This document shows, in pieces, positions 1 to 38,318 of a DNA stretch of 38,318 nt. The notes under the pieces are model-generated. The model did not search any database, had not been told where the DNA came from, and saw nothing but the letters and a program-made list of their open reading frames with translations. Each line of letters opens with the position of its first letter. Positions within the stretch are counted from its first letter, which is position 1. Made by a program: the position numbers and the translations under genes. The stretch lies in assembly GCF_025629245.1 (NCBI RefSeq), contig NZ_JANZXN010000031.1:36894-75211 (forward strand). Direction: 5' to 3'. This DNA is from Natronobiforma cellulositropha. Lineage in GTDB: Archaea; Halobacteriota; Halobacteria; Halobacteriales; Natrialbaceae.

Positions 1-81
1 GCCGTTTACGGCGGGGAGGATGTCACCGGTGATCGCTATCCCAATCGAGTGCTACTGGCTGACGACTCACACCAGCCCGTC

Positions 82-453
82 TCAGTCCGCCAGGAGACCG
101 CCGAGTGCGCCTGCGATGGCGCTCTCGATGGCCATCACGAACGCGACGACCGTCGCGATGGCGAAGACACCCGCGCCGACGAGCAGTCCGCCCGCGCCGC
201 CGACGGGACCGAGTGCGAGACCGACCAGACCGAGGGCGATCCAGACGAGCAGGCCGCCGACGAGTCCGCCGAGTGCCCCGGCGAGCAGGCCGTGCCAGGC
301 CCCTCGAGCGGGACCGCCACCGGCGAGGTAGCCCGCGAGGAAGCCGCCGACGAGACCGGCGGTAAGCTGACCGAGGACGGGGGCTGTGAGACCGACGATA
401 CCGAGTACCGTCGTGACGAGGAAGCCGATGAGTACCGCACGCCAGTTCGTCAT
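82..453 (-). CDS. DUF5518-like multi-span membrane protein
   Basis: The 123-residue product is almost entirely hydrophobic. It has about four membrane segments rich in Gly and Ala, starting right after an N-terminal MTNWRAVLIGF. The glycine-rich hairpins (LVGGFLAGYLAGGG and later LGPVGGAGGLLVGAG) resemble the haloarchaeal DUF5518 family of small integral membrane proteins, whose function is unknown. The ATG at 453 is the only start that includes the first helix. The gene is divergent from the NOG1-type GTPase, with 80 bases between the two starts. The family call is from recollection; the membrane location is read directly from the sequence. Confidence 0.75.
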   Translation of the reverse strand: MTNWRAVLIGFLVTTVLGIVGLTAPVLGQLTAGLVGGFLAGYLAGGGPARGAWHGLLAGALGGLVGGLLVWIALGLVGLALGPVGGAGGLLVGAGVFAIATVVAFVMAIESAIAGALGGLLAD

Positions 454-506
454 GCTCTCGTGTAGGCACGCCCGCGAGAAAAACGCTCGTCACGCAACGA
501 ACGACC

Positions 507-512
507 TTTTAG
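507..512 (+). promoter_or_regulatory. TATA-like box of the NOG1-type GTPase gene
   Basis: TTTTAG lies in an otherwise GC-rich stretch, centred about 25 bases before the ATG at 534. This spacing puts the transcription start at or next to the ATG, so the mRNA is probably leaderless. The position supports 534 as the start. Confidence 0.5.
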
Positions 513-533
513 GCTGGACACGCTAGCGAGGGT

Positions 534-1496
534 ATGATTTTCGAAGACCTTCCGACGACGCCCACGTCGGAAGAGCTGATCGACAAGGCGTTCTCGCGGG
601 CAGCACGGGCGGGACGGGCCAAACGCGGTCTCGAGGCCCAGCAGTCGATGCTCCAGACGGCGTCGAACATCGTCTCCGACAACCTAGAGAACGTGGTCAC
701 CGCTTGGCCGGACTTCGAGTACGTCGACCCCTTTTACTACGAACTCGCCGACGCCATCGTCGACGTGGACGCCCTCCGCCAGAGCCTCTCGCAGGCGATG
801 TGGGCGAGTCGGAAGGCCCGCGACATCAACCGGGAGTACCAGCCACGGGTTCGCAAGACGGACGTCGACACCGCCAGAAAGCACCGGAAACAGGCGTTCG
901 CCCGTCTCGCGGACATCGTCGAGCAGGTCGGCGACGACCTCCTGGCGATCAACGAGGCGCGAAACGACCTCCGCACCCTGCCAGAGATCGGTCCCGACGA
1001 GCCAACGATCGTCGTCGCGGGCTACCCGAACGTCGGCAAGTCCTCGCTGGTCAACGAGGTGACCAACGCCCGCGGGGAGACCGCCTCCTATCCGTTCACC
1101 ACCAAGGGCATCGGTCTCGGCCACTTCGACCACCAGCGCATCCGCTATCAGATCGTCGATACCCCCGGGCTGCTCGACCGCCCACCACAGGAACGAAACG
1201 AGATCGAAGCCCAGGCCGTCAGCGCCCTCGAACACCTCGGCGACTGCGTCCTCGTCTTACTCGACCCCAGCGGTGAGTGTGGCTATCCGATCGACTCCCA
1301 GCTCGAGTTGCGCGACGCTATCGAAGCCCAGTTCGAGGGCGTCCCGGTGTTCACCGTCGCGAACAAGGCCGACCGCTCGCGCGACGTCGAAGCCGACTTC
1401 TACATGAGCATCGAGACCGGCGAGGGCGTCGAGGAGGTACTCGAGGCGGCGGTCGACGCGATCGGGTACGAGCCGGAGTTGCCGAGTAGAGAGTAA
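534..1496 (+). CDS. NOG1-family GTPase
   Basis: The 320-residue protein has a helical N-terminal region of about 155 residues, followed by an OBG/NOG-type GTPase domain. The G1 motif is GYPNVGKSS, the G3 motif DTPG, and the G4 motif NKAD. The sequence ARGETASYPFTTKG between G1 and G3 is typical of the Obg/Nog group. Eukaryotic Nog1 acts in large ribosomal subunit assembly, and archaeal homologues are usually given the same role by inference. The length is normal for the haloarchaeal version. The gene has its own TATA-like box and no same-strand neighbour close by. Tandem repeats begin at the first base after its stop codon. Confidence 0.9.
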   Translation: MIFEDLPTTPTSEELIDKAFSRAARAGRAKRGLEAQQSMLQTASNIVSDNLENVVTAWPDFEYVDPFYYELADAIVDVDALRQSLSQAMWASRKARDINREYQPRVRKTDVDTARKHRKQAFARLADIVEQVGDDLLAINEARNDLRTLPEIGPDEPTIVVAGYPNVGKSSLVNEVTNARGETASYPFTTKGIGLGHFDHQRIRYQIVDTPGLLDRPPQERNEIEAQAVSALEHLGDCVLVLLDPSGECGYPIDSQLELRDAIEAQFEGVPVFTVANKADRSRDVEADFYMSIETGEGVEEVLEAAVDAIGYEPELPSRE

Positions 1497-1720
1497 CGCG
1501 GCTCGGAGCGAGCGTAGCGAGTGAGAGCCGCGGAACAGGCGAGCGGTGAACGGAGTGAGCCGCGAGCAACGCGATTCGGAGCGAGCGTAGCGAGTGAGAA
1601 TCACGGAACAAGCGAGCGGCGAACGGAGTGAACCGCGAGTAACGCGGCTCGAGCGCGAAGCGTGAGAGCCGCGAAAAAGCGAGCGGGGCGTGCCGCCCCG
1701 CGAGCAGCGTGAGGGATTAC
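1497..1720. repeat. 73-bp tandem repeats, two full units plus a degenerate third
   Basis: Unit 1 is 1497-1569 and unit 2 is 1570-1642. Each is exactly 73 bases and they differ at only a few positions. A diverged third unit follows from 1643 to about 1712, and further related fragments run to about 1770. Each unit contains the short core GAGCGAGCGTAGCGAGTGAG (altered in unit 3) and internal complementary arms (CGGCTC paired with GAGCCG in unit 1, GATTC with GAATC in unit 2). The pairing is preserved although the bases changed, which suggests RNA or cruciform structure. The array starts immediately after the GTPase stop codon. It fills most of the 426-base interval before the next gene, and no gene is supported inside it. 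Confidence 0.8.
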
Positions 1721-1848
1721 GACAGAGAGCGAGAGCCGCGGAAAGGCGAGCGAGAGCGTGAGACGCACGCAAAAAGCGACGCAGAGCGCCGATTTTCACT
1801 CGAGCGAGCGACTCACGGACCGAGCAATCGGCGCGGAGGTCCCGAAAC

Positions 1849-1912
1849 CGGTGTGGAGACGGTGGGTTACAGAGCCGGATCGGTGTGGAAACGTGTGGTC
1901 ACAGAGCCGAAT
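1849..1912. repeat. 32-bp imperfect tandem repeat (two units)
   Basis: Two adjacent 32-base units, 1849-1880 and 1881-1912, match at 27 of 32 positions. Both begin CGGTGTGGA and share ACAGAGCCG near the end; the start of a third unit (CGGTGT) follows. The array lies just beyond the 3' end of the minus-strand zinc-ribbon gene, so it may fall in that gene's 3' untranslated region. Confidence 0.7.
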
Positions 1913-1922
1913 CGGTGTCGTG

Positions 1923-2111
1923 TCAGAGGCGACAGCCACACGGCGAGACGCGCCGGTCGCCGGGACCGAGAACGGTGACCAGCACCATCGGGTCACCACA
2001 GCGTGGGCAGGCCGGAATCGCCGCCGCCGACTCCGCCGTTGCCTCCGACTCCGCCGCTGCCTCCGACTCCGCCGCGTTCGCACTCTCACCCTCGAGTGGG
2101 TCGTCGCTCAC
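1923..2111 (-). CDS. Small zinc-ribbon protein with Ala/Glu-rich N-terminus
   Basis: This 62-residue protein starts at a GTG (2111). It has an acidic, repetitive N-terminal half made of alternating AES/SEA units and a C-terminal treble: CPRCGDPM, about 12 residues, then SPCGCRL at the very end. The four cysteines look like a complete zinc site. I recall short haloarchaeal proteins ending in the same SPCGC pattern (possibly DUF7838). No function is known. The gene stands alone, with repeats downstream and a long non-coding stretch upstream. The cysteine spacing makes it more credible than the overlapping frames, but the low-complexity N-terminus makes the start uncertain. Confidence 0.6.
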   Translation of the reverse strand: MSDDPLEGESANAAESEAAAESEATAESAAAIPACPRCGDPMVLVTVLGPGDRRVSPCGCRL

Positions 2112-2570
2112 ACCGTCCTCCGCGGGGCTGTGACACCGGCGCGAGCACTCGAGCGCTCTGCTGGTCGGCGGGTGGGGGCGGCGAGGCTCGAGTCGGCGGC
2201 GGCGCTCGAGGGGGTGACGACACCGGACTGTTCAGGAATACGATACAGACGCGAGCGAGCGTTACCACTGCGAAAACGGCGTGCTCGGCCGCGGTGGCGG
2301 GCGTTTGCGAGACGTTTAAGTCTTGCCAGTCTGTTTGTTGTCATGGCTGTCTAAACCGCGTCCGTGGTTTGGAAGCCACGCCTCGGGTGGTGCTTCACCC
2401 GGGGCACTTCTCTGAGACCCCCGTGGAGACGGTGGCTTCCGGTTCGTACATCACTACTATCTGACTTATATGTATTGGAAATCGGCGGTGGTGAGCCGAG
2501 GGGGTGGCTCGCTCGCTCGAGAAGCGGATCACACCATCGGGACCAGGCAGCGAGCAGCGCCGGTTTCCGG
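2112..2570. other. Non-coding stretch with a structured or relic segment at 2313-2467
   Basis: No ORF here has convincing haloarchaeal codon use. The segment 2313-2467 stands out. It begins with a TATA-like GTTTAAG at 2312-2318. It then holds two hairpins: CGTGG(N8)CCACG at 2363-2380, and a 9-bp stem with a 6-base loop at 2381-2404 (two G-T-type pairs at most). On the plus strand one frame ends with a short peptide containing SETPVETVASGS before a stop at 2462-2464. This loosely recalls the tails of haloarchaeal IS1341-type TnpB proteins. It could therefore be an ncRNA, an insertion-sequence relic with its RNA end, or chance. Confidence 0.35.
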
Positions 2571-2620
2571 TTGTGGCACAGTGACCCCAATTGTGGGATA
2601 GAACTTTTAGTTGTGCCACA
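2571..2620 (+). promoter_or_regulatory. vapBC promoter with three 20-bp-phased operator-like boxes
   Basis: TTGTGGCACA (2571-2580), TTGTGGGATA (2591-2600) and TTGTGCCACA (2611-2620) start exactly 20 bases apart. The outer two contain the 9-base palindrome TGTG-N-CACA; the middle one keeps only the left half. TTTTAG at 2605-2610, between boxes two and three, is centred about 26 bases before the vapB ATG. The boxes therefore flank the TATA element and the start site, as expected for autorepression by the VapB (or VapBC) complex. The boxes are seen directly; binding is inferred. Confidence 0.7.
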
Positions 2621-2633
2621 CGAATGGACGGCC

Positions 2634-2906
2634 ATGTCTGTCGAGACAGATTCACACGGGCGTCTCTACCTGTCCTCGGAGCTGCGGCAGAAGTACGGTG
2701 AGAAGTTCCACATCGTCGAATACGAAGACCGCCTCGAGCTCGTCCCGATCGATGCGGATCCGCTTCAGGCGGTTCGAGAAGCAGCCGGTGGTGCGTTCGA
2801 CGGGAAGTCGGCTGCAGAACTCAAAGGGGAAGCACTCGAGCAGGCTCGGCAGGAAGCGAGCGAGGATCTCGAACGGCGACACGAGGCGGAGGACTTCGGT
2901 GAATGA
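2634..2906 (+). CDS. vapB: VapB-type antitoxin, AbrB/SpoVT family
   Basis: The 90-residue protein opens with a swapped-hairpin AbrB-like DNA-binding domain (residues 1-40: SHGRLYLSSELRQKYG, then a hydrophobic VEYEDRLELVPI strand pair). A long, charged helical tail rich in Glu and Arg follows, the usual toxin-binding arm. The gene ends in ATGA, overlapping the PIN-domain gene by four bases, so the two are translationally coupled. The ATG at 2634 sits about 26 bases after a TATA-like box, pointing to a leaderless mRNA. An in-frame upstream extension has non-haloarchaeal composition and is rejected. The expected role is to neutralise VapC and repress its own promoter through the upstream boxes. 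Confidence 0.85.
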   Translation: MSVETDSHGRLYLSSELRQKYGEKFHIVEYEDRLELVPIDADPLQAVREAAGGAFDGKSAAELKGEALEQARQEASEDLERRHEAEDFGE

Positions 2907-3289
2907 CGGTTTTCGTCGAGACTGACTTTCTCATCGCGCTCGTAAAAGATTCTGACTGGCTCAAACAACGGGCCGAAACGGTTCTCGAAGAGCGTGCGGT
3001 CGTCACGTCTCCGTTCTCGTATCTGGAGTTGCTCATTATTCGCGAGCGCCACGAGTACGACTACGTCCGACTGTTCGCGAACATGCTCGAGCTCGTCCCC
3101 GTGAGGACCGACGACGAACGCCAGATCGTCCTGAAGGCGGTCCACTACTACGAAGAGGGGATGACGCCGTTCGATTCCTTTCACGCCGCACTCGCCGAGA
3201 CGCACGGTCTCCCGATTCTCTCGTCGGATACGGCGTACGAAGCGGTCGGTCCCGACCGTCTCCCGTTGGAGCCAGATACGAGCGAGTAA
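2903..3289 (+). CDS. vapC: VapC-type PIN-domain toxin (ribonuclease)
   Basis: This 128-residue PIN-domain protein has all four acidic residues expected for the metal site: Asp8 in VETDFL, Glu42 in SYLELL, Asp91 in TPFDSFHAA and Asp109 in LSSDTAY. PIN toxins cleave RNA, often initiator tRNA or the rRNA sarcin-ricin loop. The target here cannot be told from sequence. The length is typical and the active site is intact, so the toxin is probably functional. It overlaps the antitoxin gene by four bases. An 84-bp palindrome begins 14 bases after its stop codon and may act as the end of the transcript. Confidence 0.88.
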   Translation: MTVFVETDFLIALVKDSDWLKQRAETVLEERAVVTSPFSYLELLIIRERHEYDYVRLFANMLELVPVRTDDERQIVLKAVHYYEEGMTPFDSFHAALAETHGLPILSSDTAYEAVGPDRLPLEPDTSE

Positions 3290-3302
3290 GCGACTGGCCG
3301 GA

Positions 3303-3386
3303 TATAGTGACAACTGCAACGAGTTACACACTGATCGCCGACTCGTCTGGCGATCAGGTGTGCACTGACTTGCAGTGGCTACTATA
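3303..3386. repeat. 84-bp imperfect palindrome, MITE- or BIME-like
   Basis: The ends are TATAGT (3303-3308) and ACTATA (3381-3386). Moving inward, CTGCAA pairs with TTGCAG, AGT with ACT, and ACA with TGT. The centre is a perfect 9-bp stem, CTGATCGCC with GGCGATCAG, around a 9-base loop. I recall very similar palindromes scattered between genes in Natrialbales genomes, but I cannot verify this here. It contains no coding sequence. As RNA it would be a long hairpin just downstream of vapC. Confidence 0.8.
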
Positions 3387-3600
3387 CGCGCGGCCGCACC
3401 GTTCGGGAGCCGCACCATCGTGGGTTCAGCCAACACTCCCGCCAGAAATCGAACTGAGGGCGACCACCCCGAACGCCCCACCCCGCGCGGTGGCCTGCCG
3501 GTTGGCCGACGCGAGCGGGAAGGCGGGGCGCTCTGCTGACCGTCGCCGACGATACCGGGGCGTCGTGGCCGCACAGCGCTCGCCACTGCAAGCCGGTGGG
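3387..3600. other. Non-coding remainder of the vapC downstream gap
   Basis: The 340-base gap between vapC and the next gene holds the palindrome and then about 210 GC-rich bases. In these I see no ORF with sensible composition, no RNA gene and no clear repeat. CCACTGCAA near 3582 echoes a piece of the palindrome's arm and may be a fragment of a second copy. Confidence 0.4.
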
Positions 3601-3604
3601 TTTT
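3601..3604 (+). promoter_or_regulatory. TATA-like T-tract for the 65-residue membrane protein
   Basis: A TTTT run in a GC-rich context is centred about 27 bases before the ATG at 3630. It fits a leaderless transcript and supports that start over an upstream TTG codon. Confidence 0.35.
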
Positions 3605-3629
3605 GCTCGCCGGTGGTCTCGAGCGTGGT

Positions 3630-3827
3630 ATGGGTACGTTCAGTGACCGCCTCGTGATCGTGCTGATCGCGGCGACGGGACTCGCGGTGTTGCTCGTCGG
3701 GTGGGCCGGTGGGCTGGTCGAGGCGCAGGTGTCGGGGTGGCTCGAGACCGCCTTGCTGGCGCTCTTGGCGCTTGGGTTTCTGGCGGCGCTGGTCGGCGTC
3801 TGGTTCGAGTTCGGTTCGCTCGAGTGA
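3630..3827 (+). CDS. Small two-span membrane protein
   Basis: This 65-residue hypothetical protein has two hydrophobic segments (about residues 8-27 and 38-58). Between them is a short polar stretch, GGLVEAQVSGWLE, and the protein ends in an acidic tail. I do not recognise the family. It has a TATA-like tract at leaderless distance. Its stop codon abuts the stop codon of the convergent gene with no base between, so the two transcripts must overlap in their 3' parts. Membrane location is directly supported; function is unknown. Confidence 0.65.
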   Translation: MGTFSDRLVIVLIAATGLAVLLVGWAGGLVEAQVSGWLETALLALLALGFLAALVGVWFEFGSLE

Positions 3828-4091
3828 TCAGCGTTTCAGCCGAGCTAGCGGGGCGGGGCGCTCGAGTTCCTCGAGGCGGTCGAGTTGGCGGCCGACCCAG
3901 GAGCGCCGCCCGAGAAAGCGGTGGAGGAAGTAGGAGGGGGTGAAGGTGGCGATGACGCCGAGGGCGAACAGGAGGATGCCGAGGGCGAGTTCGCCCGAGC
4001 GGACGAAGTCGAAGCCGACGATGAACATCGGGCCAGCGATCGAGAGACCGGCCCCGATCTCGATCATCGTGAAGAGTCCCAGTCGAGCCAT
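3828..4091 (-). CDS. Small two-span membrane protein with basic C-terminus
   Basis: The 87-residue protein has two membrane helices (about residues 8-30 and 35-57). A cytoplasmic-type tail follows that is rich in Arg and Leu (GRRSWVGRQLDRLEELERP). The basic tail is unusual for a haloarchaeal soluble domain but normal next to a membrane. I recognise no family. ATTTAT at 4116-4121 lies about 27 bases before the ATG, so a leaderless start is likely. It is followed on the same strand, from upstream, by the large surface-protein gene, 60 bases away. Co-transcription is possible, but the separate TATA-like box argues for its own promoter. Confidence 0.65.
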   Translation of the reverse strand: MARLGLFTMIEIGAGLSIAGPMFIVGFDFVRSGELALGILLFALGVIATFTPSYFLHRFLGRRSWVGRQLDRLEELERPAPLARLKR

Positions 4092-4115
4092 TCACTCGGG
4101 GTAGGAACTGCTGCG

Positions 4116-4121
4116 ATTTAT
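4116..4121 (-). promoter_or_regulatory. TATA-like box for the 87-residue membrane protein
   Basis: On the minus strand this reads ATAAAT, centred about 27 bases before the ATG at 4091. It separates this gene from the surface-protein gene whose stop is at 4152. Confidence 0.45.
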
Positions 4122-4151
4122 GTGCACGGGTTTCTCGCGTGGACGGCTCGC

Positions 4152-7100
4152 TCAGGTCCCGTCTGCGACCTCGATAGACCGCCGCGCGTCGACGACGACG
4201 CCGTCGCCGTCGAAGACGAGACCGACGACGACGAACTCCTCGCCGAGTCCGTAGTCGGGATCTAGGGTGATCGTTCCCGACCCGCTCGTGGTCGTGGTGC
4301 GGTCGATGTGGGCGAAGTCACCACCGATGGCGAGCACCTCGAGTTCGGTGAAGTCGCCCGTCGAGGAGAGGGCGTAGCTGATCTCGAACGAGGGCGATCC
4401 GTCGCTCGTATCCTCGACCTCCCAGGTGGTGAGTTCGGGACTCGTTCCGGTGTCGAGGTCGTCGTTTCCGGCGGGGTTCTCCGCGTCGGCCGTGTCGCTG
4501 ATGGTGCGACTCGCGGCGACGAACTCGCCGCCGTTCGGGTCGTCGGCGATCACGTCGATGGTGATCTCGAACTCGTGGCCGAAGCCGTAGTGGTTCTCGT
4601 AGCGGACGTGCCCGCGTGGGTCGCTGCTGTCGATCGTCTGGCTGCCCGCGGGTTCGTCGAGGTTCTCGAACCTGACGCTGACGTGGGAGAACGAGGCGTC
4701 GACGTTGCCGACCTCGTAGGAGACGACGTACTCGGGGTCGTCTAAGTCCTCGTGTGAGAGGTCGTCGACGCGCGTGCTGAGTGTCACCCCATCACCGACC
4801 TCGATGGGGGCCGTCGCGCCGTCGTCGTCGCTGTAGATGCCGTGTTCGTAGGTGCCGTCAGCGGCGTCGACCGTGTGGGTGAACGAGACGCTCTCGCTCT
4901 CCTCGGGGGCGAGCGTCACGGTGGTCGTGTTCTCGACGACGCCGTCGAACTCGTAGGCGAGTGTCTGGGTGTCGGCTTCGGTGCCCGTGTTCTCGACGGT
5001 CGCCGTGACGGTGATCGTCTCGCCGTCGTCGGCCGAGTCGGGGGCGTCGAAGTCCGACACCTCGAAGAACGGCGTCTCGGGTGCTGGCGTTGCGCTGAGG
5101 TCGACCCGTGAGACGACCGGCGTCCGGGTGGGGTCTGTCGTCTCGAGTTCGAGGCGGAGGCGGAAGCTGTCGGTGTCCTGGCTCAGCCCCTCCACGGCGT
5201 AGGTCTCGTCGCTCGTGAGTTCGACCTCCTCGCTCACCTCGTTGACCTCGCCGTCGCCGGTGGTGTCGGTCTCGACGGTGACGGTGACGCTGCCGCCGTC
5301 GAGCGCCGCCGAGACGTTCTCGAGTGCGAGGTCCTCGACCGCGAGGTCGTCGCTCGCGGTCTTCCAGCCGGTGGTGTGGGTGCCGCTCGCTGCGGTCCAG
5401 TAGAGGGCGTCGATCTCCGCGCCGGAGAGCGCGCGGTCGTAGAGCTGAATCTCGTCCATGTCGCCCTCGAACGGTCCGTGGCCGGTGTGGCCCGCACCGA
5501 TCGAGAGGTCGACTGCGGCCGGGTCGAGGGCGGTGTTGCTCTCCTGGGCTCTGAGTTCGCCGTCGAGGTAGATCCGGGTGACGTCGCCCTCGCGGACGCC
5601 GACGATGTGGTGCCACTCGCCGTCGGTCACGAGGTCGCGGTCGAACGCGACGTCGGTGTGGTCGCCGTCGCCGTGGACGCGGAAGAACACCTCGTCTGAG
5701 TAGTCGCCGTTGTCGGCGATGAGATAGCCCTCGCGGTTGTCCCAGTGGCTCTTATCGAGCAGGTACGTCTGGTTGTCCTCGTTGTCGCTGACGCCGAGTT
5801 CGTCCGCCCTGATCCACATCGAGACGGTCATGTCGCTCGCAAAGCGGTGCGCCTCGTCGTCTGCGACGTTCACCCGCGCGTCGATGCCGTCGAAGCCGTA
5901 GGCGCTCGAGCCGACGAGTCCCGTCTGGCCGAGCGCCGGGCCGTTGACGTGGTCGCCGTCGAAGCCGCCTGCGGCGTCGATCGCCGTGGTTCCACTCGCT
6001 TCGTCGAACGGCCAGTAGGAGACGAGACCGTCGGTCGTCGCCTCGTAGCCGAGTCTGACGGTGTCTCCCTCCCTGTCACCCACGCCGTCGCTGACGGTTC
6101 GTTCGTGGGTGCCCGCGCTCCAGTCGGTGTCGGTGCTCCAGACCAGCGACTCGGGATCGACGCTGCTGACCGTAATTTCGGCGGTATCGGCGTCGTCGTC
6201 GCTGTAGATGCCGTGTTCGTAGGTGCCGTCGTCGGCGTCGACGGTGTGGGTGAACGAGACGCTCTCGTTCGCTCCGGGGGCGAGCGTCACCTCGGCCGTC
6301 TCCTCGACGACGCCGTCGAAACGGTAGGCGACGGTCTGGGTCGCCGTCTGGCCACCGGTGTTCTCGACGGTCGCCGTGACGGTGATCTCCTCGCCATCGT
6401 TCGCCGAGGCGGGTGCGTCGAACGCCGTGACCTGGAAGGCGGCCGCCTCGGCGTGCGTGCCGGTGAGTCCGATCTGGGAGACGACGGGCGTGCTGACAAC
6501 GTCTGCGGTCTCGAAGTCCATCACGAGACGGAAGCGCGAGGCGTTCTCGGTGAGTCCCTCGACGTCGTAGCTGTCGTCTTCGGTGAGTTCGATCGGATCG
6601 CTCACCTCGTCGACCTCGCCGTCGCCGGTGGTGTCGGTCTCGACGGTGACGGTGACGCTGCCGCCGTCGAGTATCGCCGAGACGTTCTCGAGGGTGAGGC
6701 TGTCGGCGGCGAGCGCGTCGTCGGTCTCCAGCCAGCCCGAGGTGTAGGTGCCGTTGCTCCCGGTCTGGTGGAGGGCGTCGACCTCGGCGGGACTCAGCGC
6801 GCGGTCGTAGATCTGAATCTCGTCCATCCCACCCTCGAGCGGGCCGTGGCCGGTGTGGCCCGCACCGATCGCGAGGTCGACGAAGGAGGCGTCGAGTGCG
6901 GTATCACTCGCCTGACCTTGCAGGGTGCCGTCGAGGTAGAGCAGGATGTCTCCCCCGTCGCGGACGGCGACGATGTTGTGCCACTCGCCGTCGTTGACGA
7001 GCGTCCGGTCGAACGCGATGTCGGTGTGGTCGCCGTTGCCGAGGACGCGGAAGAACACCTCGTCGGCGTAGTCACCGTCGTCGGCGACGAGGTACCCTTC

Positions 7101-7991
7101 TCTGTTGTCCCAGTGGCTCTTATCGAGCAGGAACGTCTGGTTGCTGTCTGCGGCACTCTCCCCGAGCGTCGTCGTGTTGATCCACATCGAGATGGCCATG
7201 TCGCCGGTCAGCCGTAACGCCTCGTCGTCGGAAACGTCGACGCGGCCGTCGACGCCGTCGAAGCCGTAGGCGGTCGAACTGAGCAGTCCCTCCCGGCCGG
7301 GGGTCACGCCGCCAACGTGGCTCCCGTCGTTCGCCCCTGCGGCGTCGAAGGCGGTGTCGCCGTCGTCCTCGTCGAACGGCCAGTAGGCGACGAGACCGTC
7401 GACCTCGGCGTCGTAGCCCAGTCTGACCGTGTCCGACTCCCGGTCACCGGTGTCGTCGCTCACGGTTCGCTCGTGTGTCCCCATCTCCCAGTCGCTCGAC
7501 GTACTCCAGAGCACCGAGGAGGTCTCCGGCTCCGGCTCGGGTTCGTCCTCGCCGACGGCGAACTCGAGGACGTCCACCGCGCCGTGGATGCGCACCATCG
7601 CGCGGTGGTCGCCGTCTGCGAGCGCCCCGTCGACCGTCACCTCGAGGACGCGCCCGGTGCGCCAGTAGTCGTCGCCGAGCACCGTCGCCGACGCTGGCTC
7701 GACGTAGCTCCCGTCGAGTAAGACGTCGAGGTCGTCCGCCTCGAGCGTCGAACCGCCGACGTTCTTGACGTAGAGCGTCGTCGTCTCGCTCCCCTGGTCG
7801 TAGGTTCCACTCGCTTCGGGATCGTTCACCAGGAGGATGTCGGCGTCGATTTCGGCGACGATGCGGTCGCTCTCGCGTTCGACCGACCCGGCGTAGTGGC
7901 CGACTTCACTCGTCAGCGAGCCGACGAACAGCATCGTCGCACTGACGACCGCGATGAACAAAATGAGGTGTGTCACCGACGTTCGTGCCAT
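4152..7991 (-). CDS. Large surface protein: ArlG/FlaG-like N-terminus plus two LamG-CARDB modules
   Basis: The 1279-residue product has a single N-terminal hydrophobic helix (residues 7-26, THLILFIAVVSATMLFVGSL). A beta domain follows (about 45-146) with the pattern TTLYVKNVGGSTLEADDLD, WRTGRVLEVTV and DGDHRAMVRIHG. These are hallmarks of haloarchaeal ArlG/FlaG, the archaellum stator protein that spans the space below the S-layer. After a (PE)n spacer come two 456-residue modules (about 158-613 and 614-1069). Each has a LamG/concanavalin-like domain (YWPFDE, GFDG, WHNIV or WHHIV, GGMDEIQIYDRALS or a close variant) and a CARDB-type Ig domain (ITVTATVENTG). The C-terminal 210 residues are two further beta domains. 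There is no C-terminal anchor, so the N-terminal helix is the likely membrane tether. No arl genes lie nearby. Function is inferred as cell-surface binding. Confidence 0.85.
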   Translation of the reverse strand: MARTSVTHLILFIAVVSATMLFVGSLTSEVGHYAGSVERESDRIVAEIDADILLVNDPEASGTYDQGSETTTLYVKNVGGSTLEADDLDVLLDGSYVEPASATVLGDDYWRTGRVLEVTVDGALADGDHRAMVRIHGAVDVLEFAVGEDEPEPEPETSSVLWSTSSDWEMGTHERTVSDDTGDRESDTVRLGYDAEVDGLVAYWPFDEDDGDTAFDAAGANDGSHVGGVTPGREGLLSSTAYGFDGVDGRVDVSDDEALRLTGDMAISMWINTTTLGESAADSNQTFLLDKSHWDNREGYLVADDGDYADEVFFRVLGNGDHTDIAFDRTLVNDGEWHNIVAVRDGGDILLYLDGTLQGQASDTALDASFVDLAIGAGHTGHGPLEGGMDEIQIYDRALSPAEVDALHQTGSNGTYTSGWLETDDALAADSLTLENVSAILDGGSVTVTVETDTTGDGEVDEVSDPIELTEDDSYDVEGLTENASRFRLVMDFETADVVSTPVVSQIGLTGTHAEAAAFQVTAFDAPASANDGEEITVTATVENTGGQTATQTVAYRFDGVVEETAEVTLAPGANESVSFTHTVDADDGTYEHGIYSDDDADTAEITVSSVDPESLVWSTDTDWSAGTHERTVSDGVGDREGDTVRLGYEATTDGLVSYWPFDEASGTTAIDAAGGFDGDHVNGPALGQTGLVGSSAYGFDGIDARVNVADDEAHRFASDMTVSMWIRADELGVSDNEDNQTYLLDKSHWDNREGYLIADNGDYSDEVFFRVHGDGDHTDVAFDRDLVTDGEWHHIVGVREGDVTRIYLDGELRAQESNTALDPAAVDLSIGAGHTGHGPFEGDMDEIQLYDRALSGAEIDALYWTAASGTHTTGWKTASDDLAVEDLALENVSAALDGGSVTVTVETDTTGDGEVNEVSEEVELTSDETYAVEGLSQDTDSFRLRLELETTDPTRTPVVSRVDLSATPAPETPFFEVSDFDAPDSADDGETITVTATVENTGTEADTQTLAYEFDGVVENTTTVTLAPEESESVSFTHTVDAADGTYEHGIYSDDDGATAPIEVGDGVTLSTRVDDLSHEDLDDPEYVVSYEVGNVDASFSHVSVRFENLDEPAGSQTIDSSDPRGHVRYENHYGFGHEFEITIDVIADDPNGGEFVAASRTISDTADAENPAGNDDLDTGTSPELTTWEVEDTSDGSPSFEISYALSSTGDFTELEVLAIGGDFAHIDRTTTTSGSGTITLDPDYGLGEEFVVVGLVFDGDGVVVDARRSIEVADGT
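4785..7520 (-). repeat. Two 1368-bp direct repeats inside the surface-protein gene
   Basis: The two LamG-CARDB modules are also repeats at DNA level. For example CCCAGTGGCTCTTATCGAGC occurs at 5741 and again at 7109, exactly 1368 bases (456 codons) apart, with long nearly identical flanks. The approximate units are 6153-7520 (first module in the protein) and 4785-6152 (second). High nucleotide identity indicates a fairly recent duplication or ongoing gene conversion. Confidence 0.8.
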
Positions 7992-8079
7992 TCGACCACT
8001 GTTCTACGTAGCTGACCTCTGTTCGCGCTCGGCATAATACTGCTGGCCAACTCAGCGTTCGAGTCGAACCGCTCCAGTC

Positions 8080-9369
8080 TCAGCGCTCGAGGACGTCGAC
8101 GAACCGGACTTCGACGTCGACCGGCTCGCTCGCCTGGGCGTTGATCCGCTCGCTCAACAGTTCGACCAGTCCGGGATACGCTTCGCCGGGCGGGCCACCG
8201 ACCGTGACCACCACCCGGTCCGGCCCGCGGAACGGATACTCGTCGTCGAGGACGACCTCGAGTTCGAGCAGCTGGACGGCCGGGTACGACGACTCGAGCG
8301 CCGCCGTCACCGCCTCGTTCGCCTCCTGTTCGAACGTCGCCGCCTGGTAGGAGTTGTACGTGATCGCTCCGAGGAACAGCGAGAAGACGAGCACCACGAC
8401 GACGAGGACGCTCACCTGTCGGCGAACCCGCGCCTGCGTCGGCTCGAGGTCGAAGAAGCTCTCGGGACGGTAGCCCGCGTACCACAGCGTCAGGAGACCG
8501 GCGAGGTTCACCGAGAGGACGTTGACGAACACGAGGACGGTCGAGCCGATGGCCGCGGCCGGTTCGCCGAAGGCGATGGCGATACCGGCAGCGGCGGCGG
8601 GTGGGATCAACGCGGCGGCGATCATCACGCCGACGAGGGCGACCGACGCGCCCGTCGAGATGCTCAGGATACCGGCGACGCCAGCCCCGAGTGCGATCAC
8701 CAGCGAGAGCAGGTCGGGCGCGAGGCGTTCTTCGATCTCGCCGATCGACGCGATGTTCAGCCCCGGCGGGACGACGTTGAGTACGCGGACCGACCACGCG
8801 AACGCGGCCGCAGAGCCGATGGCGAGAGCGACGCCGAGAAACTGGTACTTCGCGCCAGTGACCAGCAGTTCTCGCTCGTTGAGGACCGTACCGATACCCA
8901 CCCCGAGTGCGGGACCGATCAGTGGGGCGATCACCATCGAGCCGACGACGACCGCCGGCGAGTCGAGTAAGAGTCCCGCGGTCGCGACCAGCGCGCTGAC
9001 CACCGTCAGGATCACGTAGATACTGAACGTCGGCGTCAGCGCCTCCGCCTGGGAGACGAGTTCCTGTCTCGAGATCCGGTCCTCGTCGACGTCGCCGTTC
9101 TCGTACTCCTCGCTCAACGCGTCGAACTTCCTGGAGACGACCGTCTCGGCGTCGACGACGACCGTGTAGGCGTCCTCTTCGACGCCCTGGTCTTTGAGCG
9201 AGTCGAGCACCGGCTCGACGGCCGCCGTCGGAAGCGGGAAGTAGACGACGGCGTCGTAGCCGCGCCCGCCGGTCTCGTTGGTCACGACGTAATCGACTCC
9301 CTTCGACTCGAGCGTCTCGAGGATCCGCTCACGCGCTCCCGCCGGAATCGTTAGCTGAACGAGACGCAC
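8080..9369 (-). CDS. TIGR00341/DUF389 family membrane protein
   Basis: The 429-residue protein has a soluble N-terminal domain (about 1-115) that begins with alpha/beta sequence MRLVQLTIPAGARERIL. A DUF389 membrane core follows with six or so helices, including the conserved GSMVIAPLIGPALGVGIG and the run AALIPPAAAAGIA. A C-terminal extracytoplasmic domain of about 85 residues closes the protein (EVVLDDEYPFRGPDRVVVTV). It matches the TIGR00341 conserved hypothetical family, common in haloarchaea, whose role is unknown (transport or stress has been guessed). The start is a GTG, supported by AGTTATT on the minus strand at 9394-9400, about 27 bases upstream. Confidence 0.88.
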   Translation of the reverse strand: MRLVQLTIPAGARERILETLESKGVDYVVTNETGGRGYDAVVYFPLPTAAVEPVLDSLKDQGVEEDAYTVVVDAETVVSRKFDALSEEYENGDVDEDRISRQELVSQAEALTPTFSIYVILTVVSALVATAGLLLDSPAVVVGSMVIAPLIGPALGVGIGTVLNERELLVTGAKYQFLGVALAIGSAAAFAWSVRVLNVVPPGLNIASIGEIEERLAPDLLSLVIALGAGVAGILSISTGASVALVGVMIAAALIPPAAAAGIAIAFGEPAAAIGSTVLVFVNVLSVNLAGLLTLWYAGYRPESFFDLEPTQARVRRQVSVLVVVVLVFSLFLGAITYNSYQAATFEQEANEAVTAALESSYPAVQLLELEVVLDDEYPFRGPDRVVVTVGGPPGEAYPGLVELLSERINAQASEPVDVEVRFVDVLER

Positions 9370-9393
9370 TGCTCTCTCTTCTGGCCCCTCCCC

Positions 9394-9400
9394 AATAACT
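9394..9400 (-). promoter_or_regulatory. TATA-like box for the DUF389 gene
   Basis: Minus-strand AGTTATT is centred about 27 bases before the GTG start at 9369. It supports a leaderless GTG start. Confidence 0.4.
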
Positions 9401-9511
9401 TCGGTGCTCGCGCGTGGAGCCGACCCGCTCGCCGGCCGTGGGCTGCTGGACTCGTTTGCCCTGACTGCTGTCCCGTTCGAGCGACCACCGGCTGGATGGC
9501 ACCCATCCGTA

Positions 9512-9892
9512 TCAGCTCGTCTCGGCGACGACCAGCGTCACCCGCTCGTCGCTCTCGACGGTCAGGTCGGTCTCGACTGGCTCGAACGCCCGGTCACCGG
9601 CCGGTTCCACGCTGAGGAGGTACTCGCCGGCGACACCCTCGTGACGGACCGTCCCGTCGTCGATGTCCGACTCGTGGTACTCCGTGGTGAGCCGCTCCGC
9701 CTCGACGGTGACGAGGACGATCACACCGGCCGAGATCGGCGTCCCGTCCTCGCGCTCGAGCGATATCGTGAGCGTGTACAGCGGTTCGTCGACGACGCTC
9801 GTCTCACCGCTCTGGCTACACCCCGCGAGCGGGAGGACGAGCGCGGCCGACAGCCACGACCCGACCCGGCGACGCGAGAGGGGGCGCTCCAT
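9512..9892 (-). CDS. Small lipoprotein with transthyretin-like/Ig beta domain
   Basis: Starting at the ATG at 9892, the 126-residue protein has an Arg-rich N-terminus (MERPLSRRR), a hydrophobic segment and a lipobox LAGC with Cys25 as the lipidation site. The two arginines before the hydrophobic run fit Tat export, common for haloarchaeal lipoproteins. The mature part is an all-beta domain (YTLTISLEREDGTPISAGVIV and later GTVRHEGVAGEYLLSVE) resembling carboxypeptidase-regulatory or transthyretin-like folds. A start nine codons upstream is possible but weakens the signal peptide. The substrate or partner is unknown. Confidence 0.72.
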   Translation of the reverse strand: MERPLSRRRVGSWLSAALVLPLAGCSQSGETSVVDEPLYTLTISLEREDGTPISAGVIVLVTVEAERLTTEYHESDIDDGTVRHEGVAGEYLLSVEPAGDRAFEPVETDLTVESDERVTLVVAETS

Positions 9893-9967
9893 GCCGATGA
9901 TTCGACGGACATTCGACAAGAATCTATCGAAGTTCCGACCTGACCCGCGAGCGCCTCCCTCGCGAGC

Positions 9968-9974
9968 CTTATTA
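9968..9974 (+). promoter_or_regulatory. TATA-like box of engB
   Basis: CTTATTA is centred 26 bases before the ATG at 9997, in a GC-rich context. This is the expected layout for a leaderless haloarchaeal transcript. Confidence 0.55.
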
Positions 9975-9996
9975 CCCGGGCGTTCCCACCTCGAGT

Positions 9997-10614
9997 ATGT
10001 TCGACACTCGCCCGGAGCGGAGCGCGGAAGTCGTCCTCGTCGGCCGCTCGAACGTCGGAAAGTCGACGCTCATGCGCGAGCTGACCGGCCACCGTGTCGA
10101 CACCGGCGGCAAGCCCGGCGTCACCCGCAAGCCGAACCACTACGACTGGGTCTCCGAGGACTTCGTCATCACCGACCTCCCCGGCTTCGGCTTCATGAGC
10201 GGCGTCCCCAGTGAGTACCGCGAGCAGATCAAGACCGACGTCGTCCGCTACCTCGAGGAGTACGCCGACGCCATCCTCGTCGCGGTGCTCGTCGTCGACG
10301 GCAAGAGCGTCGTCGACATCATCGACCGCCACTCGAGCGACGAGGAGATTCCCTACGACGTCGAGATGTTCTACTTCCTCCAGGACCTCGAGATACCGAC
10401 GGTCGTCGCCGTCAACAAGATGGACAAGGTGAGCGACCGCGACGAGCGCCTCGACGACCTCTGTGACCGTCTGGGTCTCGTCCCGCCGTGGCAGCAGTGG
10501 CGCGACACGGTCGCCCCCATCACCGCCAAACGCGGCGAGATCGACCCGCTCACCGAGGCGGTCAGAACCCACCTCCACGACCACCGCCGCGACGACCTCT
10601 TCAAGTTCTTCTGA
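9997..10614 (+). CDS. engB: EngB-type GTP-binding protein
   Basis: The 205-residue TRAFAC GTPase has G1 GRSNVGKST (about residues 16-24), G2 region [11 protein letters not shown]3 DLPGFGF and G4 NKMDK. A short C-terminal basic/aromatic tail follows (RRDDLFKFF). The GKPGxTR pattern and DLPGFG are specific to the EngB/YihA group, which assists large-subunit ribosome assembly in bacteria and is presumed to act similarly in archaea. The length is as usual. It is convergent with the dehydrogenase gene, with nine bases between the stop codons. Confidence 0.92.
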
Positions 10615-10623
10615 GACCCCCGC

Positions 10624-11562
10624 TCAGACGACCCGGTTCTCGAGCGCCTCACCCGCCGCGGCCCGCTCGAGGTTGTCGGTGACGAGCCCGGCGATATCCC
10701 GATAGTAGTCGCGGGTGAACGCCGCACAGTGGGGCGTGACGATCACGTTTTCGGCGTCCCACAGCGGCGAGTCGGCCGGGAGCGGTTCGGTCTCGAAGAC
10801 GTCGAGCGCCGCCCCGGCGATGGCCCCCGACTCGAGCGCCTCGACCAGTGCCGGTTCGTCGACGACCCCGCCGCGTGCGACGTTGACGAAGTAGCTCTCC
10901 GCATCCATCGCGGCGAACACCGCGGCGTCGAACAACCCCTCGGTTTCGGCGGTCAGCGGCACCGTGGCGATGACGAACTCGACGCCGCCCACTGCCTCGA
11001 GCAGCGCCTCGTTTGGATGGACGTCCTCGAAGCCGGGCACCGCCTCCCCGGAGCGTCGGACGCCGATCACCTCGACGCCGAGCGCGCCGAGTACGTCGGC
11101 GACGCCCCGCCCGAGTGTGCCGGTGCCGACGACGCAGGCGGCCGTCCCCGGGAGCGTGAACGCCTCGTCCCAGGCGGGCTGGTCCCACTCGCGCGCACAC
11201 TGGTTCGCCGCGTGGTCGTGGAGTCGCCGCGAGAACGCGAGCAGGTAGCCCGCGACCGTCTCGCCGACGGTCCGGCCGTGGATGCCCGTGCTGTTGGTCA
11301 GGACGACGCCTGCCTCGGCGAGACGCTCGAGCGGAAACCGGTCGACACCCGCCTGGATCGAGTGGACCCACGCGAGGTCACAGAACGCCTCGCGGTACTC
11401 GAGGGTGACGACCGCGTCACAGTCTCCGATGCCGTCGTCGCCGACGACCGCCACGTCGAGGTCGGCTGGGTCGTCCGCGAGCGCCTGTTCGAGTCGTTCC
11501 GCCGGAAACACCGCGTCGACCGACTCGTGGACGCCGAGCCGTGAGAGCCGTCTCGAGAGCAT
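10624..11562 (-). CDS. D-2-hydroxyacid dehydrogenase (NAD-dependent)
   Basis: From the ATG at 11562 the protein has 312 residues, the usual family length. The Rossmann motif is VGTGTLGRGVADVLG. The catalytic Arg is in NVARGGVVDE, the Glu in FETEPLP and the His in TPHCAAFT. The substrate-side loop GIHGRTVGETV is characteristic of the haloarchaeal branch. These enzymes reduce 2-ketoacids to D-2-hydroxyacids or the reverse; the exact substrate cannot be read from sequence. An upstream in-frame extension of 48 codons is Cys/Arg-rich and unlike the rest, so it is rejected. No operon partner is evident. Confidence 0.87.
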   Translation of the reverse strand: MLSRRLSRLGVHESVDAVFPAERLEQALADDPADLDVAVVGDDGIGDCDAVVTLEYREAFCDLAWVHSIQAGVDRFPLERLAEAGVVLTNSTGIHGRTVGETVAGYLLAFSRRLHDHAANQCAREWDQPAWDEAFTLPGTAACVVGTGTLGRGVADVLGALGVEVIGVRRSGEAVPGFEDVHPNEALLEAVGGVEFVIATVPLTAETEGLFDAAVFAAMDAESYFVNVARGGVVDEPALVEALESGAIAGAALDVFETEPLPADSPLWDAENVIVTPHCAAFTRDYYRDIAGLVTDNLERAAAGEALENRVV

Positions 11563-11799
11563 ACCGTCGGCTACGGTCGGCAGGTACGTACATCCATCGT
11601 GGGGCCGCTCGAGCCTGCGGCTGTCCTGTACGCGCTCGTCACACCCGTCCCGGAGAACACTCGCTGGCCGTTCACAGCAGGCGGCTCGGGGAAAAGCCCT
11701 CGTCACAAGGGGCTCGGAGGGGGTAACTCTTCGTCACCGCCGCCTGCCAGCGCCTACACGGCGGGGGTGTTTCCGTCTGTCGCTCTCGTCTGCGCCCGC

Positions 11800-13095
11800 T
11801 CACTCCACCGCTTCGCCCCACACCTCCTTCTCGAGCGCGCTCGCCTCCGCGGCGACCTCGCCGATGTCGCCACTCGAGCGTCGCCCGTCTTCGGTCAGGT
11901 AGCCCGTCACACAGTCGGCGGGCGTCACGTCGAACGTCGGGTTGATCGCGTCGAGGCGGGCCTCGCCGTCGTAGACCGCTGTGGCCGGCCCCGACTCGAG
12001 GGCGACCTCCGCGCTCGTCGCGACCTTCTCACTCGCGCTGGCGACGTAGACCGGCACGCCCTCGTTGCTGGCCGCGAGCGCCGCCGCGCGCGTCCCGGCC
12101 TTGTTCACCACGCGCCCGTCCGGGACGAGGGTGTCCGCGCCGACGAGCACGCAGTCGACGTCGCCGCGCGCGAGGACGTGCGCCACGGCCGCGTCGGTGA
12201 GCAGCGTCACCGCCGTCTCCTCGGCGAGCGCCTCGGCCGTCTCGACTCCCTCACCGGCGGGCCGCGACTCGGCGACGAACACCCGGTTCGGCCCGCCGCG
12301 CTCGAGCGCCGCCCGCACCGTCTCGGACTGTGAGAGCGTCAACACCCGCCCGCTCGCGTACTCGCTCGCGACGCGGGCGGCCCCCTCGTCCGCCGCGTAC
12401 GCCCGCTCGATGGCCGCGACCGTCGACTCGAGGGCGCTCTCTGCGTCACGGTCGGCCGCCTCGCCGAGCGCTCGCGTCACCCGGTTTCTGAGCACCGCCA
12501 TGCTCGGGCGTGCCTCGCGAACCCGCCGGGCGAGCGCGAGGAGTTCGTCCCACTCCTCGGCCCCGTCGACTTCGCCCGCCCCCTCGCGCTCGGCGACGAG
12601 CAGCGCCGCCCGGTCGCGAAGCACCTCGAGCGCCCGGATCGAGAGGTAGGCCGCGCCGTGGTCGCCGTCGGCGCTGATCGAGCGAACCGTCGGCGCGACC
12701 CGCTCGTAACACGTCCAGAGCATCGGCACCGTCTCGCGTTCTGCGAGTATCGCCGTCGGCGACACCCACTCCGCATCGACGTGCTCCTCGCTCAGTTCGA
12801 CGTCCCTGTACGCACACTCGAAGAGGTACGGGTGGACGCGCCAGGTCCGCTCGAGGTCCTCGTCCTCGACGCGCACCGGTCGCCCGGCGCGGACGAGCGA
12901 GACCGCCTCCTCGAGACCGGTCTCCTCTCTGATCTCTCTGCGCACCTGTTCGTCCGGGCCGCCCTCGGCGTAGCCCGAGACGCCGCCCCAGAAACCTGCG
13001 TAGCTGCCGACCGCGTCGCTGCGCTCGAGCAGCAGTATCTCGCCGCGGTGTCTGAGAAAGGCGGTCACGACCGGTACTGTCTCGCTATCCTCCAT
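11800..13095 (-). CDS. Nudix domain fused to eIF2B-like / ribose-1,5-bisphosphate isomerase-like domain
   Basis: The 431-residue two-domain protein has a Nudix domain at residues 1-130, with its box ending REIREETGL. An eIF2B alpha/beta/delta-like domain occupies about 165-431 (VLTLSQSETVRAAL, VFVAESRPAGEG, VLVGADTLVPDGRVVNKAGT). The second domain is related to ribose-1,5-bisphosphate isomerase of the archaeal AMP pathway and to translation factor eIF2B subunits. SRPAGEG and GADTL-NKAGT match the sugar-phosphate isomerase group. The Nudix box has eight rather than seven residues between its first Glu and REI. The fusion suggests that one domain makes a (di)phosphosugar which the other converts. 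I recall such fusions in other haloarchaea, with no known function. Confidence 0.82.
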   Translation of the reverse strand: MEDSETVPVVTAFLRHRGEILLLERSDAVGSYAGFWGGVSGYAEGGPDEQVRREIREETGLEEAVSLVRAGRPVRVEDEDLERTWRVHPYLFECAYRDVELSEEHVDAEWVSPTAILAERETVPMLWTCYERVAPTVRSISADGDHGAAYLSIRALEVLRDRAALLVAEREGAGEVDGAEEWDELLALARRVREARPSMAVLRNRVTRALGEAADRDAESALESTVAAIERAYAADEGAARVASEYASGRVLTLSQSETVRAALERGGPNRVFVAESRPAGEGVETAEALAEETAVTLLTDAAVAHVLARGDVDCVLVGADTLVPDGRVVNKAGTRAAALAASNEGVPVYVASASEKVATSAEVALESGPATAVYDGEARLDAINPTFDVTPADCVTGYLTEDGRRSSGDIGEVAAEASALEKEVWGEAVE

Positions 13096-13254
13096 ACCGG
13101 GACTGACGGCTTCGGAGGAGGAGTCGCTTACGAGGTCACGCTCGGACTCCAGACTGCGAGTGTGGTCTGTGTCGGCACCCCGTCTAGCTTCCTCGGTGAG
13201 TCCCGTTTTTCGTCTCAGCCGTCCATAGTACAGCGAGTCGACTCTGTCCTCGAG

Positions 13255-13998
13255 TTAAATGACGTGAATCGTAACGTCGACTGTGTCGGCCGCTGTGGGG
13301 TCCTCTTGGACGGTAATCGCGGTGAACTCTTCTTTCGGCACCTCACCTGTGACACGGAGCGTGACCGTGTACGTTCCCGTTTCCTCGTACGAGATGGTGA
13401 CCTCGTCGCCAACCGCAAGCCCCACTCCGTCGCCGCTCCACACGTACTCGGTAATCTCTGCACCGTTGACGTCACTCCAGTCCCACTCTGAGTCCGCACC
13501 CGAGAGTGTCACTTCCTCGTTTTCCGAGACGACGATTTCGTTCGTTGGACCGGCATCGACCTTCGCCTCAGGGAAGGTGAGTAACTGATCCTCTTCGCTG
13601 ACCACGAAATCGAACTCCGTGAAAATAGTGCCGCTGCCGGTGTCGACGTCGGCGAACACGGTGTAGAATCCTGGGTTGTCGTAGGACGCTCCAAGGTAGT
13701 CGACTGAGTCCTCGAGCGTCTCTACGTAGTCCATGTCGTTGATGCTGCTGCACGGCGAACTCGAGTCGCAGTGATAGACTTCGAAAGAGTGGTCGTCTCC
13801 GACGCTCGAGTCGTACTCGACTCGCAGGTTGAGTTCTTCTCCAGGACGAACAAAAGTGTCGTCTGCGAACGCGGTGTCGATATCTTCGTGAGCGACACCA
13901 GTCGTCGTTGCACCGAGTAGGCCTGTCGCACCGACCGCGCCGATTCCGAGTCCTTTCAAAACGTTTCGCCGAGTCTGCTCTGAATTGTCTCTCGACAT
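13255..13998 (-). CDS. Tat-exported protein with PKD-like beta domain
   Basis: From the ATG at 13998 the protein has 247 residues. It starts with a twin-arginine signal (TRRNVLKGLGIGAVGATGLLG) and a likely cleavage near ATTTGVAHED. The mature part has an N-terminal beta domain with a Cys pair (YHCDSSSPCSS). A PKD-type Ig fold follows (VTLSGADSEWDW, ITEYVWSGDG, YEETGTYTVTLRV). The protein is strongly acidic and secreted, with no C-terminal anchor visible. Its role is unknown. The ATG is 26-28 bases from a minus-strand TATATAT-like box, supporting a leaderless start. Confidence 0.8.
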   Translation of the reverse strand: MSRDNSEQTRRNVLKGLGIGAVGATGLLGATTTGVAHEDIDTAFADDTFVRPGEELNLRVEYDSSVGDDHSFEVYHCDSSSPCSSINDMDYVETLEDSVDYLGASYDNPGFYTVFADVDTGSGTIFTEFDFVVSEEDQLLTFPEAKVDAGPTNEIVVSENEEVTLSGADSEWDWSDVNGAEITEYVWSGDGVGLAVGDEVTISYEETGTYTVTLRVTGEVPKEEFTAITVQEDPTAADTVDVTIHVI

Positions 13999-14020
13999 CA
14001 CCACTGGCTACCACGATGGC

Positions 14021-14030
14021 TGATATATGT
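14021..14030 (-). promoter_or_regulatory. TATA box for the Tat-exported PKD protein, in an AT-rich patch
   Basis: Minus-strand ACATATATCA is centred about 27 bases before the ATG at 13998. It lies at the edge of an unusually AT-rich patch (about 14020-14095) in an otherwise GC-rich window. That patch separates the gene from the divergent cofE. Confidence 0.6.
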
Positions 14031-14147
14031 GTTTATCTGATGTATTTGGATATGATACTAACATATTCTCACTTTCAGATCTCGATAATTATTGCCAGTG
14101 GCCGTGGAGTACTATCGGTTCGGCCGATCTCTCCGCTGACGGTGGCC

Positions 14148-14151
14148 TTTT
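14148..14151 (+). promoter_or_regulatory. TATA-like T-tract of cofE
   Basis: CCTTTTGC is centred about 26 bases before the cofE ATG at 14176. This is weak as a motif, but the spacing is right for a leaderless transcript. Confidence 0.35.
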
Positions 14152-14175
14152 GCCCGCGCTCGCCACACATCGGGT

Positions 14176-14946
14176 ATGCACCTACAGGCGGTACCGGACC
14201 TGCCCGAGGTCCGTCCGGGCGACGACCTCGCCGCACTCGTCGCCGAGCGGACCGACCTCGAAGACGGCGACGTGCTCACGATCGCGAGCACGGTCGTCTC
14301 GAAAGCCGAGGGACGGATGGCCGATCTCGAGGCGTTCCCGGCGGGGCCCAGAGCCAGCGAGATCGCCACACGGCTCACCGAGCGCACCGGCGAGGAGAAA
14401 GACCCCCGCTTCGCCCAGGCGGTGCTCGAGGAGAGCACCGACCTCGTGATGGACGAACCGTTCTTGCTGACGGAGACGCGCTTCGGTCACGTCTGCGTCA
14501 ACGCGGGCATCGACCGCTCGAACGTTCCCGACCACGACCTGCTCTTGCTCCCCGAGCGCCCGGGTGAGTCGGCCGCCCGGATCCGGGAGGCGCTGCCCGC
14601 CGACGTCGCCGTCGTCGTCACCGACACCTGCGGGCGGCCGTTTCGCTACGGCCAGCGCGGCGTCGCCATCGGCTGGGCGGGCATCCCCGCGAGCCGCGAC
14701 TGGCGGGGCGAACCCGACCGTGACGGCCGCGAACTCGGCGTGACGGTCCAGTCGGTGGTCGACGAACTCGCGAGCGCGGCGAACCTCGTCACCGGCGAGG
14801 GGGCTGGCGGGACGCCCGCGGTCGTCGTCCGCGACTGGGAGTTCGGCGACCACGCCGGGAGCGACAACCTGTTTCGCGACCTCGAGAGTGACTTCGTCCG
14901 CCAGGCGCTGCGCGAGTGGGAGTGGACCCCGGAGGGGGATCGATGA
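14176..14946 (+). CDS. cofE: Coenzyme F420-0:L-glutamate ligase
   Basis: The 256-residue protein has the CofE/FbiB signature: DVLTIASTVVSKAEGR near residues 33-48, then FGHVCVNAGIDRSN, and VVVTDTCGRPFRYGQRGVAIG. CofE adds gamma-linked glutamates to F420-0 using GTP, the last step of F420 synthesis. The length agrees with other archaeal CofE proteins. It overlaps the next gene by four bases (ATGA), a Mer-like F420-dependent oxidoreductase, so cofactor maturation and a cofactor user appear to be co-expressed. Confidence 0.93.
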   Translation: MHLQAVPDLPEVRPGDDLAALVAERTDLEDGDVLTIASTVVSKAEGRMADLEAFPAGPRASEIATRLTERTGEEKDPRFAQAVLEESTDLVMDEPFLLTETRFGHVCVNAGIDRSNVPDHDLLLLPERPGESAARIREALPADVAVVVTDTCGRPFRYGQRGVAIGWAGIPASRDWRGEPDRDGRELGVTVQSVVDELASAANLVTGEGAGGTPAVVVRDWEFGDHAGSDNLFRDLESDFVRQALREWEWTPEGDR

Positions 14947-15941
14947 CCTCGCCCGCGTTCACGCGCGCGATCGAACTCACGCCCGAGCACCCGCCCGAGG
15001 AGATCGCGGCCCTCGCCGCGCTCGCCGAGTCTGTCGGCTTCGAGGCGGCGTTCACCAGCAGCCACTACTTCAACCGCGATCCGTTCGTGACGCTCGCGTC
15101 GATGGCCGCCCGGACCGAGGACCTCGCACTCGGGCCGGGCATCGTCAACCCCTACGACGCACACCCGGTCACGCTCGCCGCGCGGACGGCGACGCTCGCG
15201 GAGGTCAGCGACGGCCGCGCGCTGTTCGGGATCGGCGCGGGTGACCGCTCGACGCTGCGCACGCTCGGTATCGAACGCGAGCGGCCGTTGCGTCGGGTGC
15301 TCGAGACGGCGGCCGTCGCGCGCGACCTCTGGGCGGGCGAGACGGTCACCCACGAGGGGACGTTCACCGCACGCGATGTCTCGCTCAACCTCGAGCCCTG
15401 CGAGGTGCCGGTCTACGTCGGCGCGCAGGGACCCGACATGCTCCGGATGGCCGGAAAACACGCCGACGGGGTGCTGGTGAACGCCTCACACCCGGCCGAT
15501 CTCGAGTGGGCCAGCGCGCGCGTCGCCGAGGGAGCGGCGGAGCGCGAGGCGGCGCGCGACCCGGTCTCCGTGCTGGCGTGGGCGAGCGTGAGCATCGCCG
15601 AGGACGCCGACGCCGCACGCGAGGCCGCCCGGCCGCCGGTGGCGTTCATCACCGGCGACGTCGCGCCGCCGGTGCTCGAGCGCCACGGCATCGACGCCGA
15701 GGCGGCGGCGGGGGTGAGCGAGGCGCTCGAGCGCGGTGCGCTCGGCGAGGCGTTCGCGCGGGTGACGCCCGCGATGCTCGACGCGTTCGCGGTCGCGGGG
15801 ACGCCCGAGACGGTCACCGAGCGCTTCGCGTCGATGCTCGAAACCGTCGACGGCGTCGTCGTCGGCTCGCCGCTGGGGCCGGATCTCGAGACGGGGATCG
15901 AACTGGCCGCGTCGGCGCTCGAGCGCGTCAGTCGAAGCTGA
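14943..15941 (+). CDS. F420-dependent oxidoreductase of the Mer / luciferase-like family
   Basis: This 332-residue luciferase-like TIM barrel has the features of 5,10-methylenetetrahydromethanopterin reductase-type proteins: FEAAFTSSHYFNRDPFV, LALGPGIVNPYDAHPV, GIGAGDRSTL and PVYVGAQGPDMLRMAG. Haloarchaea use folates rather than methanopterin. The enzyme may therefore be a methylenetetrahydrofolate reductase with F420H2 as donor, as proposed for halophile Mer homologues; I infer this from family and context only. The start at 14943 is within the cofE stop (four-base overlap). Its 3' end overlaps the convergent small membrane-protein gene by 14 bases. Confidence 0.85.
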   Translation: MTSPAFTRAIELTPEHPPEEIAALAALAESVGFEAAFTSSHYFNRDPFVTLASMAARTEDLALGPGIVNPYDAHPVTLAARTATLAEVSDGRALFGIGAGDRSTLRTLGIERERPLRRVLETAAVARDLWAGETVTHEGTFTARDVSLNLEPCEVPVYVGAQGPDMLRMAGKHADGVLVNASHPADLEWASARVAEGAAEREAARDPVSVLAWASVSIAEDADAAREAARPPVAFITGDVAPPVLERHGIDAEAAAGVSEALERGALGEAFARVTPAMLDAFAVAGTPETVTERFASMLETVDGVVVGSPLGPDLETGIELAASALERVSRS

Positions 15942-16128
15942 ACAGCGATCCGGCCGCACCGAGTGTGAGGAGACCGAAGACGCCGACGGAGAAGACGATC
16001 AGGAGCGTTCCCATCGCGATCAGTACGGGCGCGAGACCGTCGCCGAGGGCGACGTCCGCGAAGTACTCGTTCATCTCGACGATTTCGTCGAGAATCGTGT
16101 TTACTACCAGCACGCTGTCGAGGCTCAT
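15928..16128 (-). CDS. Small single-span membrane protein
   Basis: The 66-residue protein has an amphipathic N-terminal half (VVNTILDEIVEMNEYFADVAL). One long or two short membrane segments follow (residues about 33-62, APVLIAMGTLLIVFSVGVFG). I do not recognise a family. The protein begins at an ATG and ends within the 3' end of the Mer-like gene (14-base overlap on the opposite strand). Reading the minus strand here gives good haloarchaeal codon use. Confidence 0.62.
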   Translation of the reverse strand: MSLDSVLVVNTILDEIVEMNEYFADVALGDGLAPVLIAMGTLLIVFSVGVFGLLTLGAAGSLFSFD

Positions 16129-16217
16129 GCGGGGGGCTTACAGTCGGTGGTACTTGGCCGTGCCGGTCGACCACGACGGTCACAGCGGTTAAGACCGGGG
16201 CGCCCCTCGGTTCGAGC

Positions 16218-16589
16218 GTGAGCGACGAGGCAACGCTGCGTGACTTTCTCGAGACGGTGGACGAGGCGGGAGCGTCGAGCGAAGCGGGTGAGGAGGGTGG
16301 TGACTCGAGTGACGAATCGGTGAGTGAGGAGGGTGATGGGTCGGTGGGCGAGGAGGGTGGTGACTCGAGTGACGGGTCGGTGAGCGAGGAGGGTGATGGG
16401 TCGGTGAGCGAGGAGACCACGGTGGGCGAAGCGGTGGCGGGTGAGGGAGTAGCCGACGGCGAGGTGGAACCCGCGCTGGCGACGTACGCGTGGGGACCGT
16501 ACGAGTGTGATCGCTGTGGCGAGCGCGTCAGCCGGGTGTGGCGTGGGGACGAGGCGCCGTTCGTCTGTGAGTCGTGTAAGCGCTGGTAG
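16218..16589 (+). CDS. DUF7573-type C-terminal zinc-ribbon protein
   Basis: The 123-residue protein starts with GTG. It has a short N-terminal helix (EATLRDFLETVDEAG), a very acidic Ser/Glu/Gly linker of about 70 residues, and a C-terminal zinc ribbon. The ribbon has CDRCGERV, about 14 residues, then CESCKRW at the end, preceded by TYAWGPYE. This architecture matches the haloarchaeal family I know as DUF7573. The linker holds a perfect-register 20-residue tandem duplication. The protein may bind nucleic acid through the ribbon; this is inference only. Confidence 0.75.
   Translation: MSDEATLRDFLETVDEAGASSEAGEEGGDSSDESVSEEGDGSVGEEGGDSSDGSVSEEGDGSVSEETTVGEAVAGEGVADGEVEPALATYAWGPYECDRCGERVSRVWRGDEAPFVCESCKRW
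16290..16409 (+). repeat. 60-bp in-frame tandem duplication in the DUF7573 gene
   Basis: Units 16290-16349 and 16350-16409 match at 56 of 60 bases and each encodes 20 residues of the form EEGGDSSDxSVSEEGDGSVx. The four differences include both synonymous and replacement changes. This looks like a recent slippage event in a flexible linker, so length may vary between strains. Confidence 0.85.
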
Positions 16590-16662
16590 TGACGGTGTGA
16601 CGGCCGAGACTGCTCGTCTCCGGGTGCGCGCCCGCGCCTTCACCTCCGTGGTACCCAATACC

Positions 16663-16668
16663 TTTATG
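16663..16668 (+). promoter_or_regulatory. TATA-like box of cspA
   Basis: TTTATG, in ACCTTTATGC, is centred about 30 bases before the cspA ATG at 16696. The mRNA would start a few bases before, or at, the ATG. Confidence 0.55.
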
Positions 16669-16695
16669 CTCCAGTCGTGACTCTGTGCACTTGCA

Positions 16696-16890
16696 ATGGC
16701 GAAAGGTACGGTCGCGTTCTTCAACGACACTGGCGGTTACGGATTCATCGAGACTGACGACGCGGACGACGACGTCTTCTTCCACATGGAAGACGTCGGT
16801 GGTCCCGACCTGGAGGAGGGTCAGGAGGTCGAATTCGAAATTGTCGAAGCGGACAAGGGTCCGCGCGCTACGAACGTCGAGCGCTTGTAG
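16696..16890 (+). CDS. cspA: Cold-shock-domain protein
   Basis: The 64-residue protein is one cold-shock OB domain with RNP1-type GYGFI (residues 14-18) and RNP2-type VFFH (27-30). It is of typical length and has the acidic surface of halophile homologues. Csp proteins bind single-stranded RNA or DNA and act as RNA chaperones. It is monocistronic with its own promoter. A 12-bp perfect inverted repeat starts four bases after its stop codon, which may end the mRNA or stabilise it. Confidence 0.95.
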   Translation: MAKGTVAFFNDTGGYGFIETDDADDDVFFHMEDVGGPDLEEGQEVEFEIVEADKGPRATNVERL

Positions 16891-16893
16891 ACG

Positions 16894-16952
16894 CACACGT
16901 CGGAGGTATCGTTCTCTGATCGTCACTCCTCGAGCGACCGCTCCGACGTGTG
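16894..16952 (+). terminator. Long inverted repeat after cspA (possible 3' end structure)
   Basis: CACACGTCGGAG (16894-16905) and CTCCGACGTGTG (16941-16952) are perfect 12-bp complements around a 35-base interval. The RNA would form a GC-rich stem just past the stop codon. No T-tract follows, so this is not a classic terminator. A role in mRNA stability or autoregulation by the cold-shock protein is equally possible. The structure is seen directly; its role is inferred. Confidence 0.5.
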
Positions 16953-17127
16953 TAGGTGTGGGAACTATAGTGATCTAGACCCTGACTACCTGTATCGACG
17001 GCGAAAGCCGGGCGTCGGAACGTCGCCGAATCGATCACTGTCGATTTGATTGACACAAAACATATATCCGTGAGACCCTGACGGCGTAGCAGAGAGCCGC
17101 CGTGGGGTCCCCTGGTGAGAGTGACCG

Positions 17128-18117
17128 ATGACTGATGCCGACACCACACACCGATACGAGGATAGCCAGCAGAGCGTCGATCCGCTCTCGGTAGCCGATG
17201 CGTCGCAGCTGTGTACCGACATCGCCGAGAACGTCTCGCGCGTGATCGTCGGCCACGACGACGAGATCGAACACGTCGTCACGGCCATCGTCGCCCGCGG
17301 CCACGTCCTCTTAGAGGACGTCCCGGGCGTCGGGAAGACGATGCTCGCGCGAGCGATCGCGACGTCGATCGACTGTACGTTCCGTCGCGTCCAGTTCACG
17401 CCCGACTTACTCCCCTCCGATATCACCGGCGTGAACGTCTTCAACCAGAAGAACCGCGACTTCGAGTTCCAGCCGGGTCCCGTCTTCGCCAACGTCGTCC
17501 TCGGCGACGAGATCAACCGTGCGCCGCCGAAGACTCAGGCTGCGCTGCTCGAGGCGATGGAAGAAGAGCAGGTGACCGTCGACGGAACGACCCGACGGCT
17601 CCCCCAGCCGTTCACCGTCGTCGCGACCCAGAACGCGATCGAACCCGACCGGACCTACGACCTCCCGTTCGCCGAGATCGACCGGTTCATGAAGAAACTC
17701 ACGCTCGGCTATCCCGACGCGGCCGCCGAGTCGGAGATGCTCGCGCGCACCGTCGGCAACCACCCGATCGAGAGCCTCGAACCGGTGGCCGACGTCACCG
17801 ACATCCGCCGGGCACGCGAGACCGTCGCGGGGGTGACCGTCAGCGAACCGGTTCGCGAGTACGCGACCCGGCTGGCGGCCTACACCCGAAACCACGCCAG
17901 ACTCGGCGTCAGCCCGCGCGGCACGATCGCACTGGTTCGGGCCGCACAGGCCAGGGCGGTCCTCGAAGGGCGCGAGTACGTCCTCCCGGACGACCTCCAG
18001 TACGAAGCGCCACTCGTGTTGAGCCACCGGGTACGGGCGGCCGAGACGAACGCCGACGCCGCGCGCGCCGGGGCGACCGTCGTCGCGAACGCACTCGAGC
18101 GGGTTCCGGTCGAGTGA
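17128..18117 (+). CDS. MoxR-family AAA+ ATPase
   Basis: The 329-residue AAA+ protein has Walker A DVPGVGKT (64-71), Walker B VVLGDEIN (123-130) followed by [16 protein letters not shown], sensor 1 VVATQNAIE and a C-terminal lid domain. MoxR ATPases act as chaperones for metal- or VWA-protein assembly and almost always sit next to DUF58 genes, as here. The stop codon overlaps the start of the DUF58 gene by one base. A possible ribosome site GGTGA lies about 15 bases before the ATG, and CATATAT near 17062 could be the TATA box, giving a short leader. It is the first gene of a three-gene operon. Confidence 0.93.
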
Positions 18118-19151
18118 TGCACCTCACGCGTCGCGGCTGGGGGGTCGTCGTGGTCGTCGCGTTCTGTATTCTCATGGCCTGGGGGTACGGCGAGCGCTCG
18201 CTGAACGCCCTCGTCGCGCCGCTGCTCGTCGGCCTGCTCGCGGCGGCTATCTCGACGTATCGGATCGGCCGGCCGACGGTCGAGCGTCGGGCGGTCGACG
18301 AGGGATTCCCCGGTGAGACCCGTCCGGTCGCCGTCGACATCTCGGCCGAGCGGCCGACCGCGGCGACCGTCGCCGACCGGGTCGGTGCGGGACTCGGTAC
18401 CGAGGGCAACTCCGCCGAGACGACGCTCACGGCCGATACGTGCTATCGCTACGACCTCACGCTCGAGACGCGCGGCGAACACCGCGTCGGCCCGCTCTCG
18501 ATCACCGTCACCGACGTGCTGGGTCTCGTCTCACGGCGGTTCGAGTACACCCAGACCGTGTCCGTCCTCGTCTACCCTGCCGTCTACGACCTCCGAAGTG
18601 CGTCGGGCCAGGACCTCCGGCTGCTCGCCGAAGCCGCCCGTGAGCAGCGCCGAGAGGAGTTCGACTCGCTGCGTGAGTACAACCGCGGCGACTCGCTGCG
18701 AGACGTCCACTGGAAGTCGACGGCCAAACGCCCCGAAGGGGACCTCATCGTCAAACGGTTCGCCGCCGACGAGACCGCCGGTGCGGTCGACGTCGTCGCC
18801 GAGTCGTCCCCGGAGACAGCCGACGAGATGGCGAGCGCTGCTGCCAGCGTGGTCGCGTTTCTCCTCGAGTTGGACGTCGACGTCGAACTCACGGTCGCCG
18901 AGGGGTCCGTCCGAACCGACGGGGGCTTCGACCGGCGCCACCACCTGTATCGGCTCCTCGCACGCACCGCTGGTGGCGCGCTCACCGACGAGCGCCGACG
19001 ACAGGCGGACGTCGTGATCGTCGCCTCGGACGGCGGCGTGGTCGTTCGCGTCGGTGAGCGTGACCTCCCGTTCGACCACCTCCGTACGACGCTCGAGGGG
19101 AGCGACCGGTGGCCCGACTCGGGCGACACCGCCTCGGAGGTGGCCGCGTGA
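18117..19151 (+). CDS. DUF58 domain membrane protein
   Basis: The 344-residue protein has two N-terminal membrane segments (about residues 8-25 and 30-47). A beta-sandwich region follows, then the conserved DUF58 stretch [20 protein letters not shown] followed by [18 protein letters not shown]-like C-terminal part closes the protein. DUF58 proteins are the standard partners of MoxR ATPases; roles in envelope or exported-protein assembly have been proposed. The ATG at 18117 shares a base with the upstream stop codon (TGATG). The last bases overlap the GTG start of the next gene, so all three genes are coupled. Confidence 0.88.
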
Positions 19152-21499
19152 GCACGGCCACCGAGCGTCACCGTCGCTCGCCGACGGCCACGGTCGGTCT
19201 CGACGAGGGCGTCTCACCTCGCTCGTTCAGACTTCTCGCCCTCGTCGGTGTCCTCGTCTTGACGGCGTCGTACGTCAGCGTCCTCCAGGGGGTCACCGCG
19301 GTTGTCGGGGGTACCCAGCAGCTACTGACGGTCGTGTTCGTGATGGGCGTCGGGGCGACGGTCTTCGCTCGAGCGATCCGACCGCGGACGGCGACGCTCC
19401 TCGCGCTCACGGCCGGTGGACTCGGCTTCGCCTACTACCTCACCGTCTCCGGTATCGGCATCGGTGCCGTCTTCTCCGCTACCGACCGCCTCCTCTCGGA
19501 TACGGTCGCACTCGTCACCGGACTCGAGGTCGTCCGTATGGTCGAAGCCGGCGTCTGGACGCTCGGATTCGCCCCCGGACCGGTGTTTCTCTCCTGGTAT
19601 CTCGCCCTCCGCCGGCGGTACGTCCTCAGCGTCGCCGTCGGCGGCTTCGCCCTGCTGTTTCTCGTCCTGACGGGCGATGCGACCGGCGTCACACCGCTCG
19701 TCGGTACGCTCGGTGCGATCGCTACCGTCGGCTTCGGCGAACTCGAGCGCCGCCGGGGGACGATCGCACAGGCGGACGTCCTCGTCGTGCTCTTCGCGGC
19801 GATGGTCGTCCTCTCGCTGTCGATCACGTTCGTCCCCGGCGGGACGGCAGGCCCGACGTTCCTCGTCGAGAGCGACGACGACGGCACGCTCGAAGGCTCC
19901 GTAACCGGCTCACAGGAGCGTTCACAGATCACGGGCAGCGTCGACCTCTCCCCGGAGGTACGCTTTACGGTTCGGAGCGAAGAGTCGTCCTACTGGCGGA
20001 CGGGTGTCTACGACCGGTTCGCCGGCGACGCCTGGATCAGAACCGGACAGGAAGATCCCTACGACGGGCCGATTTCCTCACCACCCGGCCCGACGGACCC
20101 GGTCAGGCAGACGGTATTCGTCGAGACCGACACCGGCGTGATGCCGACGGCACCGCACCCGATCACCATCGAGGGTGACGCCACGGCGAACACGCTGGTG
20201 ACGACCCACGACCAGGTCGTCCCCGACGGGCCGCTGATCGAGGGCGACGTCTACAACGTCGAGAGCGCGTTCGTCAACGCCTCCCCCGACGACCTCCGCG
20301 AGGCGGGTACGGACTACCCCGAGGACGTCCGTGAGACGTACCTCCAGACGACCGAGGGTACCTCGAGCGCGTTCGAGGCGGAGACGGCGGCGGTCGTCGC
20401 CGACGCGGAGACGCCCTACGAGACGGCCGTCGCGATCGAAACCCACCTCCGCACCTCGAAGTCCTACTCGCTCAACGTCACCAAACCCGACGGCAACGTC
20501 GCCGAGGCGTTCCTCCTCGAGATGGACGAGGGCTACTGCGTCTACTTCGCGACGACGATGGTCCAGATGCTGCGCACCGAGGACGTTCCGGCGCGGTACG
20601 TCACCGGCTACACGACCGGCCAGCAGGTCGACGACAACGAGTGGGTCGTCCGCGGTCTCGACGCCCACGCCTGGGTCGAGGTCTACTTCCCCGACCACGG
20701 CTGGGTCGCCTTCGAACCGACGCCGCCGAGCGAGCGCGACGACGAACACGACCAGCGACTCGAGGACGCCCGCGACGGCGGCGAGTCGAACGTCGACACC
20801 GACGCCAGCGAGCCGGTTCCCGTGGGCGACACCCCGCCCGCGGGCGTCACCGACGCCGACGCACCCGACGGGGAGACTACCGGCCCGGACGCGACGAACG
20901 AGACGTTCGATCCCACCGACCTGCCCGCAGCACCCGGCTCCTCGGCCGAGAGTCTCGGTTCCGACAACGACTCGGGCGAGACCCCGACGCGGCCCGAGGG
21001 TGCGCTCGGTCCCGAGGACTTCGACGACGACCTCCTCGAAGACCCGCCCGAGAACGAGAGCGGCGGTGACGACGACCGAGAGGGCGGGACCGGTGGCATC
21101 GCCCTCGAGACGCTGGCGGTCGGACTCGCGCTGGCGGTCGGACTCGCCGCCGGGGCACACCGGAGCGGGGCGACTGCCCGCGTCACGCGCGAGGCACACC
21201 TCCACTGGAACGGACGCCAGCGGACGCCCGCCCGCGACGTCGAACGCGCCTACGACAGACTCGAGCTCCTCTTAGCGCGGCGGTACCGCTCGAGAAAGCC
21301 GGCCGAGTCGCCGCGTCAGTATCTCGCCGCCCTCTCGAGCCTGCGTTCGCTCGACCCGCGGGTCGAACGCGTCGAACGGCTCTACGAGCGGGCGCGCTAC
21401 GGCGAGACCGTCAGCCGCGAGGAGGCAGACGAGGCGGTCGCGCTCGTCGACGCGATGGTTCGCGAGCGGCTGCCGCTGGTCGGCCGGTTCTTCCGCTAG
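19148..21499 (+). CDS. Transglutaminase-like membrane protein with DUF4129-type C-terminus
   Basis: From the GTG at 19148 (GTGA overlap with the DUF58 stop) the protein has 783 residues. It has about six N-terminal membrane helices (to about residue 230) and an extracytoplasmic region. A transglutaminase/protease-like core follows with catalytic Cys464 in DEGYCVYFAT and His507 in LDAHAWVEVY. The third position, usually the Asp of a DPTP motif, is Glu here (VAFEPTPP). An acidic linker of about 125 residues, one membrane helix and a C-terminal cytoplasmic DUF4129-like domain (REAHLHWN to the end) complete it. The partners MoxR and DUF58 are upstream. The likely role is processing or crosslinking of surface proteins, by inference. 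Confidence 0.9.
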   Translation: MSTATERHRRSPTATVGLDEGVSPRSFRLLALVGVLVLTASYVSVLQGVTAVVGGTQQLLTVVFVMGVGATVFARAIRPRTATLLALTAGGLGFAYYLTVSGIGIGAVFSATDRLLSDTVALVTGLEVVRMVEAGVWTLGFAPGPVFLSWYLALRRRYVLSVAVGGFALLFLVLTGDATGVTPLVGTLGAIATVGFGELERRRGTIAQADVLVVLFAAMVVLSLSITFVPGGTAGPTFLVESDDDGTLEGSVTGSQERSQITGSVDLSPEVRFTVRSEESSYWRTGVYDRFAGDAWIRTGQEDPYDGPISSPPGPTDPVRQTVFVETDTGVMPTAPHPITIEGDATANTLVTTHDQVVPDGPLIEGDVYNVESAFVNASPDDLREAGTDYPEDVRETYLQTTEGTSSAFEAETAAVVADAETPYETAVAIETHLRTSKSYSLNVTKPDGNVAEAFLLEMDEGYCVYFATTMVQMLRTEDVPARYVTGYTTGQQVDDNEWVVRGLDAHAWVEVYFPDHGWVAFEPTPPSERDDEHDQRLEDARDGGESNVDTDASEPVPVGDTPPAGVTDADAPDGETTGPDATNETFDPTDLPAAPGSSAESLGSDNDSGETPTRPEGALGPEDFDDDLLEDPPENESGGDDDREGGTGGIALETLAVGLALAVGLAAGAHRSGATARVTREAHLHWNGRQRTPARDVERAYDRLELLLARRYRSRKPAESPRQYLAALSSLRSLDPRVERVERLYERARYGETVSREEADEAVALVDAMVRERLPLVGRFFR

Positions 21500-21596
21500 C
21501 CGTCCGAGCCGCGTTCTCACGGCCCGCTCCGGCGTTCGATTCGCGTCAGTCGCTCGCCGAACAAATCACACGCGAGGCGTATACCTCCCGATAGTG

Positions 21597-21603
21597 TTTA
21601 ATA
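21597..21603 (+). promoter_or_regulatory. TATA-like box of the SUI1/aIF1 gene
   Basis: TTTAATA is centred about 29 bases before the ATG at 21629. This is a strong match to the haloarchaeal TATA consensus and implies a very short or absent leader. Confidence 0.6.
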
Positions 21604-21628
21604 CGGGCCTTTCGTACCACCAGGTGTA

Positions 21629-21922
21629 ATGTCGGAAGTCTGCTCGACGTGCGGGCTGCCCCAGGAGCTTTGCGTCTGCGAGGACGTGGCGAAGGGCCAG
21701 CAGCAACTCAACATCCGCATTGACGAGCGCAGATACGGTAAAGAGGTAACGATCATCGAAGGATTCGATCCGAAGGACGTCGACCTCGACAGTCTCTCGT
21801 CGGATCTCAAGTCGAAGTTCGCCTGCGGTGGCACCGTCGAGGACCGCCACATCGAACTTCAGGGCAACCACACCGGCCGCATCGAGGATTTCCTCCGCGA
21901 ACGCGGCTTCAACGTCGCCTGA
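21629..21922 (+). CDS. sui1: Translation initiation factor aIF1 (SUI1 family)
   Basis: The 97-residue SUI1-domain protein has an N-terminal Cys cluster ([15 protein letters not shown]) typical of archaeal aIF1. The core follows ([20 protein letters not shown]) and a C-terminal helix ([15 protein letters not shown]). aIF1 binds the small ribosomal subunit P-site region and controls start-codon fidelity. The gene is monocistronic with a good TATA-like box. Confidence 0.95.
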
Positions 21923-22019
21923 CGACGCTTCGATGGTCTGACCTCGTCCCGATTCGTTTTTCTCACACGGCCCGCGGGCGCGAGCGGCCGCTCACGTCAG
22001 AAACCGCCCGCGTCCCGTC

Positions 22020-22385
22020 TCAGAACGGTGCGTTCGCCCCGTCCGCCGCCGACTCAGACTCCGCGGCGACGAGGTCGAACTCCTCGGCCCAGGACTCGAG
22101 TCCGCCGACCATGCTCTCGACGGTCGCGTCGGCGCTGCCCTCGTACGAGCCGATGAGCCTGGCCGCCTGGACGCTGGCTTTGCCGTGCGGGCAGACGGTG
22201 ACGACCCGCTCGGCGCCGTCGAACTCCTCGATTCGTGCGCCGAGTTCGTGGAACGGGACGTTCTCGCTGCCGGGGATGTGTCCTCGCTCGAAACTGTTCG
22301 CGTCGCGGATGTCGACGACGCGTACGGCCGCTGCGTTCTCTTCGAGGAGAGCTGCCACGTCGTCGGGGGTAATTTCGCCGTCCAT
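22020..22385 (-). CDS. Rhodanese-domain protein
   Basis: The 121-residue single-domain rhodanese has the active-site loop CPHGKAS with Cys65 and the leading VVDIRDANSFERGHIPGS motif. The C-terminal tail is Ala/Ser/Glu-rich. Such proteins carry persulfide sulfur or act as phosphatases; the six-residue loop after Cys suits sulfur transfer. No sulfur-pathway genes are adjacent. It is 46 bases from the Nudix gene upstream on the same strand and may be co-transcribed with it. Confidence 0.9.
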   Translation of the reverse strand: MDGEITPDDVAALLEENAAAVRVVDIRDANSFERGHIPGSENVPFHELGARIEEFDGAERVVTVCPHGKASVQAARLIGSYEGSADATVESMVGGLESWAEEFDLVAAESESAADGANAPF

Positions 22386-22431
22386 CTTCCCGCGAGTAGG
22401 GCGGGCGCTCCGATAAGCCTCCGGGTTTCCG

Positions 22432-23025
22432 CTACATTGAGAGGAGTCCGTCGGCCTGCGCCAGCAACAGCGCGCTGATCGTCGAGTCGTTCGCTGGCTG
22501 TTCGCGCGCCCGCTCGAGCGCCTCGCTCACCGGCACCGTCTGCACCTCGATGAACTCGTTGCTGTCGAGGTCCCGGTCGCCGGGTTCGAGTCCCTCGGCG
22601 TAGACGACGCCGCGGCGGTGGCGCAAGACGCCGGTCGCGACGGCGTACTCCTGGAGGAGGAGGGTGCTCGAGGGACGGAAGCCGGTCTCCTCCTCGAGTT
22701 CGCGCGCGCCAGCCTGCGTGTAGGACTCGCCGTCTTCGACCACGCCCGCGGGTAACTCGAGGTGAGTTTCACGGATCGTCGGCCGGTACTGCTCGACGAA
22801 GAGGAGTCGGTCCTCGTCGCTCGTCGCCCCCTCCCCGCTGTCGGGGACGGCGACGCCGTCGACGCGCGCGACGACGACCACCGCGGGCGGCAGTTCGGCC
22901 CAGTAGTAGCGTTTCTCGCTGCCGTCGGGCTGGGCGAGCAGGTCGTAGCCGCCGTCGTACCAGCCGTTCGCGTACTCGGTGTGCGATTCGAGGTGTCGCC
23001 AGTCGTGTCCGTCGCTCGTCGTCAT
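22432..23025 (-). CDS. Nudix hydrolase (ADP-ribose pyrophosphatase-like)
   Basis: The 197-residue protein carries a perfect Nudix box: G-VVEDG-E-SYTQAGA-RELEEETGF. An upstream strand LLFVEQYRPTIRETHLELPAG fits the ADP-ribose/NADH pyrophosphatase subgroup. These enzymes hydrolyse nucleoside diphosphates linked to another group; ADP-ribose is the most likely substrate by family. Its ATG overlaps the stop codon of the upstream membrane-anchored protein by four bases, so the pair is coupled. Confidence 0.88.
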   Translation of the reverse strand: MTTSDGHDWRHLESHTEYANGWYDGGYDLLAQPDGSEKRYYWAELPPAVVVVARVDGVAVPDSGEGATSDEDRLLFVEQYRPTIRETHLELPAGVVEDGESYTQAGARELEEETGFRPSSTLLLQEYAVATGVLRHRRGVVYAEGLEPGDRDLDSNEFIEVQTVPVSEALERAREQPANDSTISALLLAQADGLLSM

Positions 23026-23426
23026 CGGTCAGGGTCGTCCGTAATCTCGAGGCGGTAGACCGTACCGTTTTCCTCCAGGTAGGCGACGTCTCCGTCGGTC
23101 GCCGCCCCCTCCCGGACCCGCAGTTCGCCGAACTCCTCGAACGGCGTGTGGGTGAACGCCTCCTCGAAGCCGAAGCGTCCCTCCTCGTAGGCCTCTGAGG
23201 TGCCATCGGCCAGCGCGCCCGTGATGTAGGGGAAGCGGTTCGTCGAGAGGTTCGCCGCCGGAATCGTCTCGCTGACGTTCTCGTCGGCCGGGACGCCGTC
23301 GACCGTCTCGGTCTCGCTCGCGGTGACGTAGTAGACGTCGCCACCGCCGATGAGACCGGGCAGCGCACCGAGGGCGAGCAGCGCCAGCAGGGGAATCGCC
23401 AGGAGCAACAGATAGCGCCGTTGCAT
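23022..23426 (-). CDS. Membrane-anchored extracytoplasmic protein of unknown function
   Basis: The 134-residue protein has a short basic start (MQRRYLLLL), one hydrophobic segment (to about residue 27) and an acidic, exported beta-rich domain of about 100 residues (VYYVTASETETVDG, FPYITGALADGTSE, GTVYRLEITDD). I do not recognise the family with certainty. The segment could be an uncleaved anchor or a Sec signal peptide. It shares a four-base overlap with the downstream Nudix gene; no functional link is obvious. Confidence 0.72.
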   Translation of the reverse strand: MQRRYLLLLAIPLLALLALGALPGLIGGGDVYYVTASETETVDGVPADENVSETIPAANLSTNRFPYITGALADGTSEAYEEGRFGFEEAFTHTPFEEFGELRVREGAATDGDVAYLEENGTVYRLEITDDPDR

Positions 23427-23544
23427 TGGTCAAACTCGGGTCTACGCGGCTATACGCGTTTCGTCACCGGGCCGTGCGCACCTCGAGCGTGTTCGCGCTC
23501 CGCCGCGTTCCGCCACGCTCTATCGCGTTCGGGCCGCCACGGAC

Positions 23545-23955
23545 TCACAACAGGTCGCGGTAGACCCGCCCGAACGCCTGACGCCGGAGGGTCGCGACGG
23601 CGGCCTCCTCTTTCTCGTGGAAGGTGGCCGCGACCGCCACCCCGTTCGGCCCGGCGTGCCAGACGACGTTCTCGACGTTCTCGCTGCCGATCTCGACGAC
23701 GTCGCCGTCGTAGCCGTCGCGCCAGGCGGCGTACTCCTCGCAGGTTCCGACGGCGACCTCGAGCAGACTCGCGAAGAGGGCGTCTCTCGCGGTCTCGACG
23801 ACGTCGCTCGTCACCCGCTGCTGGTACTCCTCGCGGTCGAACGCCATCGCGCGGGCGACCTCGCGGACGACCGTCTGGGCGGCCGGACCCGCGTTCTCGT
23901 ACTGTTCGCGCGCCGCCTCGACCGACCTCGGTGACACATCTCCCACCGTGTGCAT
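23545..23955 (-). CDS. DUF5809 family protein
   Basis: The 136-residue soluble acidic protein has a helical N-terminal two thirds (SVEAAREQYENAGPAAQTVVREVARAM across residues 10-37) and a C-terminal part with VVWHAGPNGVAVAATFHEKEE. It matches the haloarchaeal DUF5809 family by recollection; no function is known. It lies 48 bases downstream of the DUF5810 gene on the same strand. These two families appear next to each other in other haloarchaea as far as I recall, which suggests a shared role. Confidence 0.75.
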   Translation of the reverse strand: MHTVGDVSPRSVEAAREQYENAGPAAQTVVREVARAMAFDREEYQQRVTSDVVETARDALFASLLEVAVGTCEEYAAWRDGYDGDVVEIGSENVENVVWHAGPNGVAVAATFHEKEEAAVATLRRQAFGRVYRDLL

Positions 23956-24003
23956 ACTGTCTCTTTAGATTCGAGCAGGGTTATCCTTGCGAAAACTACT
24001 CGC

Positions 24004-24372
24004 TCACCGCTCTGTGTCGCGCTCAGCCTCCTCGTTCGCGTACATCCGCCGGGTTAGCTCACGCGCCTCCGAGAGGACGCGCTCGACCTCGGCGTCACCG
24101 GCCGCGTCCGGTGTGCGTCCCGGGACCGTCTCGAGCGGGTGGTCGCCGGGTTCCTCGAGCACGGCGTCGGGCACGTCGATCTCGGTCGCTTCGGGTGCGA
24201 CGCGCGCGGCGAGTTCGGCCGGGGTGGACGTACGCCAGTCGGGGGCGTGGCTCTCGAGCCACTCGCAGTGGTCGGTCCGACCGAGCGACGCCGTGACCGC
24301 GAGGTGGTTCGCGAGGTGAATCGCGTCCGGGTGGGCGGTGTCACAGACCGGGCAGACGTATCCCGTTGCCAT
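24004..24372 (-). CDS. DUF5810 family zinc-finger protein
   Basis: From the ATG at 24372 the protein has 122 residues. It begins with a C2H2-like finger, CPVCDTAHPDAIHLANHLAV (Cys-x2-Cys, then two His about 12 and 17 residues later). A second His/Cys pair (TDHCEWLESH) and an acidic helical C-terminus follow. It fits haloarchaeal DUF5810. A longer in-frame reading upstream is Arg-rich and not credible. The finger suggests nucleic-acid or protein binding. It is followed by the DUF5809 gene. Confidence 0.82.
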   Translation of the reverse strand: MATGYVCPVCDTAHPDAIHLANHLAVTASLGRTDHCEWLESHAPDWRTSTPAELAARVAPEATEIDVPDAVLEEPGDHPLETVPGRTPDAAGDAEVERVLSEARELTRRMYANEEAERDTER

Positions 24373-24404
24373 AGCCGACTCTGGTGTGTCCTGGGAGAAA
24401 GGGT

Positions 24405-24881
24405 TCACGGCTCGAGTTCGCGGATCATCACGAGCGCGTCCTCGCCGTCGTCGTAGTACTGGTGGACGCGCCGGAGGGTCTCGAAGCCGAACGACTCGTA
24501 GAGCCGCTGCGCGCGGTGGTTCGACTCGCGCACCTCGAGTTTGACCGAGGTCGCGCCGTCGAGGGTGAGGACGAACAGCGCCCGGGCGAGCAACAGCGAC
24601 CCCACGCCGCGCCCGCGCCGGTCGGGGTGGACGGCGACGTCTTTGACGTGGCCGAGACCGCGGCCGTAGCTCCTCGTCACGTCGGCGACGACGTAGCCGA
24701 CGACCCGTTTTCCGTCGACGGCCACTAAAAATCCGGGTTCCCCGAGAAAACACTCGAACGCGTCGTAGGGCCACGGCTGGGGGAAGGAGGCGGTCTCGAT
24801 GCGGTAGACGGCGAGGAGGTCCGCGCGCTCGGCCTGGCGAACCGTCACGCCCTCACCGGCGGTCGCTGCAGGGACCGTCAC
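24405..24881 (-). CDS. rimI: Ribosomal-protein / N-terminal acetyltransferase RimI-like
   Basis: The 158-residue GNAT protein has the acetyl-CoA loop RRGRGVGSLLLARAL, the preceding strand HVKDVAVHPD and the C-terminal LEVRESNHRAQRLYESFGF characteristic of RimI/Naa10-like N-terminal acetyltransferases. It probably acetylates protein N-termini including ribosomal proteins. The start is a GTG (24881) supported by a minus-strand TTTTTATT box about 27 bases upstream, so the message is probably leaderless. The gene is 32 bases upstream of DUF5810. Confidence 0.92.
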   Translation of the reverse strand: MTVPAATAGEGVTVRQAERADLLAVYRIETASFPQPWPYDAFECFLGEPGFLVAVDGKRVVGYVVADVTRSYGRGLGHVKDVAVHPDRRGRGVGSLLLARALFVLTLDGATSVKLEVRESNHRAQRLYESFGFETLRRVHQYYDDGEDALVMIRELEP

Positions 24882-24904
24882 GTCCTGTTTCTCGGTGCGG
24901 AGCG

Positions 24905-24914
24905 AATAAAAACG
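24905..24914 (-). promoter_or_regulatory. TATA-like box of rimI
   Basis: Minus-strand CGTTTTTATT is centred about 28 bases before the GTG start at 24881, an AT-rich island in GC-rich DNA. It favours the GTG start over any internal ATG. Confidence 0.55.
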
Positions 24915-24951
24915 TAGTCCACACCCGTACGGGACCGACTGGCGCTGGTCG

Positions 24952-25248
24952 TCACCCGTCTTCTGTCTGGCCGTCGGCGTTCTCGACGCGCTCGGCGTGT
25001 TTCTCGAGATCCGCGGCTATCGCGCGCGCCTGCTCCGGCGTCAACTCGAGGCGCTCCATGTGAGCGGGGAGGTGGCGCTCGCTGAGGTTATCGGCTTCGA
25101 GTTTCAGGTGGACGCAGTCGGGGTCGTCGCGGTCGCTCGTCACGTCGAGGACGGCGACCGTCTCGGTTTCGAAGTCGTGGCCGGTCACGACGCTCTCGAC
25201 GTACTCGAGCGTCGTGTAGGCGGTGACCGACAGCAGTCGACGTGGCAT
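24952..25248 (-). CDS. DUF6360 family protein
   Basis: From the ATG at 25248 the protein has 98 residues. It begins [19 protein letters not shown] and ends with [20 protein letters not shown], both conserved in the haloarchaeal DUF6360 family as I remember it. The fold appears to be alpha/beta with a closing helix pair. Function is unknown. The in-frame extension upstream is basic and belongs to the opposite-strand promoter region, so it is excluded. The gene is divergent from tsr3, with 96 bases between the starts. Confidence 0.8.
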
Positions 25249-25344
25249 ACTTCGACGCTCGCCCTCCGGGCCCTTAGGCGCGACGTGTCGTCCGCGTCGG
25301 CGCGGACGGCTACCCTTTTCTCGCACCCGTCCCTACCGTCGGCC

Positions 25345-25845
25345 GTGGAGGTCCACGTCTACTACGAGGGCGACGACGACCCGAAGAAGTGTACCGCGCG
25401 CAGACTCGAGCGCTTCGGCCAGGCGACGCTGCACCGGTCGATGCGGGCGGTTCCCTACGGTGTCGTGCTCAACCCGCACGCCGAGCGCGCGCTCTCACCC
25501 GCCGACGCCGACGAGGGGTTCGGGACGCTCGTTGCGCTCGACTGCTCGTGGGAGTCGGCCGAGGCGGCCTCCTTCTCCATGCGCGGCGTCCACCGGGCAC
25601 TGCCCTTCCTCGTCGCCGCGAACCCGGTCAACTACGGCCGCCCCTTCCGGCTGACGACGGCCGAGGCGCTCGCGGGAGCGCTCGCCATCTTCGGCCGTCT
25701 CGAGGACGCGCAGGCGCTGCTCGAGCCGTTTCGCTGGGGCGAGACCTTCCTGACGCTCAACGAAGAGCCGTTGCGCCGCTACAGCGAGTGTGCCGACTCG
25801 AGTGCGGTCGTCTCGGTGCAGGCGGACTATCTCGCCGAGGAGTGA
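25345..25845 (+). CDS. tsr3: 16S/18S rRNA aminocarboxypropyltransferase Tsr3
   Basis: From the GTG at 25345 the protein has 166 residues, matching archaeal Tsr3 (DUF367 plus a RLI-like N-terminus). It shows [46 protein letters not shown] and [15 protein letters not shown], all typical. Tsr3 transfers the 3-amino-3-carboxypropyl group from S-adenosylmethionine to a small-subunit rRNA uridine. Its 3' end overlaps the convergent small membrane protein gene by 19 bases. Confidence 0.93.
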
Positions 25846-26036
25846 TCCGCATCCGTAGCGTCGATGACTCGGAAGTGGACGACGCGGATCGCGTACAGCA
25901 CGGCGACCCCACAGACCGCCGCGACGAGGACGTACGAGACCGGTCTGAACGTCACGATCAGAACGAACGAGAGCCAGAGGAACGCCGCGATCGCGGCGAG
26001 ACGGACGGCCTGCTCGAGTCCACGGTCTCCGTCCAT
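25827..26036 (-). CDS. Small two-span membrane protein
   Basis: From the ATG at 26036 the product has 69 residues with two hydrophobic segments (about 10-28 and 33-51: [15 protein letters not shown] and [15 protein letters not shown]) and a polar tail. A GTG six codons upstream is an alternative start. No family is recognised. It overlaps the 3' end of tsr3 by 19 bases on the opposite strand. Confidence 0.6.
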
Positions 26037-26144
26037 TGGGATGACAGTCGGCACAACTGGTAATAAATCTCACTCTTCATTGCCGTAACTTTCGGCGCGC
26101 AACGGGTGAACCGTTCTCCGCGGTGAGCGGGCTCAGACCATCAG

Positions 26145-26152
26145 GCTTAACT
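26145..26152 (+). promoter_or_regulatory. TATA-like box of the L40e gene
   Basis: GCTTAACT is centred about 27 bases before the L40e ATG at 26176, consistent with a leaderless mRNA. Confidence 0.45.
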
Positions 26153-26175
26153 CGGAGACCGCACAGAGGGCTACT

Positions 26176-26325
26176 ATGGCCAGTTTCGACGCCGCAGAGA
26201 AGCGGACTCTCGACAAGCTCATCTGCATGCGCTGTAACGCTCGCAACCCGAAACGCACGGACCGCTGCCGCAAGTGTGGCTACGCCAAACTCCGCCCGAA
26301 GGCGAAGGAAGCCCGGAGCACGTAA
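26176..26325 (+). CDS. rpl40e: 50S ribosomal protein L40e
   Basis: This 49-residue gene encodes [20 protein letters not shown], then [20 protein letters not shown], and ends PKAKEARST. The CMRC and CRKC pairs form the zinc site of archaeal L40e, and the basic composition is that of a ribosomal protein. L40e is a small component of the large ribosomal subunit. The length and cysteine spacing are as usual. It is monocistronic and follows a TATA-like box at leaderless spacing. Confidence 0.95.
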
Positions 26326-26601
26326 CGGCGTCAGACCCGCTTTTCTGCGCGGTTTCCACGCAGCGTTCTCGTGAGCGCTCGCCACCGGTCTTTCGGACTC
26401 GACGTCGGCCCACCGCTGCCCGCGAGTGCCGCCGGTGCGGCTCCCACCGCCCGTGAGCGTCCTCGATGCGGTTATCACCACCCACGAGCGCCGCCGTCGC
26501 ACGTCTGCAACACCGACTTCTGATGGTGGCGGAACCGAAATCCGGTTTCCCCTTCCGTAGAAATAGAAACAGTCAACTTGATTGATTCGCCTCGCTCGAC
26601 C

Positions 26602-26670
26602 ATGTACGATTCGCCGACCGACCGTGTGGCCGGCCGACTGACTGAACGCGCCGCGAACGGGGACCGATAA
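26602..26670 (+). CDS. Candidate 22-residue upstream ORF
   Basis: An ATG at 26602 opens a 22-codon frame (MYDSPTDRVAGRLTERAANG, then DR) that ends in TAA at 26668-26670, two bases before the ATG of the membrane-protein gene. The peptide has sensible haloarchaeal composition. The near-contact of stop and start would allow coupled translation. An AT-rich stretch (AAATAGAAAC) lies upstream at about 26560. It may be a real micro-gene, a regulatory uORF or chance. The rest of the interval from L40e (26326-26601) holds no gene I can support. Confidence 0.3.
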   Translation: MYDSPTDRVAGRLTERAANGDR

Positions 26671-26672
26671 CG

Positions 26673-27050
26673 ATGGTCGAAGAGACCATCTCCTCGGCGT
26701 TCGGCACGCTCGGCTCCTTCGCCGTGGGTCTCCTCGTGCTCCTCGTCGGCTTCGTCGTCGCCAACTACGTCTCTTCGGCGGTCGCCGACTCGCCGCTGCT
26801 CGAGGGGCGCGTCTCCGCGTTCGCCGCCGCCGCGGCGAAGGTGGTCCTCTACTACGCCGTGGCGGTCATCGCCCTCGAGACGATGGGACTCAACGTCGCC
26901 ATCCTCTACACGCTCGCCGACACCGTCGGTCTCGCGCTGGCGCTCGCGTTCGCCATCGCGGTCGGCATCGCCGTCGGTCTCGGCGCGAAAGAGTACGTCA
27001 CCGACGGCATCGAAGACTACTCGAGCGCCTCGGCCACCGAGGACGACTGA
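26673..27050 (+). CDS. Small MscS-like / conserved TM-helix membrane protein
   Basis: The 125-residue protein has three membrane segments (about 13-32, 48-68 and 75-104). The last is a Gly/Ala-rich helix, LALAFAIAVGIAVGLGAKEY, resembling the pore helix of small mechanosensitive channels (MscS family 'conserved TM helix' proteins). The beta domain of true MscS is missing, so it is a minimal version. The acidic C-terminus is cytoplasmic-like. A role in osmotic release is plausible but unproven. Confidence 0.72.
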   Translation: MVEETISSAFGTLGSFAVGLLVLLVGFVVANYVSSAVADSPLLEGRVSAFAAAAAKVVLYYAVAVIALETMGLNVAILYTLADTVGLALALAFAIAVGIAVGLGAKEYVTDGIEDYSSASATEDD

Positions 27051-27084
27051 CGCGCTCGTCGTCGGTCCCGGCCACTCGCCCGAC

Positions 27085-27702
27085 TCACTCGTCGGGGTAC
27101 TTCGGCTCGCGTCGCTTCGCTCGCTCGAGCGCCGTCTCCACGACGTCTCGGACGTCACCGTGGAAGACCTCGCCGTGGCCCGAGTACAGGTGTTCGACAC
27201 CCTCGGGCAGACGCTCGAGTAGCCGTTCGATGCTCTCGATGAGCGTCTCGCGCGACTGGCCGGGCATGTCCGTCCGTCCGAAACTGCCGCCCACGAACGC
27301 GCCGTCGTCGTGGACGACGACGTCGCCGCTGAACAGCGTCGTCTCCGAGACGAACGCGACGTGGTCGTCGGCGTGGCCGGGCGTGTAGACTACCTCGAAG
27401 CTCTCGTCGCCGATCTCGAGTCGGTCGCCGTCGTCGATGCGCTCCGTCCGGCGCGGGTGGTCGGCGTAGGCGTACACCTCGAGACCGGGTCCGAACGCCT
27501 CACAGACCGCCTCGAGCGCCGCCACGTGGTCGCCGTGCTGGTGGGTGATGACGACCGCCTCGAGCGCGTCGGTGTGTCCGGTGACGGCCGCGACGACGCC
27601 GTCGCTCGCGCCGACGTCGACGAGCGCTGGCCGCCCCCCGGGACAGAGGTAGGCGTTCGCGGTGAACGTCTCGACGTCTGCCGTTACGTTGTGTGGGTCC
27701 AT
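27085..27702 (-). CDS. MBL-fold metallo-hydrolase
   Basis: The 205-residue metallo-beta-lactamase-fold protein has metal motif H54-Q-H56-G-D58-H59, a second His in YTPGHADDHVAF, and Asp in LFSGDVVV. It has a late His in LYSGHGEVF. Length and motifs fit small hydroxyacylglutathione-hydrolase-like enzymes; the substrate is undetermined. It is convergent with the MscS-like gene and divergent from DUF5786. Confidence 0.88.
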   Translation of the reverse strand: MDPHNVTADVETFTANAYLCPGGRPALVDVGASDGVVAAVTGHTDALEAVVITHQHGDHVAALEAVCEAFGPGLEVYAYADHPRRTERIDDGDRLEIGDESFEVVYTPGHADDHVAFVSETTLFSGDVVVHDDGAFVGGSFGRTDMPGQSRETLIESIERLLERLPEGVEHLYSGHGEVFHGDVRDVVETALERAKRREPKYPDE

Positions 27703-27807
27703 ACGTTCGCTCTCGGCTGGCCGGGACCTAAGTCCTGGCGTCCGTCGTGGTCACGGCCGTGCCGCCACCGTGTGTGGCTCGGACGAGACCGCTCCGTTCG
27801 GGCGGGG

Positions 27808-27814
27808 ATTTTAT
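27808..27814 (+). promoter_or_regulatory. TATA-like box of the DUF5786-endonuclease dU operon
   Basis: ATTTTAT is centred about 30 bases before the ATG at 27842. It stands out in GC-rich DNA and supports a short or leaderless transcript. Confidence 0.5.
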
Positions 27815-27841
27815 CGCCCTCGAGCGTGTACTACCGTGTAC

Positions 27842-28027
27842 ATGGGATTCGGAAGCTACGACGAATCCGAGCAGCGCGAGGTTGAGACCGATTTTGATGA
27901 CGACGACGCGGTTCGCTCCGAGGAGAATCCACACGAGGGCACTCTCGAGTTCGACAACGGGGCGTCGAGCGGCGAACTCCTCGCGAAGCTCGCGGAGATC
28001 AAAGACGAGGGTGACGACGCGGCGTGA
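27842..28027 (+). CDS. DUF5786 family protein
   Basis: The 61-residue acidic protein reads MGFGSYDESEQREVETDFDD at its start and ends with GELLAKLAEIKDEGDDAA. This matches the haloarchaeal DUF5786 family, which has no known function. It ends with TGA overlapping the GTG start of the endonuclease dU gene (four-base overlap), so the two are translationally coupled. Earlier in-frame starts are rejected because they precede the TATA-like box. Confidence 0.85.
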   Translation: MGFGSYDESEQREVETDFDDDDAVRSEENPHEGTLEFDNGASSGELLAKLAEIKDEGDDAA

Positions 28028-28593
28028 GCGTCAAGCCCGGCGCCAGAGCGCTGGGAATCGCGGAGTCGTACGCCCCTGAGCGCACCGAGAGTACGCTCGC
28101 TGGCGTCGTGGTACGCGCCTCGAGAGTCGTCGACGGCGTCACGTTCGGCACCTGTACCGTCGGCGCCACCGACGCCACCGACGCGGTCTGTCGGCTCTCC
28201 GACTCGCTCGAGCGTGCCGACGTCCGGTACCTCCTCGTCGGCGCGGTCGCCCCCGCCTGGTACAACCTCCTCGACCTCGAGCGCATCGCCGCGCGGACGG
28301 ACCGGCCCGTGATCGCGGTCACCTTCGAGGAGAGCGACGGACTCGAGGCGGGCCTGCGCGAGGCGTTCTCGGGTGGTGCGCTCGAAGCGCGCCTCGACGT
28401 GTACGAGCGCTTGCCGCCGCGCACCCGACTCGCCGTCGGTGACGAGACGGTGTTCGTCCGTGCGGTCGGTCTCGACACCGAGGAGGCGAGCGCCGTCGTC
28501 CGAGCGTTCACGCCCGAAGGCGGCCGGCCGGAGCCGCTTCGCGTCGCCCGTTTCGCCGCGCGGGCGGCGGACCGGTACCGGGGCGGTGGCTAG
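28024..28593 (+). CDS. Endonuclease dU (DUF99 / UPF0215 family)
   Basis: The 189-residue protein belongs to the DUF99 family, related to endonuclease V. It has the N-terminal strand GARALGIAESYAPE, the DUF99-type LAGVVVRASRVVDGVTFGTC and the later PVIAVTFEESDGLE. The family's archaeal member has been described as an endonuclease acting on deoxyuridine in DNA. The start is GTG at 28024 within the DUF5786 stop. The next gene, 54 bases on, is a uracil-DNA glycosylase, so both likely repair deaminated cytosine. Confidence 0.86.
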   Translation: MSVKPGARALGIAESYAPERTESTLAGVVVRASRVVDGVTFGTCTVGATDATDAVCRLSDSLERADVRYLLVGAVAPAWYNLLDLERIAARTDRPVIAVTFEESDGLEAGLREAFSGGALEARLDVYERLPPRTRLAVGDETVFVRAVGLDTEEASAVVRAFTPEGGRPEPLRVARFAARAADRYRGGG

Positions 28594-28647
28594 CCCCCGA
28601 CGCTCGCGTCCCGAAACACGTAGGTCGTCGCTCCCGGAGTGACCACC

Positions 28648-29283
28648 ATGAGCAGTGACGACGGCAGCGTCGAGCGGGCGCGCGAGCGAATGGATGGACT
28701 CGAGGTTCCCGACTGTACGCTGTGTCCGGCACTCGTCGAGTCGCGGAGTCGAATCGTCGACGGCACCGGTCCCGAGGACGCCGCCGTCCTCTTCGTCGGC
28801 GAGGGACCCGGCGCGCAGGAAGACCGCGAGGGCGAACCGTTCGTCGGGCGCAGCGGCACCGTCCTGGACGATACGCTACGTGCCGTCTCCCTCGAGCGCG
28901 ACGCGGTTCGGATCACCAACTGTGTGCGCTGTCGCCCGCCGGAGAACCGCGACCCGACGACGGCCGAACTCGAGCACTGTCGCGGCCACCTCGAGGTCGA
29001 AATCGAGCGCGTCGACCCCGACGTGATCGTCACGCTCGGGAAGGTACCGAGCGAGCACCTGCTGGGGCGGAGCGTCGCGATCACGAAGGAGGTTGGAACC
29101 GTCGAGGAGGTTCGGATCGCTGGCGTTCCGCGACGGGTGCTGCTCTGTCTGCACCCGGCGGCGACGCTCTACGACCGCAGCCAGCTAGGTCCTTTCGAGG
29201 AGACGCTCGAGGCGGCCGCCTCGCTCGCGGGGATCACGGGTGAGAAGACAGACGGCGGCCAGTCGCGACTGGGCGAGTTCTAG
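28648..29283 (+). CDS. Family 4/5-type uracil-DNA glycosylase with iron-sulfur cysteines
   Basis: From the ATG at 28648 (a GTG three codons upstream is an alternative) the protein has 211 residues. Motif A is GEGPGAQEDREGEPFVGRSG and motif B is HPAATLY. Cys pairs in CTLCPALVESR (residues 23 and 26) and NCVRCRPPENRDP supply four ligands for the Fe-S cluster typical of family 4 and 5 enzymes. It removes uracil from DNA. It follows endonuclease dU on the same strand. The C-terminal QSRLGEF recalls a PCNA-binding box, a tentative reading. Confidence 0.9.
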   Translation: MSSDDGSVERARERMDGLEVPDCTLCPALVESRSRIVDGTGPEDAAVLFVGEGPGAQEDREGEPFVGRSGTVLDDTLRAVSLERDAVRITNCVRCRPPENRDPTTAELEHCRGHLEVEIERVDPDVIVTLGKVPSEHLLGRSVAITKEVGTVEEVRIAGVPRRVLLCLHPAATLYDRSQLGPFEETLEAAASLAGITGEKTDGGQSRLGEF

Positions 29284-29329
29284 CGCCGTCGGGAGCGAAA
29301 ATCGGTCGGCTGTGTGGTGGTTCGGGCGG

Positions 29330-29548
29330 TCATCGCATCGTTTCGAGGGCGACGAACGACCCGCTCTGGGCGCTCACCCAGGTGGTGAGGATCTCTTCGT
29401 CGGTGCAGTCTCGTGGAAAGATCGTACACTCGGCGGGTTCGTCGTCGCTCATCACGATGACGTGTTCGAACTCACCGCCGACGCCCGTCGGCTCGCTCGC
29501 CGCGGGCAGCTCCGATTTGAACGTTCTCGTTATGTCTGTCTTCTCCAT
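29330..29548 (-). CDS. DUF7511 family protein
   Basis: From the ATG at 29548 the protein has 72 residues with the strongly conserved C-terminal half ECTIFPRDCTDEEILTTWVS followed by AQSGSFVALETMR. I associate this with the haloarchaeal DUF7511 family. Function is unknown. An earlier in-frame start (eight codons upstream) falls within the TATA box and is rejected. Confidence 0.82.
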   Translation of the reverse strand: MEKTDITRTFKSELPAASEPTGVGGEFEHVIVMSDDEPAECTIFPRDCTDEEILTTWVSAQSGSFVALETMR

Positions 29549-29570
29549 ACTCTTATTTTGAACCATATCC

Positions 29571-29577
29571 ATATATT
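29571..29577 (-). promoter_or_regulatory. TATA box of the DUF7511 gene
   Basis: Minus-strand AATATAT is centred 26 bases before the ATG at 29548. It is a near-consensus archaeal TATA box at leaderless spacing. Confidence 0.65.
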
Positions 29578-29717
29578 TCTTTCTACTGTTTCATCTTTTG
29601 TGCCGACACCGATGACAATCGTCTATCGGGGAATTGGGGTGCTGGAACCGTCGAGCGGGTTTCGGCAGTACTGGTCCGAACGAAAAGCCATTTGCCCTCG
29701 AGTCACCGACTCGTCGT

Positions 29718-30458
29718 ATGAGCCAGCAGTCTCTCACGACCCGCTCGAGCGAGGACGCGCTCGCCTCGGTCGTCGTCGTCGACTACGGTCTCGGGAACCT
29801 CCGGAGCGTCACGCGCGGTCTCGAGCGCGCGGGCGCTGCCGTGACGATCACCGACGACTCGGCGGCGTTCGCCGAGGCCGACGGGGTCGTCCTCCCCGGC
29901 GTCGGCGCGTTTCGCGAGGGTGTCGAGAACGCCGATCCGATCCGCGAGGACCTCCTGGCGGTCGCCGACCGCGGCCAGCCACTGTTCGGCATCTGTCTCG
30001 GGATGCAAATGCTGTTGACGACGAGCGAGGAGGGGGCGACCGACGGCGACGCGGCGGTGACGGGTCTCGACCTCGTGCCGGGGACGAACGTCCGTTTCGA
30101 CCACGGTCAGAAGGTGCCCCACATGGGCTGGAACGAACTCAGCGTCGAGCGCGCTCACCCGCTGGTCGAGGGCGTCGACACCGAGACCGAAGGCGACCGA
30201 GCAGCAGGCGCTACCGGTGGCTCCGTCGACGGCCGCTACGCCTACTTCGTCCACTCCTACTACGCCGTCCCCGACGACGACGGCGCGACGGTCGCGAGCA
30301 CCGACTACGACCTCGAGTTCCCCGCCATCGTCGCCAACGAGTCCGGCAACGTCTTCGGCACCCAGTTCCACCCCGAGAAGAGCGGCGAGACGGGGCTGAC
30401 GATTCTGCGCAACTTCGTCGACATCTGCGTCGCCTACCGCCGCGGCCGAGACGCATAA
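29718..30458 (+). CDS. hisH: Imidazole glycerol phosphate synthase subunit HisH
   Basis: The 246-residue class I glutamine amidotransferase has the nucleophile Cys in FGICLGMQML and the His-Glu pair in FGTQFHPEKSG. Its N-terminal VVVDYGLGNLRSVTRGLERA is diagnostic of HisH. It supplies ammonia to HisF in histidine synthesis. An acidic insertion of about 15 residues (near 160, DTETEGDRAAGATGG) lies before YAYFVHSYYAVP. No other his gene is nearby, consistent with scattered his genes in haloarchaea. The start MSQQSLTTRSS is chosen over upstream extensions. Confidence 0.95.
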   Translation: MSQQSLTTRSSEDALASVVVVDYGLGNLRSVTRGLERAGAAVTITDDSAAFAEADGVVLPGVGAFREGVENADPIREDLLAVADRGQPLFGICLGMQMLLTTSEEGATDGDAAVTGLDLVPGTNVRFDHGQKVPHMGWNELSVERAHPLVEGVDTETEGDRAAGATGGSVDGRYAYFVHSYYAVPDDDGATVASTDYDLEFPAIVANESGNVFGTQFHPEKSGETGLTILRNFVDICVAYRRGRDA

Positions 30459-30513
30459 AAAGGCCGTCCCAGCTAGCGCCGAGCGTTTTCCCCGTCCGGA
30501 CGAGACTCGAGCC

Positions 30514-30624
30514 ATGGTCAGATACCCGGACGGACGCTGCTCACACTGTGGCGAACGCGAGTACGCCTCCATCTACGCCGAGCGCTGGTGTCCGAACTGC
30601 GCCCAGCGAACGACGCTCGAGTGA
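30514..30624 (+). CDS. 36-residue zinc-finger microprotein
   Basis: This short gene encodes MVRYPDGRCSHCGEREYASI then YAERWCPNCAQRTTLE. Two CxxC pairs (Cys9/12 and Cys26/29) form a complete zinc knuckle, and codon use is haloarchaeal. A TTTT tract at 30486-30489 is about 26 bases before the ATG. Small zinc-finger proteins of this type are abundant in haloarchaea and some affect biofilm or stress in Haloferax. This member is uncharacterised as far as I can tell. Confidence 0.7.
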   Translation: MVRYPDGRCSHCGEREYASIYAERWCPNCAQRTTLE

Positions 30625-30672
30625 GATTCGCTCGAGTCGCTTGCGGAGACATCCACTACTCACGAGCCGCTC

Positions 30673-31122
30673 TCAGAGGAACTCGCGGACGTCCGAGTAC
30701 CACATGTCGTGGTAGTCGAGGTAGCCGACCCGGCGGGCGATGGCGACGGCGAGGGCGTGCCAGCACTGCTGAGTCGGGTCGTCCGCGTCCAGGTTGTACT
30801 CGCTGTCCTTGCAGGTACAGCCACCGCCTTCGACGACGTACTCGTCGTCGTAGCCGACGACGACCGTGAAGTCACGGTAGACCTTCACCCGCCCCTCGCC
30901 GACCGCCTCGATGGCGCGTACGCCCCGGTCACCGTGGATCCGTGAGATCTGGCCGACGATCTCCGGTGTCAGTTCGCCCGCCTCCTCGAGCGCCGCCTGC
31001 CAGCGCGAGACCGGATCGTCGCCAGCGGACCCTCGAGGCGTTCGCTCGCGTTCCTGGCGGCGCTCTCGCTCACCGTCACGCTCGCCGTCGGGACCGGAGT
31101 TCGCCTCGGGCACGCCGAGCAC
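30673..31122 (-). CDS. SWIM zinc-finger domain protein
   Basis: The 149-residue protein has a SWIM motif C-x-C ([11 protein letters not shown]) followed 16 or so residues later by C-x-H (QQCWHALAV). The preceding strand [20 protein letters not shown] is typical. The N-terminal 45 residues are charged and disordered ([17 protein letters not shown]). SWIM domains bind DNA or protein and occur with recombination mediators in some archaea. The start is a GTG at 31122; the next in-frame GTG three codons on is also possible. It is divergent from trm1. Confidence 0.83.
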
Positions 31123-31172
31123 TCGGTGCTCTACGTCCTAATTCGTTTGGTTCGCTCGAGCGCGGATCGCGG

Positions 31173-31200
31173 TTTTTTTCGCCCTCCCGGCCAGACCGGG
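31173..31200 (+). promoter_or_regulatory. T7 tract and small hairpin just before trm1
   Basis: Seven T bases (31173-31179) are centred 28 bases before the trm1 ATG and may serve as a degenerate TATA element. A 5-bp stem CCCGG(CCAGA)CCGGG occupies 31186-31200 and ends three bases before the ATG. The T-run could alternatively terminate leftover transcription from upstream. The site can be seen; its role is uncertain. Confidence 0.4.
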
Positions 31201-31203
31201 TGT

Positions 31204-32328
31204 ATGCGCGTCACCGAAGGTGGAGTCTCGATCGAGGTGCCCGGCGAGTCGACACACGGCGTCGAGGCGTCGGTGTTCTACAACCCGCGCCAGGAACTGA
31301 ACCGGGACCTGACGGTGGCGACCCTGCGGGCGTACCGCGAGCGCGAGCCACGTGCGGAGAGCTACCTCGACGCGATGACGGCGAGCGGCATCCGTGGGAT
31401 CCGCGCCGCCGCCGACGGCTGGACGGTGACCTGCTGTGACCGCGACGAGACGGCCGTCTCGCTCGCCCGTGAGAACGTCACACGGGCGGGCGTCGAGGCG
31501 ACCGTCCTCGAGCGCGACGCCCGGTCGCTGCTGTTCGACGCCGACTCCGTCTTCGACGTGGTCGACTTAGATCCCTACGGCACGCCGATGCCCTTCGCCG
31601 ACGCGGCCGTCTCGACCTGCCGGAATCTCCTCTGTGTGACCGCGACCGACACCGCCCCGCTGTGTGGTGCGCACCTCAACAGCGGGATCCGCTCTTACGC
31701 CGCGGTCCCGAGAAACACCGAGTACCACACCGAGATGGGCGTCCGGGTCCTCCTCTCGGCGCTCGCGCGCTCGGCCGCCCGCTTCGACGTCGGCATCACG
31801 CCGATTCTGACCCACGCGAGCAGCCACTACGTCCGCACCTACCTCGAGGTGACCCACAAGGCGACGGCGGCCGACGACGCCCTCGGCCACCTCGGCCATC
31901 TGGCTCACTGTGAGGACTGCCTCCACCGCGAACACGTCTCCGGCCTGCTCGCCAACACCCCGGAGACCTGTCCCGCCTGCGGGAGCGAGCGCGTCCTCGC
32001 CGCCGGGCCGGTCTGGCTCGGTCCCATCCGCGAGCGGGCGTTCACCGCCGCCGTCCGCGAGCAGCTCTCGGACGAGTTCGCCACCGCCTCGAGTGCGCAC
32101 ACCTTACTCGAGACCCTCGAGACCGAACTCGACGAACCGACCTACTTCGACCAGCACCGCCTCTGTAAGCTGTGGGGACTCTCCGCGAACCGGATGGACG
32201 ACTTCCTCGCGGACCTCGAGTCGGCCGGCTACGCCACCTCGCGGACTCACTACGGCGGTACGACGTTCAAGACGGACGCGACCGTCGACGAGATTTACGA
32301 GGCGACGGCCCACGCGCTGACCGACTGA
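31204..32328 (+). CDS. trm1: tRNA (guanine(26)-N2)-dimethyltransferase
   Basis: From the ATG at 31204 the protein has 374 residues. It has an SAM-binding Rossmann fold with [13 protein letters not shown], the catalytic motif DLDPYGTP (121-128), and the family-specific [22 protein letters not shown]-terminal region holds four zinc-type cysteines (CEDC and CPAC). It methylates G26 of tRNA twice. The length is the usual archaeal one. Confidence 0.95.
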
Positions 32329-32378
32329 GGTGACGGGCTCGCCCGCTGGCTTTTTGGTCCGGACGGTGAGTACGGCGT

Positions 32379-33704
32379 ATGGCCCTCTCTCGAGACCTCG
32401 AGTCGCTCGGCCGGCGCGTCGCCCACCTCGCGATACGGAAACAGCTGACGCTGCTCGCCGCGGGCGTTGCCTTCTACGCCTTCTTCTCGCTGGTTCCGCT
32501 CGTCATCCTCGGCGTCGTGATCACGACGGTCGTCGGCGGTGAGGAGCTCGCCCACCAGCTCTCGGACGCCTTCGCCGACGTGCTCACGCCGAGTGCGCGG
32601 GCGCTGCTGACCGAGGCGTTCACCGAGGACACGGGGCGAGGCGGGGCGACGCTCGTCGGTCTCGGCGGGCTGCTCTGGGGTGGCTCGCGCGTCCTGCGTG
32701 GTCTCGACCGGGCGTTCTCCGACGTCTACGGCACCGTCGCGTCGGTCTCCTTTCTCAACTCCTTTCGGAACGCGGGGATCGTCGCCGTCGCCGTCTCGCT
32801 CGGCGTGCTCGCCGTCGTCGGCGCGGAGACGGTGCTCGCCGCTGCCGTCGGTGGCCTGGCGGGAATCGTCACCCCGCTGTTCGCGTTCGTCACCATCTTC
32901 GCCGTCTTCCTGCCGCTGTACGTCGTCTTCCCGAACACCGACGTCGACGTGCGCGAGGCGCTCCCGGGGACCGCGTTCGCCGCTGCTGGCTGGACCCTGC
33001 TCGGACGACTGTTCGCCGTCTACGCCGGTGTCGCGGGCGACTACGCGCTCTACGGCGCACTCGGTGCCGTCTTCCTCGTCATGACCTGGCTCTACGTCGG
33101 TGCGGCGATCGTCATCCTCGGTGCGGTGATCAACGCCGTACTCGCCGGCCGTGACGTGGATCGGCAGGTACAAAGTCCCGGCGCGCGACAGGTTTCGACA
33201 GGAGCGATGACCGACGACGCCACGGGACCCGACGACGTGCAGGGTGAGCCAGCGGACGCCTCGGCGACCGGCGGTGCGTCCCACTCACAGGACGGTTCGA
33301 TCTCGACGGCCAGCGCACGAACGCGCGACCGCGCGGACGACCCCGCCATCCTCCGCGAGGAGATCGAGCGCCTCCGCGACCGACTCGAGGAGGTCGAATC
33401 CGGCGTCGAACGGCGCACCGTCAGGCGCGAGTCGCTCGAGAGCGACCTCAAACGCTACGTCCGCAGACACGCCCGCCGGGGCCACGCCCACGGCTGGGGA
33501 CCCTACCTCGTGCTCCTCTACGGGACCGCGATGGCCATCGCCGCCTTCTACTTCCTCGAGGGACTCTGGGCGATCCTCGCGATGTTCGTCGTCTGGACCT
33601 CGACGCTCGGTGTCTACGTCCTGATGGTGCTGTTCGGGACGACGGTCTCGGTGCTCGGACTCCCCGGCCGCCTCCGCGACCGGGTCGGCGAGTGGCGGTC
33701 CTGA
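32379..33704 (+). CDS. YihY/BrkB-family membrane protein with C-terminal coiled-coil and two-span extension
   Basis: The 441-residue protein has the YihY/BrkB six-helix core in residues 1-265 (AAGVAFYAFFSLVPLVILGV, then GGLLWGGSRVLRGLDRAF). A disordered acidic linker follows (about 268-320), then a short coiled coil (EEIERLRDRLEEVES to DLKRYVRRH). Two additional membrane helices at about 377-430 close the protein. Haloarchaeal YihY proteins usually end after the core or a short tail, so the added coiled coil and helix pair look like a fusion with a separate small membrane protein. Function is unknown. Confidence 0.83.
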   Translation: MALSRDLESLGRRVAHLAIRKQLTLLAAGVAFYAFFSLVPLVILGVVITTVVGGEELAHQLSDAFADVLTPSARALLTEAFTEDTGRGGATLVGLGGLLWGGSRVLRGLDRAFSDVYGTVASVSFLNSFRNAGIVAVAVSLGVLAVVGAETVLAAAVGGLAGIVTPLFAFVTIFAVFLPLYVVFPNTDVDVREALPGTAFAAAGWTLLGRLFAVYAGVAGDYALYGALGAVFLVMTWLYVGAAIVILGAVINAVLAGRDVDRQVQSPGARQVSTGAMTDDATGPDDVQGEPADASATGGASHSQDGSISTASARTRDRADDPAILREEIERLRDRLEEVESGVERRTVRRESLESDLKRYVRRHARRGHAHGWGPYLVLLYGTAMAIAAFYFLEGLWAILAMFVVWTSTLGVYVLMVLFGTTVSVLGLPGRLRDRVGEWRS

Positions 33705-33711
33705 GCGGCGG

Positions 33712-33717
33712 TTTTTT
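33712..33717 (+). terminator. T6 tract downstream of the YihY gene
   Basis: Six T bases eight bases after the stop codon, preceded by GC-rich sequence, fit the T-rich termination signals of haloarchaea. Confidence 0.5.
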
Positions 33718-33799
33718 ACCGGCGAGCGATCTCACAGCCGCTGGTGTCCCCACCGGCTCTCCGCTCGCGAAAAAGCGTCAGCTCCGCAGCCGTGAGCGC

Positions 33800-33805
33800 A
33801 AAAAA
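33800..33805 (-). terminator. T6 tract downstream of glnA
   Basis: On the minus strand this is six T bases, 24 bases beyond the glnA stop codon. Together with the plus-strand tract at 33712 it would end both convergent transcripts. Confidence 0.5.
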
Positions 33806-33828
33806 GACGGAAGCTGTGCTCGTCTCGC

Positions 33829-35184
33829 TTAGAACGTCTCTAAGTACTGATCGAGTTCCCACTGGGAGACTTCGACGATGTACTCGCCGAACTCCTGTTT
33901 CTTCGCTTCGATGAACTTCGATCCGATGTGCTCGCCGAGCGCGTCGAGGATGATCTCGTCTTCCTCGAGTGCGGAGACGGCCTCGCCGAGGTTGGCGGGG
34001 AGGGTGTCGATGCCGTACTCCTCGCGTTTGGTCTCGTCGAACTCGTAGATGTTCTCGCGGACCGGGTCGGGTGCCTCGAGACCCTGCTCGATGCCCTCGA
34101 GACCGGCCTGGATGAGCGTGGCGAGTGCGAGGTACGGGTTACACGATGGGTCGGGGAAGCGCGCCTCGATACGCGAGGCCGCTGGGACGCGTGCGGCCGG
34201 CTTGCGGATGAGCGCCGAGCGGTTGCGGTCGGACCAGGCGACGTAGACGGGTGCCTCGTAGCCGGGGACGAGTCGCTTGTAGCTGTTGACCGTCGGGTTC
34301 GAGACGGCCGTGATCGCGGGCGCGTGCTCGAGGATGCCTGCGAGGAACGAGTGTGCAGTCTCCGAGAGGTTGAACTCGTCGTCGTCGGAGTGGAACGCGT
34401 TCTCGCCGTCTTCGTCCATCAGCGAGATGTGCGTGTGCATCCCGGAGCCGTTGATGCGGGCGATGGGCTTCGGCATGAACGTCGCGTGCAGGTCGTGTTC
34501 GGCGGCGATGGCACGGACGACCGTCCGGAAGGTGCCGACGTTGTCGGCCGTCGTGAGCGCGTCGTCGTAGGTGAAGTTGATCTCGTGTTGGCCCTCGGCG
34601 ACCTCGTGGTGGCTGGCTTCGATGTCGAAGCCCATGCTCTCGAGACCGTAGATGATATCCCGGCGGACGTCGGAGGCGAGGTCCTTGGGTGCGACGTCGA
34701 AGTAGCCGCCGACGTCGTTGGTCTCCGTCGTCGCGCGGCCGTCTTCGTCCTCCTTGAACAGGAAGAACTCCGGCTCGGGCGCGGCGTTGACGGTGTAGCC
34801 CATCTCGTCTGCGCGCTCGAGTGCCTTCTTGAGGATGTAGCGTGGGTCGCCCTCGAAGGGTTCGCCCGTCGAGGTGTTGATGACGTCACAGATCATTCGG
34901 CCTGCGGCACTCTCCTCGCTGTTTCTCCAGGGGAGAATCGCGAACGTCTCGGGGTCGGGCTTGAGACGCATGTCCGACTCCTGGATGCGGACGAAGCCGT
35001 CGATCGAGGAGCCATCGAAGTAGATTCCCTCGGTGAACGCCTTCTCAGCCTGGCGTGCGGGGACGGCAACGTTCTTCACGACGCCGAGGATATCGGTAAA
35101 CTGGAGCCTGAGGAAGTCGACGCCCTGCTCTTCGATCTCGTCCAATACCGCCTGTTCCGTGCTGGTGAGATTTCCGCTTGTCAT
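33829..35184 (-). CDS. glnA: Glutamine synthetase, type I
   Basis: The 451-residue protein shows type I GS motifs: [19 protein letters not shown] with Arg66 at the position of the Bacillus feedback Arg62, [18 protein letters not shown], and NRSALIRKP with [10 protein letters not shown]. The region corresponding to the adenylylation Tyr of GSI-beta reads ENIYEFDE without the usual surroundings, so it belongs to the I-alpha group, controlled by feedback and PII-like proteins rather than adenylylation. It converts glutamate and ammonia to glutamine. It is divergent from the Lrp regulator across a 125-base intergenic region. Confidence 0.96.
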
Positions 35185-35309
35185 CTTCTCGTCGGTCTAT
35201 CCGAGTATCCCCACTACTAAAGCCCTGCTGTTCCGCGCAAATCTTCTCTCCAATGTTCGGAACTGGATATTCGTAAAGTTCTAATGCGTAGGGTGTGTGG
35301 GTGGAGTTG

Positions 35310-35771
35310 ATGACGTACGAAAATCTCGACGCGAAGTTGGTGAATGCACTTCTCGGCGACGGCCGGGCCAGTCTCCGAAGCCTCGCTGAAGAACTCGATG
35401 TATCGGTTACGACCGTCTCCAATCACCTCTCGGATCTCGAGGAAGAGGGAGTCATCCAGGGCTACACCCCGCGGGTCGACTACGACTCACTCGGCTACGA
35501 CGTGACGGCCGTCATCCAGCTCAAAGTCGAGGGGAACGCCCTCCCCGACATCACCGACAGCCTCAAAGAGCACCGCCAGATGATCTCGGTCTACGAGGTC
35601 ACCGGCGACTACGACGTGATCGCCGTCGGCAAGTTCAAAGACACCGATGGGATGAACAATCAGATCAAGACGCTGCTCACCGACCCCGACATCAAAGAGT
35701 CGAACACGAGCGTCGTCCTCAACGCGGTCACCGAGAACGAACAGTTCGAACTGCTCATCGACGACGACTGA
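35310..35771 (+). CDS. lrp: Lrp/AsnC family transcriptional regulator
   Basis: The 153-residue protein has an N-terminal helix-turn-helix ([20 protein letters not shown], then [16 protein letters not shown]) and a C-terminal RAM ligand-binding fold ([20 protein letters not shown]). The divergent neighbour is glnA. In Halobacterium an Lrp-type gene beside glnA has been linked to its regulation, which supports control of glnA here; I have not verified that the pair is orthologous. The ATG at 35310 gives the expected length. Confidence 0.93.
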
Positions 35772-35801
35772 GTACGCCGTTTTCTCCACCCGTTCGTCCG
35801 A

Positions 35802-37799
35802 TCACTCCCCGCCGTCTGTGAAGGCATCGAGTGTCACCTCGTCCGATCCAGCCTGGGCGTTCCAGAGCGTCGCGTAGCGGTCCCCGCGCTCGAGTAACTC
35901 CTCGTGGGTGCCGCGCTCGACGATCCGTCCCGCCGCCAAGACGAGGATCTGATCGGCGTCGCGGACGGTCGAGAGGCGGTGGGCGATGGCGAGCGTGGTC
36001 CGGTCTTCGGTCAGGTGATCGATCGAGCGCTGGATGAGCAACTCGGTTTTCGTGTCGACGGCGCTCGTCGCCTCGTCCAAGATCAGAATTTCGGGGTCCT
36101 GGAACACCGTGCGCGCGAGCGCGATGCGCTGGCGCTGGCCGCCGGAGAGTTTCACACCGCGTTCGCCCACGCGCGTCTCGTAGCCCTCGGGCAACTCGGC
36201 GATGAACTCGTGTGCCTGGGCGGCCCTCGCGGCCGTCTCGACCGCCTCCTCGGGCGCGTCGAAACGCCCGTATCGGATGTTGTCGGCGATGGTCCCGTCG
36301 AAGAGGAAGGTGTCCTGGCTGACGTAGCCAATCGCGCCGCGAACGTCGGCGAGACGCAGGTCCCGCACGTCGTGGCCGTCGATGCGAACCGCTCCCTCGT
36401 CGACGTCGTCAGACTCCGTCTGACGGGCTGACGAGCGTGGCTCGTCAACGTCGTACAGCCGCAAGAGGAGTTTGAGGATCGTCGACTTCCCGGCTCCCGT
36501 CGGGCCGACGAGCGCGACCGTCTCGCCTGGCTCGGCGACGAACGAGATGTCGGAGATCACGGGCTCGCTCGAGTCGGCTCCCTCGCTCTCGGTGCGCTCT
36601 TCTTCGCTGTCGGTCCCCACCGGTGAGAGACCGCCGTAGCCGAAGGTGACGCCGTCGTACTCGACGTGGCCCGCGACCGACTCGAGTTCGACCGGGTCCT
36701 CGGGATCGGTGACGAAGACGGGGATGTCCATCAGGCCGAAGACACGCTCGCTCGAGGCCTTGGCGTTCTCGTACTGGTCGACGATGTTCGAGACTTCGGC
36801 GAGCGGGGCAACGATGAACTGGGTGAGAAAGAGGAAGGTGACGAAGTCGCCGAGGCTGAGCGTGCCGGTCAGGGGACCGGGGGCGCTGTCGGTGACGATC
36901 CAGAGACCGCCGACGAGGAAGGTCACGGCGAAGGCGATCCCGGCGAGCAGTTCCATCCCCGGCCGGTAGAGGTAGGAGAGGCGGAGGACGGCCATGGTGT
37001 CGTCGAACAGGCGTTTCGAGGCCTCGCGGACGCGCCCAACCTCGTAGGTCTCGCTGTTGGTCGTCTTCGTCAGCGCCATCCCCGAGAGGCTGTTCTCGAG
37101 GCGGGTGTTGAGCCAGCCAACTGCGGCGCGCTGGCGGACGTAGCGGGGTTCGACGGTGCGCATGAACCAGACGGTGAAGGCGAACATCGCGGGGACGGCG
37201 ACGAGCGTGATCAGCGCCAGCTGCGGGTTGAGGTAGAACATGACGGCGGCGATGCCCCCGACCATGACGAGCAGGCGCGCGGAGTTCATCAGCGCGTCGT
37301 CGAGAAACCGCTCGAGATTCTGCGTATCGTTGTTGAGCACGGCCATGACCTCGCCGGTCTGCTTGTCGTCGAAGAAGGTCATATCGAGGCGTTGCATCTT
37401 CGCGAAGCAGTCGACCCGGACGGTGTGCATGACCTCGTGGGCGAAGAGGTTGGCCCAGACGCCGTAGATCCAGGTGAAGACGGCGACGATCACGAACGCG
37501 AGCGCGATGGCGCTCACCGAGAACCAGAACTGCTCGAGGTCGCCCGTCGGCAGCCACGCGTTCGGGACGACCGGAATCGAGAACTCGCCGCCACCGTCGA
37601 CGAAGACGGCGTCGATGGCCGCCCCGAGGATCAGCGGCGGGACGAGACTCGCCATCCGCGCGACGAAGTTCGCGACCATCCCCACGCTGAACAGGTGGAG
37701 GCGGCCGCGGCCGTACTCGAGAAACAGCCGCGTCAGCGGGCGGTCGACCTGCTCTCGGTAGGCGTCGAACGGTGTCTCCTCCTCGGTGTGGCTACTCAC
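35802..37799 (-). CDS. ABC transporter, fused permease and ATP-binding (exporter type)
   Basis: From the GTG at 37799 the protein has 665 residues. It has six membrane helices (about 35-330) and an ATPase domain with Walker A GPTGAGKST, Q-loop YVSQDTFLFDG, signature LSGGQRQRIALART, Walker B ILILDEATSAVD and switch His in AHRLST. This is the layout of a homodimeric ABC exporter (MsbA/LmrA-like). An acidic insertion lies just before the nucleotide-binding core (DSEEERTESEGADSSEP), and another after Walker A (SSARQTESDDVDEG). The substrate is unknown. An upstream in-frame extension of 37 codons overlaps the TATA box and is rejected. Confidence 0.9.
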   Translation of the reverse strand: MSSHTEEETPFDAYREQVDRPLTRLFLEYGRGRLHLFSVGMVANFVARMASLVPPLILGAAIDAVFVDGGGEFSIPVVPNAWLPTGDLEQFWFSVSAIALAFVIVAVFTWIYGVWANLFAHEVMHTVRVDCFAKMQRLDMTFFDDKQTGEVMAVLNNDTQNLERFLDDALMNSARLLVMVGGIAAVMFYLNPQLALITLVAVPAMFAFTVWFMRTVEPRYVRQRAAVGWLNTRLENSLSGMALTKTTNSETYEVGRVREASKRLFDDTMAVLRLSYLYRPGMELLAGIAFAVTFLVGGLWIVTDSAPGPLTGTLSLGDFVTFLFLTQFIVAPLAEVSNIVDQYENAKASSERVFGLMDIPVFVTDPEDPVELESVAGHVEYDGVTFGYGGLSPVGTDSEEERTESEGADSSEPVISDISFVAEPGETVALVGPTGAGKSTILKLLLRLYDVDEPRSSARQTESDDVDEGAVRIDGHDVRDLRLADVRGAIGYVSQDTFLFDGTIADNIRYGRFDAPEEAVETAARAAQAHEFIAELPEGYETRVGERGVKLSGGQRQRIALARTVFQDPEILILDEATSAVDTKTELLIQRSIDHLTEDRTTLAIAHRLSTVRDADQILVLAAGRIVERGTHEELLERGDRYATLWNAQAGSDEVTLDAFTDGGE

Positions 37800-37821
37800 T
37801 GTTCGGTGCGGTACAGGCCGG

Positions 37822-37830
37822 TATACTATA
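37822..37830 (-). promoter_or_regulatory. TATA box of the ABC exporter gene
   Basis: Minus-strand TATAGTATA is centred 27 bases before the GTG at 37799. It is the best TATA match near this gene and indicates a leaderless GTG start. The remaining bases up to 38011 hold no gene that I can support. Confidence 0.65.
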
Positions 37831-38011
37831 CAGACGCGGGTTCCGGTGATCGGTGCGGGGTACTCGCCGCCGGCCGTCGAGGGTGTGTGAGTGTGGCAGG
37901 GGGCACGCACTCGAGCGCCTTCCTCGCCACCTCGTCAGCTTCACGCTCGAGTGCCGGACCTGGATGTGTCGCAACCCACCGGTTTCTCGAGTGGTCGCTG
38001 CTCGCCACGGG

Positions 38012-38318
38012 TTATCGTTGTTGGCCGATGTCGACCGTTCGATAGCCAGGGATGTCCGCCTCGAAGTCGAAGTAGGGTTCGTAGCGCTCGAGCAGACGGT
38101 AGCGCTGGGCGGAGTCGTAGAAGCCGTGACCCAGGAGGCGGAAGGCTTCGGGCGGTTCGACACCCATCTCGAGATAACAATCGCGGATCTGACAACCGAG
38201 ATGGTGGACTAGGAGCCGACGGAACACCTCGAGCGAGCCGGAGGGTAACGCCACGAGCTGGAGCGTGGTGTCCGGCTCGCGCTCGAGTGGTGGGTCGACC
38301 TCGAGGACCTGTTCGTCG
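38012..38318 (-). CDS. Conserved hypothetical protein, cut by the right edge
   Basis: The frame is open from the window edge (no stop or clear start) to TAA at 38012, giving at least 101 residues. It includes LQLVALPSGSLEVFRRLLVH followed by HLGCQIRDCYLEMGVEPPEA and ends FEADIPGYRTVDIGQQR. Composition and codon use are haloarchaeal. I do not recognise a family. The N-terminal part lies outside the window, so the length and any domain are unknown. A GTG at 38254 is an internal codon rather than a convincing start. Confidence 0.7.
   Translation of the reverse strand, partial: DEQVLEVDPPLEREPDTTLQLVALPSGSLEVFRRLLVHHLGCQIRDCYLEMGVEPPEAFRLLGHGFYDSAQRYRLLERYEPYFDFEADIPGYRTVDIGQQR

Follow-up and report, generated by a model that had tools for sequence, protein, structure and literature searches.

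We analysed a 38,318-nucleotide stretch of the haloarchaeon Natronobiforma cellulositropha (the window), in which an ArlG-like domain is fused to a long LamG-CARDB surface region. The gene, termed arlG2 here, lies between genes for two membrane proteins (Table 1).

Table 1. Features of the arlG2 locus (window coordinates).
Feature	Coordinates	Strand	Basis and remarks
Small membrane protein, 87 aa	3828..4091	-	Downstream; weak DUF7533 similarity, below cut-off
arlG2-LamG-CARDB fusion gene	4152..7991	-	ATG start, single open frame, 1279 aa
C-terminal region, residues 1062-1279 (~220 aa), mostly past CARDB	4152..4808	-	Pfam, sequence scan
Repeat unit 2: LamG 702-860 + CARDB ~977-1061	4809..6149	-	Pfam, internal duplication
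Repeat unit 1: LamG ~246-404 + CARDB 521-605	6180..7517	-	Pfam, internal duplication
Pro-Glu linker, residues 147-159	7515..7553	-	Sequence; EDEPEPEPE at ~residues 148-156
ArlG-like domain, residues 1-146	7554..7991	-	NF052591, PF01917, AlphaFold model vs 5TUH
N-terminal transmembrane helix, residues ~4-30	7902..7982	-	Hydropathy scan; helix 3-49 in the AlphaFold model
DUF389 / TIGR00341 membrane protein gene	8080..9369	-	Upstream neighbour, co-directional, 88-bp gap

Pfam identifies two Laminin_G_3 (PF13385) and two CARDB (PF07705) domains, which score above the gathering cut-offs at 143.2 and 60.7 bits, respectively. A first-pass annotation, made from the letters alone, had described a Pro-Glu spacer leading into a LamG and CARDB region. 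Both elements are present, and we can add that the region is a tandem duplication (residues ~159-604 and ~615-1061, ~1.35 kb) with 78% DNA identity between the copies. The C-terminal residues 1062-1279 contain two possible short beta domains and match no family with confidence. The N-terminal helix is the sole hydrophobic segment in the hydropathy scan; the whole sequence is free of cysteines, and neither a hydrophobic segment nor an anchor is seen at the C-terminus. A search for the same fusion in relatives found LamG fusions of the same paralogue in three other genomes; the fusion is thus real and not an artefact of assembly or gene calling.

The LamG-CARDB unit has relatives outside the fusion. 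The same genome encodes a giant surface protein (L175:7387-15999, on contig C2; frame of 3541 aa) with a beta-helix, a PQQ propeller, five CARDB domains and LamG. Its LamG-CARDB unit is homologous to that of the window protein (48% identity over 451 residues), but the giant protein differs in its beta-helix and PQQ domains, and nothing in it matches ArlG over the 2871 residues read. Distant relatives of the unit at window positions 4731-6155 occur in the haloarchaeal tailed viruses HHTV-1 (gene 36) and HCTV-2 (gene 59), with 26-28% identity, and the same segment matches phrog_18503 with an E-value of 1e-68. The LamG part also resembles positions 128-366 of the TafC family fimbrial protein (NF052521). 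Membership in this family was rejected, as the score of 97.6 bits compares with a cut-off of 410. The TafC model does not include an ArlG domain.

Identity of the N-terminal domain

ArlG is the archaellum stator protein, which normally anchors the swimming motor; it has a membrane helix at its N-terminus, and its other domain is located in the space beneath the S-layer. Residues 1-144 of the window protein match the NCBIfam ArlG model NF052591 with 136.2 bits (E 8e-40; equivalog cut-off 110), while the ArlF profile gives only 40 bits. The Pfam family Arch_flagellin (PF01917), the superfamily of ArlF/FlaF and the archaellins, is matched with 41.3 bits against a gathering cut-off of 29.5. The AlphaFold model of residues 1-149 (11 aligned sequences, pLDDT 75.5) consists of a beta-sandwich preceded by a long helix; a 620-residue model was set aside at a pLDDT of 57.7. 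Foldseek's own ranking placed MHC and dengue Ig-like folds on top, and FlaG surfaced only in a second look with VIA-align, where the best match is Sulfolobus acidocaldarius FlaG/ArlG (5TUH, Z 11.4, 1.9 Å over 87 residues). FlaF (Z 11.1) and archaellins (Z 10.9 and below) follow so closely that the fold by itself cannot single out ArlG. By its fold the domain belongs to the archaellin/ArlF/ArlG superfamily; the sequence profile assigns it to ArlG specifically. Among PDB sequences, a single-sequence phmmer query found no match and a profile query matched archaellins weakly. In the N-terminal sequence (MARTSVTHLILF), judged by eye only for a class III signal peptide with a prepilin peptidase site of the type IV pilin/archaellin kind, the helix begins immediately and a charged leader is not apparent; canonical ArlG is similar in this respect.

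Kinship with ArlG had been proposed in the first-pass annotation from the motifs TLYVKNVG, WRTGRVLEV and DGDHRAMV, all of which are present in the N-terminus. Comparison with ArlG/FlaG by profile and by predicted structure had been named beforehand as the way to refute this kinship; in both comparisons it instead holds up and is confirmed.

The window gene is not the organism's own ArlG. The normal arlFGHIJ cluster of the genome (with archaellin, ArlF, ArlG, ArlH and ArlJ) is located on another contig (C60, the window gene being on C25) and contains a canonical ArlG with a 152-aa frame that scores 185 bits. No arl genes were identified within the window, in agreement with the earlier reading.

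A paralogue clade with exchangeable modules

Searching the N-terminus against 125 genomes of the window's family yielded 29 loci, including the window and one broken copy. They share 44-60% identity with the window, compared with ~45% or less for true ArlG. In a 96-row tree, 28 of the domains, with the window among them, form a single clade (SH-aLRT 99), which we call ArlG2, and the window domain does not group with canonical ArlG as an orthologue. An ArlG2 profile run over 391 genomes of the class gives at least 189 bits for members and at most 138 bits for everything else, and the high scorers are confined to the window's family, the Natrialbaceae. The named records belong to Natronoglomus, Natronosalvus, Natronolimnohabitans, Halovivax, Natrinema and Haloterrigena, all of which established taxonomy places in the Natrialbaceae. 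ArlG2 retains the ArlG core (F12, A14, G24, Y64, N77, G79, W110, R130, F144) and carries fixed positions of its own, such as R3, R43, N56 and V78, where ArlG has S, D, S and T in a comparison set rich in families other than the window's. No relative of the ArlG domain was found in the viral contigs and plasmids searched; the label 'virus-like' does not apply to L074, which sits in an arl cluster. The open-access literature searched contained nothing on ArlG fusions or ArlG2, and nothing on DUF389 in archaea.

Single-domain ArlG comprises ~150 residues, whereas the window protein extends to 1279. Across the clade, the C-terminus is either absent (~150 residues in total), Ig-like (a module of ~100 residues with a weak Pfam match), LamG, the tandem LamG-CARDB of the window, or Ig-like combined with a PQQ propeller. 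Coded as four states on the 28-sequence ArlG2 tree, the C-terminal module requires at least six changes. The absence of any module in seven genes indicates that the head is not essential. The window LamG unit is 46-54% identical to the ArlG2-LamG of three genomes (G344, G142 and G307), so these fusions may have arisen once, the LamG module having been replaced in G391. The original description as a fusion is correct, yet it undersells the gene, which belongs to a family of paralogues that exchange their C-terminal modules and usually lie beside DUF389.

ArlG-like domains are also fused to other modules outside this clade, in at least three further lineages. Proteins combining an ArlG-like domain with an FG-GAP-type propeller form two separate clades in Halobacteriaceae. 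One set is encoded in or near the arl cluster (L117:7114-8427, minus strand; L159:5922-7196, plus strand; L160 ~9728-11000, minus strand), and in L117 and L160 the gene that directly follows the fusion on the same strand encodes an archaellin. These proteins could be variants of the stator that bear a propeller as their head. Halobacterium has a second clade of ArlG-like paralogues (L118:6347-7612, L119:7159-8421, L102/L124, L072, L161 and L162); some of its members are fused to FG-GAP-type repeats, and the stand-alone genes are located near a gene for a CorA Mg transporter (Pfam-confirmed in L124). Within the window's own family, genus g14 combines the ArlG-like domain with Ig-like, carboxypeptidase-regulatory and right-handed beta-helix domains (L120:7045-9084, L121:7324-9138, L122:7101-9215).

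Genomic context and possible roles

A co-directional DUF389 gene is located within 1.5 kb of arlG2 at 24 of the 28 sampled loci and in the window, amounting to 25 of 29 genomes. The order is inverted in three of them (G277, G250 and G174), with arlG2 preceding DUF389, and in two (G344 and G391) arlG2 is flanked by two DUF389 genes. The exceptions are G253 and G046, which have no DUF389 within 1.5 kb, G413, where the contig ends, and G045, in which the gene is broken. DUF389 is present in 124 of the 125 genomes of the family and does not require arlG2, so that the case for a partnership rests on the linkage. On this basis, ArlG2 is probably partnered with the DUF389 protein. At four loci of relatives that do not carry arlG2 (L151, L152, L153 and L157), two DUF389 genes are adjacent or nearly so, the second being ~34-37% identical to the first.

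The first-pass annotation had further suggested that the protein is not tied to the archaellum. Its location outside the arl cluster, its placement in a separate clade and its presence in two archaellum-free genomes support this proposal short of proof: most carriers are archaellated as well. In G277 and G396 (99% complete), arlG2 is intact, while canonical ArlG and an intact ArlJ are absent, the arlJ of G277 being reduced to a 58-residue scrap. The arlG2 of G277 remains under constraint, with a dN/dS of 0.22-0.24, compared with 0.19 between its archaellated relatives. As G277 is close to these relatives (dS 0.14-0.20), the constraint may predate the loss of the archaellum. In G045 (L108 ~6749-7671), arlG2 is interrupted by a stop and frame changes, and arlJ is truncated too. 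Canonical arlG is found in 26 of 29 ArlG2 carriers and in at most 57 of 96 non-carriers in the family (Fisher p 0.003, kinship uncorrected), an enrichment that may reflect a link to motility.

Such a link would fit an accessory stator subunit that joins the ring of true ArlG and grips the S-layer or outside surfaces with its head. The enrichment of archaellated genomes among carriers, the retained ArlG core positions and the different ArlG fusion found directly upstream of an archaellin gene in some Halobacteriaceae are all consistent with this role. It is opposed by the position of arlG2 outside the arl cluster and next to DUF389, by the intact copies in two genomes that lack an archaellum, and by the conserved positions that set ArlG2 apart as a clade of its own. 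We consider a stator role unlikely. About equally doubtful is that ArlG2 primarily serves the DUF389 membrane protein as an accessory subunit, with the variable modules as secondary decoration. The linkage in 25 of 29 genomes survives inversion of the gene order, module-less ArlG2 members also adjoin DUF389, and arlG2 can lie between two DUF389 genes, all of which favour this reading; against it, almost every genome of the family has DUF389 whether or not arlG2 is present, and no DUF389 gene lies within 1.5 kb of arlG2 in G253 and G046.

The broken copy in G045 could be taken as a sign that a decaying arlG copy was fused by chance, and neutrally, to a neighbouring surface-protein gene. The 28 sampled clade genes are intact except for this one, the dN/dS of arlG2 is well under 1, and ArlG fusions have arisen in at least three more lineages. 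Constraint and recurrence together make a chance fusion highly improbable.

We favour, with a probability of roughly 55%, that the window gene is an ArlG paralogue that left the arl cluster and became a membrane-anchored surface-display protein. ArlG2 shares with ArlG/FlaG (NF052591, 5TUH) the N-terminal helix and beta-sandwich, the equivalog-level score and the top structural match. It differs from it in its long, variable C-terminal modules, its linkage to DUF389, its separate clade, its position outside the arl cluster and its retention in two archaellum-free genomes. In vitro, the soluble form of ArlG assembles into open helical filaments, and ArlG has been proposed to contact the S-layer via ArlF (PMC8667602). 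In a surface-display protein, the N-terminal helix of ArlG2 would remain in the cytoplasmic membrane and the beta-sandwich would occupy the space under the S-layer, either alone, stacked as true ArlG can be, or against the DUF389 protein. The LamG and CARDB modules would then extend to or beyond the S-layer. There they may bind a glycan or a protein, acting either as an adhesin or as the external head of the DUF389 membrane protein. A binding module would thereby be held outward on the same kind of membrane anchor and spacer that ArlG has. An adhesin or sensor role for the window protein, as originally suggested, is inferred, as is contact with the S-layer.

More broadly, several lineages may have redeployed the stator domain beyond the motor, as a general-purpose mount on which surface modules can be exchanged, with ArlG2 and the DUF389 membrane protein forming a two-gene surface system in Natrialbaceae. 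We hold this wider view tentatively, at slightly short of even odds. The ArlFG complex has been described as a feature of the archaellar motor alone (PMC8667602). If the wider view is true, the stator fold would have been co-opted for other work in the envelope beyond that motor, and DUF389, a widespread family with no assigned function, would gain a candidate partner on the outside of the cell.
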